Shown piece by piece: positions 1 to 64,000 of a DNA stretch of 64,000 bases (its first letter is position 1; the number at the start of each line of letters is the position of its first letter). A model generated the notes under the pieces. The model was not told the origin of the DNA. It saw only the letters and a program-made list of their open reading frames with translations, and did not search any database. This stretch comes from Allopusillimonas ginsengisoli (GTDB lineage: Bacteria; Pseudomonadota; Gammaproteobacteria; Burkholderiales; Burkholderiaceae_B), in the NCBI RefSeq assembly GCF_004153455.1, contig NZ_SDQE01000003.1:310001-374000 (forward strand), given 5' to 3'. The position numbers were made by a program, and so were the translations under genes.

Positions 1-2
1 AC

Positions 3-641
3 ATCGCCACCCCTGGCAACCACGCACACAAGCTGGCCAGCGTTCTGGCACTGGATACGGGCGAAGCATTCTATAAGCACCTGGTGAGCCACTGGCCTGC
101 CCCTGCATCGATTGTAAAAGGCGCCACGGAGCCCCCTACCCTACTGACGGATAGATCGCGTTGGCCTGAAACGGACAGCATGGAGCACTGGATGATGGCG
201 ATGGATGCCCAAACCTACCTTCCAGACGAAGTGCTGGCCAAAGTGGATCGTGCGGCGATGGCAAGCAGTCTCGAAACACGGGTACCGATGCTCAACCACC
301 ATGTTGTCGAACTGGCCTGGCGGATGCCGCTGGACTACAAAATCCGCAATGGCGAGGGCAAATGGCTGCTGCGAGAGGTCCTTCATCGCCATGTGCCTAA
401 AGGCTTGATGGAGCGCCCCAAAATGGGTTTTGGCATTCCGTTGGGAGACTGGCTGCGCGGGCCCTTGAGAGACTGGGCTGAGGACCTCATCGACGAAGGG
501 CGACTGAATAGCGAAGGCTATTTCCACCCCAAGCCGATTCGTGCGCTCTGGTCTGAACATCTCAAGGGCAAGTCCAACGGGCAGTACGCCCTGTGGGACG
601 TCCTCATGTTTCAGGCATGGCTGGCCAACGAAAAGGCATAG
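3..641 (+). CDS. Asparagine synthase family amidotransferase (C-terminal part, cut by window edge)
   Basis: The reading frame is open from base 3, so the 212 residues seen are the 3' end of a longer gene; the in-frame GTG at 84 is not a true start. The segment matches the C-terminal synthetase domain of AsnB-type enzymes: 'DEVLAKVDRAAMASSLETR' style substrate loop followed by 'VPMLNHHVVELAW' and 'RPKMGFGIPLGDWLR'. The family moves ammonia from glutamine to an ATP-activated carboxylate. In glycan loci such enzymes usually amidate a uronic acid, rather than make asparagine. It is 46 bases upstream of a Wzy-like membrane gene in the same direction. Confidence 0.9.
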   Translation: MATPGNHAHKLASVLALDTGEAFYKHLVSHWPAPASIVKGATEPPTLLTDRSRWPETDSMEHWMMAMDAQTYLPDEVLAKVDRAAMASSLETRVPMLNHHVVELAWRMPLDYKIRNGEGKWLLREVLHRHVPKGLMERPKMGFGIPLGDWLRGPLRDWAEDLIDEGRLNSEGYFHPKPIRALWSEHLKGKSNGQYALWDVLMFQAWLANEKA

Positions 642-687
642 ATGTCCTCGAAGCGCCGCTCTACTTCCCGTCGAGAAAGAAACTGAA

Positions 688-1929
688 ATGGACCTCGTCT
701 CAACTCCCTGGCAAGTCGTGACAACAGCGCTCGCTTTCCTGTTTGGCATCCTGGTGGCCTGCGCAGCGGCTCGCTGGTTCGGCACCGACTTTCGCCGCGC
801 GCTGCTGCTGTACTTCTGGCATACAAGCTTTAGCGTGGTCTATGCGCTGTATGTCAACAGATATGGCGGCGACTCCCTTCACTACTATCTCACTGGTCTA
901 AAGGCCGACGTGACCTTCTCGTTTGGCACGGCCGCTGTCAGCTACATTACGATTTTCTTTGCGTCGATACTCGGCCTGTCGTTTCTTGGCACCTTCGTCG
1001 CCTTCAGCCTGTTTGGCTATATTGGCTTGATGGCGGTTGATGCCAGCTTTCGAATTGCTACCGAAAACAAATCCAGACTCGTGCGGTACTTCGCAACCCT
1101 GATTGTGCTGCTGCCATCAATCAGTTTCTGGTCCGCGGCGATCGGCAAGGATGCCCTGTCTTTTATGGCTGCGGGCCTGATTCTCTGGGCCGCCCTGAAT
1201 CCAGCGCGCCGAACCTGGCTCATCGTTGTCTCAGTGTTGACGATGCTATTGGTACGCCCCCACATGGCGGGAATCATTGTCATCGCGCTGGCCGGCTCTC
1301 ATTCCCTGCAACCTGGCGTTCCGTTGAGCAGACGTATTCTGGTCGGTGGCGCTGCGCTGGCAGCCTGCGCAATCCTCGTGCCGTTCGCAGTCGACTACGC
1401 GGGCCTGAAGGGAGGACTGAGCGGCGAAGAGCTGTCCAGTTATATCGAGCAGCGCCAAAGCGTGAACAGAGAGGGCGGCGGCGGCATCGATATCGCACGG
1501 ATGAGCTTTCCCATGCAATTGTTTACATACCTGTTCCGCCCCCTGCCCTTTGAAGCATTCAATGCGTTTGCGCTGGCGGCCTCGCTCGACAACGTCATGC
1601 TTTTGTTTCTTTTTGTCGCTGGCGGCTGGCAGCTATTGAAACGCCGCACGCCCTCGTCCACCGTGAATCGCACATTTCTGTGGCTCTACGCCTCGCTCTC
1701 CTGGAGCATTCTCGCCATGACCAGCGCGAACCTGGGCATATCCCTGAGACAGAAATGGATGTTCGCACCCATGCTGATTTTTCTGATGCTGTCCGCCGTT
1801 GGCCGAAACCGTCGCATCATATCGTTTCATGTCCGTTCCAATGATTCATTGGGGCGGCAGTACGAGCTTCATCTCGTGCAGCCTACCGAACAGCATCTCT
1901 CCACGAGCGGGCCACGGAGAGCCTCATGA
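688..1929 (+). CDS. Multi-pass membrane protein, probable O-antigen/oligosaccharide repeat polymerase (Wzy-like)
   Basis: A 413-residue protein with about ten hydrophobic segments and a larger hydrophilic loop around residues 240-275 that holds 'QRQSVNREGGGG'. The segment 'PSISFWSAAIGKDAL' resembles a stretch seen in putative polysaccharide polymerases. Wzy enzymes are poorly conserved, so the call rests on topology and on the neighbouring flippase, glycosyltransferase and dehydratase genes. The ATG at 688 follows a purine-rich GAGAAAGAAACTGAA stretch; an upstream in-frame start at 541 would overlap the previous gene by 100 bases and is less likely. The stop overlaps the next start (ATGA). 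Confidence 0.6.
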   Translation: MDLVSTPWQVVTTALAFLFGILVACAAARWFGTDFRRALLLYFWHTSFSVVYALYVNRYGGDSLHYYLTGLKADVTFSFGTAAVSYITIFFASILGLSFLGTFVAFSLFGYIGLMAVDASFRIATENKSRLVRYFATLIVLLPSISFWSAAIGKDALSFMAAGLILWAALNPARRTWLIVVSVLTMLLVRPHMAGIIVIALAGSHSLQPGVPLSRRILVGGAALAACAILVPFAVDYAGLKGGLSGEELSSYIEQRQSVNREGGGGIDIARMSFPMQLFTYLFRPLPFEAFNAFALAASLDNVMLLFLFVAGGWQLLKRRTPSSTVNRTFLWLYASLSWSILAMTSANLGISLRQKWMFAPMLIFLMLSAVGRNRRIISFHVRSNDSLGRQYELHLVQPTEQHLSTSGPRRAS

Positions 1930-2906
1930 ATACCAGGCCTGGCGCGCTCGTCATCTCGATCGACTTCGAGCTCTACTGGGGGGTGCGCGACAAGCGTAGC
2001 CTCGAAAGCTACCGCCAGCATCTGGCCGGCGTGTGGCAGGCGATTCCCAGCACGTTGGCGCTGTTCAAATCGTTCGGTATTCATGCCACATGGGCTACTG
2101 TCGGCCTGCTTTATTGCAAAAACAGCGAAGAAGCGCGATGCAGCATGCCGACCTTGCGACCCAACTATGAACGGCCCAATCTTTGTCCGTATGCGTATTT
2201 GACTTCGCACGACGATCTGGACGCCACCTATCACTTCAGTCCGGAACTCATCAGGCTTATTGCCGCTTGTCCTAAACAGGAGATCGCAACCCATACGTTC
2301 TCGCACTTTTACTGCAAGGAAGACGGCCAGACGCTGGAAACCTTCATCGCCGACATCGACGCTGCGATAAAGATAGCCCGCGACCACGGTTTTGAAACAC
2401 GCAGCATCGTCTTTCCCCGAAACCAGTGGAATCCCGATTACCTTTCCGCGCTAAAGGATAGAGGCATTTGCTGCTTTCGGGGCAACGAGGCAAGCTGGTT
2501 CTATCAGGCCGTGGAAACACGGCGCCAAAACCCGCTGCGTCGTGCGGGACGGTTCATTGACACTTACCTAAACCTGTGCGGGCACCAGACTTATGTACCC
2601 GCTGCCTGCGCCCCCGGTCACCCTTACAATTTTCCTGCAAGCCGACTTCTGCGCCCCTGCGCGACTACGCTCCAGCTGCTTGAGCCTTTACGCCTGCGCC
2701 GGATACGGCAGTCCCTGCTCCATGCCGCAAAGCACGGCCAGGTATTTCATCTTTGGTGGCATCCACACAACTTCGGCGTCGACACCGACAACAACATCGC
2801 ATTCCTGAGAAGGGTACTGGAGGATTTCGGCAAGCTGCGAGACCGGTACGGCATGCAATCTCTGACGATGAACGAGCTGTGTGAACAGATGGAGTGCGCG
2901 CAGTGA
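1926..2906 (+). CDS. Polysaccharide deacetylase family protein (NodB-like)
   Basis: 326 residues. The N-terminus 'VISIDFELYWG' carries the family's first acidic motif (D-x-E), 'GIHATWATVG' is the next core strand, and 'EIATHTFSHFYC' gives the H-(S/T)-x3-H type metal site. 'VFPRNQW' corresponds to motif 3 and 'HLWWHPHNFG' near the end to the motif with the catalytic histidine. The family removes N-acetyl groups from sugars using a divalent metal. It is coupled to the polymerase gene (ATGA overlap) and to the formyltransferase that follows (GTGA overlap). A deacetylase next to a formyltransferase suggests conversion of an N-acetyl group to N-formyl (inference). Confidence 0.82.
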   Translation: MNTRPGALVISIDFELYWGVRDKRSLESYRQHLAGVWQAIPSTLALFKSFGIHATWATVGLLYCKNSEEARCSMPTLRPNYERPNLCPYAYLTSHDDLDATYHFSPELIRLIAACPKQEIATHTFSHFYCKEDGQTLETFIADIDAAIKIARDHGFETRSIVFPRNQWNPDYLSALKDRGICCFRGNEASWFYQAVETRRQNPLRRAGRFIDTYLNLCGHQTYVPAACAPGHPYNFPASRLLRPCATTLQLLEPLRLRRIRQSLLHAAKHGQVFHLWWHPHNFGVDTDNNIAFLRRVLEDFGKLRDRYGMQSLTMNELCEQMECAQ

Positions 2907-3679
2907 ACATGCCCAAACCTTCGCTGGTGCTACTGGGCGGTCAAAGCATTTCGTCGCGCATTATGTATCACGCCTTGGCACAAGACTTTCACGTACTTGC
3001 CGTCATCCAGGAAAATCGCCCTTCGCGCAAAACGCTGCTTCAGCGACGCGTCAAAAAACTGGGGCTGCCGAAGGTGTCAGGGCAGCTACTGTTCATGGCC
3101 TATGACCGGCTGTACCTGCACAACCGGCAACAAAAGAAGATAGACGAACTGATCGAACGCTACAACCTGAACACCCAAGCATTTCCTGCGGCAATCGTGA
3201 AAACAGTCAACAGTGTCAATGACCCCGACACCATCGAAGCATTAAGACGCCACCGCCCTGATGCCGTGGTGATCAGCGGAACACGCATTATCTCAGCGGA
3301 CGTCCTGGCCAGCATCAGCAGCCCTTTTCTGAATATTCACGCGGGAATCACGCCGCGCTATCGCGGTGTACATGGTGGCTATTGGGCACTCGCGAACGGC
3401 GACAGGGCGCACTGCGGCGTCACAGTACACCTGGTCGATACAGGTATCGACACAGGCGCGGTGCTGTATCAAACAGCGATAGACGTCGCCAACGACGATG
3501 GCTTTCATACCTACCCCATACATCAGATCGCCAAAGCCATTCCACTGATGAAACAGGCATTGCTCGACGTGGCGGCCAACAGACTGCAACCCGGCATTGG
3601 AGTGGGGCCCTCGCAACTCTGGTCTCATCCCACCTTGCTTGAATACATTAGAAATAGCGTAGCAGCCGGAGTCAGATAA
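2903..3679 (+). CDS. Formyltransferase family protein (methionyl-tRNA formyltransferase-like fold)
   Basis: 258 residues if started at the GTG (2903) that overlaps the preceding stop as GTGA; 2894 (GTG) and 2909 (ATG) are alternatives. The core 'NIHAGITPRYRGVHGGYWAL' with 'GVTVHLVDTGIDTGAVLYQ' is the hallmark of N10-formyltetrahydrofolate-dependent formyltransferases (N-H-D type active site, here Asn and His visible, with the Asp in VDTGIDTG). In glycan loci such enzymes formylate amino sugars such as dTDP-Qui3N or UDP-Ara4N. Context supports an N-formyl sugar in this organism's polysaccharide. Confidence 0.82.
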   Translation: MNMPKPSLVLLGGQSISSRIMYHALAQDFHVLAVIQENRPSRKTLLQRRVKKLGLPKVSGQLLFMAYDRLYLHNRQQKKIDELIERYNLNTQAFPAAIVKTVNSVNDPDTIEALRRHRPDAVVISGTRIISADVLASISSPFLNIHAGITPRYRGVHGGYWALANGDRAHCGVTVHLVDTGIDTGAVLYQTAIDVANDDGFHTYPIHQIAKAIPLMKQALLDVAANRLQPGIGVGPSQLWSHPTLLEYIRNSVAAGVR

Positions 3680-3681
3680 CG

Positions 3682-5004
3682 ATGCATATGCCGAAAATTC
3701 GGAATGAATTTGGACGCAACGTCGTGACGCTGATGACGGGCACCACGCTGGCCCAGGCCTTGCCCATCGCGCTCAGCCCGTTGCTGAGCCGCCTGTATGC
3801 CCCTGACGATTTTGGCGTACTGGGTCTGTACATGGCAGTGTGCGCCATTCTCAGCGTTCTGGCGGCGGGCCGCTATGAGATCGCTATCCTTCAGCCTAAA
3901 GATGACAACGAGGCTGCCAACATCGCTGCACTGTCAGTGGTCATCACGCTGGGTACCGCCATAGCGTTGTGGCTCGTCATCCTCTGCTTTTGGGATGGCA
4001 TTCTTGCAGCAAGCAACAGTCCTGAACTGGGCCGATGGCTATACCTGTTGCCTGCAAGCGTTTTGCTTACAGGGCTGTACCAGATACTGAACTACTGGAA
4101 CAACCGGCAAAAACGATTCAAGCAACTGGCGGTCAGCCGCGCGGTCCAAAGCGCGGGGGCAGTGGGTACGCAGTGCGCTTTGGGTTTCCAGCACGGCGCA
4201 GGCAACGGGCTGATCGCTGGTTTTGTGATTGGACAAGTATGCGGCTTACTCAGCCTTGGGCGGGCAAACCTGAAATCCGCACGTGACGCCTGGCAGGCTG
4301 TTTCAGCAAAGGGCATCCGATCGGCAGGCGTCCGGTACAAGAAGTTCCCCTTGTTTTCGAGCTGGGGTGCGTTGCTGGACACCGCCGCCTTGCAGATGCC
4401 GCTGCTTGTCATTGCACAGATGTTCGGCGCCACCATAACGGGCTTGTTCAGCTTTGCCTTTCGTGTGCTGACAGTTCCGTTGAATCTGATATCCGGATCC
4501 ATTGCACAGGTGCTGTTTCAACGCGTAGCCGAACTACATAATGACAACCCTTCAGTGCTCGGGCGCTATCTGCTGCGCATATTTCTGCTGCTTTGCTGCG
4601 TGAGTGCTCTACCGATTCTTCTATTCACGCTGTTCGGCAGGGAGATATTCACCGTCGTGTTCGGTGAGGCCTGGGCCCCGGCGGGTGATTACGCGGGCAT
4701 TCTAGTCATTGCCGCAGCGGCAAGATTCACGGTGTACCCGCTTAGCGTCGTGCTGTCGCTCGATCACAACCTCAAGAAGGGCGTAGCGTGGCAGGTCCTG
4801 TACTTCGCAACGCTGACCACGGTTCTGTTCGCGTTCTCAAACAGCCGCGTGGATGTGTTTCTGAAAGCATTCGCCATCCACGAAGTGATTCTGTACGCCA
4901 TCTATCTGGGCGTGATCCTCTGGGCAACCCGATACCTTGGATCCACCCACCGCGAGCAAGCCCAGGCCAGCGTCAGCGCACCGCCCGCAATCCCAAAACC
5001 ATAA
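3682..5004 (+). CDS. Polysaccharide flippase (Wzx/MATE-like, MOP superfamily)
   Basis: 440 residues with about twelve transmembrane segments. The start 'NVVTLMTGTTLAQALPIALSPLLSRLYAP' and the following 'DDFGVLGLYMA' are typical of Wzx-type lipid-linked repeat flippases. It would move undecaprenyl-linked repeat units across the inner membrane for the Wzy polymerase encoded at 688. It starts 2 bases after the formyltransferase stop, so the two are in one operon. Confidence 0.85.
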   Translation: MHMPKIRNEFGRNVVTLMTGTTLAQALPIALSPLLSRLYAPDDFGVLGLYMAVCAILSVLAAGRYEIAILQPKDDNEAANIAALSVVITLGTAIALWLVILCFWDGILAASNSPELGRWLYLLPASVLLTGLYQILNYWNNRQKRFKQLAVSRAVQSAGAVGTQCALGFQHGAGNGLIAGFVIGQVCGLLSLGRANLKSARDAWQAVSAKGIRSAGVRYKKFPLFSSWGALLDTAALQMPLLVIAQMFGATITGLFSFAFRVLTVPLNLISGSIAQVLFQRVAELHNDNPSVLGRYLLRIFLLLCCVSALPILLFTLFGREIFTVVFGEAWAPAGDYAGILVIAAAARFTVYPLSVVLSLDHNLKKGVAWQVLYFATLTTVLFAFSNSRVDVFLKAFAIHEVILYAIYLGVILWATRYLGSTHREQAQASVSAPPAIPKP

Positions 5005-5090
5005 AGCTCAACTTCGCAGCAGCGAAATGAGGCCCCTCCGCATTCCCGCGGTCCGGCCATTCACTACCGATACAACCGGGGGGAAGTTCC

Positions 5091-6986
5091 ATGTGTGGCA
5101 TAACAGGCGGCTGGTGGAGGGACAGGCCCGTAAACATAGAGGCACATATCGCCTCATCGCTGGACAAACTCAAGCAGCGCGGACCCGACGATCGCGGCGT
5201 CACCTACGCGGCAGCGGCGAATGGCACGCTGGCGCTTGGGCATACCCGTCTATCCATTATCGATCTGAGCTCGGCGGGGCACCAACCCATGCATTCCCCT
5301 GATCGACGATACAGCATTGTCTTCAACGGCGAGATATACAACTACCGCGAACTTCGAGACGAGCTTGCCACGCAGGGATATATGTTTACGTCGGACTCTG
5401 ATACCGAGGTGCTGCTCGCGGCCTGGCAACACTGGCGTGAGATGTGTTTGCCACGGCTCGAAGGCATGTTCGCCTTTGTGGTGCACGATAGTGTGGAGAA
5501 ATCACTGGCCTGCGTGCGGGACGCTTTCGGGATAAAGCCCTTTTACTATGAGCAGCACCGTGGCCGGTTTCTGTTCTCCTCAGAATTGCCCGCGCTGCTC
5601 CAGCTTCGCGAGGATAAGCCCGAGCCCGACCTTCAACGTTGTTACGACTACTTGGTCAATGGAGACACAGAGAGCAGCACAAGCTCCTTCGTCAAGAATG
5701 TAAAGCATCTGTTGCCTGGACATTGGCTGAAAGTCGATCTGTCCAGCGGCAGCCCTTACCTTGCTGAACAGCAATGCTGGTGGCGGCCCTCCGTTGAGGA
5801 ATCTGCACACTATAGCTTCGAGCAGGCGGCAGAAGCGATTCGCGAACAGTTTCTGCAGAACATTCGCCTTCATCTGCGCAGTGATGTGCCGCTGGGTGCA
5901 TGCTTGTCTGGGGGCATCGATTCGTCCGCCATCGTTTGCGCAATGCGCCATGTCGACCCAGAGCTTCCTATCAACACATTCAGTTTTGTGACGCCTGGTT
6001 TTGCGCGATCTGAAGAGCACTGGGCTGACCGCATCAACAAACATGTCGGCGCTGTCAGCCACAAGATAAGCGCTTCCGGCGCAGACTTGGCGCGCGATCT
6101 GGATAGACTGGTTCAGGCTCAAGGCGAACCGTTCGGCAGCACCAATATTTATGCGCACTATCTGGTATGCGAGCGCGTTCGCAAGGAGGGCATCACGGTA
6201 ACACTGGAGGGCCAGGGCGCGGACGAGCTTTTGGCCGGCTATGTTGGCTATCCGGGATACAGAATGCTCAGCCTGATTGAGCGAGGCGACTTCATTGGGG
6301 CGCAGCGCTTTGCGCTCAGGTGGGGAGAATGGCCCGGCCGCAGCTATAGCCTGGCGTGGAAGAATTTCGCCCGCGTCGCGTTATCCGAGCGCGGCTACCT
6401 CATGGCTCGCAAGGCGTTCGGCGCCCCACTTCGTCCCACGTGGCTCAACACAAACATGATGATGGATGCTGGCGTCAAGCCTGTATTCAACCGTGAGATC
6501 CGACAGCACAACTTCAAAGGCCGCCGCGTTATCGAACAGCAGATCTATGCGCTTCAGACACGAGCCCTACCCAGCCTGCTGCGCCATGGAGACAGAAGCT
6601 CAATGCAGTTCTCGGTAGAAAGCAGACTGCCTTTCCTGACCGTTCCCCTGGCCAATCTTCTGCTTTCGATGCCCGAGCATTACTTGATCTCGGCCAATGG
6701 CGAAACCAAGAGTGTTTTTCGCGCCGCCATGCGCGGCATTGTGCCTGATGAAGTGCTGTACAGAAAAGACAAGATCGGGTTCGAAGCCCCCGAGGAAGCC
6801 TGGCTCATGGGCCAGAACAGCCCGGTAAGAGAGTGGCTCCGGGCAAGTCATCGCATTCCTTTTATCAACCAGCAGGCCCTGCTGGATGCTTTCGATGCCA
6901 TCGCGCAAGGAAAAGCCGCCTTTTCCTGGCAGGTATGGCGATGGGTCAATTTTGTCAGATGGTACGAGCAGCTTGGACTGGTGTGA
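5091..6986 (+). CDS. Asparagine synthase (glutamine-hydrolysing) family amidotransferase
   Basis: Full-length 631-residue enzyme. Met-Cys2 ('MCGITGGWW') supplies the N-terminal nucleophile of the class II glutaminase domain; 'RLSIIDLSSAGHQPM' and 'VFNGEIYNY' are the glutamine site. The synthetase domain shows the PP-loop 'ACLSGGIDSSAIV' near residue 270 and 'EGQGADELLAGY'. It makes the second AsnB-type enzyme of this locus. In Bordetella-like O antigens such proteins make uronamide sugars, and I infer the same here. An 86-base gap separates it from the flippase. Confidence 0.9.
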   Translation: MCGITGGWWRDRPVNIEAHIASSLDKLKQRGPDDRGVTYAAAANGTLALGHTRLSIIDLSSAGHQPMHSPDRRYSIVFNGEIYNYRELRDELATQGYMFTSDSDTEVLLAAWQHWREMCLPRLEGMFAFVVHDSVEKSLACVRDAFGIKPFYYEQHRGRFLFSSELPALLQLREDKPEPDLQRCYDYLVNGDTESSTSSFVKNVKHLLPGHWLKVDLSSGSPYLAEQQCWWRPSVEESAHYSFEQAAEAIREQFLQNIRLHLRSDVPLGACLSGGIDSSAIVCAMRHVDPELPINTFSFVTPGFARSEEHWADRINKHVGAVSHKISASGADLARDLDRLVQAQGEPFGSTNIYAHYLVCERVRKEGITVTLEGQGADELLAGYVGYPGYRMLSLIERGDFIGAQRFALRWGEWPGRSYSLAWKNFARVALSERGYLMARKAFGAPLRPTWLNTNMMMDAGVKPVFNREIRQHNFKGRRVIEQQIYALQTRALPSLLRHGDRSSMQFSVESRLPFLTVPLANLLLSMPEHYLISANGETKSVFRAAMRGIVPDEVLYRKDKIGFEAPEEAWLMGQNSPVREWLRASHRIPFINQQALLDAFDAIAQGKAAFSWQVWRWVNFVRWYEQLGLV

Positions 6987-7023
6987 CACCCCGTTTCCAG
7001 GCAACGAACAAGGAGCAATAAAA

Positions 7024-7986
7024 ATGAGTACGGCGAAGCAAGCATACCGAGCGTTATGCAATAGTGAGCCTTCCATACCCGTCTTCAGCAAAGCATGGTG
7101 GCTGGATGCGGCAGCGGGTTCGGAAAACTGGGATGTTGTCATCGTTGAACGAGAAGGCGAAATCGTCGCCTCGCTCCCCTTTGTCATCAAGAGGCTGCTG
7201 GGAATAACGCTGCTCACCCAGCCATCGCTCACCCAGACACTGGGGCCGTGGCTCAAGCCAACATCGCTGAAATCATCCAAGCTGCTGAGCTGGGAAAAAG
7301 AGCAGATGCAGGCCCTGATCGCGCAGTTGCCGCCTTACTCGCACTATGTCCAGCAATGGCACTACTCCTATAGCAACTGGCTGCCTTTTTACTGGAAAGG
7401 ATTCACTCAGACAACCCGCTATACCTTTGTCATTGATGATCTGTCAGACATAGCCAGTGTGTATGCCGGCTTCTCGCATGCAAAGCGCTACGAGATCAGA
7501 AAGGCGGAAAAACACATTCGCATCGCATTCGATCTTTCAGCCGAGGAGTTTTACGAGAATCACAAAATGGCGTTGGCTCTGCAACGCAGAAAGATCAGCT
7601 ATTCATTTTCGCTTTTCAAGAAACTGTATGAGACCGCCTATCGGCACGACGCCGGACGAACCATTGCCGGCTATGACAAAGACGGCAATCTACACGCCGC
7701 CCTGTTCGTTGTGTGGGATGCAAACAGTGCTTATGGGCTGATCAGCACTATTGACCCGCGATTCAGGGGAAGCGGCGCGCCTTCTCTCCTGATACGAGAA
7801 ATTATCCGCTTTGTCTCACCCTTGACAACCAGCTTCGATTTCGAAGGAAGCATGACCGAGGACCTGGCCCGCTCCTATCGGCAATTCAGCACCCAGAAAC
7901 AGCCCTACTTTCGCGTGTCGAGGACGCCTTCGAAGCTCTACGCCACGGCAAAGTTTCTGCGCTCGATGATTTCGACAACCGCCTGA
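7024..7986 (+). CDS. GNAT/FemAB-like transferase (BioF2-type acetyltransferase domain)
   Basis: 320 residues. The ATG at 7024 is chosen because AAGGAG lies 9 bases upstream; the open frame extends back into the asparagine synthase gene without a better start. The layout, with 'KAWWLDAAAGSENWDVVIVEREGEIVASLPF' at the N-terminus and 'DANSAYGLISTIDPRFRGSGAPSLL' near the C-terminus, matches acyl- or aminoacyl-transferases of the FemAB/GNAT fold that occur in polysaccharide loci. The acceptor is unknown; an amino sugar of the repeat unit is the obvious guess. Confidence 0.68.
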   Translation: MSTAKQAYRALCNSEPSIPVFSKAWWLDAAAGSENWDVVIVEREGEIVASLPFVIKRLLGITLLTQPSLTQTLGPWLKPTSLKSSKLLSWEKEQMQALIAQLPPYSHYVQQWHYSYSNWLPFYWKGFTQTTRYTFVIDDLSDIASVYAGFSHAKRYEIRKAEKHIRIAFDLSAEEFYENHKMALALQRRKISYSFSLFKKLYETAYRHDAGRTIAGYDKDGNLHAALFVVWDANSAYGLISTIDPRFRGSGAPSLLIREIIRFVSPLTTSFDFEGSMTEDLARSYRQFSTQKQPYFRVSRTPSKLYATAKFLRSMISTTA

Positions 7987-8046
7987 AACATTTTGGCGGG
8001 AAGCCCGAACCCGCCTTTCTCCTTCATCCCTCACAGGGAGAGCATC

Positions 8047-9228
8047 ATGAAATTCTTGCTAGTCGCGAGCTACGCGGAATCGATCACGCAGTTTCGCGGG
8101 CCATTTATACAGGCCTTGATCGCCAAAGGCATGGAGGTTCACATTGCAGCCCCAGGTCTATCGCGCAACAGTACCACCCGGCACGAGCTCGAATCCAGAG
8201 GTCTGGCCACGCATGACATTGCGCTCAGGCGCACAGGCATGAATCCACTGCGCGATCTGTTCACCTTGTGGGTTCTGTGGCGGTTGATGATGCGGTTACA
8301 GCCGGACTTTGTCATGGGCTATACCATTAAGCCAGTTATCTATGGCACGCTCGCCGCGTGGCTGGCCCGCGTGCCCCACCGCTACGCGCTGATCACCGGG
8401 CTGGGATACGCCTTCGCGGGAAAAAATGGCGAAGGTTCACGGCCCGGCTTGTGCCGCCGAGTCGCTCAGGCGCTGTACACCACAGCCCTTGGCCATGCGC
8501 ACAAGACCTTCTTTCAGAATCCGGATGACGAACAATTATTCCGGTCACTGGGCATCCTGCATCCCTCCGCCAAAACCGTGGTGATCAATGGATCAGGCAT
8601 CAATCTGAAGCAGTTCGCACCAGCCCCCTTGCCGCAGTCGCCACATTTTCTGTTGGTCGCTCGACTGTTGAGAAACAAAGGCGTGCGCGAATATTGCGAA
8701 GCCGCAATGCGCATACATCGCCAACATCCCCACACTCGCTTCACGTTGGTGGGATGGCTGGACGACAATCCCGATTCTGTATCCCAGCAAGAACTCGAAG
8801 GCTGGCTGGCCCAGGGGCACCTGGACTTTCTTGGTCGCCTGGACGATGTGCGGCCTGCCATCGCCGCATGCAACGTCTACGTTCTGCCTTCTTATCGCGA
8901 AGGAACGCCACGCACTGTGCTTGAAGCCATGTCCATGGGAAGGGCGGTAATCACCACGGATGCACCCGGCTGTCGGGAAACCGTGATCAACGGCCATAAC
9001 GGCTATCTCATCCCCGTCCAGTGCGTAGACTCGCTCACCGCTGCCATGCAGCATTTTGTCGACGATCCTGGGCTTGCCAGGAGGATGGGCGCTTATTCGC
9101 GTCGCATCGCAGAACACAAGTACGACGTAGGCAAGGTCAATGCAGTCATGTTGCGCGAGATGGGTATTGGTTTTCATCACACACATTCTCATTCCGCCTA
9201 CAAACGCCATCTGGCGACCGTTCGATAA
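8047..9228 (+). CDS. Glycosyltransferase family 4 protein
   Basis: 393 residues, GT-B fold. N-terminal 'MKFLLVASYAESITQFRGPFIQAL' is the acceptor-side Rossmann start; the C-terminal half has 'LLVARLLRNKGVREY' and the nucleotide-sugar motif 'LPSYREGTPRTVLEAMSMG' (E-x7-E). Closest in flavour to PglA / CapM-type enzymes that add the second sugar onto an undecaprenyl-linked bacillosamine-like residue. GGGAG 8 bases upstream of the ATG supports the start. Confidence 0.88.
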   Translation: MKFLLVASYAESITQFRGPFIQALIAKGMEVHIAAPGLSRNSTTRHELESRGLATHDIALRRTGMNPLRDLFTLWVLWRLMMRLQPDFVMGYTIKPVIYGTLAAWLARVPHRYALITGLGYAFAGKNGEGSRPGLCRRVAQALYTTALGHAHKTFFQNPDDEQLFRSLGILHPSAKTVVINGSGINLKQFAPAPLPQSPHFLLVARLLRNKGVREYCEAAMRIHRQHPHTRFTLVGWLDDNPDSVSQQELEGWLAQGHLDFLGRLDDVRPAIAACNVYVLPSYREGTPRTVLEAMSMGRAVITTDAPGCRETVINGHNGYLIPVQCVDSLTAAMQHFVDDPGLARRMGAYSRRIAEHKYDVGKVNAVMLREMGIGFHHTHSHSAYKRHLATVR

Positions 9229-9257
9229 AGCCAGGCACAACAAGGAGACAAATCATC

Positions 9258-9989
9258 ATGCGAATTTATGCCATTGTGGGCATCGGCGGCCATGGCCGCG
9301 AAACCATGCCACTTGCTGAAGAGATGCTCAACCAGTTTCATATGGAAGACGACTACAGGCTGGTCTTTGTCGATGACAACAACAGCTCACCCTACACCAA
9401 TGGCCACGATATTCTTGCACCAGAAGACTTTCTGGCATTGGACGCCGAGAAGTTCTTCAACGTTGCAATCGCGGACAGCCACTGCCGGGAAAGACTGGCC
9501 GAGAAACTTACAGGCGGTGGCGCACAGCCCTTTACCGTGCGCGCGTCCAACAGCGGCGCACTCTCCAGCAGCCACATTTCACCCGGCGCCATTCTCAGCC
9601 CGTACTCCCTGATCACTGCGAACGCGACGATAGGCAAATTCTTCCATGCAAACATGTACGCCTATGTAGCCCATGACTGCGAAATAGGTGATTTCGTGAC
9701 CTTCGCTCCGCGCGTCTGCTGCAACGGCGGCGTTGTCGTCGAAGACCACGTGTATATCGGCACAGGCGCGGTGATCAGACAGAGCATGAAGGGCCGCCGC
9801 ATCGTCATCGGCGAAGGCGCCTTCATCGGCATGGGAGCGGTTGTCACCAAAAGCGTACCGCCCTACACAACAGTCGTCGGCAATCCTGCAAGACCCTTGC
9901 GCCCCACCCCCGCCACCCGACGCGCCAACGGCAATGCCACGGGCAAAGTCACCGCACTGCCAACAATCCTGTCGCGCCTGCACAGATAG
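9258..9989 (+). CDS. NeuD/PglD-like sugar O/N-acetyltransferase (left-handed beta helix)
   Basis: 243 residues. N-terminal 'IVGIGGHGRE' is the UDP-sugar-binding Rossmann motif of NeuD/PglD proteins; the rest is a hexapeptide-repeat left-handed beta helix ('IGDFVTFAPRVCCNGGVVVEDHVYIGTGAVI'), ending 'VVGNPAR'. PglD acetylates UDP-4-amino-4,6-dideoxy-GlcNAc after PglF dehydration and PglE transamination. No PglE is present in the window, so the substrate may differ. AAGGAG lies 10 bases before the ATG. Confidence 0.85.
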   Translation: MRIYAIVGIGGHGRETMPLAEEMLNQFHMEDDYRLVFVDDNNSSPYTNGHDILAPEDFLALDAEKFFNVAIADSHCRERLAEKLTGGGAQPFTVRASNSGALSSSHISPGAILSPYSLITANATIGKFFHANMYAYVAHDCEIGDFVTFAPRVCCNGGVVVEDHVYIGTGAVIRQSMKGRRIVIGEGAFIGMGAVVTKSVPPYTTVVGNPARPLRPTPATRRANGNATGKVTALPTILSRLHR

Positions 9990-10036
9990 CGCAACTCCTC
10001 CCCCAAAGAACAACGATATCGATAGAGAGGGATGAG

Positions 10037-12154
10037 ATGGATAATATCGTCACCACGCACGAGCCTGGGCTCGCGCCTGTCGCGCACACGACGCACAGCT
10101 TGCGTGCGCATCTTCTTGCCTGGCCCAAGAACAGAAAGCGCTCGCTCCAGCTGATCGTCGACACGCTCCTCATCTGGGCGGCACTCTGGCTGTCGTTCTA
10201 CCTCAGGCTGGACAATATCAGCCTGATCCATCCACTGGGTGGTCACGCATGGCTGTTTGCGCTGGCCCCCGCCATCGGCTTGCCGACCTTCCACTTATGC
10301 AGGCTCTATCGAACGGTAACTCGCTATGCGGGCCTGCAGGCCGTCGCCATCACCGCACTGGCCATATTGATTTCGACCACACTGCTGACCCTGTGCATTC
10401 TGCTGCATCCCACGCCAGAAACGCCAGTACCGCGCTCCATAGTCATCATCTATGCGCTGCTGTCGCTGTTTTTTATTGCCGGCCTTCGTCTGTTGATGCG
10501 ACAGTACTTTCTGGGATCAGGGCGGGCCGACACCAGGTTTCCGGTGTCCACCAATCCATCGCACTGCAGGCGCATATGCGTTGTGATCTACGGTGCGGGC
10601 GCGGCAGGCAATCAGTTGCTCATGGCGCTGCGCCTGGGCCACGGTCGCCACCCCGTGGCCTTCATCGACGACAATCCTGAACTGGCCGGCAGAGTCATTG
10701 CTGGCCTGCCCGTCCACGGTATTGCCGAGCTCGAACAACTGATCGAACGCAAACACGTGCAGGAAGTGCTTCTGGCCATTCCATCCGCCCCACGCAACCG
10801 CCGTGCGGAAATCATCCAGCACCTGAATCGCCACGATATCAGTGTCCGAACTATTCCGGGGTTAATGGACGTTGCCAGCGGCCGCGTCAAGGTTCAGGAT
10901 CTGCGGGAAGTCGATATTTCCGACCTGCTGGGACGCGATCCTGTGCGACCGCATCCCGAACTGTTCGAACGCTGCATCAAAGGCAAGGCGGTGCTGGTCA
11001 CAGGCGCGGGGGGTTCCATAGGCGCGGAACTCTGTCGGCAAATCATCACATGCCTGCCCCGCCGCCTTATCCTCTACGAGCAATGCGAGTTCAACCTCTA
11101 CAGCATTCATAAGGATCTTGAGTCGCGCATTGTTTCCAAAGGACTGGAGATCGAGATTCTGCCTATCCTGAATTCGGTACGCAACGAAGAAAGACTGTTC
11201 GAAGCCATGTCGATCTGGGAAGTTGATACGGTCTATCACGCCGCAGCCTACAAGCACGTTCCCATGGTTGAACGGAATATTGCCGAAGGCATCGTCAACA
11301 ATATCTTCGGAACCTTGAGCTCGGCTCAGGCCGCCATGCGCGCGCGCGTCAGCAATTTCGTGCTCATCTCCACGGATAAGGCCGTACGTCCGACCAGCAC
11401 CATGGGCAGCACCAAGCGGGTGGCAGAACTCATTCTCCAGGCACTGGCCCGAGAGCCCCAACCCCGCCTGTATGGCTCGCGCCAGGCACTCGCCATCCAC
11501 AACCCCACCTGTTTCACCATGGTGCGTTTTGGCAATGTTCTGGATTCATCCGGGTCGGTTATACCGCTTTTCAGAGAGCAGATCCGCAACGGCGGGCCGG
11601 TCACGGTCACCCATCCTGACATCACGCGTTATTTCATGACCATACCCGAAGCGTCTCAACTCGTTATTCAGGCAGGTTCCATGGGAACCGGCGGCGACGT
11701 TTTCGTGCTTGATATGGGAGAACCGGTCAAGATACTGGACCTGGCCGTGAATATGGTGAGGCTGTCTGGGCTCAGCGTTCATTCCGCCAACAACCCGGGC
11801 GGCGATATTGCCATCCGCTTTACAGGCCTTAGACCAGGCGAAAAACTGTACGAGGAGTTGCTCATCGGCAAACATGTGGCGCCTACCCGTCATCCCAAGA
11901 TCAAGCGAGCCAACGAACGCCATGTCGAATGGGAAGCGCTGAAGAAAGCATTGACCAGCCTCGACAAGGCTGTCAGGAATGATGACTACGCCGCCATCCG
12001 ACAGATTTTCTTCAGATTGGTCGATGGCTATGCGCCTGATGAGGAAATCATCGACTGGCTGCTGCCGCCTCAAAAACAAGACGAACCCATCCCGGCGGCC
12101 AGCCTTGCTCCACATCCCCGCAATGAGGTCAAGACGGCCGGATTTGGCACCTAG
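10037..12154 (+). CDS. UDP-sugar 4,6-dehydratase, membrane form (WbpM/PglF/CapD family)
   Basis: 705 residues. Four N-terminal transmembrane segments (about 40-160), a first Rossmann domain ('VVIYGAGAAGNQLLMAL'), then the extended SDR catalytic domain with 'VLVTGAGGSIGAELCRQI' near residue 320. The usual Tyr of SDR enzymes is replaced by Met in this family, as in 'STDKAVRPTSTMGSTKR' (M-x3-K). It makes 4-keto-6-deoxy UDP-HexNAc, the first step to bacillosamine, FucNAc or QuiNAc. It is the last gene of the glycan locus and is followed by a terminator-like hairpin. Confidence 0.92.
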   Translation: MDNIVTTHEPGLAPVAHTTHSLRAHLLAWPKNRKRSLQLIVDTLLIWAALWLSFYLRLDNISLIHPLGGHAWLFALAPAIGLPTFHLCRLYRTVTRYAGLQAVAITALAILISTTLLTLCILLHPTPETPVPRSIVIIYALLSLFFIAGLRLLMRQYFLGSGRADTRFPVSTNPSHCRRICVVIYGAGAAGNQLLMALRLGHGRHPVAFIDDNPELAGRVIAGLPVHGIAELEQLIERKHVQEVLLAIPSAPRNRRAEIIQHLNRHDISVRTIPGLMDVASGRVKVQDLREVDISDLLGRDPVRPHPELFERCIKGKAVLVTGAGGSIGAELCRQIITCLPRRLILYEQCEFNLYSIHKDLESRIVSKGLEIEILPILNSVRNEERLFEAMSIWEVDTVYHAAAYKHVPMVERNIAEGIVNNIFGTLSSAQAAMRARVSNFVLISTDKAVRPTSTMGSTKRVAELILQALAREPQPRLYGSRQALAIHNPTCFTMVRFGNVLDSSGSVIPLFREQIRNGGPVTVTHPDITRYFMTIPEASQLVIQAGSMGTGGDVFVLDMGEPVKILDLAVNMVRLSGLSVHSANNPGGDIAIRFTGLRPGEKLYEELLIGKHVAPTRHPKIKRANERHVEWEALKKALTSLDKAVRNDDYAAIRQIFFRLVDGYAPDEEIIDWLLPPQKQDEPIPAASLAPHPRNEVKTAGFGT

Positions 12155-12200
12155 CCCCGCGGCAAGGCCGACGCGGGGGGTGCGCCATGATTTTTTTTTT
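12155..12200 (+). terminator. Rho-independent-like terminator after the glycan locus
   Basis: CCCCGCG (12155-12161) pairs with CGCGGGG (12172-12178); a run of ten T follows at 12191-12200. The gap of about 12 bases between stem and T-run is longer than normal, so efficiency is uncertain. Confidence 0.5.
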
Positions 12201-12206
12201 AATCCC

Positions 12207-12215
12207 TGCTAGAAT
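12207..12215 (+). promoter_or_regulatory. Extended -10 of the tRNA-Ser promoter
   Basis: TGC-TAGAAT matches the extended -10 consensus TGnTATAAT with one mismatch and lies about 95 bases before the tRNA. No good -35 is visible upstream (T-run), which fits an extended -10 promoter. Confidence 0.45.
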
Positions 12216-12308
12216 ACCGGACTTGCCTGATGCGCGTCCTTCCTTCGACCCGGTCGCACGCCAGTCAATCAGGCATATGGCATCGCCCGGCATTGCGGGC
12301 GGCAGACA

Positions 12309-12398
12309 GGACAGGTGGCAGAGTGGTCGAATGCGCCGGACTCGAAATCCGGTATACGTTTAGGCGTATCGTGAGTTCGAATCTCACCCTGTCCGCCA
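12309..12398 (+). tRNA. tRNA-Ser (anticodon CGA)
   Basis: 90 bases including an encoded CCA. Acceptor stem GGACAGG (12309-12315) pairs with CCTGTCC (12388-12394), with discriminator G and CCA after it. Anticodon loop CTCGAAA gives CGA, reading UCG. A long variable arm (TATACGTTTAGGCGTATC) is typical of class II tRNA-Ser. T-loop TTCGAAT is normal. The 3' part from 12339 is the left copy of the prophage att core, so the 3' end of this working gene was supplied by the phage. Confidence 0.97.
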
Positions 12399-12402
12399 GA
12401 GA
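12339..12402 (+). repeat. attL core (64-bp direct repeat)
   Basis: Identical to 53795-53858. It runs from the anticodon stem of tRNA-Ser to four bases past the CCA (GAGA); the base before (G versus T) and after (A versus T) differ. Confidence 0.96.
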
Positions 12403-12426
12403 AATCAAGTACTTACGACACATTGA

Positions 12427-12453
12427 AAGCCGCCTATTTGAGCGGCTTTTTTT
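12427..12453 (+). terminator. Terminator downstream of tRNA-Ser (phage supplied)
   Basis: AAGCCGC (12427-12433) pairs with GCGGCTT (12442-12448), followed by TTTTTTT. Because it lies inside attL it came with the phage and replaces the native tRNA terminator now found at 53865-53897. Confidence 0.85.
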
Positions 12454-12490
12454 ATGCGTGGTGGGGGAAAATTTGACGGATCGAAATGCC

Positions 12491-12518
12491 AGCCCGCCAC
12501 CGAGCGGGCTATTTTTTT
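12491..12518 (+). terminator. Terminator at the lysis-cassette end
   Basis: AGCCCGC (12491-12497) pairs with GCGGGCT (12504-12510), then ATTTTTTT on the + strand. It would stop rightward transcription entering the lysis genes antisense; its stem overlaps the end of the Rz gene. Confidence 0.75.
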
Positions 12519-12952
12519 GTCTGGACGGAGCGTACATACCCTTGCAGCCCCCCTACTTTATCGGCGAGCCTTGCAGCTTCTCGGCCCATATAGTCATATT
12601 CTTGGACACACTCGATAAGTATTCCGATCCCGTCCGCTCCGGCGTCATCAGATCGGCTGCTGGCGTGGGCAGTTTTGGCGTTGTCGCTACGTTCGCGCAA
12701 CAGCCCGTCAAGGCGAGCACGAACGCTGGCAACATCCTTTTGAGCAGCCTCGCGAGCCAGCACGGCCCCTCGGTATTGGGCGTCAGCCTGATCTCGTTCA
12801 TATTGCATCCCTTGTTCGATGGCGATTTGCTGTAGGACGGTTTTGGCTTTCTGGTCAGCCACGCCTTGCCGATAGCCTGAGTGATGCAGCCACCAGCCAG
12901 CCAAAGCAAGCAAGGCCAGCGCCAGGGCGGCTAGTTGAGCCCGGATAGACAT
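12509..12952 (-). CDS. Inner-membrane spanin (Rz-like)
   Basis: 147 residues: N-terminal membrane anchor 'LAALALALLALAGWWL' (about 6-22), then a mostly helical periplasmic domain rich in Ala, Gln and charged residues ('QDAQYRGAVLAREAAQKD' type). This is the i-spanin plan. Its partner Rz1 is nested in another frame of the same strand, the classic embedded arrangement. Spanins fuse inner and outer membranes in the last step of lysis. Its start overlaps the endolysin end by 22 bases. Confidence 0.85.
   Translation of the reverse strand: MSIRAQLAALALALLALAGWWLHHSGYRQGVADQKAKTVLQQIAIEQGMQYERDQADAQYRGAVLAREAAQKDVASVRARLDGLLRERSDNAKTAHASSRSDDAGADGIGILIECVQEYDYMGREAARLADKVGGLQGYVRSVQTKK
12553..12801 (-). 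CDS. Outer-membrane spanin lipoprotein (Rz1-like), nested in Rz
   Basis: 82 residues in a different frame, fully inside the Rz gene. 'LPAFVLALTGC' is a signal with lipobox LTGC; the mature lipoprotein after Cys is proline-containing and short ('ANVATTPKLPTPAAD'), as in Rz1. The start chosen is the Met at 12801; 12735 would also give a short signal. Nested coding is expected for this pair. Confidence 0.78.
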   Translation of the reverse strand: MNEIRLTPNTEGPCWLARLLKRMLPAFVLALTGCCANVATTPKLPTPAADLMTPERTGSEYLSSVSKNMTIWAEKLQGSPIK

Positions 12953-13404
12953 AGCTTGACCTCGGCTTCGCGGCGATTCTCAAGACCGCGCAGCTTGACC
13001 TTGCGCCCCGCCACCGTCACGTACACCCAGCGGCGCATCTGCTCGCAGGCCTCGCGGTACCGCCCCTGGTTGTGCAGCTTGAGCAAGGTAGACCCTCGAA
13101 ACGCCGCATCGCCCACGTTGTAAGTAAAGCTGATGTACGACGCGAGAGTCGGCGTACTGACGGGCTTTTCGGTGAGCGTGAGCACCTTGTCACCGATGCG
13201 CAAAGCCTCGCCATTTAAGAGCGCCTTGCATTCATCCAGGCTACGGATATGGTCGCGGCGCACGTTCTTGGTGTTGCCGAAGCAATCGGTAAGAATACCG
13301 GCAGAGTCAAGATACGGCCCGCCGGTGTAGCCTTCCAGACCGGCGAGTAGCGATATAGCGATGGCAGCCGCTGCGCCCGCGCCAACCCTTTCCTTGATTG
13401 TCAT
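12931..13404 (-). CDS. Endolysin, lambdoid lysozyme with SAR signal (GH24)
   Basis: 157 residues from the Met at 13404. The N-terminus 'MTIKERVGAGAAAAIAISLLAG' is a weakly hydrophobic, Ala/Gly-rich signal-arrest-release segment. The catalytic triad of P21/P1-type lysozymes is visible as Glu24 (in LEGY), Asp33 and Thr39 (GILTDCFGNT). It cleaves the glycan strand of peptidoglycan after release from the membrane. Stop and start overlap with the holin gene (ATGA). Confidence 0.88.
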   Translation of the reverse strand: MTIKERVGAGAAAAIAISLLAGLEGYTGGPYLDSAGILTDCFGNTKNVRRDHIRSLDECKALLNGEALRIGDKVLTLTEKPVSTPTLASYISFTYNVGDAAFRGSTLLKLHNQGRYREACEQMRRWVYVTVAGRKVKLRGLENRREAEVKLCLSGLN

Positions 13405-13625
13405 CTGCGCACCCAGCCAAACAGCGCCCGCCATATACGTCCAATAAGCGGGTATTTCTCCACCAGATCAGGCAACTTGATTGCGATGAGGATGAGCACA
13501 TAGATGGCCCACAAAGCGAGCACAACGGTGTCCAGCGTCCAGCCATAGATGAGAGCGCCGCTTACCGTGGCAGCAGGTGCATGCAGTCCATCATCTTGCA
13601 TCATGATTTTGATCCTTTGGGGCAT
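13401..13625 (-). CDS. Holin (possibly pinholin type)
   Basis: 74 residues. One strong transmembrane segment ('TVVLALWAIYVLILIAIKL', about 32-50) is preceded by a weakly hydrophobic stretch 'HAPAATVSGALIYGW' and followed by a basic tail (FGWVRR). A weak first helix plus an SAR endolysin next door recalls the S21 pinholin system; this is an inference. The ATG at 13625 has GGAGG 8 bases upstream. Confidence 0.75.
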   Translation of the reverse strand: MPQRIKIMMQDDGLHAPAATVSGALIYGWTLDTVVLALWAIYVLILIAIKLPDLVEKYPLIGRIWRALFGWVRR

Positions 13626-13826
13626 ACGCGCCTCCGCGTGCGGTTAGAGAAGGATTTTGTTTGTTCAGGTAGTTGCATCAGCTATCCGAGTTTGGGTGAG
13701 GTCATCGCGGCCTCCAATGGTTGGGCTAAGGTTCAATTTGCTGCCACCATGTGCGCCAGGTAGCGACGAGTTCGGGGCTGTTCATGGGGGGGATTTCAGA
13801 GTTGGGCAGGATTGCGGCAGACCAGC

Positions 13827-15971
13827 CTAATCGACGCTAAAGCTTAGGCCGTCCAGCGCGAACGGTCCCAGCCCGCCACTTCCTGGCGCCCCCGCATAGT
13901 TAGCGTTATCAACAACCAGGTTGCCATTACTCAATACGCGCAATGCGACGGCAGTAGTGGCGGCTCCTGTGCCTCTTGCTACTGAGGTGAGCGATGTGTA
14001 CCGCGACGTATAGTGGCCCGAGGGCATGGTGAATATCGCGTTAGAAGTCGCATCCACGCCAGTGATATAACCGCGCAGACACACCCTGTTCCCTATTTTT
14101 TTGTACGAAAAAGGGTGATAGGTCGATGTGCCTGCATTTGCCCATCCGTTCAGCAAAGCGGCTGGAACGGTCCACTCATCCTCAACCGGTTTAGGGGCTT
14201 GGTAGGCGTTTAATATGGGGTCGTAGATTGTGGCGCCAGGTGACGCCTTAATGCCGGGCGAGCAATACTGTATCTGTGCGTTCTCAGGCTCACCCAAAGC
14301 TCGCTGAATTGCAGTGTCGTTAAAATCTCCCGCTAACAGTGACGGCGCGTAGAAGATAAAATCTGTATCGCCCAGCCCTTGACAAAGCCAATGATTACCC
14401 AGGCTTGTGATGCAGCGGGTCGGTATCCCGGTGTTATTTACAATTCTGGCGAAACCCTTGGTAGACACCATGTTGCCAAGCAGCGTGATCGTCCCGAAGC
14501 CGAAGAACAGGTCGGCACCTGTATAAAACGGTTTAGCCAATCCATTTCCGGCAGGCGCTGTCGGGTAATTCTCCACATATACGCCAACCATAATAATGGG
14601 AGGCCGAGCACCGGCCGCACCAGAAAATGCCCGCGTCGTTATCTTCTCTATCGAGCCGCCACGGAAGAATATAGGTCCATCGCCTCCCGCGAATGATCCT
14701 ATGTAGTCAAGTTCGCTGTATTGACAATCGTTAGAGTTAAAGTTGTTCGCATTAAAGTTTTTGTATACGCGCTGCGCTTTACCGAAACGGCAATTATTGA
14801 ATTTGTGGTAGTACCCACCTTTCCATTCAAGCAGATTCTCAAATCCATCAACGAAGCAATCTCTGGCCTCGATAACAGCGCTCGATTCAATTCCCACTGA
14901 CCCAGGAGCAAAGAAGTCACCAGACCCTTGATATCCAGTAATGTGCATACCTTCGAGCACCAGGCGACTTCCTCCTGTCACCTTGATGGCAATTCCTGCT
15001 TGTGGCGGAAAAACAAGATGGGTGTTGTATTTGCCATCTCCCTGAAGAACGATTTGCCTGTTTGCCACAAGCTCAATCTCGTCCATGTTCAGATAATAGA
15101 TACCAGCTGGTATCCGTAACTTGGCACCCTTGCCATAGCCATTAATGTTGCCGGAGGGTATGTCGTTAATCGCATTGATGAGCGCCGCCGTGGGATTCAC
15201 GCCGGTGGCGGCCAGATAACGACCGTAGGTGAATGTCTCTAGTACCTCATTGGCTACACTTCGATTCTCACTTACCACCACCATCGCCGCCCCCTTGCTT
15301 GGATCGGCCAACTTGCCCTTAAGCTCGTCGACCTTCTCCTGGGCGGCGGTGCCGGCAGTAGCAGCGCTTTCGGCAGCTTCCAGCGCTTTATCGGATGCTG
15401 TGCTGGCGGCTCCGGTGGCGATCCCAATCGCATGCTCCACATCGCCGAACTGTGTCGCGATGGCCTCAGTATCATTCTTGGCTTGTTGGGCAGCATCCTT
15501 AGCTGATGCGGCCTCGGCTTTTGCCTGCGCTGCGGCTTGGGCGTCTGCTTCGGCCTGGGCGGCCTTGTTGGATGAAACCTGAGCGCTAGCCACGGATTGA
15601 GACGCGGCTGCCTGCGCTTTCTGAATGGCCTCTTGCGCCTGGTCGATGGGAGGATACGGAGGCCGGTCAATGAGCGGGTCCATCGACAGCGCACCGTTGC
15701 CGTCAGGCACAACAACCGTAAAGCTAACATCCTGCGGACTGGCTGAGCGGATCGTCACGCGATAGCTCGATGATCCTGTGCCGCGCTCATTAGGCCACAA
15801 GGGGAGCGTATACATCCCATTTGCATCTGTTACGGTCTGCGCGTGATACGGGACAACCACCCCGCCGTCTGTCTCAAACCGATTTAGCTTTGCCAGTACT
15901 TTCGCTCCGGCTGCGGGCTTGCCATCCGGGGTATAGACCGTGCCGCTTACGGGCCGTGTTTTAAGCGCCAT
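13827..15971 (-). CDS. Tail spike/receptor-binding protein with beta-helix domain
   Basis: 714 residues. N-terminal domain (about 1-95) has a carboxypeptidase-regulatory-like beta fold ('SGTVYTPDGKPAAGAKV'). Residues 110-225 are an Ala/Gln/Lys coiled coil, followed by 'GAKLRIPAGIYYLNMDEIEL' and a pectate-lyase-like right-handed beta helix (250-560), the usual depolymerase/adhesin architecture. The C-terminal ~110 residues look like a trimerisation or binding tip. Its host receptor is likely surface polysaccharide. No variable repeat or reverse transcriptase is present, so it is not a diversity-generating target. Confidence 0.85.
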   Translation of the reverse strand: MALKTRPVSGTVYTPDGKPAAGAKVLAKLNRFETDGGVVVPYHAQTVTDANGMYTLPLWPNERGTGSSSYRVTIRSASPQDVSFTVVVPDGNGALSMDPLIDRPPYPPIDQAQEAIQKAQAAASQSVASAQVSSNKAAQAEADAQAAAQAKAEAASAKDAAQQAKNDTEAIATQFGDVEHAIGIATGAASTASDKALEAAESAATAGTAAQEKVDELKGKLADPSKGAAMVVVSENRSVANEVLETFTYGRYLAATGVNPTAALINAINDIPSGNINGYGKGAKLRIPAGIYYLNMDEIELVANRQIVLQGDGKYNTHLVFPPQAGIAIKVTGGSRLVLEGMHITGYQGSGDFFAPGSVGIESSAVIEARDCFVDGFENLLEWKGGYYHKFNNCRFGKAQRVYKNFNANNFNSNDCQYSELDYIGSFAGGDGPIFFRGGSIEKITTRAFSGAAGARPPIIMVGVYVENYPTAPAGNGLAKPFYTGADLFFGFGTITLLGNMVSTKGFARIVNNTGIPTRCITSLGNHWLCQGLGDTDFIFYAPSLLAGDFNDTAIQRALGEPENAQIQYCSPGIKASPGATIYDPILNAYQAPKPVEDEWTVPAALLNGWANAGTSTYHPFSYKKIGNRVCLRGYITGVDATSNAIFTMPSGHYTSRYTSLTSVARGTGAATTAVALRVLSNGNLVVDNANYAGAPGSGGLGPFALDGLSFSVD

Positions 15972-15983
15972 GTGATGCCCTTT

Positions 15984-16181
15984 TTATGACTGGTATGCCT
16001 GGATAGGGCCAAAATCCCCTGCCATGGCTCTCGCATGCAACTCGCGGCCATAGTCCGTGCTGTCGTCAGCATTGGCAGTAAATGGGATTGGAGCCGGGAA
16101 CTGCTCAAACTTCACATCAAGGTCGATCAGTTTGTTATCCGGACTGGAGTAGCGTGGGTTAAGTGCGTATTGGTAGCTCAT
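15984..16181 (-). CDS. Small phage protein between tail fibre and spike
   Basis: 65 residues starting 'MSYQYALNPRYSSPDNKLID'. No known motif. It sits between two tail-fibre genes, overlapping neither (start two bases after the fibre stop), so a fibre-associated or assembly role is a reasonable guess. The longer open frame upstream (to 16259) would run into the fibre gene and lacks support. Confidence 0.6.
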   Translation of the reverse strand: MSYQYALNPRYSSPDNKLIDLDVKFEQFPAPIPFTANADDSTDYGRELHARAMAGDFGPIQAYQS

Positions 16182-16183
16182 GA

Positions 16184-17281
16184 TTAAGATATCCGAATGA
16201 AAACGGTGATTGCTGTCGAGCCTGAGCCTGTGCTGCTCGTGTATCCCATACACCGCCATGTGCCGCTAAGGCTATAACTGGTAGTAATGGAATCGGCTGA
16301 CGCGAACCGAAGATTGGCGCCAGAAACAAGAGAGTTCGGGTTGACGGCCACCGCGCTACGCAGCAGGCAAGTCGATCCGACAAGACCGGCCTCTATGTTC
16401 ACCAGTGCGGCAGTAGCGGCGGATACAAAGTTGGTAATTTGGCCTGACGTGTGCGTGTGCGAAACATTTGCTTTGGAGGCGGGATTGAAATTTCCGGTGT
16501 GATATATCTCAACAGCGGATTTCAAACTTCCAGAAACATTGTTGGATGATTGAAGATAGAACCGATCTTGATACGGATAGTTTGATAGCCTGAATCCGCC
16601 TTGGTTTTGCTGATAGGGCATATTCAGGATGAACGTTCCCCCACTCACGGCACTGGCGTCGTAATACAGCCCAAAAGGATCAGCAGACGCCAAATCCTTT
16701 GACACCATGAATCCACCCAGCCCAAAATCGCCAACCCTCAACGCACGCCCCTCTGTTGAGTCATGATCGCTGGTTGTGGCTGTTAATGTGGCCGCCGTAC
16801 CCAATAACTCCAGCGCCTCTTGAACCGTCTGCGCATCCAGTAGATCGGTCGCTGTAAACGGCACGGTATCGGCTGTCGGAATTCTCGCCAGGCACTGCCA
16901 TACGCCTGTCTCTGTGTTAACAAAAGCAAAGGCATCGTCCAGCTCGGTTACGATATCTTTAGCACCCGGTAAAACCAGAGATTCGGAGTGCTTCAAGGTG
17001 ATGCCCGCCTCAAACGAGAGGTGAATCAGCCTGCCATCGAATGTGTCGGTAAAGGTCAGGATGTCGTTTTCGGCTTTTGTCACGCGAAGGTACGAGCCTT
17101 CATCCGGAATAGGCAGCGAGGACGAGCTGGGTACGGATTCGGCAATGGAGAATTGCTTGCGTATAATTGACGCGTGGCCTCTGAGTATGTCATCAAGACC
17201 GCCGCCCACCAGGTCGCCACCTTGCGGTGTATTGTTGGCGGCTATGGGGTCAAGATCTGTAATGCTATTTGGTGCCGGCAT
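16184..17281 (-). CDS. Tail fibre protein
   Basis: 365 residues. The N-terminus ('DPIAANNTPQGGDLVGGGLDDILRG') resembles the virion-attachment part of podovirus fibres; the middle has 'YLQSSNNVSGSLKSAVEIYHTGNFNP' followed by 'HTHTSGQITNF', the repeat-like phrases common in phage fibre shafts. It probably joins the virion and works with the beta-helix spike at 13827. Confidence 0.8.
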   Translation of the reverse strand: MPAPNSITDLDPIAANNTPQGGDLVGGGLDDILRGHASIIRKQFSIAESVPSSSSLPIPDEGSYLRVTKAENDILTFTDTFDGRLIHLSFEAGITLKHSESLVLPGAKDIVTELDDAFAFVNTETGVWQCLARIPTADTVPFTATDLLDAQTVQEALELLGTAATLTATTSDHDSTEGRALRVGDFGLGGFMVSKDLASADPFGLYYDASAVSGGTFILNMPYQQNQGGFRLSNYPYQDRFYLQSSNNVSGSLKSAVEIYHTGNFNPASKANVSHTHTSGQITNFVSAATAALVNIEAGLVGSTCLLRSAVAVNPNSLVSGANLRFASADSITTSYSLSGTWRCMGYTSSTGSGSTAITVFIRIS

Positions 17282-17294
17282 AGTTGCTGTCCAA

Positions 17295-17320
17295 TAAAAA
17301 AGCCCTCACGAAGGAGGGCT
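17295..17320 (-). terminator. Terminator on the - strand between virion genes
   Basis: Read on the - strand: AGCCCTC, 6-base loop, GAGGGCT, then TTTTTTATT. It separates the ejection-protein block (upstream) from the fibre, spike and lysis block, so the latter may depend on antitermination or on leakage. Confidence 0.8.
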
Positions 17321-17332
17321 AAAGGAAAACGA

Positions 17333-17425
17333 ATGGGGTTTACTGATTACATGCTCATAAAACTTGGCGTTTTATGTGTCATCGTGTTTATCATTGGCTA
17401 CTTCCAGGGGCGCTATCCTCATTGA
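17333..17425 (+). CDS. Possible 30-residue membrane peptide, opposite strand
   Basis: ATG at 17333 is preceded by AAAGGAAAACGA (a usable ribosome site). The product has one strong transmembrane helix ('LIKLGVLCVIVFIIGYFQG') and overlaps the 3' end of the ejection gene by 7 bases. It lies on the strand opposite to all late genes, as a lysogeny-expressed extra might. No homology known to me; it may be chance. Confidence 0.35.
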   Translation: MGFTDYMLIKLGVLCVIVFIIGYFQGRYPH

Positions 17426-19713
17426 TTGCTTAGCAACGGCATGGTTCTGTTGAGCATTTGTTGAATTTGTGGATTGCTAAGCAGCCCACCAACCTGAGAT
17501 GGCTTCACATTCACCGGCTTGCTAAGTCCTTTTTGAAACGCGGACGACAGCAGGCCAGAGCGAACCATCGGCGGCACAACAAAAGGCACTGCGCCCAAGC
17601 CAATGCCCACCGGACCAGCCGCCACGCCGCCTGCGCCCGCCATGAGTGTTGATGCCGCTGACGCCAATTTACTCACGCCAGGCCCGGCCACCTGAGCGGC
17701 GGGTTGAGCGGCCTTCGGGAAAGCGCTGGCAAACTTGCCGATCAATTCCAGTTCACCCGATAAGGGCTTGCCTTTTTGAAGCTCGCGAGCAATTTTGGCT
17801 GCATCGACACTGCCGCTACCTTCTCGCAGAGCCTTTTCAACCGTATGGCTTTTGGCGATATTTGCACGAGACTGTCTAAATGACGACAGCAAGTCTGGCG
17901 AAGCAGCCCCGGCGGCACGTTCCAGTTGATCTTCCAACGCCCCGGCGATAGCTCGGTTGGCCCTGGCAAGAGCGCCGTCACCCTTTCGAAACGCATCGTC
18001 GGCAGCCTCTCGTAGCGCCCGGATCGCGTCAACAGCATCGCTTGAATCGAACCCGTTTAGGCGGTACGCATCGGCTAGATCCGTTATTTCGGATCGCTCC
18101 ATAGCTGGAATGGTGCCTTTGCCTGTGTATTGCTTGACTACATCATCTAGCGACTGCGTAAACATGTTGTCAGTTTGTACCGGCCCGATCTGTCGAAGCG
18201 GCACATATCCAGCGTCATACGCTGCCTTACGGTATTGGCTGAGCATCTCTGAGGTAAGAGGAACGTCATCAGGTAGCCCAAGTGCTTTGCGTGCGAGCGA
18301 GTCGGTAATGGCCTGATTTCGAACGGAGGCCGATTGAGCGGTCGCGATCTTGCCCGATATGCTTTCCAGCACAGTATTTCGCATGGACGGATGCACGCTG
18401 CTAGGCGGAATGACATACCCGGCTTCGGTCGCCTCTTTAATGGTTTGCAGGCGTGGGGCATTCCTGGCTTGCGCTGCCACTTGTCCGGTACGATTATTAC
18501 CGATAGCTTTACCTGCCAGACCTGCGCCGCGCAGCACCAGCGGTCCCGCCGCGCCAATCGTCGCGCCCAATCCAACATCATCCGGGTTTACCATGCCAGC
18601 AGTCGCGCCACCTGCGATTGCGCCGCCCGCAGCTCGTGTCGCGATGTTTGCTGCGCGGCTTCCTGCTGCGCTGCCCAGGCGAAGCCCGCCAGAGCCGATA
18701 GATTGTGCCAACCGCCCTACGGCAGGGGCCATGCTACCGACGGCAGCGCGAGAGACGGTACCGGCGAGCGCTCCGGGGATAGGCGCGGTAGACGCGATAT
18801 TTCCCGCCAGCCGCCCTACGCCGCCAGAAAATGGCGCCTGTGATTTATACTGATCAGCCCAGTCTCCTACGGACTGACGATTTTCGGCGGCATCCTGAAC
18901 AAGCGCCTGCCCTGTTTGATCTGCGCCGACAAGATCCAGCCCCTTGCCAAGCCAATGCTCCGCACCAAGCGCGGGATCGGCCAATCCTTGAGCAAGGCCC
19001 GCACCAAGCGCCTTTGTGTGTTGAGCCGGATCGGGGCTATCAGGAAATAGCTTGAGCGATTCATTCACCGCTGCTTTCGCGTCGAATTTAGGCACATCTT
19101 GCACCGGCTGCTCGGTGTGAATATTGTCCTGATTAAGCGGCATGAATTCGACCTGCTCTGGCCCCTTCGCATACTTCGTCCACGGCCCTTGCGCGTCCTG
19201 TTCTGGCTTGCTCGCGTATTTCGTCCACGGCCCATCTTTAGGCAGTGTGCCGGCGTGTGCGCTTGGAATGAAGAAATCAGTGATCTTTTCCATGACTCCA
19301 GGCTGCTTACGAACCGTCTGCGTGACAGCGGCTATCTTGTTGATGTAATCCGGGTCTTCGGCATACCCGCCAGTTTTGAGCGCGCTCGCGTAGGCCATCG
19401 GGTCATTCCCAGCGCCTACCGCATTGGGATACTTTCGCTCGATCAATCCGGCATAGTGATCCGCAAACGCTTGCGGCGTCTCGAAAGCGCGGTACTTGTC
19501 CGTTGAGCCGGTCATATTGTCCTTTGCCGCAATGCCGGAACCGGAAAAATCCTTGATATTGCCTAAGTTATGCGTGCCGGGAATAACGGACTTGCCCCAA
19601 CCCGTTTCCAGCCCCCATTGACCGAGCAAAATGTCAGGCGAGACGCCCAGGCGACGCCCGGTAGCCTGCGCAAGGGGCATGTATTGAGTGGCAAATTCAA
19701 GCGGGGTAGCCAT
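17419..19713 (-). CDS. Ejection/internal virion protein with N-terminal muramidase-like domain
   Basis: 764 residues from the Met at 19713, which overlaps the upstream stop (TAATG). Residues 1-125 form a glucosaminidase domain (FlgJ type) with 'LGQWGLETGWGKS' and 'NLGNIK'; the family cleaves peptidoglycan and helps DNA entry. A Gly/Ala-rich region (330-420) could insert in membranes, and 'GPWTKYA' occurs twice near residues 165-190. The rest is helical. It belongs with the two upstream proteins as the DNA-ejection set of a podovirus. Confidence 0.78.
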   Translation of the reverse strand: MATPLEFATQYMPLAQATGRRLGVSPDILLGQWGLETGWGKSVIPGTHNLGNIKDFSGSGIAAKDNMTGSTDKYRAFETPQAFADHYAGLIERKYPNAVGAGNDPMAYASALKTGGYAEDPDYINKIAAVTQTVRKQPGVMEKITDFFIPSAHAGTLPKDGPWTKYASKPEQDAQGPWTKYAKGPEQVEFMPLNQDNIHTEQPVQDVPKFDAKAAVNESLKLFPDSPDPAQHTKALGAGLAQGLADPALGAEHWLGKGLDLVGADQTGQALVQDAAENRQSVGDWADQYKSQAPFSGGVGRLAGNIASTAPIPGALAGTVSRAAVGSMAPAVGRLAQSIGSGGLRLGSAAGSRAANIATRAAGGAIAGGATAGMVNPDDVGLGATIGAAGPLVLRGAGLAGKAIGNNRTGQVAAQARNAPRLQTIKEATEAGYVIPPSSVHPSMRNTVLESISGKIATAQSASVRNQAITDSLARKALGLPDDVPLTSEMLSQYRKAAYDAGYVPLRQIGPVQTDNMFTQSLDDVVKQYTGKGTIPAMERSEITDLADAYRLNGFDSSDAVDAIRALREAADDAFRKGDGALARANRAIAGALEDQLERAAGAASPDLLSSFRQSRANIAKSHTVEKALREGSGSVDAAKIARELQKGKPLSGELELIGKFASAFPKAAQPAAQVAGPGVSKLASAASTLMAGAGGVAAGPVGIGLGAVPFVVPPMVRSGLLSSAFQKGLSKPVNVKPSQVGGLLSNPQIQQMLNRTMPLLSNQ

Positions 19714-20831
19714 TATCGACCTACCTTGGTCCAACTAGACGGGCTTGAAGGATCGCCACCGATGTACTGATAGCCATCTTCCACCACGCCGGGGGAAAGC
19801 GCGCCCGTTTGCGGGGCCTGTTGTCCAGGCACATCACCATACTGCCTTGCATAGGCCTGCTTGAGACGTTCTTTGCTGCCTCTGGCGAAATCAACGATCT
19901 TTTTGACGTTCTCGCGAAACTGCTCTGGCGATTGCGAGTTTTGCAGTGCCGCCAGATTGTTTTGCAGCATTTCGTTTTCTTTATCCGACACCGCACCCAG
20001 CGCACCGCCCGTTTTGGACGCCTCGCGCATGGCTTGGAGCACCGAAAAGCCCACTTGCGATTTGAGGTTTTCGAGCATGGCCTGAGCATCCGCTGCCTCA
20101 CCGCCAGGAACGTTGGGAAACATACCAACGTAGCCAGTGATCCTATTTACACCGGGATGCCCCAGTAGGTCAGTTGCGGCTTGCTCCATCCGGTCTAGTG
20201 AGGATTCGGTCGATTGCAAGGATGTGAGCGCAGCGTTAGTTTCGGTAGGCCGTGCCACATCCGCCTTGGCGGTTTCTTTTGCGGCGGTCTGAGCGTAGGA
20301 AACATTGCCCTGCGCGATAGGATCGATCGTGGTCGGCATAAGAGGCTGGCCGTTGTTGGTAATCGGACGGAATGAGCCATCAAGCCGATTGACCTGACCG
20401 AACCCTTGCGAGGTCTGGATAGGGGCGCTCCATTCGTCTTGAGCTAGGCCCTGCGCACGTAAGTCCGTCGATTGAATCTGACCAAGCTGCTTAGCAATCT
20501 CCATGATGTAGGGATTGCCGGTCGCAACAGCCTCGCGCAACGTATTTGAGTTGATACTGCCTTGGTTCTTTTGCCACCACTGCTGCGCCTGCGCCTGCTG
20601 CTCTTGCTCGGTCTGCATCTGCTGCTGCTTCATGCCCAGTATCGACTGGCGCATCTGCGAGTCAGCGGCGTTCTGCGACCCGGCCTCAAAGCCCTGGAAG
20701 CCTCTGCCCAAAGCAGGGCCAAACGCGCCGTAGTTGCCGCCCTGGAGTAAGCCTGAGGCCATGCCAAGCAGCCCGCCGCGTAGCTGCTCGCCTTGCGGCG
20801 TCTGTGCGGAAATTGCGTCAAACAGTCCCAT
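19713..20831 (-). CDS. Podovirus ejection/internal protein, hypothetical
   Basis: 372 residues; Gln-rich helical segment near 70-95 ('QQQMQTEQEQQAQAQQWW'), then helical C-terminal half ending in 'YIGGDPSSPSSWTKVGR', a motif also seen at the end of other phage ejection proteins. No signal or membrane segment beyond a Gly-rich N-terminus. Position between the tail hub genes and the muramidase protein supports an ejection role. Confidence 0.65.
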   Translation of the reverse strand: MGLFDAISAQTPQGEQLRGGLLGMASGLLQGGNYGAFGPALGRGFQGFEAGSQNAADSQMRQSILGMKQQQMQTEQEQQAQAQQWWQKNQGSINSNTLREAVATGNPYIMEIAKQLGQIQSTDLRAQGLAQDEWSAPIQTSQGFGQVNRLDGSFRPITNNGQPLMPTTIDPIAQGNVSYAQTAAKETAKADVARPTETNAALTSLQSTESSLDRMEQAATDLLGHPGVNRITGYVGMFPNVPGGEAADAQAMLENLKSQVGFSVLQAMREASKTGGALGAVSDKENEMLQNNLAALQNSQSPEQFRENVKKIVDFARGSKERLKQAYARQYGDVPGQQAPQTGALSPGVVEDGYQYIGGDPSSPSSWTKVGR

Positions 20832-20838
20832 AATCGCC

Positions 20839-21144
20839 TCAGGAGTTGTTGTAGCTACTGTTGTTGTAGTAGTTCCACAGGTTGTTTTGTTGCTGCTGGC
20901 GCGGGTCTATTTGTGGCTGCTGAACCGGCTCAGGCTGCGCTTGCGGGGCTACCTGCGCAAGCTGCTGCGCGGCCCACTGAGCGTAAGGTGAGGCCATCTG
21001 TTCGTACTGGGTCTTTTCATCGCCGCCGCGACCACCCAATAGACCACCGAAAGCAGGTTGCGAATACGCCATGCCCAATAGTCCGGGCTGTTGTGGCTGG
21101 ATTGCAGGAGCACCAAACATGCCGCCAAATGGTTGATTCATCAC
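20839..21144 (-). CDS. Gln/Asn/Pro-rich small virion-region protein
   Basis: 101 residues with low complexity: 'QPQQPGLLG', 'EPVQQPQIDPRQQQQ' and a C-terminal tail of Asn, Tyr and Ser. The second Met (21141) overlaps the previous stop (ATGA-type). Unknown function; likely co-translated with neighbours. Confidence 0.6.
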   Translation of the reverse strand: MMNQPFGGMFGAPAIQPQQPGLLGMAYSQPAFGGLLGGRGGDEKTQYEQMASPYAQWAAQQLAQVAPQAQPEPVQQPQIDPRQQQQNNLWNYYNNSSYNNS

Positions 21145-22112
21145 AACATACCTCCTAGTAAGCCAAGGCCAGCGCCTATACCTGCGCCCCAGGGCGTGGC
21201 CCCAGCAGCGGCTGGAAACAAACTGCCTCCAAGTGAAGCGCCGCCCAAAGCCCCACCCAACGCACCGGCAATCGAATTCGTTTGGTTCGGATTCGGAGCA
21301 GTCGAAGTCTGCGTCCCGCCGCCGCCCATCAGTGTTCGGATCGCATTGCCCATCACATCCAACTGCTGATTGGGATAGTTCTGCTTGTTAAGCCAGTCGT
21401 TGTATTTCACGTCCAGCCCGCCTTGATTCATGGCTTGCTGAGCGCCACCGATCCCCAGGAGCGCTTGGCTATTCTGATACCCGGCTGCATTTAGCCCCGG
21501 CATCATGCCAGCGGCTGCCAACTGCCTGCCACGCTCCGAATCGAATGCGCCTTGACGCCGGTTAAGGTCAGATTCGCCCAATTGAGCCTGTAGGCCGTAG
21601 TCGGCCATTCTCATGTCATTCGATACCCGGCCTAGTTCATTGCTCATTTGACGGGCGTTCTCGCTTTGCGCCTGTTGCCAGGCCGATCCACCGAATGCGC
21701 CAGCGCGGGCCATCGTTGCATCGGTATTGTTGAACACCGAGTTTTCGAACTGACGCTTTACATCGCCCTGCGCTGAATCAATGGCGCTTTGCAGATACGG
21801 GTTATCCATCCCCAGTAAGGCGTTTGTGCCCGGATCACGGTTCAGGTACTGGCCACTGATCGTGTCATTCAGCCCGCCCATCGCACCAGCAATGCCCTTT
21901 TGGCCCAACTGAGCTTGATCACGCGCCATCTGGAACCCGGCTTGCTGGTCAGGCGTGAAGCCTGCAATCCGATCACCGCCATACGATTCATAGGGGCGCA
22001 TGGCGACCGAGGACGCCTGCTGCATAAAGGGAGCCAGATACGGCGCAAGCTGAGGAGAAACCTCCTGCTTGGTCGTCTGAGTTACGTTTTTTGGTCCGCC
22101 GCCGCCAGCCAT
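21141..22112 (-). CDS. Podovirus internal/ejection protein with Gly/Ala-rich tail
   Basis: 323 residues. It starts with 'MAGGGGPKNVTQTTKQEVSPQLAPYL', a start common to hypothetical proteins upstream of podovirus ejection genes; ends in a hydrophobic Gly/Ala-rich stretch ('GAGIGAGLGLLGGML') that may interact with membrane during DNA injection. Function inferred from position only. Confidence 0.65.
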   Translation of the reverse strand: MAGGGGPKNVTQTTKQEVSPQLAPYLAPFMQQASSVAMRPYESYGGDRIAGFTPDQQAGFQMARDQAQLGQKGIAGAMGGLNDTISGQYLNRDPGTNALLGMDNPYLQSAIDSAQGDVKRQFENSVFNNTDATMARAGAFGGSAWQQAQSENARQMSNELGRVSNDMRMADYGLQAQLGESDLNRRQGAFDSERGRQLAAAGMMPGLNAAGYQNSQALLGIGGAQQAMNQGGLDVKYNDWLNKQNYPNQQLDVMGNAIRTLMGGGGTQTSTAPNPNQTNSIAGALGGALGGASLGGSLFPAAAGATPWGAGIGAGLGLLGGML

Positions 22113-22564
22113 AGTGGTTTCCTCGCAATACTGTATATCTCGTTAAACCCGAAGCGGGCAAATATCCGGGCCGCAGCCCCATAACATGCGCAATCAATAG
22201 CGCTAGCCCCGCCTGAACGGGCGTAATCGTCAATGAGCTGCATCGCTTCATTCGTTGTCGCCCCACTTGCCGCCATCGCGTGGATAAACAGCACTCTCAT
22301 GTTTGGCTTTTGAATGAACTCGACCGCATACCATGAATCCGGCTGATCGCCTCGCAGGCAAAGCAGCGTTAATTCCCCGCGGGCTAGTTGCATCTTTAAC
22401 TGGTCGGCAGTCACTTCACCTTGTGCCCGTTTGGTTGCCTCGGACAACTTATGCGCGCCTTCACGCCATGCCTGATCAATGTGGGCCGCGCCGACAACGT
22501 ACAGCGTCAAACCGTCGCGCACCTGCATTCCTTCCATGTTCCGGGGCTTCCAGATTCCACACAT
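22082..22564 (-). CDS. GNAT-like protein in the virion gene block
   Basis: 160 residues. The C-terminal part 'MRVLFIHAMAASGATTNEAMQLIDDYARSGG' followed by 'AARIFARFGFNEIYSI' has the shape of a GNAT acetyltransferase core, though the acetyl-CoA loop is degenerate. Such genes are regularly found in this spot in SU10/P22-like podoviruses. The start is uncertain: Met at 22564, 22537 or 22528. The end overlaps the next gene by 31 bases. Confidence 0.6.
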   Translation of the reverse strand: MCGIWKPRNMEGMQVRDGLTLYVVGAAHIDQAWREGAHKLSEATKRAQGEVTADQLKMQLARGELTLLCLRGDQPDSWYAVEFIQKPNMRVLFIHAMAASGATTNEAMQLIDDYARSGGASAIDCACYGAAARIFARFGFNEIYSIARKPLWLAAADQKT

Positions 22565-22806
22565 ATCCAGCCAGTGACGATGTAGCCCCCTGCGTCCACT
22601 GGCTCGCGATTGCGGATGAAGTCGCCCTGGTAATGTTCACCGGTAGTGGGCGGCTCGGTTGCTGCGTTATAGACAGCCATGATTCGTCCCTCAGCCAGTC
22701 CGTTTACAGACGCTGCGATACTGCGAAATAGCTCATAGAGACGCACGTTCAGGCTGGGCGATATGCCGCCATCGATAGGCAGGCGCGGGTCAGCGGAAAT
22801 TTTCAT
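22507..22806 (-). CDS. Hypothetical podovirus protein
   Basis: 99 residues, start ATGA-coupled to the tail hub gene. N-terminal 'MKISADPRLPIDGGISPSLNVRLYELFRSIAASVNGL' is a helical segment often found in a conserved but uncharacterised podovirus protein next to the hub. Short basic/Cys C-terminus (WKECRCATV). Confidence 0.6.
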   Translation of the reverse strand: MKISADPRLPIDGGISPSLNVRLYELFRSIAASVNGLAEGRIMAVYNAATEPPTTGEHYQGDFIRNREPVDAGGYIVTGWICVESGSPGTWKECRCATV

Positions 22807-24248
22807 CGCGAACCATCCACAACAAGATCCACATCAAAGCCGTTGGTCTCCATTGCGCCTTGATATTGCATCGTGACGCGGTGCCAACGGGCCGACCACA
22901 TGAAGTCAAAGCGACCATCAAATAGCTCGGCGACCTCACCCGGCTCCAATGCATCACCCTCGCCTGCTTTGTAGTAGGCGTGAAGGCTGCCCAAAAGCGG
23001 CGTCTTCAAGAACCGGGGAATAACGCCGCGCAAGGTCGTGTACTGCGTGTCGTCGCCTATATCGTTGATCGTGATCGAGCTTCGTTCAGGTGTTCCGGTA
23101 GCCAGCATCAGGTAGCCATCAGGCGTCATGACTGCCGGTACCGGCTTTTGATAGAACCATTGCGGCGAATCGTACGGAATATCGGCTATATCGTCGTAGG
23201 TCTCGTACAGATTGCCTAGCGTGTCGTAAGTCACGCCGGGAGCCGCGTATTCGACAAACGCTGAGATAGGCCGCGTGACTTTTCCCCAGCGCTGCGTCTT
23301 GACGTTATACGCAAGGCAAGCATCCAGCTCGCCGATTGAGTCTGAGGATGCGTAGTGCCAATACACAACGGCGGCAAGGCGGTCGTAATAGCCTTGGATA
23401 CGGTACCGATACTTCGGGTTTGAGTGCTCTAAAAACCAGTCCCGGATGGGCGCGCCAATCGGGACAGGGCGAGAGCCATCAAATATCCAGAAATCATCCG
23501 CTCCAAAGAACAGATGCGCCGTGCCAATGGAGACAACCGCCTCTTGGCTCGATGCGCCAATCTCGCCCGGTACCTGTTGCCATGCCCAAATAACTGGAGG
23601 GCCGACATATTCGCCGATATACATGGAATTTTCCTTGTATACGACCATCGTGTTACCCAACTTTCGGCCCGCCCTGATTTCTCCGGGAGAATCGATAAAC
23701 CGTGCGGTTGCCGCTTGCGTTGCCTGTGAGGGCGCCCATGCGGTGTGATCATAGAGGCCAGAGCACCACCACCTGTCCGGCTCGTCACCGTTAATGGTGT
23801 CGGTTGTGGCTAGCGCCATGACAAACCCGGCCACAACCTCAATAATCCGGACCTTTGGCGCGCCGTCAATATCAGCAAACGCGCCGCTTGCCGACGCCTG
23901 CATTACGTCCTGCTGATTGACCGCAAGGGTTACATTTCCGAATTGAGCAAAGCGCCAGCGATTCTCAGCGCCGGACGAATAGCCGCCATCACGTGATACG
24001 TCCGCCCATTCACCCGATATGTTCTCGTAGATCGCGGTAGGCGTGCCGGCAAATAAGCGCCTGGCGTTGGTCAGCAGCACGGCAAGCCCTGCCCCGCGGC
24101 ACTCACCGGGCAATACTTGAGTGCCCGTATCAGCCAGCGAGTTCGCCGCGGAAAAACCCTTGGCAGTCGGAATCAGGTTCTCACAATCGAGAATCGCGCC
24201 TGATACCGTGGGATCGGCGTCTGGCATAAAACCAAGCAGCGGGATCAT
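22803..24248 (-). CDS. Tail hub / DNA stabilisation protein (P22 gp10-like)
   Basis: 481 residues with a repeated beta-strand pattern ('NVTLAVNQQDVMQASASGAFADI', 'AHLFFGADDFWIFDGSRPVPIG') expected of the beta-propeller-like tail hub that closes the portal channel. The N-terminus 'CENLIPTAKGF' is a common opening for these proteins. Coupled by 4-base overlaps to both neighbours. Confidence 0.72.
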   Translation of the reverse strand: MIPLLGFMPDADPTVSGAILDCENLIPTAKGFSAANSLADTGTQVLPGECRGAGLAVLLTNARRLFAGTPTAIYENISGEWADVSRDGGYSSGAENRWRFAQFGNVTLAVNQQDVMQASASGAFADIDGAPKVRIIEVVAGFVMALATTDTINGDEPDRWWCSGLYDHTAWAPSQATQAATARFIDSPGEIRAGRKLGNTMVVYKENSMYIGEYVGPPVIWAWQQVPGEIGASSQEAVVSIGTAHLFFGADDFWIFDGSRPVPIGAPIRDWFLEHSNPKYRYRIQGYYDRLAAVVYWHYASSDSIGELDACLAYNVKTQRWGKVTRPISAFVEYAAPGVTYDTLGNLYETYDDIADIPYDSPQWFYQKPVPAVMTPDGYLMLATGTPERSSITINDIGDDTQYTTLRGVIPRFLKTPLLGSLHAYYKAGEGDALEPGEVAELFDGRFDFMWSARWHRVTMQYQGAMETNGFDVDLVVDGSR

Positions 24249-24835
24249 GCGCGCCTCATAATGAGAGTCCCGCCAGAGTATTTGGCTCTGTCAGAAGCTG
24301 CTTGAATGTCAGTAAGCGCTACCTGCAATAGGCCGCGCCAAGTCTCGATACGGGCATCGTTCTTTAGGTATGGCTCAGCTTCCAAGAGCGCGCCATACAG
24401 ATAAATGTCAGGGCCGTCTGCCAGCAGCCAGTTTGACTCAACGAAGTCAGAAAGGGCTGGAATCTTGGCGTAATAATCGAAGCTCAGTTGCGCTGAATCA
24501 TGGATTTGCGCCCCGATGAGCAGCGTAGAGCCCATGATGGTGTAGTAATTCCCATAGCAGCCTCGACGCGCCTTGTACTGGTCGCGGGTCACAAAATCCA
24601 GTGGCGTATCACCTAACATCGGGGCGCCAACAAATTCTATCCAGTCGTCTGGCAGCGCAATCTCGCTGGATACGATGGTTTCGCTACTGGATTGCTCCAT
24701 CTGACGCACGCGCAGGTTGCGATTCAGACGCGCCTCGGCAAAGGTAATGAGATCGGCCACAACAGAGGCCAGATCAGCACGGTGCAACCAGCGCCCAACC
24801 GATGCCTGCAAGTCTGAATAGGTGGAAATGCTCAT
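24245..24835 (-). CDS. Head-tail connector/adaptor protein (SU10 adaptor / T7 gp11-like)
   Basis: 196 residues, largely helical at the N-terminus ('TYSDLQASVGRWLHRADLASVVADLITFAEARLNR') and beta in the middle ('DFVTRDQYKARRGCYGNYYTIMGSTLLIG'). This matches the adaptor ring placed between portal and tail hub. Ends overlap both neighbours by 4 bases. Confidence 0.72.
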   Translation of the reverse strand: MSISTYSDLQASVGRWLHRADLASVVADLITFAEARLNRNLRVRQMEQSSSETIVSSEIALPDDWIEFVGAPMLGDTPLDFVTRDQYKARRGCYGNYYTIMGSTLLIGAQIHDSAQLSFDYYAKIPALSDFVESNWLLADGPDIYLYGALLEAEPYLKNDARIETWRGLLQVALTDIQAASDRAKYSGGTLIMRRA

Positions 24836-25185
24836 ATTGCGCCTTTGTAGACACGAAAGTGAGAGTGATCCGGGTCTGAGAGGAATTCACGAAGCAATGT
24901 CACGTCCTGCATGACCGCATCGAACGTCACGCCCCGTTTGGCAGCCCACGCGTTTAGCACCACAATCGGAATGCGGGCAAGGTGCCGGTCGCCTATCGCG
25001 TTTCTGTCCAAGCCTTCGTTAGAAAGCGCCTTGGCATGCTCTAAAACAGGCTCCACATCCGCTATTGTCTGGATATGGAATTTGCCATCGTCGGCATGAA
25101 ACTTGGTAACCCTGCCTGGCTCTGCGGTAATGATCTGTCCGGCCATATGAAAACGGGCCAGGTTGCCCCGGCCCGCTCCTATCAC
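24832..25185 (-). CDS. Hypothetical head-tail region protein
   Basis: 117 residues from a GTG at 25185 that overlaps the capsid stop as GTGA; a Met at 25146 is an alternative. A hairpin (25154-25175) lies between the two starts. No known motif; conserved position between capsid and adaptor suggests a head-completion role. Confidence 0.58.
   Translation of the reverse strand: MIGAGRGNLARFHMAGQIITAEPGRVTKFHADDGKFHIQTIADVEPVLEHAKALSNEGLDRNAIGDRHLARIPIVVLNAWAAKRGVTFDAVMQDVTLLREFLSDPDHSHFRVYKGAI
25150..25175 (-). terminator. Hairpin with short U-run just after the capsid gene
   Basis: On the - strand CGGGCC pairs with GGCCCG around a 10-base loop, then TTTT. It could trim transcription after the capsid gene so that capsid is made in excess. 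It lies within the first codons of the next gene, so the call is weak. Confidence 0.35.
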
Positions 25186-26126
25186 GAAGTGGTCAAATCG
25201 CGGATTGCGAAGTTCATGAGTGGGTTGTCACACTTGAGCGTCCACTCGGTGTTGACCAGCTTCTTGACGTTATCGCCCGTCTTCGCCAGTTCAATCGGCT
25301 TGAAGGGGCGAAGCGTGAGGATCGACCAGCCGGACGGATCGATGCCGAATACCTCGCGCTGACGCTGGTAGCGGCTGTTTACGACCTTGTATGTGCCGAA
25401 GTCGCCCTGGTACACGTCAATGGTCGCGGTCAGTTCCTTATCCTTGATAAGGTAGTTCTTTGTCGCGTTCGCATCGAACCCGGAGAAGGCCGCACGTTGA
25501 GACGAAGGCACATACAGCGAGAGATTGGCCTTGGCGCCGTTATTCCACCCCTTGGTTGCGGCCTCATTCAGGAGCGTTTCGGTAAAGGCGCGCTGCGTAC
25601 CATCGGTTTGCGCGGTGTTGGCTACGGGGTCAGGGTCATCGCCGGTCGCACCAATGCTGGTATTGGTGTGGATGAAACCCAGTACGCCACGAGACTGTGG
25701 AGCCGTACCATCAGCCGCGGCGATAGCGGTGCTGTTTTGCAGGGCCGCAAATTCGATGTCGCGCTTGAGCTCGACCATCTTCTTGACGTCCTGATACGAC
25801 ACTTCGGACTTGCGCCCAGCCTTATCGACCGCTTCCTGGGTGCCGGTAACCGCGTAGGTTTTCTCGGAAATCTGCGTACGGTTACCCATGCGAACAGTGG
25901 GCGTTACCGCTGCGGGGCTGGCTTCGTTGCCTTGAACAACCTTGTTGTTCGATGGCGCGGCCAGATCGTCGGTCTGCCATTCTTCGAACACGGCTTTCGC
26001 CTTGCCCTTGCCGATGGCCGACACAAAAGGGGTTTCTTCGGGGCTGATGCGGTAGATCTTGTCAGCCAGCGATTCGCGGTTACCAACCGCGTCGTAAGTG
26101 GTGAATGTATTTGCCAGTTTGGCCAT
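25182..26126 (-). CDS. Major capsid protein (SU10 / DUF5309 family)
   Basis: 314 residues. 'AYTTYDAVGNRE'-like N-terminus ('FTTYDAVGNRESLADKIYRISPEETPF') and 'TYAVTGTQEAVDKAGRKSEVSYQ' are diagnostic of the DUF5309 group of HK97-fold capsid proteins. It forms the icosahedral shell. It follows an acidic scaffold gene by 10 bases, as expected. Confidence 0.9.
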   Translation of the reverse strand: MAKLANTFTTYDAVGNRESLADKIYRISPEETPFVSAIGKGKAKAVFEEWQTDDLAAPSNNKVVQGNEASPAAVTPTVRMGNRTQISEKTYAVTGTQEAVDKAGRKSEVSYQDVKKMVELKRDIEFAALQNSTAIAAADGTAPQSRGVLGFIHTNTSIGATGDDPDPVANTAQTDGTQRAFTETLLNEAATKGWNNGAKANLSLYVPSSQRAAFSGFDANATKNYLIKDKELTATIDVYQGDFGTYKVVNSRYQRQREVFGIDPSGWSILTLRPFKPIELAKTGDNVKKLVNTEWTLKCDNPLMNFAIRDLTTS

Positions 26127-26136
26127 GATGGTTCCT

Positions 26137-27069
26137 TTACTTGGCGGCGCTCATCAATGCGGCCATCGCCTCGATAGAGGGGTTGGCATCGAATGATTTT
26201 GCGACCTTTTGTATGCGAGATGGCGGCACTGAACGCGTTTGGCGCGCCGGTTTTGCCGATGACACTTTCTTTAAGGCTTCGGGCTTTTTGGCTTGCAGCT
26301 CGCGGTACTTCATCGCGTCGTGCAATATCCGGATGTGCCGGGGGTCCGTGATCGTGGACAGTTCCTCATCAGATAATCCGTATCCCTTGCCTGTATCGTT
26401 CAGTTTCTGCACCAGTTCCTTGCCAAAGTTGGGCAGTGCGTTCGGGCCTGAGGTCAACTCCTGGGCCGCTTGCTGCTGAGCTTGCGCGAAGGCCTGCTGC
26501 TGCTCGGCAGTGCGTCCCTGTTGAACCTGCGTGATTTGGGCGGCCAACCCGTCACGCTGTCGTTGGGCCATAAGAAGCTCGGAGATGGCATTGTTGTAGG
26601 CAAGCGGGTCGTCATGGCGGCTCATCTGCCCGATTTGGGCTTCCAACTGCTTGACGTACTGATCCTGCATGCTCAACTGCCCAAGCTCTGACGCGTATTG
26701 CTCGACTTGCTTGAATTGCTGCTGAATCTGTTGATGAACCTGATCGCGAGTTTTCGCCAATTCCTGCGTTTTCTGCGTGTAGTCCTGATTACGTATATAC
26801 CCGGCTTTAAGCTCGGATACGCTGGCTGTAAACTCTTCACCGCTGGCGGTCTTCCACGTGACAGATTGATCATCCAGGGAGTCCGTTTCCGGTTGTTCCT
26901 CGTCCTCGTCTTGCGACTCGGCATCATCTGCTTCGGTTTCGTCCTCTTGCTCGTCCTCGATGTCCGTTAACTCGTCCTGCGATTCCGTCTCCGGTTGATC
27001 TGTTTCGAGTTCTTCGGCGGGTTCAGCCGCCTCGTTCATCTGGCCAACAAGTTCTGCGATTTGATCCAT
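26137..27069 (-). CDS. Scaffolding protein
   Basis: 310 residues. The first 80 are extremely acidic (runs of Glu/Asp/Gln), the middle (95-205) is a Gln-rich coiled coil, and the C-terminus is basic ('SSAKPARQTRSVPPSRIQKVAKS'), which would bind capsid protein. This layout and the position just before the capsid gene identify an assembly scaffold. Confidence 0.82.
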   Translation of the reverse strand: MDQIAELVGQMNEAAEPAEELETDQPETESQDELTDIEDEQEDETEADDAESQDEDEEQPETDSLDDQSVTWKTASGEEFTASVSELKAGYIRNQDYTQKTQELAKTRDQVHQQIQQQFKQVEQYASELGQLSMQDQYVKQLEAQIGQMSRHDDPLAYNNAISELLMAQRQRDGLAAQITQVQQGRTAEQQQAFAQAQQQAAQELTSGPNALPNFGKELVQKLNDTGKGYGLSDEELSTITDPRHIRILHDAMKYRELQAKKPEALKKVSSAKPARQTRSVPPSRIQKVAKSFDANPSIEAMAALMSAAK

Positions 27070-27097
27070 GGTTCTTCCTTGAGGTTTGACTTCGACA

Positions 27098-27122
27098 ACA
27101 AAAAAGCCACCCTAAGGCGGCT
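27098..27122 (-). terminator. Terminator upstream of the scaffold gene
   Basis: On the - strand AGCCGCC-TTAG-GGTGGCT (one G-U pair) followed by TTTTTTGTTG. It splits the packaging genes from the capsid genes; readthrough needs antitermination or a separate promoter. Confidence 0.75.
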
Positions 27123-27176
27123 ATTCGATTGGTCTTTCTCGGGTTGCTGTCAAAGGGCCGCAACACGCCCGTAAAA

Positions 27177-27383
27177 TCAGTGCTTGGAGCCGTCGCTATA
27201 AACCGCACCCAACTCCCCATCGGCTACGCGAATACCGCCGTAGCGCCCCTGACGTAGCTCCATAGCTGCGCCCGGATAGGTGACTCGGTTAAGCACAACG
27301 CCCACCGCCTGCGCGGCGTCCTCATGCTCCGTGATGTAATCCGATAAGGTCTGTGCAACCTCGGATTTCTTTGCTCGTGCCAT
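27177..27383 (-). CDS. Hypothetical phage protein
   Basis: 68 residues ('MARAKKSEVAQTLSDYITEH...'). No recognised domain. Its start overlaps the stop of the upstream gene by 1 base and a terminator follows 55 bases downstream. Confidence 0.6.
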   Translation of the reverse strand: MARAKKSEVAQTLSDYITEHEDAAQAVGVVLNRVTYPGAAMELRQGRYGGIRVADGELGAVYSDGSKH

Positions 27384-27676
27384 TAGAAATGCTCCGTGAT
27401 GCGCTGCCAGAATGATTTGCTCTCTGCCGGCAGCCCAAGCATCGCCCTTGCCTGCGCACCATTCTGTAGATACACGTCAAAAGCGGCCACAAAACGCTCA
27501 AGCGCCATGTGCTGGCGGTGCAATTCCTCACGCTGCTCGGCGTTCAGGCTTGTATCAGCCCACAGCTCGTATATATCGCGGCGCATCCTCGCAAGCGTGA
27601 ACACCACCAGATCGTTTTCGATGATCTGGCGCGCCTGTTCGGCCCGGTTGTGATCCTGCTGATCTTGATCGTTCAT
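27383..27676 (-). CDS. Hypothetical helical phage protein
   Basis: 97 residues, nearly all helical and charged ('RAEQARQIIENDLVVFTLARMRRDIYELWADT'). Unknown function. Coupled to its upstream neighbour by a 4-base overlap. Small acidic/helical proteins are common between portal and scaffold. Confidence 0.6.
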   Translation of the reverse strand: MNDQDQQDHNRAEQARQIIENDLVVFTLARMRRDIYELWADTSLNAEQREELHRQHMALERFVAAFDVYLQNGAQARAMLGLPAESKSFWQRITEHF

Positions 27677-27948
27677 GCGTCTTCGGCCAGCGTATAGCCG
27701 TCTGGAATGGTCGCCACGCCATCGGCAATGGTGATTTCAAGGGAAACCAAGCCGTCGCCGCTTTCTACTGTCACCTTGGCGCCATCGGGCAGTGTGTCGC
27801 TATCCACGCTTACCCAGCCAATGGCGGTCAGCACGTACCGGCCACCCTCAGGGGTAAGCGCCATGCTGCCAAGCTCTGCGTCCTCGGTGCCTGATAGCAC
27901 ATCAAGCTTGCGAATCGCCACCGATGGGCTGTGAATAAGGTATGCCAT
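27673..27948 (-). CDS. Hypothetical phage protein, beta-rich
   Basis: 91 residues from the Met at 27948. Predicted short beta strands ('GRYVLTAIGWVSVDSDTLPDG', 'GLVSLEITIADGVATIPDGY') suggest a small Ig-like or decoration protein, but nothing proves this. It starts just past the portal stop. Confidence 0.58.
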   Translation of the reverse strand: MAYLIHSPSVAIRKLDVLSGTEDAELGSMALTPEGGRYVLTAIGWVSVDSDTLPDGAKVTVESGDGLVSLEITIADGVATIPDGYTLAEDA

Positions 27949-27950
27949 GA

Positions 27951-30041
27951 TCAAGCTCCTATAGGTTGTGGGCGCAGCGTCTCGTACTCTTTACGCTGCT
28001 GCTCTCGCTCGCTCATTTGGGCATCATGCTCAGCCTCGGAGCGTTTCAGGGCGAGTTCGTCGCGCCTGATTTCCAATTCGATTTCCTTCATCCGCAACTC
28101 CATGCCCTTCATCTCTAAATCGGCCTGGATTTCCTTCTCTTTCACGCCCGCCTTGATCTGCTCAGCCTCGACCGTTGCGCGGGCAATGGCTTCCTCAGGC
28201 GATGGCTCAGGCGGTTTAGCTTCCTGCGGAGGCTGTTTCTCAGGATTGTTAAAGTACTTATCAATCCCCTTGATGCCAGCCGCTTTCAGGAGTGAGTCAA
28301 GCGTGTTGTAGATTTTCTGCTCATCAGCCAGGGACGAGCCAGACATCAACGCTTCTTTCTGCACTTCCAGCACCATCTGCATGATGCCGATAGTCTGCGA
28401 CTTATCCCCGCTGCCCCTACCCGTTTCGATAGTCACATCCATCTCTGGTGACCATTGAGAAGGGTCAAACTCGACCCACTCGCCACGAAGGCGCACGGTT
28501 GCCGCCTTGTCCTGATTGTTCGTGACGATTTTCAGCAGCAGGCGAAACAGGTCTTTAATGCCGGTTTCAGCCATGATGCGGGCCATCATGCGCTTGCGAG
28601 CGTCCCCGGCTGACATGATCTTTGTCACGCCGGTTGCGGTCTTATTCAAACTGTCAGCATCAAGCCCCTGGTTGTAGCGCGTGATGCCGGTTCTATTCTC
28701 TCGGCGCGAATCCATAAACTCGATGCCTTCGAGCGCGGATTGAGCGACATTGGTCGTCACAAGCGGCGACACAGCGTTTTGCATCGGCCCTTTGCCGCGC
28801 ACCATGCCGCCAACACGGTTATTCAGCAGATCGTCAAGATTAACGTGCGCATCCACGTTTACATAGGTGCGCGGATTGTTCGCCAGCATGAGCGAATCAA
28901 CGTACTGACGCTGCATCGCAGTGCTGGTTTCCTGTATCGGCGCAACCGTATCAGCCAACCCCACGCCAACAAGCCTATGCGGAATAAGAATCGGGGAAAT
29001 GGTGCAAAAATCAGGGCAATCGACCTCTTCGTTAAGCAGCATCACGTTTGCAGCGCGTACCACCTTTCGCCATTCGGCCAGGCCGTCGCCATCGTAATCA
29101 AGGCGAATAAAGCCGTCGAACACCCGGATTTCTTCGGTCGAATCGTCCGTTGGGTCTGTATCAGGCCAGCCCGATACCGCATCTTCATTGGCGATCTGCG
29201 CAATACCCTCGTCATCGGCTGCCGTCTCGAAAGACTGAACGTTCTCGACCAATGAGCGCTTATAGCCCGCTTCGATCATGTCCGAGCGAGTCATCATCTT
29301 GAATTCGCCCACGATGTCAGCCGCGGCAATCGTCTTGGCTCTTGGTGTGATGATGAAGTTTTCAGGCTGGACGTTATCAATGTAGACGCGCCCCTTCTTT
29401 TGCGTCTTACGAAGCTTCACATCGAATACCTGCGCAACCGGCATGGCCAACTGCGCCATAACCTGCTGCTGGACCTCTGGATCTAGCGTGTTGATTGCGC
29501 TTTGCGCCTGCTCACGCGCAGCAATGTCTGCCGGGTCATCCTTGGCTGACTGCTCGACCACCTCAATACTGTCGTCTTGCAGCAACTGCGTCAGTTGCAG
29601 CTCGTTAAGCCCTGTATAGCGGCGATCCACTACGCTTTCGTTCTCGGCCCAATATGCACGAACAATGCCGATTTTCGAGAGCAAGGCATCCTTGATCCAT
29701 GTGGAAAAGATCAGAAAGCCCGGATTTTGCTTGGAGACTATGTAATTGATGTAATCGGTCGCTTGGCCTGCAAATGGCTCGTCCTCGACCCCGACCGGCT
29801 CATACTCGGCAATGTTCTCACCGGATAGGAATATCTCAATGAGATCAGGCATGGCTGATTCGATTGTCTCGAACACATCCCATGAGACGGCCTGAGACCT
29901 TCCTTCAAGCGCTGGCTCAGCCTGGCCTAGGTAGTACCGGTAATTGCGCTCGCGATCAGCCGACAGGTGTTCAGTCTGCCAGTGCTCAGCGTCAGTAATG
30001 GCGCTATCCAGTATCCGGGCGAAGTCGTCTTCGTCGATCAT
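27951..30041 (-). CDS. Portal protein (P22/SU10 type)
   Basis: 696 residues from the Met at 30041, which overlaps the terminase stop (TAATG). The N-terminal 'ERNYRYYLGQAEPALEGRSQAVSWDVFETIESAMPDLIEIF' and 'RTGITRYNQGLDADSLNKTATGV' are signatures of large podovirus portals. The C-terminal 150 residues are a long charged coiled coil, as in P22 barrel portals. It forms the DNA channel and binds terminase. Confidence 0.9.
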   Translation of the reverse strand: MIDEDDFARILDSAITDAEHWQTEHLSADRERNYRYYLGQAEPALEGRSQAVSWDVFETIESAMPDLIEIFLSGENIAEYEPVGVEDEPFAGQATDYINYIVSKQNPGFLIFSTWIKDALLSKIGIVRAYWAENESVVDRRYTGLNELQLTQLLQDDSIEVVEQSAKDDPADIAAREQAQSAINTLDPEVQQQVMAQLAMPVAQVFDVKLRKTQKKGRVYIDNVQPENFIITPRAKTIAAADIVGEFKMMTRSDMIEAGYKRSLVENVQSFETAADDEGIAQIANEDAVSGWPDTDPTDDSTEEIRVFDGFIRLDYDGDGLAEWRKVVRAANVMLLNEEVDCPDFCTISPILIPHRLVGVGLADTVAPIQETSTAMQRQYVDSLMLANNPRTYVNVDAHVNLDDLLNNRVGGMVRGKGPMQNAVSPLVTTNVAQSALEGIEFMDSRRENRTGITRYNQGLDADSLNKTATGVTKIMSAGDARKRMMARIMAETGIKDLFRLLLKIVTNNQDKAATVRLRGEWVEFDPSQWSPEMDVTIETGRGSGDKSQTIGIMQMVLEVQKEALMSGSSLADEQKIYNTLDSLLKAAGIKGIDKYFNNPEKQPPQEAKPPEPSPEEAIARATVEAEQIKAGVKEKEIQADLEMKGMELRMKEIELEIRRDELALKRSEAEHDAQMSEREQQRKEYETLRPQPIGA

Positions 30042-31288
30042 TAAAATTTCCCTAGCGACGGGTAGTGAATCTCGCCGCCCCAAGTTTCGTTGGTCATGCT
30101 CTCGGCATTGACCGCGACATACCGTAAGTTGTCAGCGCCGTGGCTCCATTCGTCATGCATTGGCGCTCCTGGCTCGTTCGTTTGCTGGTTGATTGACCGC
30201 CTGTACCGCTTGGCGCACTGAATTAGGCGCTCGGTCTTAGCCTTATCAAAGTACATCCGGGGAAATGTCATGCGAGTAAGTCTGATGCCAGCCTCGATGC
30301 TCATGTTCGGTGTGATCTTGACCGACCACCCTAGCGCGGTCATGATTTCTTCGGCTGATTTGCCGGTCTTAAAGTCCTTGTTGCGCCCATCGTGAGGCAA
30401 GTACAAATCACCCCAGTTAAGGCTCTTGCCCTTGAGCAACGCTGAATAGTGATCCAGCGTCTTATGCGAGTCCTCAATGTACTCAATCACCCGAATGTCA
30501 GCCGGCCCTTTCTGGATGAGCGAGATTGCCATCGCATCATTCCAGCCAAGATCAAACACGACATGAACCTTGAGCATCGGGTCATACGGTACGTTGGTAA
30601 TGCGCTGGCCTTCCTCGGCTGCCGCTACTTCGTCGTAGTAGATGGCGCCAGAGACCGCAGGCTTGCACTTGCCAAGCCAAATGTTGTCGTAATCCTTTGG
30701 CGCCGTTAGTTGGCAGTGGATGCGCTCCGCTTCCAGTTCCTCGCTAAACCAAGGGTTGTCGTGATAGTTGACTTGCACGACACAGGAATTGGGCGGCGGG
30801 TTGGCGATGAACCGTTGATACGTCTCGTCCGTTTCCAGTTCTGGGTTAAGGCTGATCCATATTTCCGACCCAGCCTTACGGATCGTCGGTATCAGCACAT
30901 CCCAGGATTTCTTGCTGACTGACTGGCCTTCTTCCACCCAAACAATGTCTACGCCCTCAAACGACTTGATCGAATCGACCGTTTGTTTGGATAAGCCGGC
31001 AAAGGAAAATTCCGTACCATTGATGCCCCGAATCTCGGTTTCCAGCACCTCGTAGAAGCTCGTGAGGCCCAATAGCTCGATCTGGTCCTTGAGCAGCTTA
31101 TGTACTGACTGCTTGATCGACAGTTGCACTTCCCGGGCGCACAGCACCCGAACGGTCTTTGTCGTGCCCTGCAGCAGCAAGGCGCGGGCGAATGACCAGG
31201 ACTTGGCAGAACCCCGCCCACCGTGGGCGACCTTGTATCGGTACGGCTGGAAAAGAAACCGGAGCTTCTTCGGAAACTTAATCGTCAC
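30041..31288 (-). CDS. terL: Terminase large subunit (Terminase_3 / PBSX type)
   Basis: 415 residues. Walker A is GGRGSAKS (23-30), Walker B with catalytic Glu is 'VDIVWVEEG' (113-121), and the RNase H-like nuclease domain begins at 'VVFDLGWNDAMAI' near 250. This ATP-driven motor cuts and packages DNA. It overlaps the small subunit gene by 11 bases. Confidence 0.95.
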   Translation of the reverse strand: MTIKFPKKLRFLFQPYRYKVAHGGRGSAKSWSFARALLLQGTTKTVRVLCAREVQLSIKQSVHKLLKDQIELLGLTSFYEVLETEIRGINGTEFSFAGLSKQTVDSIKSFEGVDIVWVEEGQSVSKKSWDVLIPTIRKAGSEIWISLNPELETDETYQRFIANPPPNSCVVQVNYHDNPWFSEELEAERIHCQLTAPKDYDNIWLGKCKPAVSGAIYYDEVAAAEEGQRITNVPYDPMLKVHVVFDLGWNDAMAISLIQKGPADIRVIEYIEDSHKTLDHYSALLKGKSLNWGDLYLPHDGRNKDFKTGKSAEEIMTALGWSVKITPNMSIEAGIRLTRMTFPRMYFDKAKTERLIQCAKRYRRSINQQTNEPGAPMHDEWSHGADNLRYVAVNAESMTNETWGGEIHYPSLGKF

Positions 31289-31814
31289 CGATGAACTCGA
31301 TACGGTGGTTCATTTCCATAGGCCCGCCGTTTGGCCCAGAATGCTCGACACGATCCTTAAACATGCCCAGGTGCTTTCCGATATCGACCAGGGCGCCTTT
31401 TTTGTCGGCCAGCTTGAACTTCACCCGGCGCACATCCCTAGCATCCTCCCCGCGACCTTCCTTAAAGTCCTCAACAGTGACTTCGACAAGCGCTGCCGCC
31501 TGATCTCGTGTCAAGGCAGAAAAGTCCAAATACGGGTCGCCATCAGCACCAACACGCATATAGTCCTGCATGTTGGCGAACCCCAGCTTTGCCAACTCCA
31601 TCAACACCATGTCTTGGGTAATCTCGGTGCGCTCAGAGCGTTTGATCTGGGCTTCCTGCACCGCTTGAGCGATGTCAGGTTTTGACAGGTTCTCTTCCCC
31701 TATCTGTCTTGCCGTCCTCTTTGAGTACCCAGCCCGCACAGCCGCTTGAGTGGCATTCAGATCGACAAGGTATTCCTCGACGAACCTTTGCTGTTTCGCG
31801 GTAAGCTTGGCCAT
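31278..31814 (-). CDS. terS: Terminase small subunit (Terminase_2 family)
   Basis: 178 residues from the Met at 31814. 'LTAKQQRFVEEYLVDLNATQAAVRAGYS' with 'IGEENLSKPDIAQAVQEA' is the standard helix-turn-helix DNA-recognition start of TerS proteins. It recognises the packaging site and recruits the large subunit. An upstream extension to 31880 lacks a ribosome site and is not used. Confidence 0.92.
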   Translation of the reverse strand: MAKLTAKQQRFVEEYLVDLNATQAAVRAGYSKRTARQIGEENLSKPDIAQAVQEAQIKRSERTEITQDMVLMELAKLGFANMQDYMRVGADGDPYLDFSALTRDQAAALVEVTVEDFKEGRGEDARDVRRVKFKLADKKGALVDIGKHLGMFKDRVEHSGPNGGPMEMNHRIEFIGDD

Positions 31815-31924
31815 ATCACTTGCGACTCCATTACTGGTTGGTCGCTCCAAAAGAAAAGCCCCGGGGATCGATGTGATCAACCTGGGGCGAAGGGCGTCGT
31901 AACGCCGGGGGAGGAGACAAACGC

Positions 31925-31952
31925 AAAAAAGCCCCGCAGGATTTGCGAGGCT
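31925..31952 (-). terminator. Terminator between late regulator and terminase
   Basis: On the - strand GCCTCGC-AAATCCT-GCGGGGC (one U-G pair) then TTTTTTG. It lies between the Q-like gene and terS, where a late antiterminator would have to act. Confidence 0.8.
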
Positions 31953-32000
31953 TCAAAAATTCGTTTCAGTCGGAGACGGGCCGACCGCCTTTAGGGCTTT

Positions 32001-32435
32001 CTACACAGCTTTCGCCGGTTGTCTGTCTGTCTTGACGGTATTATGCCCCATGCCCTCTAACAGCGCAACAACTTGTTGGAATTGGCTCACAGCATCCAAG
32101 AGGAACGAATCGTAGGAGCGCAATCTGATTTGCAACGCCCTGCATGTCGCCCGCTTATCGTTGCTGCTGACGTAATGGGCTTTCAAGATTGCCCGCACTC
32201 TCGCATCTAAGCGATACGATGACTTGGTCCAACACCATTCGATGGTTTGCGCATCGACCTCGTCTATCTCAGGCCTTGGGTGAAGCTCACGATAGCCGTC
32301 TGTGATGGTCTTTCCGGCGGCAATCGCCATCTGCTCGCACACAATAGCCGTGGGGCTGGATGCGTAGCCGACGCGTGATCTGCGCCAGTAGCGGCCCCAG
32401 TTCTCTAAGCGATCTTCGAATGCTTGATCGGCCAT
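32001..32435 (-). CDS. Probable late-gene regulator (Q/ArpU-like antitermination protein)
   Basis: 144 residues, last gene of the leftward early operon and directly upstream of the late genes and a terminator. 'LDARVRAILKAHYVS' followed by a Cys-containing helix-turn-helix-like C-terminus ('CRALQIRLRSYDSFLLDAV') resembles Q/ArpU/DUF1133-type late regulators. A role in letting polymerase pass the terminator at 31925 is inferred from position. Confidence 0.62.
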   Translation of the reverse strand: MADQAFEDRLENWGRYWRRSRVGYASSPTAIVCEQMAIAAGKTITDGYRELHPRPEIDEVDAQTIEWCWTKSSYRLDARVRAILKAHYVSSNDKRATCRALQIRLRSYDSFLLDAVSQFQQVVALLEGMGHNTVKTDRQPAKAV

Positions 32436-32436
32436 G

Positions 32437-32649
32437 TCACAGTTTCCTAATCTTACGAGCCAATTTCCACTTCTTGTATGATTCTTGCGGGCTACCGCCA
32501 GTCGCTATAGATCCGCCATGTGGGGACTCGCAAAACCATAGCCCTGAGCAAAATGTGATGCGAGGCTTATTTAACCGCTCTGAGTTGCGGCGATACTTGA
32601 AATAGTCTTCGCCATCCATGTAAGTCAGTCCCATGTCTACCGTCTCCAC
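32437..32649 (-). CDS. Hypothetical phage protein
   Basis: 70 residues, basic C-terminus ('YKKWKLARKIRKL'). One-base gap to the Q-like gene and a 13-base overlap with the gene upstream place it in the same operon. No known domain. Confidence 0.5.
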   Translation of the reverse strand: METVDMGLTYMDGEDYFKYRRNSERLNKPRITFCSGLWFCESPHGGSIATGGSPQESYKKWKLARKIRKL

Positions 32650-32966
32650 ACCGGGCTCGGCTCAGCCCCATTGCCTACCCCGTGAATCGTGGCAAAGGGC
32701 GGCTGGGCTGCGTTGATGTCGGCTTGGCGCATATGGGGCTTTGCCACCATTGGCCGAAACGGAATGATCGTCAGCGGGGTGTAGACCGGTGGCTTGATGA
32801 AGTTGTGCAAGTACATGCTGTCGGACTGCCCAGTCGGGATGCGATTGCCGGTATGCTCCATGACCTTGCGACACAGGGCCCGCATCGGTAGATGGCGGTT
32901 GACCCATATCCCATAGTCGTTGGCAATCTTCTCGGCCACTGCTTGCTTGAGCTCTTGAGGGTTCAT
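32637..32966 (-). CDS. Hypothetical phage protein
   Basis: 109 residues from the Met at 32966, coupled to RusA by an ATGA overlap. 'RALCRKVMEHTGNRIP' suggests a helical N-terminus; the C-terminus is rich in Pro. Function unknown. Confidence 0.55.
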   Translation of the reverse strand: MNPQELKQAVAEKIANDYGIWVNRHLPMRALCRKVMEHTGNRIPTGQSDSMYLHNFIKPPVYTPLTIIPFRPMVAKPHMRQADINAAQPPFATIHGVGNGAEPSPVWRR

Positions 32967-33337
32967 AGTCCTATCTCCACGATTACAAAACCTTGTTTTC
33001 GAGTGTCTATCGCCGCGTCGATGGTCAGCGGGCGAAAACATTTGTCGTCGACTCCCAACGCTTTGGCGATTCCATCCAGGCTTGCTTTGCTGGCAGCCAG
33101 AAGATTGTCCAAGTCCCTATGACGCCCGTCAGGCGCTGCGAACGTGATCTTGACCGGAATGGTTGTTGACAGCGGCATCGTGTTTCGCCCCAATGCAACC
33201 AGCGCGCTCATATGCCCGTCCTGGCGAGCCCGTACTTTGGCTTCCTGTGATCGTCCCCAGTGCAGCCCGTTCTTACGGTTGGGCATCAAGCGTGAGTCAA
33301 CCCAGGGCAAAGTGATGGTCAAGCGGTCAAGTTGCAT
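32963..33337 (-). CDS. rusA: Holliday junction resolvase RusA-like
   Basis: 124 residues. The RusA active-site pattern is clear: 'RHRDLDNLLAASKASLDGI' (two catalytic Asp) and 'LGVDDKCF' (third Asp). RusA dimers cut four-way DNA junctions made during phage recombination and replication. It lies in a ninB-to-Q operon, its usual place in lambdoid phages. Confidence 0.93.
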   Translation of the reverse strand: MQLDRLTITLPWVDSRLMPNRKNGLHWGRSQEAKVRARQDGHMSALVALGRNTMPLSTTIPVKITFAAPDGRHRDLDNLLAASKASLDGIAKALGVDDKCFRPLTIDAAIDTRKQGFVIVEIGL

Positions 33338-33647
33338 CCGCGCATTCCTCTTTGTTCAGCTCAATGTTTGCCACAAACAGGCTTATGTGTCGGCTATTGC
33401 GCTCCTGCCACAGCCTCATTCCTTCCTTACGCACGGCATCCCAGTCCTGGGAGTCATGGATCCACTCACCATAGGCTGGGCCCTGCGAGCCGCATTCATG
33501 ACAAGAAACAAAGCCATACGCCATTGCTCCCTCGTCGCCATAATCGTCTTTGCGTGGAATCGGTCCGCTGAACGGGGATTCGCATACCCACGCTTTGGGC
33601 GGGCCTTGGCAAAAGGGGCATGGGGATAGGTATTGATCGTCAGCCAT
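33327..33647 (-). CDS. Lar-family restriction alleviation-like zinc protein
   Basis: 106 residues. CPFC at the N-terminus (residues 9-12) and a second pair CHEC near 50 make the Lar-type zinc finger; 'WIHDSQDWDAVRKEGMRLWQERN' resembles the conserved tail (A-x-x-W-N-x-R). Lar proteins lower type I restriction, but many relatives in phages have unknown roles. Confidence 0.75.
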   Translation of the reverse strand: MADDQYLSPCPFCQGPPKAWVCESPFSGPIPRKDDYGDEGAMAYGFVSCHECGSQGPAYGEWIHDSQDWDAVRKEGMRLWQERNSRHISLFVANIELNKEECADAT

Positions 33648-33837
33648 GGGAAGCCCTCTCCTTTCTCAATATATCGATGGTCTGCTCTCGCTCATGGGTA
33701 GGCAGGCCGGCTAAGTATTGGTCTTGCTTTTCGCGGCTGGGGCGAAGTAGCTTTACGTAGCGCGCATTGCAGGTGATGCAGCCCTTTTGGTAGTAGGGCT
33801 GGTGTGTGCAGTGCAGTTGGAATTCAGTCGGAGTCAT
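33640..33837 (-). CDS. Hypothetical Cys-containing phage protein
   Basis: 65 residues from Met 33837. 'CTHQPYYQKGCITCNARYVKLL' looks like a small zinc knuckle. Overlaps neighbours by 8 and 14 bases. Unknown function. Confidence 0.55.
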   Translation of the reverse strand: MTPTEFQLHCTHQPYYQKGCITCNARYVKLLRPSREKQDQYLAGLPTHEREQTIDILRKERASHG

Positions 33838-34327
33838 CGTGCGCAACCTCATGGCACTTGTCGCAGATCGATATCAGTTCAAACAGAAGCTCGCGCCCAA
33901 CATGTTTGTACGTGAGATGGTGGACTTGGGTCGCGTTGCGACGGCGGCAACCTTGGCACAGATGGTTGTCGCGCTCCAGCACCAAGCGTCGCTTTTCTTT
34001 CCATTCGTCTGATTGAAGATAAGCGTTGTAGTTTTCCCAAAATTCCGCTTCGCCAGCCTTGCTTGCAGCCTGCGCGCTTAATTGACGCCGTTGCTCCCAA
34101 TCTTCCTGCAATGCCACATCCCAGTCAGGAACTGGCCCGCCGTGCATTGCTTCAGCTTTGACCTTGGCTATGGGGTTTCCGACTGGCTCGCCGCATCGCA
34201 AACATTGATGCGTATACTGAAACGCTCCGTTCTTAATTTGGCGACGCCGAATGATCGTGTTTTCGTGTTCGCAGTCGAATTTCACGTGATGTTCCGCGTA
34301 TGCCTGTCGTTGCAGGTTCAGGCTCAT
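33824..34327 (-). CDS. HNH endonuclease
   Basis: 167 residues. N-terminal pair CEHE / CLRCG may bind zinc; the C-terminal HNH domain has 'CQGCRRRNATQVHHLTYKHVGRE' and 'LISICDKCHEVAH', with two CxxC pairs and the HH catalytic pair. In this operon it may act in DNA processing or packaging rather than homing. Its start lies 1 base from the helicase stop. Confidence 0.85.
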   Translation of the reverse strand: MSLNLQRQAYAEHHVKFDCEHENTIIRRRQIKNGAFQYTHQCLRCGEPVGNPIAKVKAEAMHGGPVPDWDVALQEDWEQRRQLSAQAASKAGEAEFWENYNAYLQSDEWKEKRRLVLERDNHLCQGCRRRNATQVHHLTYKHVGRELLFELISICDKCHEVAHDDSD

Positions 34328-35278
34328 CTATATATTCCTCATAAAATCGATGGGTTGACGGCGCGAATCGCTCATGTACTGCAGGCTGGCAGGGTCAAAC
34401 CACAAGAAAGCGTGATCCTCCCAATCGCCGTGCCTGTTCTTGTCGCAGATCAACATGGCGTCGCACTTTTTCTTGATATCGTCCGGCACCGGGCTACCCT
34501 CGTCGCGGCACTTCTTGATGGCCGCCTCTTTGGGCTTGTTGCGCCAGACCGTGACAAGTTGATCCACCTGGTCGATGATCGCGCCCGATCCCTTCGCGTC
34601 AAACTTGCCGGGAATGTCGCGCTCGCTTTCCTTTTTTCTGCTGTGATGCACGAGATGAATATGCATCTCGCACTCGCGAGCCAGTCGGCACAATTGGTCT
34701 ACAAATGCCTTTTGTCCATTCATGTCATCTTCGCCGTGAACGCACTTCATCATGCTATCGATGACAAAATGCTTGAGGCTCAGTTCCTGATGGCAATAGC
34801 GAATAACGGCGAAAAGCTGCTCTGGTCGAATGGCGCCCAAATGGTCGTAGATCCAGACCTTCCCGCGTAGCCAGGACATCATCTTCCTGATGTAGCCCTC
34901 GGACGGCTGGCTCGTAGTCGCCAATTGGCGCAGCATTCTAGGCACGTTTTTCAGCGGCGGCATCTCAAAAGACCCGATGCATACCGGCTCACCTTGGGCG
35001 GCAAAGCCGAGACACGCCTGATTAAGCAGCTGGCTTTTACCATGGCCATTAATCCCCAGCCACAAGGTCACTTCCCCTGGGCGGAAGCGCAATCCATCGT
35101 GTGTGGCGGGCCATGGGAGTTTTGCGCCCTGCGCCTCTTGCTCGCCGTTCTTAAAAACATCAATGATGGCCTGCGTCCAAGAATCCACGCTCTTGACCTT
35201 GATGCGCGGCTCGGATTCCTGCATGTAGCGTTGCCAGTCGATGTCATCGTCCTGAACGAGGGGGATTACGTTGTGCAT
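34328..35278 (-). CDS. Replicative helicase, DnaB/RecA-like ATPase
   Basis: 316 residues from the Met at 35278. Walker A 'GINGHGKSQLLNQ' near 76-88 and Walker B 'KHFVIDSMMK' near 170 followed by 'IHLVHHSRK' (the sensor H motif) match the C-terminal ATPase domain of DnaB/gp4 helicases. It lacks the DnaB N-terminal domain, so loading probably depends on the DUF1376 protein encoded two genes upstream. Confidence 0.85.
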   Translation of the reverse strand: MHNVIPLVQDDDIDWQRYMQESEPRIKVKSVDSWTQAIIDVFKNGEQEAQGAKLPWPATHDGLRFRPGEVTLWLGINGHGKSQLLNQACLGFAAQGEPVCIGSFEMPPLKNVPRMLRQLATTSQPSEGYIRKMMSWLRGKVWIYDHLGAIRPEQLFAVIRYCHQELSLKHFVIDSMMKCVHGEDDMNGQKAFVDQLCRLARECEMHIHLVHHSRKKESERDIPGKFDAKGSGAIIDQVDQLVTVWRNKPKEAAIKKCRDEGSPVPDDIKKKCDAMLICDKNRHGDWEDHAFLWFDPASLQYMSDSRRQPIDFMRNI

Positions 35279-35607
35279 GTTGGCATTCCTGTGTCGTGAA
35301 ATACGCCAGCACCGCTCGCTATGATGCGCAGCGGCTGACATGGAAGAATTTGCGCGTACGCCTGACGCAGGCGGTCAACGTTTTGGCCTTGCAGATGGAC
35401 AATGACGCCGGTCAGAAACCGGAAGTCCAGAGTCCCAATACGCTCCTTGGCGTCGATATGTACCTCTGGCGGCAGGCCGGACTCAAGCAGGTCTTCAGCG
35501 TCCACGAACTGAGGCATCTTTGCATCCGGTTCGAGCAGAAACACCCAAGCCTGCGACGGCTTTTTGCCCATGCGGCGCAGCTCCTTGATCGCCATGTGTC
35601 CACGCAT
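35266..35607 (-). CDS. Hypothetical replication-operon protein
   Basis: 113 residues, ATGA-coupled to the DUF1376 gene and overlapping the helicase start by 13 bases. 'SQAWVFLLEPDAKMPQFVDAEDLLESG' has no family known to me. Tight coupling suggests a role with the initiator and helicase. Confidence 0.58.
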   Translation of the reverse strand: MRGHMAIKELRRMGKKPSQAWVFLLEPDAKMPQFVDAEDLLESGLPPEVHIDAKERIGTLDFRFLTGVIVHLQGQNVDRLRQAYAQILPCQPLRIIASGAGVFHDTGMPTCTT

Positions 35608-36341
35608 CAGACCATCCCTCCGAAGCGGTCACCAGTCTCGGCCTGCTTGATCGGGTAGAACGTGTCCCAAGCATGCAGAATGGATTGCTCGAGCAGCGAT
35701 TCCACGCTATGGCCTTCATTCCGCAGAGACTCGAGCTTGCCCACAGCCAAGCGTCTGGCACGGTCGGTCATCGGCTTTTTGCGCTTCTTGCGCACAGCTT
35801 CAAACTCGCCCCATAGATCTGAAGGCACCCAATCGGGAAGTTTCCAGACCTCGGCCCCCTGGCAAGGGGGTAGGGGGTTATTAATGGTATTGGGTAATGG
35901 GATTGGGAGCTTTACGTTTGCTTTTTTCTGGGTTTGCTCTGGGTTATCGTCTGGGTTTTGATCAGCTAACCCAGAAATAACCGGCTGGGTTTCTTCTGGG
36001 TTTTGTTCGGGCTTCTGTTTTGGTGGTCTTCCGCCCTTCTTTCCATTAGCTCTTGCTTTCTCCGCAATAACCCGAGCCTTTTCAATTTCCTCGTCGCAAC
36101 GCGAATGCGTCCAGCCAGAGTCGGTTTGCTCAAAGAACTCATCAAGCACTACGTCAATGGCTTGTTGCTCTTCCTTTGCGCGTGCCCTGGCTAGCCTATA
36201 GACGGCCTTCCTCTCAGCAGGGAGGGGCTTCTCGCTTGAGTAATACAGATCAAGCAGCCGGCGATAGGCGCCATCCTCGACCATCGTCAGGTGCGCGGTT
36301 GCTGTGATGTAGTCACCAATATGGTGCGGGTAATAATTCAC
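35607..36341 (-). CDS. DUF1376 replication initiator-like protein
   Basis: 244 residues. 'YYPHHIGDYITATAHLTMVEDGAYRRLLDLYYSSEKPLP' is the signature of DUF1376. A Lys/Gln/Pro-rich linker (105-165) leads to a C-terminal helical domain 'DLWGEFEAVRKKRKKPMTDRARRLAV'. Such proteins sit where lambda O sits, before the helicase, and likely bring the helicase to the origin. No iteron-like repeats stand out within the gene. Confidence 0.82.
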   Translation of the reverse strand: MNYYPHHIGDYITATAHLTMVEDGAYRRLLDLYYSSEKPLPAERKAVYRLARARAKEEQQAIDVVLDEFFEQTDSGWTHSRCDEEIEKARVIAEKARANGKKGGRPPKQKPEQNPEETQPVISGLADQNPDDNPEQTQKKANVKLPIPLPNTINNPLPPCQGAEVWKLPDWVPSDLWGEFEAVRKKRKKPMTDRARRLAVGKLESLRNEGHSVESLLEQSILHAWDTFYPIKQAETGDRFGGMV

Positions 36342-36712
36342 GCCGCCTCCCTATCCGCATGCACAACCCTTGCCAGCGGCTGGATAGCGATCTTGTAGGC
36401 TGTCTCAGCTTCCACTGACCACTGATTGCGTTGAATGAGCAATGCCCTGGTAGCGTCCACGTATTCCCATTCGCGGCGCCAGCGTTCTTCTCGGGTCAGG
36501 TTCCCGCCTTGGTCGTGTTCGCGGTGAGCATCAGGACTGATAGGAAATGTGAGGCTGTCGCATGCCTTGGTGCCCATGCCTTTATTGAAATTAACGTGCC
36601 CGCATTGGCTGGGTCCGTGCCTGCCAGTGACGACACAAGGAAGGCTTGCTACCAGTCTGCGATGCTTTTCTGAGCGCCAGGGCTTGGTTTTGGGGAAAGA
36701 AATGTTGTTCAT
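36338..36712 (-). CDS. Phage protein with HNH/DUF968-like motif
   Basis: 124 residues. 'RSEKHRRLVASLPCVVTG' followed by 'CGHVNFNKGMGTKACD' and 'PDAHREHDQGG' recalls the small HNH-like DUF968/DUF1364 proteins of lambdoid nin regions. The expected metal-binding Cys/His residues are partly present. ATGA-coupled on both sides. Confidence 0.6.
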   Translation of the reverse strand: MNNISFPKTKPWRSEKHRRLVASLPCVVTGRHGPSQCGHVNFNKGMGTKACDSLTFPISPDAHREHDQGGNLTREERWRREWEYVDATRALLIQRNQWSVEAETAYKIAIQPLARVVHADREAA

Positions 36713-37212
36713 ACATCACATCCCAGAGTGCTGCCCACATGAAAGACCTTTTTTGCGTATAGATATGCTTTGTGTGCTTCCTCTGCTCGTTTATACCGAC
36801 CTAAAAACATGACATGACGATCAATAGAAATGCTTGCTACGTACTTGTTTTTATCCCTATCAAAATACACACCCAAAAAACCAGATGAATTCCGTTTCGT
36901 GGGGGCGCGAAAGTTATGCATATTTATGTGGTGTGGAACGTCGCGTAAATTTTCTATACGGTTGTCGCTTGAAATACCATTGATGTGATCAATTTCGAAT
37001 TTCGGCATTTCTCCATTGACATAAAGCCATGCGAGTCGATGGGCCTTATATAAATGACCGTCGACACGAATCAGGACACGCCCCCTACTGTTGCATCCCG
37101 CAACTTTCCCCTTGACTTTTCTAGATCCAGCGCCGAAATCACGCCAGATGAAAATTCCAGTTTCGGGGTTGTAATGCAAAAGCGTCATCAATCTTTCTTG
37201 CGTCAGCATCAT
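36709..37212 (-). CDS. HNH homing endonuclease with AP2 domain
   Basis: 167 residues. 'VDGHLYKAHRLAWLYVNGEMPKFEIDHINGISSDNRIENLRDV' is the HNH_3 core (H, N, N/H in order); the C-terminal 'SSGFLGVYFDRDKNKYVASIS' is an AP2-type DNA-binding domain. Such genes are selfish insertions. It sits neatly between ninB and the DUF968-like gene with 4-base overlaps, so it is well adapted to the operon. Confidence 0.9.
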   Translation of the reverse strand: MMLTQERLMTLLHYNPETGIFIWRDFGAGSRKVKGKVAGCNSRGRVLIRVDGHLYKAHRLAWLYVNGEMPKFEIDHINGISSDNRIENLRDVPHHINMHNFRAPTKRNSSGFLGVYFDRDKNKYVASISIDRHVMFLGRYKRAEEAHKAYLYAKKVFHVGSTLGCDV

Positions 37213-37652
37213 GCCGCCACCTCTTGATCAGGAAACGCCAGAATCACGCCCTTCTCATAGAAATCACCCTGTACTGCCTCGGCGTACTTGCTCAATTGCT
37301 CCTTGCTCATGAGGCTTGTTACGGGCCAGTGACGCATAGCGATCAGTTTCTTCTCATAGGAAAGCGGCTTGATCACTGCGTCGTACGCCTCGCGAAACTC
37401 CCCATCCTCGGCCCTCAGGATCGAAACACCGTGATGAAGCTTGCAGTAGCACTTCCATCCGAGCGCATCGTCCTCGCGCAGTTCGCGGGCAAGCTGCTCA
37501 TACCACGCGTGGGTGATGTTGTTTTGAGGAAGGCTGCGGGCCTTGCCTGTTTTGACAGTTAGGCGCAGAAAGCGATGGCGCTGGTACATTTCGCGCAGCT
37601 GCCCGAAGACGCTTTGCAGTGACTGGTCGCTGTTGATGATGGCGGTGCTCAT
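37209..37652 (-). CDS. ninB: NinB-like recombination mediator
   Basis: 147 residues. 'FLRLTVKTGKARSLPQNNITHAWYEQLARELREDDALGWKCYCKLHHGV' is typical of NinB (lambda Orf), a single-strand DNA-binding protein that helps load recombinases onto SSB-coated DNA. It is coupled to the CII-like gene by a 4-base overlap. Confidence 0.88.
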   Translation of the reverse strand: MSTAIINSDQSLQSVFGQLREMYQRHRFLRLTVKTGKARSLPQNNITHAWYEQLARELREDDALGWKCYCKLHHGVSILRAEDGEFREAYDAVIKPLSYEKKLIAMRHWPVTSLMSKEQLSKYAEAVQGDFYEKGVILAFPDQEVAA

Positions 37653-38017
37653 GCCAGCCCCGCTTTTTTCAGCAAAGGCATGAGAGACGCGATAGCCTGC
37701 AAGGCTTCTGCACTGGCAGCCTCCTTTTCCACCGACTTGCCATTGTTCAGAAACTTTTCGACCAAGTAGTAAATAGGCGTGAAGTCGCCAGATTTCTCTA
37801 GGTAAAGCTCGAACTCGTCGACGCCAAACTTGCGCTGATGGTCTTCGCTTAATTGATTACCCAAGTTCCCCGGTGACTCGTTCAAATCTATGGCGGTCCT
37901 TGATAGGCCGCGCTTATAGATACCCGTGGCGATGCAATCCCGAAGGTTGCGATGGCGCTCCAAAAGGCCCGGCTCGAAGTCCAGTGTCATCTGTGTTTTT
38001 TCGGCTGTGATAGTCAC
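37649..38017 (-). CDS. CII-like phage regulatory protein (Phage_CP76 type)
   Basis: 122 residues. 'HRNLRDCIATGIYKRGLSRTAIDLNESPGNLGNQLSED' followed by 'RKFGVDEFELYLEKSGDFTPIYYLVEKFL' matches the CP76/CII-like family of phage DNA-binding regulators. It stands where cII stands in lambda, downstream of cro in the leftward operon, so a role in choosing lysogeny is likely. Confidence 0.78.
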   Translation of the reverse strand: MTITAEKTQMTLDFEPGLLERHRNLRDCIATGIYKRGLSRTAIDLNESPGNLGNQLSEDHQRKFGVDEFELYLEKSGDFTPIYYLVEKFLNNGKSVEKEAASAEALQAIASLMPLLKKAGLA

Positions 38018-38181
38018 TGATAAATCCTTTTGTCAGTCGTTGTCACACGGGTGGAAAAAAATAGAGGCTATGAACACAACGCAAAAATTACGCATGACTC
38101 TCTGCCTCAAAATGGGCGGCCCGCTCCATTCCCTTATGATTGGTGTTCTCACGCATCAAACAATTAGGGAAGGATCGGAAC

Positions 38182-38553
38182 ATGGCAATCAATTGGGAGT
38201 TCTTGCTGGGCCTGTTATTGCCCGCATACGGATTTGGGTTTATTTGGTTGATAAAGACTGCCAGAGAGGATTCAGCGTTGTATGCATTGGTGGAATCGCA
38301 TTTGAAGCGCGTGCTTATCGCATTCCAGGTCGCAGTCATTCTTGTTGTTGTTTGGGCTCGATTCTCAACAAGGTTCAGCGAGGCAATGGTGGAAGCTTTG
38401 AGCTCCATGACCGTTGTGGCGATAATCATGACCAATATCGTGCAAGGCTCTTTCGCATTCTTCAGGCGCATCGCATCGCTCCCGGCGAAAGAGTCATGCA
38501 CAACAGAATCGCCAAAGCAGCCCACGAAAAACCCCACAGCATTGCCCGAATAA
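38182..38553 (+). CDS. Membrane protein on the strand opposite to cro and cII
   Basis: 123 residues from the ATG at 38182, preceded by GAAGGATCGGAAC (AAGGA, 8-base spacing). Two hydrophobic segments ('FLLGLLLPAYGFGFIWLI', 'RVLIAFQVAVILVVVWA') and a third amphipathic one ('MTVVAIIMTNIVQGSFAFF'). The - strand frame over the same bases has no hydrophobic pattern. Placed inside the leftward early region but reversed, it is likely expressed from the prophage; superinfection exclusion is a possibility only. Confidence 0.62.
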   Translation: MAINWEFLLGLLLPAYGFGFIWLIKTAREDSALYALVESHLKRVLIAFQVAVILVVVWARFSTRFSEAMVEALSSMTVVAIIMTNIVQGSFAFFRRIASLPAKESCTTESPKQPTKNPTALPE

Positions 38554-38561
38554 GATCTTTT

Positions 38562-38777
38562 TTAGACATGCTCAGCCTCTTTGGTGGAGCGGGCAGTGAA
38601 GTAGGAGTGCAGCGCTTCGATGGTGCTGATGCGCGGGTCTTTCACCTCGCCCGATCGAATCTTCTTGATCGTGCTTTCGGGCACACCTGTATCGTCGGCG
38701 AGTTGCGGCAGCGAACTCCACTTCACACCGCGAAGCTGGGCAACCACACTAAAGAGAAGAGTTGATGTCTGTTCCAT
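38562..38777 (-). CDS. Cro-like helix-turn-helix regulator
   Basis: 71 residues from the Met at 38777 (Met at 38783 is the alternative). 'SSLPQLADDTGVPESTIKKIRSGEVKDPRISTIEALHSYF' is a compact XRE-type helix-turn-helix. The promoter on the - strand (TTGCAA-17-GATAAT, 38784-38812) would start RNA at about 38777, the first base of this ATG, so the message may be leaderless. It heads the operon leading to cII, ninB and replication genes, which identifies it as Cro rather than CI. Confidence 0.78.
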   Translation of the reverse strand: MEQTSTLLFSVVAQLRGVKWSSLPQLADDTGVPESTIKKIRSGEVKDPRISTIEALHSYFTARSTKEAEHV

Positions 38778-38783
38778 GCGCAT

Positions 38784-38812
38784 ATTATCAACTCATATAT
38801 GGGTTATTGCAA
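38784..38812 (-). promoter_or_regulatory. Leftward early promoter (PR equivalent)
   Basis: On the - strand TTGCAA (-35, 38812-38807), 17-base spacer, GATAAT (-10, 38789-38784). Both elements are near consensus. One 16-bp operator lies in the spacer (38790-38805) and a second overlaps the -35 (38811-38826). Confidence 0.75.
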
Positions 38813-38857
38813 CCCGCACTTGGGTTACAGATTCTGGGAACATCCCAGATATGAGTA
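38790..38857. promoter_or_regulatory. Operator array OR: three 16-bp dyads
   Basis: Sites AACTC-ATATAT-GGGTT (38790-38805), AACCC-GCACTT-GGGTT (38811-38826) and a weaker ATCCC-AGATAT-GAGTA (38842-38857). Start-to-start spacing is 21 and 31 bases, almost the same as at 41954-42022. The third site overlaps the cI start codon and a second dyad (TCTGGGA-ACA-TCCCAGA, 38833-38849), so it could provide feedback on cI. Confidence 0.8.
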
Positions 38858-39246
38858 CGAATGCCATGAAAACTCTCGCCGAAACGATGAACCGCCTCAT
38901 TGGGCCGGAGGGTATCTACTCGTCCAATGTGACCGCTAGCGCTGCGTCTCAGGGTGCAGTGACACGTTCGACATTCGATCGCCTACGCAATGGCAGCAAA
39001 ATTGGCGCCTCCGCTGTGGCCATAGATAAACTTGATGGCGTGGCAGACGCTTTTGGTGTCAAGGTGTGGCAGTTGTTTGTGCCAGGAATGGACCCCCGCT
39101 ACTACGTTCCAGCTCTTGCAGAAGAAGGCGCGGCATCTGACCTGAGCGCCGATGAAAAGCGCTTGCTAAACGCCTATAGAGCACTTGGCAAAAAAGAGCA
39201 GCAGTACCTTATTTCGGACGCCGAGAAGTACCTAGGGAATAAATAA
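38851..39246 (+). CDS. Short CI-like repressor without peptidase domain
   Basis: 131 residues (ATG 38851; 38866 is an alternative). N-terminal DNA-binding domain: 'ASQGAVTRSTFDRLRNGSKIGASAVAIDKLDGVADAFGVKVWQLF', typical of XRE repressors. The C-terminus ('LSADEKRLLNAYRALGKKEQQYLISDAEKYL') is a short oligomerisation-like helix. There is no S24/LexA-type self-cleavage domain, so RecA-stimulated autocleavage is not possible. Diverges from cro across the operator array, as expected for the lysogeny repressor. Confidence 0.8.
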   Translation: MSTNAMKTLAETMNRLIGPEGIYSSNVTASAASQGAVTRSTFDRLRNGSKIGASAVAIDKLDGVADAFGVKVWQLFVPGMDPRYYVPALAEEGAASDLSADEKRLLNAYRALGKKEQQYLISDAEKYLGNK

Positions 39247-39251
39247 ATTTA

Positions 39252-39287
39252 GCCCGTATTTGTAGTGAGTACTCACCTACAACGGGC
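39252..39287. repeat. Long imperfect inverted repeat after cI
   Basis: GCCCGT/ACGGGC outer arms, TGTAG/CTACA middle arms and the palindrome TGAGTACTCA in the centre. There is no T-run on either side, so it is either an mRNA-stabilising hairpin or a protein site. Confidence 0.55.
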
Positions 39288-39324
39288 GGAAGGTAACGAA
39301 AGATTAGTTTGATGTGAACATGTA

Positions 39325-39711
39325 ATGGAAATCATCATATTCTGGGTTCTCGCCTCGATCGCTATCGGAGTGTGGGCAGGCAATAAAGGGCGCAGCGGCT
39401 TCGCCTGGTTCATTTTGGCCGTATTAATCAGCCCGATACTGGCCGCCATCTTTCTAGCGGCATCGAGTGATCTAAGTAAAAACCCAGTCGCAGCACTGGA
39501 AGCGCCCAGCCCTAAAACTCACGTAACTTGCCCAGACTGCGCGGAGATGGTGAAAAAAGAGGCTCGGGTGTGCAAACACTGCGGTTGCAAACTTACGCCC
39601 GTGGTCGAAGCCCCTGTTCCCACGGTCGGCGGCACCGGACTGACCGGGCGTCAAATTATTGGAATTGTTTTGGCACTGTTACTCGCCTACGGAATTTTTT
39701 CAGGCCGATAA
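39325..39711 (+). CDS. Membrane protein with zinc ribbon
   Basis: 128 residues. Two N-terminal transmembrane segments ('IIIFWVLASIAIGVWAGNKG', 'GFAWFILAVLISPILAAIFL'), a zinc ribbon 'CPDC...CKHCGC' (71-92) and a C-terminal membrane helix ('IIGIVLALLLAYGIF'). Located just after cI on the same strand, so probably expressed in the lysogen. Function unknown; similar layouts occur in many bacterial membrane proteins of unknown role. Confidence 0.65.
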   Translation: MEIIIFWVLASIAIGVWAGNKGRSGFAWFILAVLISPILAAIFLAASSDLSKNPVAALEAPSPKTHVTCPDCAEMVKKEARVCKHCGCKLTPVVEAPVPTVGGTGLTGRQIIGIVLALLLAYGIFSGR

Positions 39712-39733
39712 GCGACCCAACACCCACTGAGCC

Positions 39734-39865
39734 ATGGACATAAACTACGGCATCTACTTCATCCTCGCAGGCCTGGTCTGTCTGGCTGTCTTGTTGGTTA
39801 TCAGGCTTTGGGATGCGCGGCAGAAGCGTAAGTGGAGGAAGAAATGGCCGATGGAGGGGCGGTAG
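39734..39865 (+). CDS. Small single-pass membrane protein
   Basis: 43 residues starting at ATG 39734 with 'YFILAGLVCLAVLLVIRLW' as a transmembrane helix and a strongly basic tail ('RQKRKWRKKW'). Same strand as cI and the zinc-ribbon gene. Follows the latter by 22 bases. Positive-inside topology puts the tail in the cytoplasm. Confidence 0.5.
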   Translation: MDINYGIYFILAGLVCLAVLLVIRLWDARQKRKWRKKWPMEGR

Positions 39866-39939
39866 GCGGCGAAAACTTAGCGGTGTTTGGGAATGTGAAG
39901 ATGAATAGGCTGCAAGGTGGCCGCCTTAAAATCAATTAA
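39844..39939 (+). CDS. Possible 31-residue protein overlapping the previous gene
   Basis: ATG 39844 has GGAGGAAGAA just upstream; product starts 'MADGGAVGGENLAVFGNVK'. It overlaps the previous small gene by 22 bases in another frame. No motif; only the ribosome site and tight overlap support it. Confidence 0.3.
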   Translation: MADGGAVGGENLAVFGNVKMNRLQGGRLKIN

Positions 39940-39954
39940 AACAGGAGGTTATAT

Positions 39955-40026
39955 ATGAATGATCAACGCGTGGGGGCCGCCCAAAAACAGATGCCGCTTG
40001 ATCGCTGGTATAGGAGAAATTCATGA
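39955..40026 (+). CDS. Possible 23-residue peptide with strong ribosome site
   Basis: ACAGGAGGTTATATATG gives a near-perfect Shine-Dalgarno (AGGAGGT, 6-base spacing). The peptide 'MNDQRVGAAQKQMPLDR...' is short and basic. It may be a leader or a remnant upstream of the HicAB-like pair. Confidence 0.35.
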   Translation: MNDQRVGAAQKQMPLDRWYRRNS

Positions 40027-40081
40027 TGAGGACATTTCCCTGTTCGACACTGGAGCATCGCCATGCTATGCTCAGGAACTT

Positions 40082-40101
40082 TGACACCATATGTAGTGTC
40101 A
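40082..40101. promoter_or_regulatory. Dyad upstream of hicA-like gene
   Basis: TGACAC-CATATGTA-GTGTCA is a perfect 6-bp dyad ending 1 base before the toxin ATG. HicB antitoxins with a ribbon-helix-helix domain bind such palindromes, so this is the likely autoregulatory operator. Confidence 0.6.
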
Positions 40102-40102
40102 T

Positions 40103-40390
40103 ATGAGTATTGTCGAGAATGTAGTTCGAGATCTAAAATCACGACCTTCCAGCCAAAAGTGCTTAGATGTCGTGCGCGCTCTTGAGAGTCTGGGATATAC
40201 AGTAACGCCGAAGAAGTCTCCGCACCATAAAGTGTACGGCCATAGCGGAACGCGCAGCTATTCAGGCGGAAACTTCAATTGCGGACATGGGAAAAATCCT
40301 CATGTTTTATCTGTATATGTGAAGAATATTGCATCAGAGCTTGAGCGAGCAAAAACCGACTTGGAAGAATTTCTAGGCAGATCATCATGA
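40103..40390 (+). CDS. HicA-like toxin (mRNA interferase fold)
   Basis: 95 residues. 'CLDVVRALESLGYTVTPKKSPHHKVYGHSG' has the HicA pattern: helix, then the strand with the conserved His (here His-His in SPHHKVY). HicA toxins cut mRNA. It is longer than classic HicA (about 60) through a C-terminal helix. The stop overlaps the hicB-like start (ATGA), the usual toxin-first order. Confidence 0.68.
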   Translation: MSIVENVVRDLKSRPSSQKCLDVVRALESLGYTVTPKKSPHHKVYGHSGTRSYSGGNFNCGHGKNPHVLSVYVKNIASELERAKTDLEEFLGRSS

Positions 40391-40914
40391 ATCAATTCGA
40401 CCCCTCCCTCTATACGATTGAAATCAAGCGCATCGATAGCCCTGACGGCCTCCTTTATGAGGCCAAAGTAAAGGAAATTCCCGGAGTGGCTGGGTATGCG
40501 GAGTGCGCTGCAGATGCATTCAATGAGGCTAGAGATGCACTTCAAATGCTGCACAACTTAGCGCACGAGCAAAAAAGAGAATTCCCGGCGCCCTTGGCCG
40601 CTACAGACCCCGATTACAACGGTCGGGTAACTCTTCGCATGAGCAAGAGCCTTCATCATCGAGCAGCATTGATGGCGGAAATCGAAGGCGTCAGTCTTAA
40701 CACTTTAATCACGGAAGCACTGTCCGAGAAAGTGTTTTCCTTTCGGCGTCCATCTACCAGTGTCCATAAAGAATATTTGGTTTATTTCCGCGACGCAATA
40801 CAGGACTTTTATATGGTGCAAGGTGATACTGTGCCCGCAAAATTGAGTCTCCCCAAAACACGTTCATATGAAATTGCAAGGAGTCAGTATGGCGACGAAG
40901 CCTACAGCGTCTAA
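40387..40914 (+). CDS. HicB-like antitoxin with ribbon-helix-helix domain
   Basis: 175 residues. 'YEAKVKEIPGVAGYAECAADAFNEARDAL' is the partially degraded RNase H-like HicB domain (about 18-50); 'GRVTLRMSKSLHHRAALMAEIEGVSLNTLITEAL' (78-112) is an RHH DNA-binding domain. A further 60 residues follow, unlike standard HicB. It should neutralise the upstream toxin and repress the pair. Confidence 0.72.
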   Translation: MNQFDPSLYTIEIKRIDSPDGLLYEAKVKEIPGVAGYAECAADAFNEARDALQMLHNLAHEQKREFPAPLAATDPDYNGRVTLRMSKSLHHRAALMAEIEGVSLNTLITEALSEKVFSFRRPSTSVHKEYLVYFRDAIQDFYMVQGDTVPAKLSLPKTRSYEIARSQYGDEAYSV

Positions 40915-41206
40915 AACTTCAGCGCCACGAAAGCGGGCACCACGCAAATCCGCAAAGACAGCGGCAAATATTGTTGTCCCAATTAAAGAGCTGTTAACTG
41001 CATTGCTAAAGAGCTATGACATCAAAGAGGGACATTGGGTTATTGATGTCCAGATGGGGACGGGCAAGATAGCTGCAACTAAACCCGAGAGGACAGAGGT
41101 ATATCCAGCAACCCTTGTCGTCTTCGAGGGAGTCACTCTGGTTCGCGTTGCGCCTGACGACAAGATCTTAGAGTCCGGAAACACCGTCAATGCAAGCAAT
41201 ATCTAG
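40889..41206 (+). CDS. Hypothetical protein with Lys/Arg/Ala-rich N-terminus
   Basis: 105 residues; ATG 40889 has AAGGAG 7 bases upstream and overlaps the hicB-like gene by 26 bases. N-terminus 'SKTSAPRKRAPRKSAKTAA' is disordered and basic, the rest is a small mixed domain. The tight link to the HicAB-like pair may mean a third component. Followed by two terminators. Confidence 0.6.
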   Translation: MATKPTASKTSAPRKRAPRKSAKTAANIVVPIKELLTALLKSYDIKEGHWVIDVQMGTGKIAATKPERTEVYPATLVVFEGVTLVRVAPDDKILESGNTVNASNI

Positions 41207-41266
41207 TCAAATCGGCTCGTTTTACTCCGTCAACTCCTAATGGAGCATTTTTAGCTGGCATACCCC

Positions 41267-41290
41267 ACCCGCCCCGGCGGGTTTTCTTTT
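41267..41290 (+). terminator. Terminator 1 after the lysogeny operon
   Basis: CCCGCC (41268-41273), CC loop, GGCGGG (41276-41281), then TTTTCTTTT. Confidence 0.75.
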
Positions 41291-41305
41291 GCCCCTACCC
41301 CACCA

Positions 41306-41330
41306 GCCGCCCATGAGGTGGCTTTTTTTT
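41306..41330 (+). terminator. Terminator 2 (tandem)
   Basis: GCCGCC-CATGA-GGTGGC with one G-U pair, then eight T. Together with the first it isolates the cI/HicAB side from the SOS and early promoters to the right. Confidence 0.8.
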
Positions 41331-41607
41331 GCCCGCTCGCCGCCCTGTCAATGCCATCCCGCGCCGCCGGACGTAAAACATCGGGAGCGATCTTTAATAG
41401 TTTTTCAAACTTTCATCCAGCAAATTCAAATTTGTATCGTCATGATCATACCGACAGAATAATAACCCATTGATTATAAATAGATTTCTATTCACATGAC
41501 CGGCTTAGCCATGTAGGACAGCCGCTGGAAAATTAGGGAAAACGATATCGATTTCCCTATCACCTTGGGTTAGCGCGGGTTTCCGGAATTTCCGAAAAAA
41601 TCAAGTA
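41331..41607. other. Non-coding regulatory stretch with a 26-bp palindrome
   Basis: AT-rich bases with no supported gene. Contains TAGGGAAA-A-CGATATCG-A-TTTCCCTA at 41534-41559, a 26-bp palindrome broken by only one symmetric A/A pair, and TTCCGGAA nearby (41581-41588). It lies upstream of the LexA-box promoter and may bind another regulator. Confidence 0.55.
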
Positions 41608-41636
41608 TTGCACTGTGTATCTATACAGTACATTAT
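41608..41636 (+). promoter_or_regulatory. LexA-controlled promoter (SOS box in spacer)
   Basis: TTGCAC (-35, 41608-41613), 17-base spacer, CATTAT (-10, 41631-41636). The spacer holds CTGT-GTATCTAT-ACAG (41613-41628), an exact CTGT-N8-ACAG LexA box, and 17 of 20 bases match the extended E. coli consensus. It drives the 67-residue gene at 41737. Confidence 0.85.
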
Positions 41637-41736
41637 TTATGCATGGTGGCCGGATCGGCATCCATACAAGACTGCTCAGGAGCCCAAAACGGCTCATAGA
41701 GCGCGGCACAGCACAAAGCTACACGAGGATAGCGGC

Positions 41737-41940
41737 ATGAATAATAAACCGGAGACCCCACCGATAAAACCCGGAGACCTTACGGCCATCCGGAATACCC
41801 ACGCACAACTGCATGCGCTACTGGTATTCATCTGTAGCAACAACTTCAAATCCCTTCAGCGCATATCCCCTCAAGAACAGCAGGACTTGCTCCTCCTGGC
41901 GCGGGCCACATCTGAAAACCTGCGCGAATATTTAGGGTAA
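41737..41940 (+). CDS. SOS-controlled small protein, candidate antirepressor
   Basis: 67 residues, helical, start ATG 41737 with GAGG 9 bases upstream. 'IRNTHAQLHALLVFICSNN' and 'SPQEQQDLLLLARATSENLREYL' are amphipathic helices; no known domain. Its promoter has a LexA box and it ends 14 bases before the second operator array. Small LexA-controlled antirepressors induce Gifsy prophages, and Tum does so in coliphage 186. Because the CI-like repressor here cannot cleave itself, the same role is a strong inference. Confidence 0.65.
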   Translation: MNNKPETPPIKPGDLTAIRNTHAQLHALLVFICSNNFKSLQRISPQEQQDLLLLARATSENLREYLG

Positions 41941-41953
41941 TCCCCCAATAATT

Positions 41954-42022
41954 AACCCGCATACGGGTTGACATTAACCCATTTACGGGTTTACTATCGC
42001 CTCATCAACTCAAATATGAGTT
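41954..42022. promoter_or_regulatory. Operator array OL: three 16-bp dyads
   Basis: AACCC-GCATAC-GGGTT (41954-41969), AACCC-ATTTAC-GGGTT (41976-41991), AACTC-AAATAT-GAGTT (42007-42022). All are perfect dyads of the form AACYC-N6-GRGTT, spaced 22 and 31 bases. They cover the -35, the spacer and the start region of the rightward promoter. Confidence 0.88.
41968..41997 (+). promoter_or_regulatory. Rightward early promoter (PL equivalent)
   Basis: TTGACA (41968-41973), 18-base spacer, TACTAT (41992-41997); start near 42004. The -35 is perfect. Repressor on any of the three operators would block it. It should drive the early operon from the leader at 42074 to the integrase. Confidence 0.85.
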
Positions 42023-42073
42023 ATGCCACCAAGCCCTTATGGCAAAGCCACGGTACGGCAGGCAGCAACAAAC

Positions 42074-42119
42074 CGCTCTTTAACAACCTGCAGTGTGGAC
42101 CACACCAGATACGTCTGGT
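42074..42119 (+). promoter_or_regulatory. nut-like site: boxA plus hairpins
   Basis: CGCTCTTTAACA (42074-42085) is a near-perfect boxA, about 70 bases after the promoter start. It is followed by GTGTGG-A-CCACAC (42093-42105) and ACCAGA-TACG-TCTGGT (42104-42119), the latter a hairpin with a UNCG-type loop. The two share bases 42104-42105. This is the layout of an antitermination site (boxA then stem-loop), acting through Nus factors and perhaps a phage protein or the RNA itself. Confidence 0.7.
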
Positions 42120-42491
42120 GAATAACGGCACACGAACGACGCTGCGCACTGCCGTGAGGTGTAGGTGCGCCCGACAGGAGGGACGACCGACGTGTATGCC
42201 CTGGCCAAAAGACGACGGAAAACCACGGAAGCAAGCACGCGGACCTTTTATGGCGAGTGGGGCCTTGGCGCAGAGCCAGGCGGTGAAAGTGTGAAGCTGG
42301 ACGAACGGGCCAGCGCGCCAGTAATCAGTCGATGGCGAGTAATCGAATGATGACCACCGGGAGAAGGCCGGGACACTGCGAGCCGTCAATAGAGGCGGGA
42401 GTTGCGCAGGGAGCAGTAACCAAGGGCCTGGCAACAGGCCGCTTTGGCAAGCATCCGTGCTGGGTGCTTACTGAAGCGAGGATAAAAAAAT
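42120..42491 (+). ncRNA. Structured early leader RNA
   Basis: 370 bases without a credible gene. Hairpins seen: ACGGCA/TGCCGT around 42125-42155, GGCCTG-GCAA-CAGGCC with a GNRA loop (42425-42440), AAGCATCC-GTGCT-GGGTGCTT (42449-42469), and CTGCG/CGCAG near 42374-42402. The density of stems, including special tetraloops, suggests a folded RNA rather than spacer. It ends directly at the prohibitin-like gene. Confidence 0.5.
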
Positions 42492-42947
42492 ATGTTCTTC
42501 ATCATTGTAGGAATTCTGGCAATTGCCTTGATAGTGGTGGCATTCATGATTCTGAGTGAAAGCCCAATTGGTTCAATCGTATCGCTTGCTCTTGCCATTG
42601 TCGTTGGTGTCGGCGGGGTCTACACATACCCCAAGGTGATCATCAAGCTTCGCGAAGCCGAAGGCCAGGCTCAATTAGCACAAGCGACAGCCAACCGGCG
42701 GATTCAAGTTGAGGAAGCCACGGCAGCCCGTGATTCAGCCGTCATGCTTGCCGAAGCGGAAGTGTCGCGCGCCAAGGGCGTGGCCGAAGCCAACCGAATC
42801 GTTGCAGAAGGTCTTGGTGGCCCCGAAGGGTATCTACGCTACCTCTATATCGAGGGGTTAAAGCAAGCCCAAAACGCGGGCGCACAAATCATCTATGTAC
42901 CGACCGAGGCTGGATTGCCGATCCTAGAGGCTGGCCGATTTAAATAA
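42492..42947 (+). CDS. Prohibitin/SPFH-like membrane protein (C-terminal type)
   Basis: 151 residues. Two N-terminal hydrophobic segments ('FFIIVGILAIALIVVAFMIL', 'IVSLALAIVVGVGGVYTY'), then a coiled coil ('REAEGQAQLAQATANRRIQVEEATAARDSA') and 'AEANRIVAEGLGGPEGYLRYLYIEGL' with 'QIIYVPTEAGLPILEAGR', which is the typical tail of band-7/prohibitin proteins. The SPFH domain itself is missing. First protein of the rightward early operon; might interact with host FtsH/HflKC (inference). Confidence 0.72.
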   Translation: MFFIIVGILAIALIVVAFMILSESPIGSIVSLALAIVVGVGGVYTYPKVIIKLREAEGQAQLAQATANRRIQVEEATAARDSAVMLAEAEVSRAKGVAEANRIVAEGLGGPEGYLRYLYIEGLKQAQNAGAQIIYVPTEAGLPILEAGRFK

Positions 42948-43025
42948 ACCGCAGGCCGGGAAACCGGCCCATCCGCAAGCCTTGCGAGCCAGGGTTTGCG
43001 GATGACCACCAATAGGGAGAACAGG

Positions 43026-43406
43026 ATGGAACACAAGCATGCGCCAGCACCCTGGCAAGAAGCCACATGCAGAGCCCCAATGTGGATGGGTGGAGCTCCT
43101 GCCGGGTTGTGCGGAGAGAAGGCGTACGGGCATCAGTTGCCGAGAACCTATCTGCGCCATACACGAGGGATTAACGACGCCCCGTATTGTTTCAGGCACG
43201 CTTGCCCTGCTCATGGTGGCCCGGAGGAAAGCGAGGCCAGGATATTCCAAGATGGCTACACCAGCGAAGGTAGGCAAATGTGGTGCGCGGTCATGCCGAA
43301 CTTCGTTGACCTGCATGAAAGCCCGGCGGGTTTTGATGGAAATCCAATGCAAGCTGTCGCGAATCTTCGCGCCGCCATCGCCCGCGCCACAGGGAGCCAG
43401 CCATGA
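43026..43406 (+). CDS. Hypothetical Cys/His-containing phage protein
   Basis: 126 residues; ATG 43026 after AGGGAGAACAGG. Contains 'CRAPMWMGGAPAGLCGEKAYG' and 'YCFRHACPAHGG', which could bind zinc. Overlaps the next gene by 4 bases (ATGA). Confidence 0.6.
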   Translation: MEHKHAPAPWQEATCRAPMWMGGAPAGLCGEKAYGHQLPRTYLRHTRGINDAPYCFRHACPAHGGPEESEARIFQDGYTSEGRQMWCAVMPNFVDLHESPAGFDGNPMQAVANLRAAIARATGSQP

Positions 43407-43720
43407 AACACCTACTCGCACTAATACTGTGCACTGTCGCATTCTCAGTGCACGCCAAATCCGATCTTTGCTCCAGGCTTGCCGACATGACAGAGGCCGC
43501 AGCGTTTCATCGTGACGCAGGCCTGTCCGCTCAGTCTCTGATCGAAGTCACGGTAGAGCACGCTCAGCCGCCAGCGTTTCGCGACATGATGATCGAAGCA
43601 ATTATCGGCATCTACACCAATCCGAACATGGTTCGCAGCACTCCGGCTCAGATCAAGGACGCTTTCTATATGTCCTGCGTTGATCTGACACTCAAATCAA
43701 AGAAATCATCACTTATGTAA
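43403..43720 (+). CDS. Exported small protein
   Basis: 105 residues with a classical signal peptide ('MKHLLALILCTVAFSVHA', cleavage after AHA-like VHA). The mature part has two Cys ('DLCSRLADM', 'FYMSCVDLTL') that could form a disulfide in the periplasm. It resembles small phage periplasmic proteins of unknown role, possibly exclusion. Confidence 0.6.
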   Translation: MKHLLALILCTVAFSVHAKSDLCSRLADMTEAAAFHRDAGLSAQSLIEVTVEHAQPPAFRDMMIEAIIGIYTNPNMVRSTPAQIKDAFYMSCVDLTLKSKKSSLM

Positions 43721-43729
43721 GGGGAAGAA

Positions 43730-43870
43730 ATGGAAGCACTAGTAATCATCGGCGCACTATTCGCCATCGTGGTCGGGATTCTTTGGGTATGCCTGCCGTT
43801 TGCTGTGTTTGGGATCAAGAAGCGGCTCGATGAAATGATCAGCTTGCAGCGTCAGGCTATTAATCGGTAG
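43730..43870 (+). CDS. Small membrane protein
   Basis: 46 residues, ATG 43730 with GGGGAAG 4-9 bases upstream. One long hydrophobic helix ('ALVIIGALFAIVVGILWVCLPFAVFGI') then a short charged tail. Same operon, 9 bases after the exported protein. Confidence 0.5.
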   Translation: MEALVIIGALFAIVVGILWVCLPFAVFGIKKRLDEMISLQRQAINR

Positions 43871-43878
43871 GAGCGGCC

Positions 43879-44055
43879 ATGAGCAAAACCGGATGGAATG
43901 TCTACCACAAGCCAACCAAAAAGAATGGCGTCTGGACGATCAAGCAAATGGACACCGTTACCGGAGAAGAAACGTATCACGAATACACATCTAAGCGAGT
44001 GGCGGACGAGGCGTATCAGTCCTTAATCAAATCCATATGGGCGGCGAAATCATGA
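43879..44055 (+). CDS. Hypothetical small phage protein
   Basis: 58 residues, ATG 43879 after GGAGCGGCC. 'GWNVYHKPTKKNGVWTIKQMD' suggests a small beta fold, of the kind seen in DUF2188-like proteins. ATGA overlap with the next gene. Confidence 0.55.
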   Translation: MSKTGWNVYHKPTKKNGVWTIKQMDTVTGEETYHEYTSKRVADEAYQSLIKSIWAAKS

Positions 44056-44480
44056 CTAAGCCAACGATGCCTGAGCCGGTGGGCTTTCTTGTAAAGCACG
44101 ATATCCATCCCCAAAGCACCGGCGCGCTTCACTTCGATGCGTCCTTCGCGCAAGGAGATGATGATCTTTCTGTAGCCCCTCTCATCACCACCACCCAAGC
44201 CCAAGCCTACGCAGATGCAAGGGTAAGGGAGGTGCAGCAGTGGGAGCCTATCGAGACAGCGCCCAAACACACTGAAGTGTTGGTGTGGCGCGAAGATTCC
44301 GGGCCATTTATCGCCAAGCTGACCGATCCATACGAGGTCATTACGGTTGAGGAAATGGAACGGGAAAATTTGGAGTTCCGCGACGACTTCGAGGAATGGT
44401 ATTCAGATGCCTACGGCTGGCAGGAAGGCAACGAGAAGCCCACGCACTGGATGCCTCTACCCGCCCCACTCCAACAATAA
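44052..44480 (+). CDS. DUF551-type phage protein (copy 1)
   Basis: 142 residues. The signature is 'QQWEPIETAPKHTEVLVWRE' leading to 'THWMPLPAPL'. Such proteins are common early phage genes without known function. A second one with the same ending lies at 50143. Confidence 0.7.
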   Translation: MTKPTMPEPVGFLVKHDIHPQSTGALHFDASFAQGDDDLSVAPLITTTQAQAYADARVREVQQWEPIETAPKHTEVLVWREDSGPFIAKLTDPYEVITVEEMERENLEFRDDFEEWYSDAYGWQEGNEKPTHWMPLPAPLQQ

Positions 44481-44507
44481 CCGGCCTGCGGGCCGCAAAG
44501 GAGCGAC

Positions 44508-44702
44508 ATGGAAACCCGAAAGCAAAACGTTCTCAGCGAAATCAAGACGCTCGTGCGAATCCTGAATACCTGGGGAAACGCGCTCGTGCCTGAATTGGAC
44601 GGCAAGCAAGTGACCGCGCAGGAAAGACTGTCGCATTTTGTGAGGGTCGCTCAAGACGAGTTTGGCATGACGCTGGACGAGATTGACGCCGCTATCGCAT
44701 GA
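44508..44702 (+). CDS. Hypothetical small phage protein
   Basis: 64 residues, ATG after AAAGGAGCGAC (clear ribosome site). Helical: 'NVLSEIKTLVRILNTWGNALV' and 'EFGMTLDEIDAAIA'. Last protein gene before the structured-RNA region. Confidence 0.55.
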   Translation: METRKQNVLSEIKTLVRILNTWGNALVPELDGKQVTAQERLSHFVRVAQDEFGMTLDEIDAAIA

Positions 44703-44822
44703 TCCCCGGCCCGGCCAGCCATAACCCCACGGCCACCAGCGCCCCTGCCTCGGCATGCGCTGGATATCAGCAAGCGAGGCGGCAGAAAGATGCTCGTGGC
44801 GAACTGACCACAGAGATTAGCC

Positions 44823-44984
44823 CTAGCGGTGACGCTTTCCGGAATTTTTCTTGTGGTTGGTATGCGCGCCACGCTCCTTGCTCACACGTTGGCCGCGGCC
44901 TTGTGTGGTAAGGACCACGCCCTTGGGGGCGACGGGACGCGGAGTGCGCTTGCGGTCGGCTTCAGTAACGATTTTGTTGCCCAT
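44823..44984 (-). CDS. Small basic protein on the opposite strand
   Basis: 53 residues, 'MGNKIVTEADRKRTPRPVA...' with 16 Lys/Arg, ending 'NHKKNSGKRHR'. It is the only leftward gene in the rightward early operon and lies between the last small gene and the structured RNA. The start has only a weak GAGAG ribosome site. It may be a nucleic-acid-binding protein, possibly for the neighbouring RNA (speculation). Confidence 0.42.
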   Translation of the reverse strand: MGNKIVTEADRKRTPRPVAPKGVVLTTQGRGQRVSKERGAHTNHKKNSGKRHR

Positions 44985-45091
44985 GGAAATCTCTCTAGTT
45001 TGGTTAAGCTGGTCATTGTTACACATTCGCTCGGTTTATTGTTGACAGCAGGAAGCAGGCAGAGGATTTGCCCGTTTGAGCGTTGGTAGCG

Positions 45092-46604
45092 CCATCAAGT
45101 ATCCGCCTAGCCAGGGATGTGCCCCTGGTTCCGCACATGGACACAGGCGGGTGGATTCTTGATGGAGTGCGGAACAGTTCGGGTCGGCGTATTGCACGAC
45201 CGCACCCACTCAGGCCGATGACCTCATAGAACGGCGAGGAAACGCAAATCTGTCACTTCCGCCCTGGCGAAGTAAAAGGCCAGGACCATCACATAGGCGG
45301 CGGCGTGGAAAGCGGACACGCTACAAACGACATGACTCGATGGGGATCGGCCCTTGGAGATGGGAACCAAGGTCGGTAGCTGGCACACCTCGCTTGTGAC
45401 AGGTGGAAATAGGCCCCTGAACGCACTCGAACAGCAGGCATTACCGAGCAATTGGGTGATAGTGCGCACGCCTGCGGTCATTACACAGAGCATGTACGTT
45501 CCCGAGCCGGAGTAGCGCCCGGCCCGCCTATGTGATGAGGCGCCACCCCTCCCGCCAAAAAGCAGGGGCCAGCTGAAAGGAGAAGGTCATGCTCGGCAGC
45601 TAAGCGTAGCGGCGCAATCCGCACCTAATCCGTGAACACACCGGACGTAGAAAGCTGAACGACATCAGCATGGGAACAGACTGGCCCGACGGTTGGGGAG
45701 CACCCACCCCCGATAACCGGAAGACGGCACACAAAAGACTACGGGAAGTACCCCTGCGCTGCGGTCGGTTCGCGGCGTAGGGCCATCAAGCGAGGCGATT
45801 AAGCGAGCAAGCCCGGTATCCGGTACGCAAGGCTAATGCGCCGGGGACTGCTCCGGGAGTCGCCTCACTTGATGGCAAAGCGAAGTGGCGATTCGCAAGT
45901 GTCTAGGGGACTGGAAGCGGCCACAGCGGGACACCGCACATGGCAAAGAAGGTTCCGGCCTTCCGTCAAAAACCGGGAAACAGGCAACCCACAGGCAAAC
46001 GACGTGCACATAACCTGCCGGGTGCACGCGGTGATCGGCCCCACAACACGCGGTGGCAAGCCGGGATCGCCTCCGGTGCCATCAACCCAAACGTAGGGCG
46101 CAGGCCCATAAGAATCGAAGCGGATGCCGCTGGTAGGAAAAACGGATTGGGGCTGCCCCGGTCGGCCTATAGCGCAGCGGTGCAGCATCGCGTATGCCTC
46201 CACGATACGGGGCACCAAATACCGCTGGGGAGAACGCCGAGTTCTATGGCCTTGCCATCAGCCCACCGAATGAGCCACATGGGCGTTGATTTCGGGAACA
46301 GGCGTGACAGCCGGGAGAGACCGGCACCATGATCGAAGCGGCGGCGTGGAGCTAATGCCACGGCAAGACTATGAAGCGCCGGAATGCTCGGGATTGAGAT
46401 AGGCCCGAGCCCGCTTCGATGATGGTGTGGTGAAATTGGTAGACACAAGCGGCTAGGGGCCGGAAGGCGGGAGTAGGACGCCAAAACCGAAACCCGAAAG
46501 CCTGACACCGCTGGCGCATGCGGGTTCAAGTCCCGCCACCATCTACCGCCCTCCCCCATGACTTGGCTGGCATGCTTCGCATGTTGGGGAGGGCACCCAT
46601 CAAG
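45092..46604 (+). ncRNA. Giant structured RNA candidate (GOLLD/ROOL-like or new class)
   Basis: About 1.5 kb with no supported gene and an exceptional number of exact helices. Examples: CCATCAAG 45092-45099 / 45158-45165; a 9-bp pseudoknot GTTCCGCAC 45128-45136 / GTGCGGAAC 45167-45175; a 14-bp perfect long-range helix 45287-45300 / 45524-45537; CCTTGG 45352-45357 / CCAAGG 45367-45372; an 11-bp hairpin 45752-45762 / 45772-45782; 45782-45798 / 45860-45876 (16 pairs, one mismatch); 46075-46080 / 46211-46216; 46127-46132 / 46175-46180; a 10-bp helix 46332-46341 / 46411-46420; 46386-46392 / 46404-46410; and a closing 9-bp hairpin 46548-46556 / 46586-46594. A tRNA-like domain is embedded at 46421-46543. 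Phage location and a tRNA-like part are features of GOLLD RNAs. Ends are set by the outermost helices and are approximate; it is probably part of the long early transcript. Confidence 0.72.
46421..46543 (+). ncRNA. tRNA-Leu-like domain with disrupted anticodon arm
   Basis: Acceptor GATGGTG (46421-46427) pairs with CACCATC (46537-46543); D-arm GTG-AAATTGGTAGA-CAC is almost tRNA-Leu; T-arm GCGGG-TTCAAGT-CCCGC is normal. The anticodon stem AGCGG (46448-46452) / CCGCT (46508-46512) encloses 55 bases instead of 7, and the variable arm is only 7 bases. No CCA is encoded and the discriminator is T. It cannot decode, so it is a mimic or structural module, starting directly after the 10-bp helix of the flanking RNA. 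Confidence 0.72.
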
Positions 46605-46723
46605 CGGACTCTGACCCAATACCCCTAGCCCTTTTTCCTGGCGGATGCGGGGCGCGCCGTGCTGTGCGGCAGGGGTCTTGGCTGAGGGTCTGCATCACAT
46701 TCCCAACTCAGGGAGATACCACT

Positions 46724-47143
46724 ATGGATACCGTAATTGGCCGGGTTGCCTCGGTCGGAGCAACTGCGCCCGACGACTGGAGCGCAGCGCAAGAAGGCAG
46801 GTACTACGCCCTGCTGCATGAAATCGAGGTCGAGACTCACAAGAAGGTGCGCGACGTAGTGATCGGCGTCCTGTCTGGCGTCTTGCCGCAATGCCGCATG
46901 CAAACACCTTTTGGCTTTCGCAACGTCAATGCCGTAGACATATTTCGCGCCGTGACTGAGGAACTAAGGAACGAGGACTTTGAGACTGTCATCCCCGGCT
47001 ATGACGACGACCTACCACTGGATGAAATGGCAAAGCTCTTGGCATCGTCACCCACCAATGCCGCCAAGGCACTGATTGATGAGTACTGCCAACTCACCGC
47101 TCATACGCTGGCGTTCTGGCAAATGATGCAGGAGGGCTTATGA
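46724..47143 (+). CDS. Hypothetical phage protein
   Basis: 139 residues, ATG 46724 after GGGAGATACC. 'IDTVIGRVASVG...' start, later 'VNAVDIFRAVTEELRNEDFETVI' and a helical C-terminus ending 'HTLAFWQMMQEGL'. No known family. First protein after the structured RNA; ATGA-coupled to the next gene. Confidence 0.6.
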   Translation: MDTVIGRVASVGATAPDDWSAAQEGRYYALLHEIEVETHKKVRDVVIGVLSGVLPQCRMQTPFGFRNVNAVDIFRAVTEELRNEDFETVIPGYDDDLPLDEMAKLLASSPTNAAKALIDEYCQLTAHTLAFWQMMQEGL

Positions 47144-47208
47144 ACATCCTCCTACTAATCATCTACATCGTACAGATACCGATTCAGATCATGGGGGTCA
47201 GGGGATGA
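47140..47208 (+). CDS. 22-residue hydrophobic peptide
   Basis: 'MNILLLIIYIVQIPIQIMGV' is one hydrophobic helix. Start and stop overlap both neighbours by 4 bases, which supports coupled translation. Confidence 0.45.
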   Translation: MNILLLIIYIVQIPIQIMGVRG

Positions 47209-47363
47209 ACAAGATCACTCACATTTGGGGCCGCATCACGCTCGAGCACACCCGTCAGCCGGGAGACGATCAGAAAGCGCCTTGGTACGCATACCCGCTT
47301 GCTGCTGTCGTTTTGGCTGGCTTTTATGTGCTGGTATCGACGTTGGATAAGACAGGATTTTAA
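47205..47363 (+). CDS. Small single-pass membrane protein
   Basis: 52 residues, hydrophilic N-half then 'AYPLAAVVLAGFYVLVSTL' as membrane helix. Coupled to the preceding peptide by an ATGA overlap; ends 12 bases before the ERF gene. Confidence 0.5.
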   Translation: MNKITHIWGRITLEHTRQPGDDQKAPWYAYPLAAVVLAGFYVLVSTLDKTGF

Positions 47364-47375
47364 AAGGATAAGGAT

Positions 47376-48104
47376 ATGAACGCAGTCATTGAAATGGAAA
47401 GCAAACCCAATACCGCTGTCGCAGTCGCGACTCCCGCTGATCTGTTGCGCATTGCGGTCGAGCAAGGGGCAGATCTGGATAAGTTGGAGCGCCTCATGGA
47501 TCTGCAAGACCGTTACAACGCAGCACAGGCCAAACGCGCCTACGACGAAGCTTTTGCGGCATTCAAAGCCGAGGCGGTAAAGATCGTTAAAAACAAAGCC
47601 GTCGAGGGCAATAGTCCGCTTGCAGGCAAACGATATGCCGAGCTGCATGACATTGTGAAGGCAGTCACTCCGGCACTATCCAAGCATGGGCTGTCATCTT
47701 CCTGGAAGCTCACCAAGGATGAAAAAGACTGGATGGAAGTTACCTGCTATTTGCGTCATGTCGGAGGGCATCAAGAATCCGTCTCCATGGGCGGGCCTCC
47801 AGATACAGGCGGCGCCAAAAACGCCATACAGGCCAGGGCCAGCACCAAAACGTATCTTGAACGCTACACCCTCAAGGCCATCACCGGGCTGTCCGAAGAA
47901 AACGACGATACGGACGGCAACGTGTACAAGCAGGCCGCGCTGGATGAATGGGTCGAGAAGGCGCAATCCGCAAAGAGCGCAAGCGAACTTATCCGCATCA
48001 AGAGAGACGGCAATGCGTTCTTCAGCAAGGCCCGTGATCGGGACAGTTTCAAGCAATTCAATGCCACCGTTTCCGCATTGATGGACGGACTGCAAGGGGG
48101 GTAG
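47376..48104 (+). CDS. ERF-family single-strand annealing protein
   Basis: 242 residues. The ERF core runs through 'FKAEAVKIVKNKAVEGN', 'YAELHDIVKAVTPALSKHGLSSSW' and 'TYLERYTLKAITGLSEENDDTDGN'. ERF proteins anneal complementary strands and circularise or recombine phage DNA. It pairs with the exonuclease two bases downstream, like Red beta/exo. Confidence 0.93.
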   Translation: MNAVIEMESKPNTAVAVATPADLLRIAVEQGADLDKLERLMDLQDRYNAAQAKRAYDEAFAAFKAEAVKIVKNKAVEGNSPLAGKRYAELHDIVKAVTPALSKHGLSSSWKLTKDEKDWMEVTCYLRHVGGHQESVSMGGPPDTGGAKNAIQARASTKTYLERYTLKAITGLSEENDDTDGNVYKQAALDEWVEKAQSAKSASELIRIKRDGNAFFSKARDRDSFKQFNATVSALMDGLQGG

Positions 48105-48106
48105 CA

Positions 48107-48766
48107 ATGAGTGAAATCTATTTCCGCTGCTCGAGCATTGGAAAATTGATGACTGAGCCGCGAACCAAAAGCGAGGGCCCATTATCAGTGGGCGCAAAGA
48201 CCTACGTACGGGAACTGGCAAAGCAAGACATTTTCGGCGTCGAGTTTGAGATTTCCAGCAAGTACACGGAGAAAGGCATTGAAGTCGAGGGGGAGTCTAT
48301 TGCCCTACTAAACAGGGTGCGCGGACTTTCTCTGGCCAAGAACACGGAGCGGCGGGTAAAGGGACTACTGACCGGCGAGTGTGACCTTTTCGATGTAGCA
48401 CGCAATCGTGGCCACGATATTAAATCCTCTTGGTCGACAGCCACTTTCCCCGGATGGGAAGCCGACTGCGTGGACAAGCTCTACGAATGGCAGATGCGTG
48501 GCTACATGCATCTTTGGGACGCAAGCGAATGGGAGGTCAATTACACCATGGTTGATACGCCAGAGAGGCTAATCAGCTTTGAACCTCTCGGGATGCACCT
48601 CGTGTCTCATATACCCGAGCATTTACGCCTGACTAGTTGGGCCATCAAACGCGACAAAGGGCTTGAGCAACGCATGCTGGAGAAGCTTGAGCACGCCAAG
48701 GCGTACTACCTGCAAATCATTGAAGAATTTGACATCAACCACCAACCATTGAAGGAAGCAGCCTAA
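48107..48766 (+). CDS. PD-(D/E)XK exonuclease, partner of ERF
   Basis: 219 residues. The nuclease motif '[22 protein letters not shown]' has Asp in GECD-like strand and 'DIK' as (D/E)XK; an upstream Glu is in '[14 protein letters not shown]'. Cas4/lambda-exo-like enzymes chew one strand to make substrate for the annealing protein. Overlaps the next gene by 1 base. Confidence 0.82.
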
Positions 48767-49014
48767 TGGCCGAATACGACAACAGCGGAATTCTCTTTAA
48801 GAATGACCGAAAAGAGAAAGACTCGCATCCTGACTATACGGGAAACATTACGGTCAACGGGCAGGAGTTTTGGCTATCTGCTTGGCTCAAGAGCGGGCAG
48901 AAAGGCAAGTTCATGAGCCTGTCCGTAAAGCCCAAAGAAGCCCGCCAGTCTCAGCCCACACAACAACCAGCACGGCAGTCCAGTCCAGACGATTTGGGCG
49001 ACGCGCCGTTCTAA
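48766..49014 (+). CDS. SSB-like small protein with acidic tip
   Basis: 82 residues. '[38 protein letters not shown]' is a compact OB-like strand pattern seen next to phage recombinases, followed by a Gln/Pro linker and the ending 'DDLGDAPF', which mimics the 'DDIPF' tip of bacterial SSB. It likely binds single strands or SSB partners in recombination. Confidence 0.7.
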
Positions 49015-49031
49015 CCCCCCCCCCTTCCCCA

Positions 49032-49078
49032 CCACCATGAGGCGAGCGGCCTAATAAGTCGCTCGGTTGAATTCGTGC
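49032..49078 (+). promoter_or_regulatory. Structured translation start element, copy 1
   Basis: CCACCATGAGG (49032-49042), hairpin CGAGCG/CGCTCG (49043-49065), then GTTGAATTC and the GTG start at 49075. The flanks are identical to copy 2 (49738-49786) while the stem sequence differs completely. The hairpin may bring the TGAGG Shine-Dalgarno close to the GTG. Confidence 0.7.
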
Positions 49079-49725
49079 CTACCATCCAAGTGAGCCCACT
49101 GGCTCTTAAAGCCGCGCACCGCGCCTCTGCGGTTGCCGATATTCGCTATTACCTCGAAAGCGTATACATCGAAGCCACCCCAACTGAAACGCTTTGCGTA
49201 GCTACGGATGGACGCAGGTTGATAGTCGTGCGCAAGGAAGCAAGCAATGAAGTCGATGAAGCGGTACGAATAATCGTTCCGTCCAAGATAGTCAAAATGG
49301 TGATCGCTGGACGTAAAAGCGCCTTGCCAAAAATAGTGGAGCTAACCAACGATGGTTCCCACTGGTATGCGCCACTACCGGATCGCGTAAAGCTCGGATT
49401 TATGCCTATCGAGGCAAAGTATCCAGAATGGCGTGGCGTGGTGCCAAAAGCAACATCCAACGAGCCAGCAAACTACAACGCGGATTATCTGAAAGATATG
49501 CTCAATGCCGCCCGAGACTTGGGGGCCATTGGGCCTACGGACATGCGTCTTGCGTATAACGGGCAGGCTGGTGGCGTGATCACGGCAGAGTGCACAGGAG
49601 AGTTCGGTTTTCTTGGCATCGTCATGCCATACCGGGACTTTGATAGGCCCGCCCGAGTGCCTGAGTGGGCGATAGCGAGCGAAACAGCCGACGAGCCAGA
49701 AGCCCATGAGACTGTATCGGCCTAA
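49075..49725 (+). CDS. DNA polymerase III sliding clamp (DnaN)-like phage protein
   Basis: 216 residues from a GTG within a conserved leader. 'YYLESVYIEATPTETLCVATDGRRLIVVRK' and 'KLGFMPIEAKYPEWRGVVPK' match the DnaN domain pattern ('ATDGHRL', 'YPDYRRVLP'), and the end 'GFLGIVMPYRD' recalls the clamp's MP(M/V)R. It is shorter than a bacterial clamp (about 370), having roughly two of three domains. It may form a phage clamp or interfere with the host one. Confidence 0.75.
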   Translation: MPTIQVSPLALKAAHRASAVADIRYYLESVYIEATPTETLCVATDGRRLIVVRKEASNEVDEAVRIIVPSKIVKMVIAGRKSALPKIVELTNDGSHWYAPLPDRVKLGFMPIEAKYPEWRGVVPKATSNEPANYNADYLKDMLNAARDLGAIGPTDMRLAYNGQAGGVITAECTGEFGFLGIVMPYRDFDRPARVPEWAIASETADEPEAHETVSA

Positions 49726-49737
49726 CAAAACCCTTAA

Positions 49738-49786
49738 CCACCATGAGGCCCAGGCTGCCAAGAACAGCCTGGGGTTGAATTCGTGC
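49738..49786 (+). promoter_or_regulatory. Structured translation start element, copy 2
   Basis: CCACCATGAGG (49738-49748), hairpin CCCAGGCT/AGCCTGGG (49749-49773), then GTTGAATTC-GTG-C (start at 49783). Same plan as copy 1 with a different but fully paired stem, which is real compensatory evidence for the hairpin. Confidence 0.72.
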
Positions 49787-49839
49787 GCACCAACCCAGCG
49801 CTTATAGGCGCCATTACCGCACAGGAGCAAGACCAATGA
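49783..49839 (+). CDS. 18-residue leader peptide
   Basis: GTG at 49783 in the conserved element opens 'MRTNPALIGAITAQEQDQ', whose TGA overlaps the ATG of the next gene (ATGA at 49836). Translation of the leader would feed the downstream gene. Confidence 0.5.
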   Translation: MRTNPALIGAITAQEQDQ

Positions 49840-50156
49840 CATTAGACGAACTAAACGCATTAAAAAAAGAGGCTGATAACTTCCATTGGGAATCATGCCG
49901 AGCCAAAGAATTGAGCGACAAGCTTGCAGGCATACGTAATGGAGAGAAGCCGCTAATGGTTGCGTACAAAGAACTCGGGAACTGGAATGATCGTATTAAG
50001 AGCGCTATCGAAGGCATCATCAATGAATGCGGCCATGACCTGCTACGAATTGTGGAAATGCGCCACGATGCACACGCCAGGCTGAAAAGTGAGCAGGCCA
50101 AGCAGAAATTGGCTGTGATCTCGGCGGCATTGGGAGGCAGTCATGACAACAAATAG
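49836..50156 (+). CDS. Hypothetical helical phage protein
   Basis: 106 residues, helical and charged ('LDELNALKKEADNFHWESCRAKELSDKLAG'). Coupled to the leader peptide upstream and overlapping the next gene by 14 bases. No known family. Confidence 0.6.
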   Translation: MTLDELNALKKEADNFHWESCRAKELSDKLAGIRNGEKPLMVAYKELGNWNDRIKSAIEGIINECGHDLLRIVEMRHDAHARLKSEQAKQKLAVISAALGGSHDNK

Positions 50157-50646
50157 CGCACCGAGCGTTGAGGAACTGGCGCAGATAGTCACTGATCACC
50201 TGACCGCCGCCTATGTCTGTACCCGTGTCTGGGAGGCATGGAGCTACGGAACGATGGGGCCAGACGACTTTGTTGAGGCATCAGAAACAGAGATGGCCGA
50301 CGAGATCGCCGCCGCCATTTCTGCCCGCTATAACCAACCCGCCATGCCTTGGATCAACGTCAAGGATCAACTGCCAGCGCCGGGGGTTTCAGTCCTTGTC
50401 TTCACACCGCCACAGCCTGGCGATTACCCGGGTGATGTTCGGGTCGAATTTGACTTCATCGATCCAGATAGTGACGAGTCTTGCTGGCACAACCACAACG
50501 AACATTACGAACACTACTGCTGCGTAGCAAAAGGTGGCAGCGACGTGTCGTGGACGGGGCCATCCGAGGAAGCGCCGTATACGCACTGGATGGCGATACC
50601 GGTTCTGCCGCGCGCCACCCTCACACAACAGGAGCAAGGGAAATGA
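50143..50646 (+). CDS. DUF551-type phage protein (copy 2)
   Basis: 167 residues. C-terminal two-thirds has 'MPWINVKDQLPAPGVSVLVF' and ends 'THWMAIPVLPR', the DUF551 frame. An N-terminal helical part 'VEELAQIVTDHLTAAYVC' is extra. Coupled to the next gene by ATGA. Confidence 0.68.
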   Translation: MTTNSAPSVEELAQIVTDHLTAAYVCTRVWEAWSYGTMGPDDFVEASETEMADEIAAAISARYNQPAMPWINVKDQLPAPGVSVLVFTPPQPGDYPGDVRVEFDFIDPDSDESCWHNHNEHYEHYCCVAKGGSDVSWTGPSEEAPYTHWMAIPVLPRATLTQQEQGK

Positions 50647-50969
50647 CGCGCATGAATTTGACCCAGTTCGCAGCGATGCTGGGCCTGCCAACCTCACATG
50701 ATGTTGAATCACATATTCATGCCGGCCTGCGTAGCGCACCGACCACGAAGACATACAAACGCTGGTTCGATTCCGAGCTGCGCCGCCTGCAAGCAGGCCG
50801 GGACGAAGCAGTACGCCGGTTTCGCGCAGCGGTGACAGCGGGCGAGATCGTAGACGCTGACGCCGATGTTGATCTTGAGCGTGTGGCGCAGGGCCATCCT
50901 GACAACATATCAACGCAAGCTGCGAAGCGTTTGCTTGAAAAGCGGCGAGTTGCACAGGAGCAATCATGA
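50643..50969 (+). CDS. Hypothetical phage protein
   Basis: 108 residues, ATG 50643 overlapping the previous stop. Helical, Arg-rich ('SELRRLQAGRDEAVRRFRAAVTAGEIVDAD'). Part of a run of small coupled genes; function unknown. Confidence 0.55.
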   Translation: MTRMNLTQFAAMLGLPTSHDVESHIHAGLRSAPTTKTYKRWFDSELRRLQAGRDEAVRRFRAAVTAGEIVDADADVDLERVAQGHPDNISTQAAKRLLEKRRVAQEQS

Positions 50970-51295
50970 CAACCAAGACTGACGAACAAGAGCGAACCGC
51001 ATTTGAGACTTGGGCGAAAGGCGCAGACATGCCTCTCGGAATGTACAACGCTACTGATTACACGGACGGCGCGACACAGCTTTCATGGGACGGCTGGCAA
51101 GCAGGCCGCGCAGCAATGCGAGAGCGGCCCGCCATGCCTGCGGATGCTGAGGAAGATATCGAAGCCGCCGCAAAGACCCTAGCCGAATGCATGGATTATC
51201 CCTGGGAGTATATGCAGGAGGCGGGCCGCGTGACGATGCGAGAAAATGCACAGAGCGTCCTGAATGCCGCCCGCCGCCGCATTGAGGGGGAGTAA
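50966..51295 (+). CDS. Hypothetical early phage protein
   Basis: 109 residues. 'TAFETWAKGADMPLGMYNATDYTD' with 'SWDGWQAGRAA' is a common pattern (x-W-x-G-W-x-A-G-R) in small phage proteins of unknown function. Overlaps its upstream neighbour by 4 bases. Confidence 0.6.
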   Translation: MTTKTDEQERTAFETWAKGADMPLGMYNATDYTDGATQLSWDGWQAGRAAMRERPAMPADAEEDIEAAAKTLAECMDYPWEYMQEAGRVTMRENAQSVLNAARRRIEGE

Positions 51296-51297
51296 CC

Positions 51298-51546
51298 ATG
51301 GAAGCAACAAAATTCTTTCAAGAATACGGATACTGGCGCGACCGCGAACCTAGACTACGTGAGGTGGCCGGGGGAAATGCCACAAGCCTGTCTCTAGAAG
51401 CCGCCAACCAGATCAAGCACCTAAAAGGAGCTTTAAGCGAGCTTGCGTCCATCGTCGAGATTCACAGCCGTGCGACCAACAACAACTTCGCGTGGGCGGA
51501 GCTTGACGAGGCAAAAATCGCTCTTAGCGGTCAGCGCCGCATTTAG
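51298..51546 (+). CDS. Hypothetical phage protein
   Basis: 82 residues, ATG preceded by GGGGGAG. Helical ('SLEAANQIKHLKGALSELASIV'). Two-base gap from previous gene. Unknown function. Confidence 0.55.
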   Translation: MEATKFFQEYGYWRDREPRLREVAGGNATSLSLEAANQIKHLKGALSELASIVEIHSRATNNNFAWAELDEAKIALSGQRRI

Positions 51547-51556
51547 GGGGAGTTAC

Positions 51557-51937
51557 ATGGCTGATCTCTTTTTCCTACAAGATAGCCGCAGTTATGTCGG
51601 CAATGACATGCTTTTCTGGGCCAAGGATGGCAATGGGTACACGACCGACTTGCGAAAAGCGGAGATATACACCCGAGAACAGGCCCAGGCCCAACACAAT
51701 AGCAGGCCAACCGATATACCTTGGCCCAAGCAATACATCGACGCCAGGACACGCCCTGCTTGTGACATGCAGTACGTGAATCGAGATGATGCCCTGGCCG
51801 ACACGGGGATCACCCTGGCGCCCCAGCAAGCTATCAGCAAAGAACGGCTTCGGTGCAGCGGCTGCGGTTCATTCATTTCTGAGGCCGATTTTTGGCGCGG
51901 CGAATGCCCTCGATGCGGAGCGGACAGCAGACCATGA
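51557..51937 (+). CDS. Phage protein with C-terminal zinc ribbon
   Basis: 126 residues from ATG 51557, with GGGGGAG upstream. N-terminal 'FLQDSRSYVGNDMLFWAKDGNGYTTDLRKAEIYTREQA' is a recurring early-phage domain; the end has CSGC...CPRC (104-124), a zinc ribbon. ATGA overlap with the ASCH gene. Confidence 0.62.
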   Translation: MADLFFLQDSRSYVGNDMLFWAKDGNGYTTDLRKAEIYTREQAQAQHNSRPTDIPWPKQYIDARTRPACDMQYVNRDDALADTGITLAPQQAISKERLRCSGCGSFISEADFWRGECPRCGADSRP

Positions 51938-52206
51938 CCGACCTTATCCTGCCCCTCAAGCGCGAATATTTCGAGCAGATCAAGGCTGGCACAAAGGCCG
52001 AGGAATATCGGCTCGTAACACCTTACTGGACACGACGCCTTGACCGCCGACACTTCACGCGCCTGATTCTCACCCTCGGGTATCCCCCGAAAGACGATGC
52101 CAGTCGCAGGATTGAACTGCCGTATCGAGGCTACGAAATCAAAACAATCACACATCCGCATTTCGGTCCCGAGCCAGTGCGCGTGTATGCCATACATCTA
52201 AGGTGA
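51934..52206 (+). CDS. ASCH-domain protein
   Basis: 90 residues. 'LILPLKREYFEQIKAGTKAEEYRLVTPYWTRRL' is the ASCH signature (Lys in G-x-K). The fold binds RNA or modified nucleosides; some bacterial members are ribonucleases or N4-acetylcytidine amidohydrolases. Its phage role is unknown. Confidence 0.78.
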   Translation: MTDLILPLKREYFEQIKAGTKAEEYRLVTPYWTRRLDRRHFTRLILTLGYPPKDDASRRIELPYRGYEIKTITHPHFGPEPVRVYAIHLR

Positions 52207-52210
52207 AGAC

Positions 52211-52486
52211 ATGAACAACAAAGAGCGCGCCGCATTCCGAGAGGAAGGCGAAGTGATCATGAGCGTTTTACACGATAAGCAAGATGCCCGCATCCGTGAA
52301 GCACTCAAGCAGGCAGACAAAAGAGGTCGGCTTGGTGTCGTTGCCGCCGTCACTGGAATCGCAGGCGGCGAGCGCGAGTTGCGCAAGATCGCCCGCAAGA
52401 TGGCTGATGAAGGTTTGGTTAGGCTTTCCGAAGATCTGGGCTGGTATTTGACTATAAAGGGGCAGAATGCAGCCAGAAACCTATGA
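52211..52486 (+). CDS. Winged-helix-like small protein
   Basis: 91 residues. 'VVAAVTGIAGGERELRKIARKMADEGLVRLSEDLGWYLTIKG' has the helix-helix-wing pattern of a DNA-binding winged helix. Located just before excisionase, so a regulatory role is plausible. A short frame at 52467-52679 downstream looks like a shadow. Confidence 0.55.
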   Translation: MNNKERAAFREEGEVIMSVLHDKQDARIREALKQADKRGRLGVVAAVTGIAGGERELRKIARKMADEGLVRLSEDLGWYLTIKGQNAARNL

Positions 52487-52527
52487 TGCCCGGGCCATGA
52501 TCGCCCTCACCGCAAAGCACTGGTTAC

Positions 52528-52550
52528 AGCCCCCGAGTGGGGCTGATTTT
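52528..52550 (+). terminator. Hairpin upstream of excisionase
   Basis: AGCCCC-CGAGT-GGGGCT then GATTTT. It could weaken readthrough into xis/int unless the early transcript is antiterminated. Confidence 0.5.
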
Positions 52551-52563
52551 ATGGAGGTAAAGT

Positions 52564-52920
52564 ATGGAACTGACAGCCATACCGCCTGCACAGGCAGCAC
52601 GCCTATTAGGGATATCCCGAAGCAAAGTCTATACCTTGGCTGCACCCGAAGGGCCGATCCCTTGCGTTCGCATCGGTAGGCGCGTGATCTTCGAGATGTC
52701 CGATCTGATGGAGTACAGAGAAAAATGTCGATCTATAGAGACAAAGGCCACGGTTGTTTCGTCTTTGAATTCGACCGCTCGATTGAAAACAAGCGTGTCC
52801 GAGTTAGAAAGCGTCTTCCAAAAACTTGGAGTAAAACCCAAGCGGACGCCTTCGATCGCAAGGAGTCAGCGAGACTCTACGGCATCGCGACCGGCGTTGA
52901 GCGTCATCGGCACACCATAG
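52564..52920 (+). CDS. Excisionase-like DNA-binding protein (MerR/AlpA-type HTH)
   Basis: 118 residues; ATG 52564 after GGAGGTAAAGT. 'IPPAQAARLLGISRSKVYTLAAPEGPIPCVRIGRRVIFEMSDLMEY' is the excisionase-family helix-turn-helix with wing. The gene overlaps the integrase start by 196 bases in another frame; the part after residue 55 is Ser/Thr-rich and may be dictated by the integrase frame. Confidence 0.75.
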   Translation: MELTAIPPAQAARLLGISRSKVYTLAAPEGPIPCVRIGRRVIFEMSDLMEYREKCRSIETKATVVSSLNSTARLKTSVSELESVFQKLGVKPKRTPSIARSQRDSTASRPALSVIGTP

Positions 52921-53687
52921 AAGAAGCTGTCGTTGTCTACATCAGGGACAAGAAGCACCTGAAATCCCACCAGTCCGCGGTAGAGCATCTTGCCGCGGTA
53001 GCGTGGGCCTACGAAGGAAAGTTCATAGACGAGCTTCCCGCGGCTGCTGAAAGAATCGTGGAGGAATCGGTAGGTTATGCCGCAGCTACTCTCAGAAACC
53101 GTATCGCACTACTTCGCGCCGCGTGTCGATGGGCATGGAAAAAGCACGCCATGGCAGACCGCGATCCAGCCGAGCGCCTTCAAATTCCCGCGGTAAACAA
53201 CGAGCGCCATACCTACATCGATGTTGCGCAATTGCACAAAATCATCCGGCACTGCAAGAACCCTCACGCCAGACGCGTCATCGTGACGGCCTTTTACACT
53301 GGCATGAGGCTATCGGAAATACTGAGAGCCACCATAGAAGGCGATTTCTTTGTCGTGCTGGACACCAAAAACGGAGACTCTATCAGGCGTGTGCCGCTGC
53401 ATCCGCGGCTGGCGGCTTACCTTGAAGGGCATTGGCCTCCTGGCTGCAAGCAAAAAACCGTGCAAAAATGGTTTCAGCTTTCCAGAGACAAGGCGAGGTT
53501 GCCTGGAGTGCATTTCCACGACTTGAGGCATTCGACGGCTTCGGCGCTGATCAACGGGGATGTTGACCTGTATACGGTAGGCGTGATCCTTGGGCACAAA
53601 GACCCGCGGTCAACGAAAAGATACTCCCACCTGAACGATAAGACCCTGGCCGCGGCAATCGGCAAGATCGGGCAGAAAGTGGCCTAG
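52725..53687 (+). CDS. int: Tyrosine-recombinase integrase
   Basis: 320 residues. Catalytic residues visible: Arg195 (TGMRLSEIL), Lys215, His265 and Arg268 (HDLRH), His291 (GHKD) and Tyr300 (RYSH). The N-terminal ~55 residues are an arm-binding region. It joins the phage att core with tRNA-Ser and sits 107 bases from attR. It starts inside the xis-like gene. Confidence 0.96.
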   Translation: MSIYRDKGHGCFVFEFDRSIENKRVRVRKRLPKTWSKTQADAFDRKESARLYGIATGVERHRHTIEEAVVVYIRDKKHLKSHQSAVEHLAAVAWAYEGKFIDELPAAAERIVEESVGYAAATLRNRIALLRAACRWAWKKHAMADRDPAERLQIPAVNNERHTYIDVAQLHKIIRHCKNPHARRVIVTAFYTGMRLSEILRATIEGDFFVVLDTKNGDSIRRVPLHPRLAAYLEGHWPPGCKQKTVQKWFQLSRDKARLPGVHFHDLRHSTASALINGDVDLYTVGVILGHKDPRSTKRYSHLNDKTLAAAIGKIGQKVA

Positions 53688-53794
53688 AAAATGGTGGGGG
53701 ATTTTTTGACGGATTGGGTGGAATTCAGGGGGTTTACGGCATCAGCGGGACTCTCAAGACCCGCATAAACACTGGCTTTAGCTATCCCATACCT
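53688..53794. other. Spacer between integrase and attR
   Basis: No gene. It should hold one arm of attP (integrase and Xis sites), but I see no clear repeated arm motif. Confidence 0.4.
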
Positions 53795-53858
53795 GACTCG
53801 AAATCCGGTATACGTTTAGGCGTATCGTGAGTTCGAATCTCACCCTGTCCGCCAGAGA
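53795..53858 (+). repeat. attR core (displaced native 3' end of tRNA-Ser)
   Basis: Exact 64-bp copy of 12339-12402. It lacks the 5' half of the tRNA and cannot be functional. Being followed by a strong terminator, it is the original chromosomal 3' end. Confidence 0.95.
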
Positions 53859-53864
53859 TTCTTC

Positions 53865-53897
53865 AAAAGCCCTTGATTTTTTCAAGGGCTTTTTCTT
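53865..53897 (+). terminator. Native tRNA-Ser terminator
   Basis: AAAAGCCCTTGA (53865-53876) pairs over 12 bases with TCAAGGGCTTTT (53882-53893), then TCTTT. Separated from its tRNA by the prophage. Confidence 0.9.
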
Positions 53898-54273
53898 TGG
53901 GCTCTCCATCGTAAGCGGGGGACAAACGGTATTCATTAAACTTGTTTTGGCGAAGAACGAGCTTAATGGAAGGAATGCTGATGTCCAGTCGATTAGGGTC
54001 ACTTCAAAACGGGGGAGGTAGCATTCACTACACTCGGTTAATCACACCATTCCAACCGCATTGAGCCAGGACCCGCATGCGGTAATTCTCAAAATTCCTG
54101 AACCTCCTGCCCCGCTACCCACCTGGATGACGAACTCGAACGTTTAAGTATTTCCTGACCGCCATGGGCGCGTCCATAGGCAATAAGGCCTACAGGAAAT
54201 CCCGAGGCGAATACTCAGGGAGACTGATGGTATTTTAAAGCCACTGTCCCAGAAACAGATCCTCGGAGGGCGT
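53898..54273. other. Intergenic region with inverted repeat
   Basis: No gene supported. ATTTCCTG (54150-54157) and CAGGAAAT (54193-54200) form an 8-bp inverted repeat around a 35-base loop, in the leader of the next gene. No convincing promoter seen. Confidence 0.45.
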
Positions 54274-54558
54274 ATGACTCAGTTGAAAGTAGCTCACATC
54301 CGCGAACACGGGCGAGACCTGATCATTATTCCTTTGGACAGCAGCTTTCACGACAAGTCCCGCAATGAACGCAAGGCAGCTCTGAAAGCCATGCAGGAAT
54401 GCGTCTCGAGCGCAGGACTGGACGGAATCATCGTGCCTGTCTGGCGGGCAGGACATAATCGCTACTTCATTGCGCCAGAAGAGTGGCACAGTTTTATCAA
54501 GACACTGTCCTGGCATACGATCATTTCCAGGCTGAACAAGCTACTGGTTTGCGACTAG
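54274..54558 (+). CDS. Hypothetical chromosomal protein
   Basis: 94 residues with GGAGG 4-8 bases upstream of the ATG. 'GRDLIIIPLDSSFHDKSRNERKAALKAMQECVSSAGLDGIIVPVW' is a mixed alpha/beta pattern; no known family. Follows the prophage on the chromosome. Confidence 0.6.
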   Translation: MTQLKVAHIREHGRDLIIIPLDSSFHDKSRNERKAALKAMQECVSSAGLDGIIVPVWRAGHNRYFIAPEEWHSFIKTLSWHTIISRLNKLLVCD

Positions 54559-54717
54559 CATCGCCCGCGTCAATGGCAAGCAAACATTGCCTAGTTACTG
54601 TCATGGATATATAGTAGCAGCAGATGTCAGGTGCGTTGCTAGGGGGATCAGCCCCCAATCGGTTCGGCCTTGGCATGTCGCACCTCAGGCCCAGGCCGGC
54701 TTGCTCAAGGAGCCGCC

Positions 54718-55188
54718 ATGAATATCGAGTCCTTGCATCTGGTCGCAGACATTAACGGCGACGGATCCTATAGTCCGTGGGAAATCTGGGAAGTCGTCAA
54801 GTTCGTTTACCGTCTGCCAGGCAACCTGCTTGTCGAAGGCTTGGGCCATGTTCCCTATGTTTCCAGCCTGCTGGGCATCAAGGCGTCCGCGGCAACCGGA
54901 TACGCCAGCCTTGATGGCCTGTTCTCCGTAACGCTCTCGCTGCTCTTCTGGGTGGTTGTCCTCTTTGCCATTCTCACGCTCAGCTCTCCCACCGTCGAAG
55001 AATCCGCGCAGACAGCCGCGCGCACACCTGAAGCCGATCCATCCGAGCTTGGTCGCCGCATGCCAAACAGCGCAGCGCATATCGGCCGCGCTCACCTGCC
55101 GGTGAGCAGACCGGCGTACGCCGCAACAGGCACCCGGCAGCGCAAACGCCATCGATTGTCAGGGTTTTTGGCACGCCATGCACGATAA
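54718..55188 (+). CDS. Hypothetical membrane protein with EF-hand-like loop
   Basis: 156 residues, ATG 54718 with AAGGAG 8 bases upstream. 'DINGDGSYSPWEI' (D-x-N-x-D-G-x-x-S) resembles a calcium-binding EF loop or dockerin-like repeat. One clear membrane helix follows ('LFSVTLSLLFWVVVLFAILTL', about 68-88) and a basic C-terminal tail. Function unknown. Confidence 0.62.
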   Translation: MNIESLHLVADINGDGSYSPWEIWEVVKFVYRLPGNLLVEGLGHVPYVSSLLGIKASAATGYASLDGLFSVTLSLLFWVVVLFAILTLSSPTVEESAQTAARTPEADPSELGRRMPNSAAHIGRAHLPVSRPAYAATGTRQRKRHRLSGFLARHAR

Positions 55189-55257
55189 GCTGCCACTGCG
55201 CAGCGGGGTAGCGGCATAGTCAGGTCGCTATCCCCCTAGACTTGCATGCGGCACTGA

Positions 55258-56046
55258 TCAGCTTCCCAAGGGATGAACACCACCATCCATGGTCAGCAGC
55301 GCGCCCGTCACATAGCTGGCCCGCGCAGAAGCCAGATACAGTGCCGCATCGGCAATTTCCTCCGGACGCGCCAGACGGCCCAAGGGGATGCCATCCTCCA
55401 TGGCCCGCCGTCTTGCTTCGATGCTTTCGCCTGTGCGCGCTGCTTCGGCCTCAAGCCGGCCCTGCACGCGATCGGTCAATGTGGCGCCTGGATTGATGGC
55501 ATTCACGCGTATCCCTTTGCTGCCCCAGGCATTGGCCAGCCCGGCCGATACCAGCATCAATGCGGCATTGGCGGCGCCGCCTGGCAGATGTACCGGGCTG
55601 GCGACACGGCCACCGGCGCCGATGATATTGACGATGGCCCCTTCACAACGATCCACCATGCCTTTGAGCACGGCATCCATGGCGTTGATGTATGTGAAGT
55701 ACTTGGCATCCATGGCATCGCGCCAAGCGTCGGGCGTCAATGCAGCAGGCGCATAGCGTTTGGCGGCCCCTGCAGAATTGACCAGCACCGCGATGGGGCC
55801 GAGGTGCTGTTCGACAGTGCTCACCGCGTCTTGCGCAGCAATAGCATCACGCAAGTCTGCCGCATGGGTGTGAACCGTAAACCCGGCCTTGCCGAGCGAT
55901 GCGCTGGCTGCGCTCAGGTTCTCGCGGTTGCGCGAAACAATGGCAATGCGCGCCCCTTCACGCGCAAACGCATGCGCGCAGGCCAACCCTATGCCTTTGC
56001 TGCCACCAGTGATAAGAACAATCTTGCCATCGAGTTCCAAGTCCAT
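55258..56046 (-). CDS. SDR-fold oxidoreductase lacking the usual catalytic residues
   Basis: 262 residues from Met 56046. The cofactor motif GGSKGIG (14-20) and 'NSAGAAK' (NAG-like) are present. Where YxxxK should be, the sequence is 'LPGGAANAALMLVSAG', so Tyr and Lys are missing, and the Ser of the triad in 'IVNIIGAGG' is also absent. It may bind NAD(P) without classic SDR chemistry, or act on a special substrate. Ends in 'GALLTMDGG', as normal. Confidence 0.82.
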   Translation of the reverse strand: MDLELDGKIVLITGGSKGIGLACAHAFAREGARIAIVSRNRENLSAASASLGKAGFTVHTHAADLRDAIAAQDAVSTVEQHLGPIAVLVNSAGAAKRYAPAALTPDAWRDAMDAKYFTYINAMDAVLKGMVDRCEGAIVNIIGAGGRVASPVHLPGGAANAALMLVSAGLANAWGSKGIRVNAINPGATLTDRVQGRLEAEAARTGESIEARRRAMEDGIPLGRLARPEEIADAALYLASARASYVTGALLTMDGGVHPLGS

Positions 56047-56054
56047 ATCGATCA

Positions 56055-57401
<1,347 letters not shown>

Positions 57402-57468
57402 TTAACCAGACTAAAAGAAGGGGGTGAAGAAAAAGCCGACGCGGATGCCGGCCAGCGAATGCACTATG

Positions 57469-58908
57469 CTAAGAGCGGCGTTGCTTGTCCAGCGCGCGCA
57501 GAAAAGCCAGCTTCTCGGAGATTTTACCCTCAAGCCCGCGATCAGTCGGCTGATAGAAGCTGGTGCGCAAGCCTTCGGGAAAATAATCTTCGCCAGCCGC
57601 ATAGCCATGGGGCTCATCATGTGCGTAGCGATAGGCATGCCCATGCCCCAGTTCTTTCATGAGCTTGGTCGGCGCATTGCGCAAATGCATGGGTACGGGT
57701 GCACTGCCATGCTCCTCTGCATACCGACGGGCCAGCTTGTAGGCTTTGTAAACCGCGTTGGACTTGGCTGCACAGGCCATGTAGACCACCGCCTGCGCCA
57801 GCGCCAACTCGCCTTCAGGCGAACCCAGACGTTCGTAGATGTCGGCGCCATTCAGGGCAAGCTCAGTGGCACGCGGATCGGCCAGGCCGATATCCTCGAC
57901 GGCCATGCGCACAATCCGGCGCGACAAATAGCGGGGGTCGGCCCCGCCATCCAGCATGCGGGCAAACCAATACAAGGATGCATCGGGATCTGACCCACGC
58001 ACCGCCTTGTGCAGCGCGCTGATCTGATCATAGAAGGCATCGCCGCCCTTGTCGAACCGGCGCAGATTCTGCGACAAAGAGGTTTCCAGCCATTCACTAT
58101 CGACCAGCACACGCCCGGCGCCCAGCGCGGATTCCGCCACCACTTCGGTGGCGTTGATCAACCGGCGGGCGTCGCCATCCGCCCAACGTGCCAATTGCTC
58201 GCGCGCAGCCGCGTCGAACCGCAGCATGGGAAGATTCTCTTGTGCGCCCTGAGAGGCGGCGCCGGGTTCATCGTCTGCGCCATGGGCGCCAGTTGGATCG
58301 GCTTTGGCCGCCTCCTCGCCATCTGTGTCCTGTGCAGCGCCCGCATCGGCATTAATAATATGCAGTGCGCGATCAATCAGTTGCTGCAGCTCTTCGACGG
58401 TAAGTGACTGCAGTACATAGACCCTGGCCCGCGACAACAGCGCCGAATTGACCTCGAAGGATGGGTTTTCGGTGGTCGCTCCGATGAAGGTAAACAGTCC
58501 GCTTTCCACATAGGGCAGGAAGGCATCCTGCTGGGCCTTGTTAAAGCGGTGAACCTCGTCAACAAACAAGATGGTGCGTCTACCCTGGCCTTGGGCCACC
58601 TGGGCGACTGCTACGGCGTCGCGTATATCCTTGACACCGCCAAGCACTGCTGAAATAGCAATGAACTTTGCATCGAAGCCATCGGACATCAGGCGCGCAA
58701 GCGTGGTCTTGCCCACGCCCGGAGGCCCCCAGAAAATCATGGAATGCGGCCGCCCAGATTCAAAGGCAACCCGCAAGGGCTTGCCCGGGCCAAGCAGGTG
58801 GGCCTGGCCCACGACTTCATCCAGCGTTCTGGGACGCATGCGCTCAGCGAGTGGCGCATGCGCGCTCGCGCCGTTTGGCACTGAAAACAAATCGCCGGAA
58901 CTTGCCAT
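57469..58908 (-). CDS. rarA: Replication-associated recombination protein A (RarA/MgsA)
   Basis: 479 residues. AAA+ ATPase with Walker A 'GPPGVGKTTLA' (61-71), Walker B 'LFVDEVHRF', sensor 'GATTENPSFEVN', and the MgsA C-terminal domain ('GSDPDASLYWFARMLDGGADPRYLSRRI'). Acts at stalled forks. An acidic/Ala-rich insert of about 40 residues near 195-235 is unusual. Between serS and lolA, the usual place in Bordetella relatives. Confidence 0.95.
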   Translation of the reverse strand: MASSGDLFSVPNGASAHAPLAERMRPRTLDEVVGQAHLLGPGKPLRVAFESGRPHSMIFWGPPGVGKTTLARLMSDGFDAKFIAISAVLGGVKDIRDAVAVAQVAQGQGRRTILFVDEVHRFNKAQQDAFLPYVESGLFTFIGATTENPSFEVNSALLSRARVYVLQSLTVEELQQLIDRALHIINADAGAAQDTDGEEAAKADPTGAHGADDEPGAASQGAQENLPMLRFDAAAREQLARWADGDARRLINATEVVAESALGAGRVLVDSEWLETSLSQNLRRFDKGGDAFYDQISALHKAVRGSDPDASLYWFARMLDGGADPRYLSRRIVRMAVEDIGLADPRATELALNGADIYERLGSPEGELALAQAVVYMACAAKSNAVYKAYKLARRYAEEHGSAPVPMHLRNAPTKLMKELGHGHAYRYAHDEPHGYAAGEDYFPEGLRTSFYQPTDRGLEGKISEKLAFLRALDKQRRS

Positions 58909-58914
58909 AAAGGC

Positions 58915-59521
58915 CTACTGCATTTTTACGACGTCGACATCCGCAGGCGGTGTGAAGGAAAACGCCTTCGCATCCAATTGCGGGTTGACGACGATATCGT
59001 TTAAGTCGATACGCGTGGTTTGCCCAAAAGAATCGAGCAATTCAAGCCTGGCCGGCAATGCATTGCGAAACCCTATGTCCACGTACGAGAAGCCCGCATC
59101 CGCGCTACGCGGTGTGGCGCGCAACCAGTCCAAGCCATCCTTTGAAGGCTGGCCCGCCAGCTCGAAGTTGTCATCCAGCGAACCGGATCCGAACAGAATC
59201 GCCGCGGGCGAAGCGCCTATCGATTGGTCTACATTGCGCTCGGTGACCTGGGCCAGATCGGGATCGTACTGGTAGACCACCTTGCCATTGGACACAATAA
59301 GCTGCTCATAAGGCTTTAGGACTTCCCACTTGAACTGCCCAGGCCGCTTGAAAGAGAACTGGCCGGATTGGCGCGAACTGGCCAGCTTGTCCAGCCGTTG
59401 CTGAGTGAACTGGCCTGACGCCGAAGGCACCTCGGCAATGAACTTGCGCAACTGCGCCACGGCGTCAGCCGACCATGCTGCGAGCGGCATCGTCGCCAGC
59501 AGCGCCGCGATAAGGATTTGT

Positions 59522-59532
<11 letters not shown>
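58915..59532 (-). CDS. lolA: Outer-membrane lipoprotein carrier protein LolA
   Basis: 205 residues with signal '[22 protein letters not shown]'. '[22 protein letters not shown]' and '[22 protein letters not shown]' are the LolA strand motifs. It shuttles lipoproteins from LolCDE to LolB in the periplasm. The start overlaps the ftsK end by 11 bases. Confidence 0.95.
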
Positions 59533-63625
<4,093 letters not shown>

Positions 63626-63629
<4 letters not shown>

Positions 63630-63955
63630 GCTGGCTCTACCTCGCCATCGCCATTTCGGCCGAAATCGTAGCGACCACTGCCCTCAAGGCGACTGAAGGC
63701 TTCACTCGCCTATACCCTACCCTTATCACCGTCGCCGGCTATTCAATCGCGTTTTACTGCCTGTCGCTGGCACTGCGCGCAATCCCCGTCGGCATCGCCT
63801 ACGCCATTTGGTCCGGGGCGGGCATCGTGGCCATTTCCCTGATCGGCTATTTCGTGTTCAAACAACATCTGGATACGGCAGCTGTGATCGGCATCACACT
63901 GATTGTGGCAGGTGTATTGGTGCTGAATGTTTTTTCGAAATCATCGCTGCACTGA
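63626..63955 (+). CDS. Small multidrug resistance (SMR) transporter, EmrE/QacE-like
   Basis: 109 residues, four transmembrane helices. 'MSWLYLAIAISAEIVATTALK' has the essential Glu (residue 13) in the first helix; 'PVGIAYAIWSGAGIV' is the family signature. Exports cationic drugs in exchange for protons as a dimer. Starts in an ATGA overlap with the Smr gene. Confidence 0.93.
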
Positions 63956-64000
63956 AAACCGCGGATCATAAAAAGGAATCCGGAATTCATCAGCAGACAC

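Follow-up and report, generated by a model that had tools for sequence, protein, structure and literature searches.

An apparently non-coding chain of exchangeable RNA modules, with predicted tRNA-like elbows, in the early region of a prophage

What is encoded by a stretch of about 1.5 kb in the early region of a prophage, in which no protein family is recognised? The question arises in a window of 64,000 nucleotides from Allopusillimonas ginsengisoli (contig NZ_SDQE01000003.1, positions 310,001 to 374,000 of the forward strand), which is the whole stretch of DNA analysed here; window features are given in its coordinates and lie on its plus strand unless stated otherwise. The prophage is integrated in tRNA-Ser(CGA), with a direct repeat of at least 40 bp at 12339 and 53795, in a host genome of 4.52 Mb. 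Genes for an integrase (52725-53687) and an Erf-type recombinase (47376-48104) lie inside it, and the stretch in question has small genes on one side and recombination genes on the other. An earlier note had described 45092-46604 as a large, ornate, phage-borne RNA of the early region, with pseudoknots and a tRNA-like domain, and this much is supported. We conclude that the stretch is almost certainly a structured, apparently non-coding RNA made of exchangeable modules. A widespread tRNA-elbow module, a boxA leader at 42075 and the edges of cassettes are features that lay outside the earlier note.

The stretch had been described as protein-free, and we find no sign of coding. Six ORFs of at least 60 aa occur within 45224-46619 (64-150 aa), none with a match in PHROGs or Pfam at an E value of 0.1, and relatives of 45292-45532 differ by 1-, 2-, 3- and 22-column gaps as well as by paired changes. 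The idea that the region encodes protein instead of RNA draws on an annotated CDS (hypothetical protein) that covers the homologue in phage Orimi01, and on a 468-aa ORF antisense to the array of the related source G109. That ORF, like those of the window, has no protein family match, and given the non-triplet gaps, the paired changes and the negative family searches we disfavour a coding region as hardly credible.

The four helices specified in the earlier note are all present as described: the 14-bp helix 45287-45300/45524-45537 (14 of 14 pairs), helix 45782-45798/45860-45876 (16 of 17) and the 10-bp helix beside the tRNA-like domain, which we place at 46332-46341/46411-46420 (10 of 10). The 9-bp pseudoknot 45128-45136/45167-45175 also pairs completely (9 of 9), but it spans the edge of a cassette, and G205, the only close relative available for this pairing, lacks it (read by eye). 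The statement that such helices are far above random expectation holds only in part: it is borne out for perfect helices within 300 nt of at least 9 bp (6, versus a shuffle mean of 1.5 and a maximum of 5 in 100 shuffles), at least 10 bp (2, versus a mean of 0.45 and a maximum of 2) and at least 12 bp (1, versus a mean of 0.04), but not for those of at least 8 bp, for which 9 versus 6.9 in shuffles is not unusual, nor for most folding energies. By chance alone, the helix set is only moderately surprising. Folding energy is low at 45650-45949 (z -3.4) and 46150-46449 (z -2.3) and ordinary in the other five 300-nt windows over the region; the opposite strand gives z -3.3 and -1.6 in the same two windows. 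As proof of RNA structure these z-scores are weak and not strand-specific, and they were set aside. The case for a predicted structured RNA is strong, and it rests on comparative, not energetic, evidence.

That evidence can be followed in the first tRNA-elbow module (45287-45537), aligned among the window, Orimi01, five IMG/VR contigs and G063; the structure was drawn from the same alignment. The module consists of a closing stem (45287-45300/45524-45537), a D-arm (45303-45307/45317-45321), a T-arm (45506-45510/45519-45523) and, between the arms, stem S1 (45353-45357/45367-45371), helix S2 that pairs with the S1 loop (45362-45366/45499-45503), two helices that cross each other, P5 (45422-45426/45462-45466) and P6 (45434-45439/45470-45475), and P7 (45441-45445/45455-45459). 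The closing stem, S2, P5, P7 and the T-arm covary; the D-arm, S1 and P6 never vary. Across the eight sequences the 50 pairs are 93.8% paired, and pairing drops to 29-46% on sliding by 1-3 columns. Changes on both sides were found at 12 pairs and in 26 cells, versus 5.7 and 6.5 in shuffles, and none of the 500 shuffles was as high. The number of further pair types was not above shuffles (302 of 500), and the hairpin 45386-45405 fits poorly (59.5%). Covariation among relatives thus supports the helices. A module identical to that of the window is present in IMG/VR contig IMGVR_UViG_2891648259_000002 (L210).

Upstream of this module are cassette 1 (45092-45165), a hairpin CCATCAAG...CTTGATGG that by eye recurs with a different interior in G205 and L188, and a recurrent hairpin CCTGGCGAAGTAAAAGGCCAGG (45253-45286) directly 5' of the CCATCA edge, which is found in 8 other loci, twice in G109. 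Downstream is a second structured domain (45539-45788), a cassette of its own with sharp junctions and five relatives: it is 82% identical over 255 nt in G230, the other relatives cover 45605-45757 or less, and 5 of its 19 predicted pairs are changed on both sides. Also present are a cassette at a CCATCA/TGATGG site (45782-45876), in place of which G230 carries another hairpin; a domain with ATCGAAGCGGATGC...GGTGCAGC...CGATACGG (46106-46235), with similar blocks by eye in G109 and G205 and 78% identity to G076 over 46106-46193; and a recurrent hairpin of the type GTGACAGCCGGGAGAGACCGGCAC (46300-46327), with short matches in the early regions of phage records from Pseudomonas, Stenotrophomonas and cyanobacteria. 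A second tRNA-elbow module follows (46331-46420; closing stem ATCGAAGCGG/CCGCTTCGAT), matched by our covariance model R1 at 25.7 bits (E 0.0028). The last element (46421-46544) has the frame of a tRNA-Leu and matches the Rfam tRNA model at 39.9 bits. Its acceptor, GATGGTG/CACCATC, equals the edge motif of the array, and its 5' end matches the cellular tRNA-Leu(TAA) of a relative. About 53 nt are inserted in place of the 7-nt anticodon loop, the acceptor is followed by TACC rather than an encoded CCA, and neither ARAGORN nor a faster scan of the whole window called it. On these comparisons the window array is a chain of exchangeable RNA domains, with two tRNA-elbow modules and then the tRNA-Leu frame.

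Exchange of the domains is evident from where agreement between relatives ends. The window matches G063 from CATCACATAGG as far as TATGTGATG, where the agreement stops; it matches G230 through the next domain as far as GGGCCATCA, after which the two have different hairpins that close with TGATGG. In Burkholderiales prophages, modules are exchanged at CCATCA/TGATGG edges within long untranslated stretches (1.6 kb in one), and the content and order of domains vary between prophages. Of the 29 array loci searched, 19 have CATCA/TGATG cassettes, about 21 in all (42 raw when both strands are counted) and with 13 upper stems between them, versus 0-1 raw cassettes in ten shuffled sets. Only the 45287 cassette has the strict form in the window, because the other window hairpins have early mismatches. 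The modules of the chain recombine separately, and the description of 1.5 kb as a single RNA is unproven. Phages Medea1, Pag-Yong1, BUCT708 and Cruim01 (L225, L226, L227 and L228) also have early stretches, about 0.7-0.9 kb long, in which no gene is annotated; three of the four contain GCCGGGA(A/G)AGACCGGC, of which Cruim01 has a variant, and the D-arm string CGGCGTGG is absent from all four stretches. These are perhaps further RNA arrays.

Kinship with GOLLD and ROOL, which the earlier note had proposed, finds no backing in searches with covariance models. In a scan of 44700-46800 against the 4,227 families of Rfam 15, with permissive filters and E values up to 10, cmscan returned the tRNA-like element 46421-46544, the only credible Rfam 15 match in the stretch, and one sub-threshold miRNA. 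Membership in GOLLD, ROOL, OLE or HEARO was accordingly rejected, and module 45287-45537 has no match to any Rfam 15 family. Nor was a large-RNA family matched in the 29 related sources, scanned as sets of 15, 8 and 6 (E limits 2, 1 and 1; some represent the same places). Rfam 15 includes a YrlA model, and this too gave no match in 44700-46800 or in the 29 related sources. Those sources did match ordinary tRNAs, sub-threshold families, RF02917 (Burkholderiales-2) and, in G109, RT-15 RNA. In blastn searches, patchy matches to the region were found in 7 phage records and none in a plasmid collection. Among 268 genomes of the family, 31 matched: the genome itself, 23 others, several with matches that span only about 29-35 nt, and 7 excluded because they matched only via a 23-nt piece of cellular tRNA-Leu.

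The array resembles GOLLD and ROOL, as described in one report (PMC12286853), in its size, its link to phages, its crossing helices and the tRNA nearby, and there is a second conserved domain besides the module. These features suggest that the array might fold into a large RNA-only particle that holds or displays tRNAs, ribosomes or proteins, with the modules as joints. We consider such a scaffold or cage unlikely, as there is no Rfam match to GOLLD or ROOL, modules of about 100 nt live alone in many phages, and the order and content of domains differ among prophages.

The tRNA-elbow module forms a class of RNAs, seen in about 100 loci, mostly phage contigs, among the matches listed. Its frame consists of a closing stem N7GG/CCN7, two nucleotides, a D-arm GCGTG-loop-CACGC, an insert, and a 5-bp T-arm hairpin with a T-loop-like loop that immediately adjoins the closing stem's 3' strand. 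The closing stem is typically about 9 bp and reaches 14 bp in the window module. A search of IMG/VR with the D-arm pattern gave at least 120 stretches with 124 anchors; among these matches, 100 close both stem and T-arm, 94 of them with at least 13 of 14 pairs, and at least 5 of the 24 that do not close run off the contig end. With swapped stems 494 of 2,445 close (191 with at least 13 of 14 pairs), and with shuffled downstream sequence 181 of 1,240 (34 with at least 13 of 14). The 114 accepted modules lie in 109 loci, some of which duplicate one place, and have 81 distinct closing stems; 39 of them extend the 9 bp by 4-12 more. Chance probably accounts for a few of the modules (T-arms are odd in L117, L140 and L149). 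Among 22 compact members, 10 of 19 pairs are changed on both sides, in 71 cells versus 19.4 in shuffles (none of 500 as high). Closing was an acceptance criterion, so the independent tests are the anchor-closure controls and a scan with model R1.

R1 matches 22 of 25 genome contigs picked by the D-arm string (26 were found; L164, which duplicates another place, was omitted). Of 8 named phages it matches 5, namely AP1, POI1126, Persinger, Pan3 and DMCA, and misses Orimi01, PotUPM1 and D14H. The D-arm alone scores about 30 bits, as in the first window module, whose 3' end the model misplaced; independent support therefore comes from the 20 contigs and the 4 phages that score above 42 bits. Among genomes of the order, R1 matched at least 4 of 300, a lower bound since it missed the window's own genome. 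The exact D-arm string was found in 26 stretches of the genome-contig collection and in none of 369 genomes of the class. Host labels of phages with modules are Pseudomonas, Ochrobactrum, Caulobacter, Acidovorax and Pseudanabaena, and contigs with modules are labelled alpha-, beta- and gammaproteobacteria, Acidobacteria, Zavarzinella and Bacteroidetes. Two individual cases may be mentioned: a 205-kb phage contig has two modules about 160 nt apart with the same closing stem and different inserts (L095:1905-2288), and by eye a tRNA-like sequence seems to be nested in the insert of another module (L102:528-675).

The two loops of the elbow vary together. Type A D-loops (GAAGGA, GATGGA) occur with T-loops such as TATCAAGC or TGTCGAAT, type B D-loops (GAAAGCAGA) with T-loop AGTAGCGC, and a few type C D-loops with TTCAATT-like T-loops. 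The classes, defined after inspection, agree in 103 of 114 modules; where both loops are of class A or B (99 modules), a single one is crossed. Both loops differ together in L065 and L119, despite 86% in common over a 43-nt stretch of the insert, and in L073 and L022, which have an insert motif in common. Such joint switching argues for a contact between the loops as in the tRNA elbow, and a three-dimensional elbow is what we infer for the modules. By eye, three relatives of the window module, L206, L208 and L209, have an extra hairpin within the D-loop, with stems that are different yet complementary.

The inserts, by comparison, are nearly free to vary: the 114 modules have 108 different inserts, and a single common insert family was rejected because blastn groups only nine of the 108, into four clusters. 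A pseudoknot in which an insert hairpin loop pairs with the strand just 5' of the T-arm is commoner than in shuffles, at p<=0.05 in 21 of 108 inserts and at p<=0.01 in 15 (this constrained form was chosen in the light of a prior search without constraints, in which 14 of 65 reached p<=0.05). Any such pairing was found in 83 inserts versus 63 expected. The pseudoknot is enriched and not universal, as 87 of the 108 are not significant. It covaries from L022 to L073, where GTCGCA/TGCGAC becomes GCAGCG/CGCTGC and GTCGG/CCGAC becomes GAGGT/ACCTC. A closing stem and insert that are nearly free, around a fixed elbow, point to a conserved binding partner and a fast-changing payload. The mosaic spread, the tRNA-Leu-derived frame and the palindromic ends could also be expected of degenerate tRNA-derived pieces that spread via inverted-repeat ends and have no phage function. 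Covariation in the closing stem, T-arm and insert and the joint switching of the loops make such drifting or selfish cassettes quite improbable.

Transcription of the array is probably boxA-dependent, judging from the arrangement of the early operon. A promoter with consensus match was identified (41968-41997; TTGACA at 41968-41973, an 18-nt spacer and TACTAT at 41992-41997), overlapped by inverted repeats (AACCC..ACGGGTT) that by eye look like repressor operators. The boxA GCTCTTTAACAA (42075-42086), whose distance to the start of the -10 element is 83 nt, is the same, letter for letter, as the one in the leader of the host 16S rRNA. Across the 4.52-Mb genome the pattern GCTCTTTAANAA was found 4 times, and a reversed-pattern control once. 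The four sites are about 200 nt before the only 16S gene found, in the window, and in two copies of another element. These copies (G000:C12:8695 and G000:C22:637666; L216 and L218) are near-identical, with XRE- and AlpA-like ORFs by eye and an rRNA-type boxA leader.

In the collected loci boxA occurs 26 times, duplicates included, and in each case it lies upstream on the RNA strand, as oriented by the module in the 19 that have one and by BLAST in the other 7. In related prophages it opens the array operon, 501-2,419 nt before the module. The distance from promoter to boxA is 42-113 nt in phage loci where a promoter was called, and 113 nt in the host rRNA leader. BoxA is a companion of arrays and not of lone modules: of 153 locus-strands that bear modules, duplicates included, 19 have it. 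Elsewhere, boxA protects long untranslated RNAs such as CRISPR arrays. The predicted early leader RNA (42075-42490), the upstream part of the same operon, is similar to the leader of G109 (86% identity over 42074-42222), where boxA, leader and modules lie within 1,638 nt before the next recognised gene. Between boxA and array the window has five ORFs, four on the plus strand (PHROGs matches in three of these) and one on the minus strand; with ORFs in between, the array would be reached by read-through, and one transcript is unproven.

Two observations concern known RNA families near these leaders. RF02917 matches L186:2067-2142 (-), L197:5170-5245 (+) and L022:391-466 (-), on the strand opposite the boxA leader transcript, and directly after boxA in L186 and L197; the family may have been drawn on the wrong strand in Rfam. 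An RT-15 RNA (RF03018, 157.6 bits) was identified at L193:1072-1261 (-), about 1.8 kb from the G109 array.

Whether the modules act on the mRNA that contains them bears on this arrangement. Arrays are within early operons behind boxA, some modules by eye end shortly 5' of a start codon, and tRNA-like elements can act as processing sites. The modules might thus insulate, process (as RNase P/Z-like sites), stabilise or regulate early mRNA, or contribute RNA-based antitermination. We regard a cis-acting RNA as rather unlikely: among 58 modules the neighbouring ORF is on the same strand in 35 and on the opposite strand in 23 (ORFs on either side; the same 23 of 58 for the downstream ORF), T-arm and closing stem usually total at least 14 bp versus 12 in tRNA, and the module of Pseudomonas phage Persinger is followed at once by a terminator. 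Regulation of a fixed neighbour was rejected, as orientation is inconsistent. The Persinger module (L183:3993-4097) is compact and lone. By eye its closing stem has 6 bp; TACACT lies just 5' of the module, and the stem of an intrinsic terminator lies 11 nt 3' of it. Own signals are not the rule for lone modules, in which a promoter score of at least 8 (background 1.2%) and a terminator (background 0.4%) were each found in 3 of 71; being so rare, they leave most lone modules probably in longer transcripts.

The ORF orientations and the Persinger terminator count in favour of action in trans, and the chance that the modules are trans-acting tRNA mimics seems to us close to even. In the mechanism that we prefer, RNA polymerase would start at 41968-41997 after induction, host Nus factors on the rRNA-type boxA would render it resistant to termination, and it would read via the small genes into the untranslated array. 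The modules would then act in trans, occupying host proteins that bind the tRNA elbow. In the best-motivated case they would be decoys for tRNA-cleaving anti-phage nucleases, unable to be cut where an insert replaces the anticodon arm. This case is motivated by the mimicry of tRNA, by anticodon arms that are replaced, by the early or accessory positions of the modules, by the rapid exchange of their inserts and by a suggestion made for YrlA: one study proposes this tRNA-like RNA as a competitive inhibitor of an anticodon nuclease (PMC7790460). Decoys for tRNA-targeting immunity are possible but doubtful.

As an overall explanation we tentatively favour the boxA-driven, modular tRNA-mimic array acting in trans, while giving it somewhat less than an even chance. 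Counted against it are long closing stems without an encoded CCA, which would make a poor ordinary tRNA, the rarity of own promoters and terminators, the 87 of 108 inserts with a non-significant pseudoknot, the single strict cassette of the window, the antisense ORF of G109, the ORFs between boxA and array, and the absence of boxA from lone modules.

A tRNA-like elbow that stays fixed, combined with a closing stem that varies freely and with exchangeable inserts that are often pseudoknotted, appears to be new relative to Rfam 15 and the literature searched, in which no description of this RNA class was found, most subscription papers being outside its reach. Phage biology gains with it a widely distributed class of structured RNA. 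A broader proposal, of an early-expressed phage RNA class outside Rfam 15 with a constant elbow chassis, hypervariable inserts, structure-preserving cassettes and rRNA-type antitermination, serving to decoy or inhibit host machines that recognise the shape of tRNA, is speculative and, taken whole, doubtful. If true, it would be an RNA counterpart of anti-defence gene islands, traded between phages. The module class makes two questions directly testable, the roles of giant phage RNAs and the way in which phages transcribe untranslated kilobases without Rho termination. Lone modules of about 100 nt let such work begin from a small RNA, and that of Persinger is the best minimal test object.

Among known systems, GOLLD is likewise large, phage-borne, ornate and associated with a tRNA (here the tRNA-Leu-like 46421-46544), but the array lacks a match to its covariance model and is built of exchangeable cassettes, the main module of which also occurs alone. 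ROOL is also phage-borne, pseudoknotted and near a tRNA; again the array has no covariance-model match, and its anatomy is different. RF02917 overlaps, in G063 and G054, the leader domain that comes first behind boxA, but its Rfam model is on the strand opposite the proposed leader transcript. With boxA antitermination of rRNA operons the locus shares the 12-nt boxA itself, which is identical, its similar spacing from the promoter and its position before a long untranslated RNA; the difference is that these are phage early operons, in which the role of Nus is putative. Element 46421-46544 keeps the acceptor, D-arm and T-arm of tRNA-Leu, as its 39.9-bit match to the tRNA covariance model indicates, and the 3' half of the module D-arm, GACACGC, resembles tRNA-Leu by eye. 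Both differ from tRNA-Leu in having neither an anticodon arm nor an encoded CCA, and the closing stem of the modules is usually at least 9 bp. YrlA is likewise a non-coding RNA with a tRNA-like domain, proposed as a competitor of a nuclease, and by their joint loop classes the modules would share its D/T elbow. They differ from YrlA in having no Rfam match, in a closing stem that is open-ended and in the insert that occupies the position of the anticodon arm.
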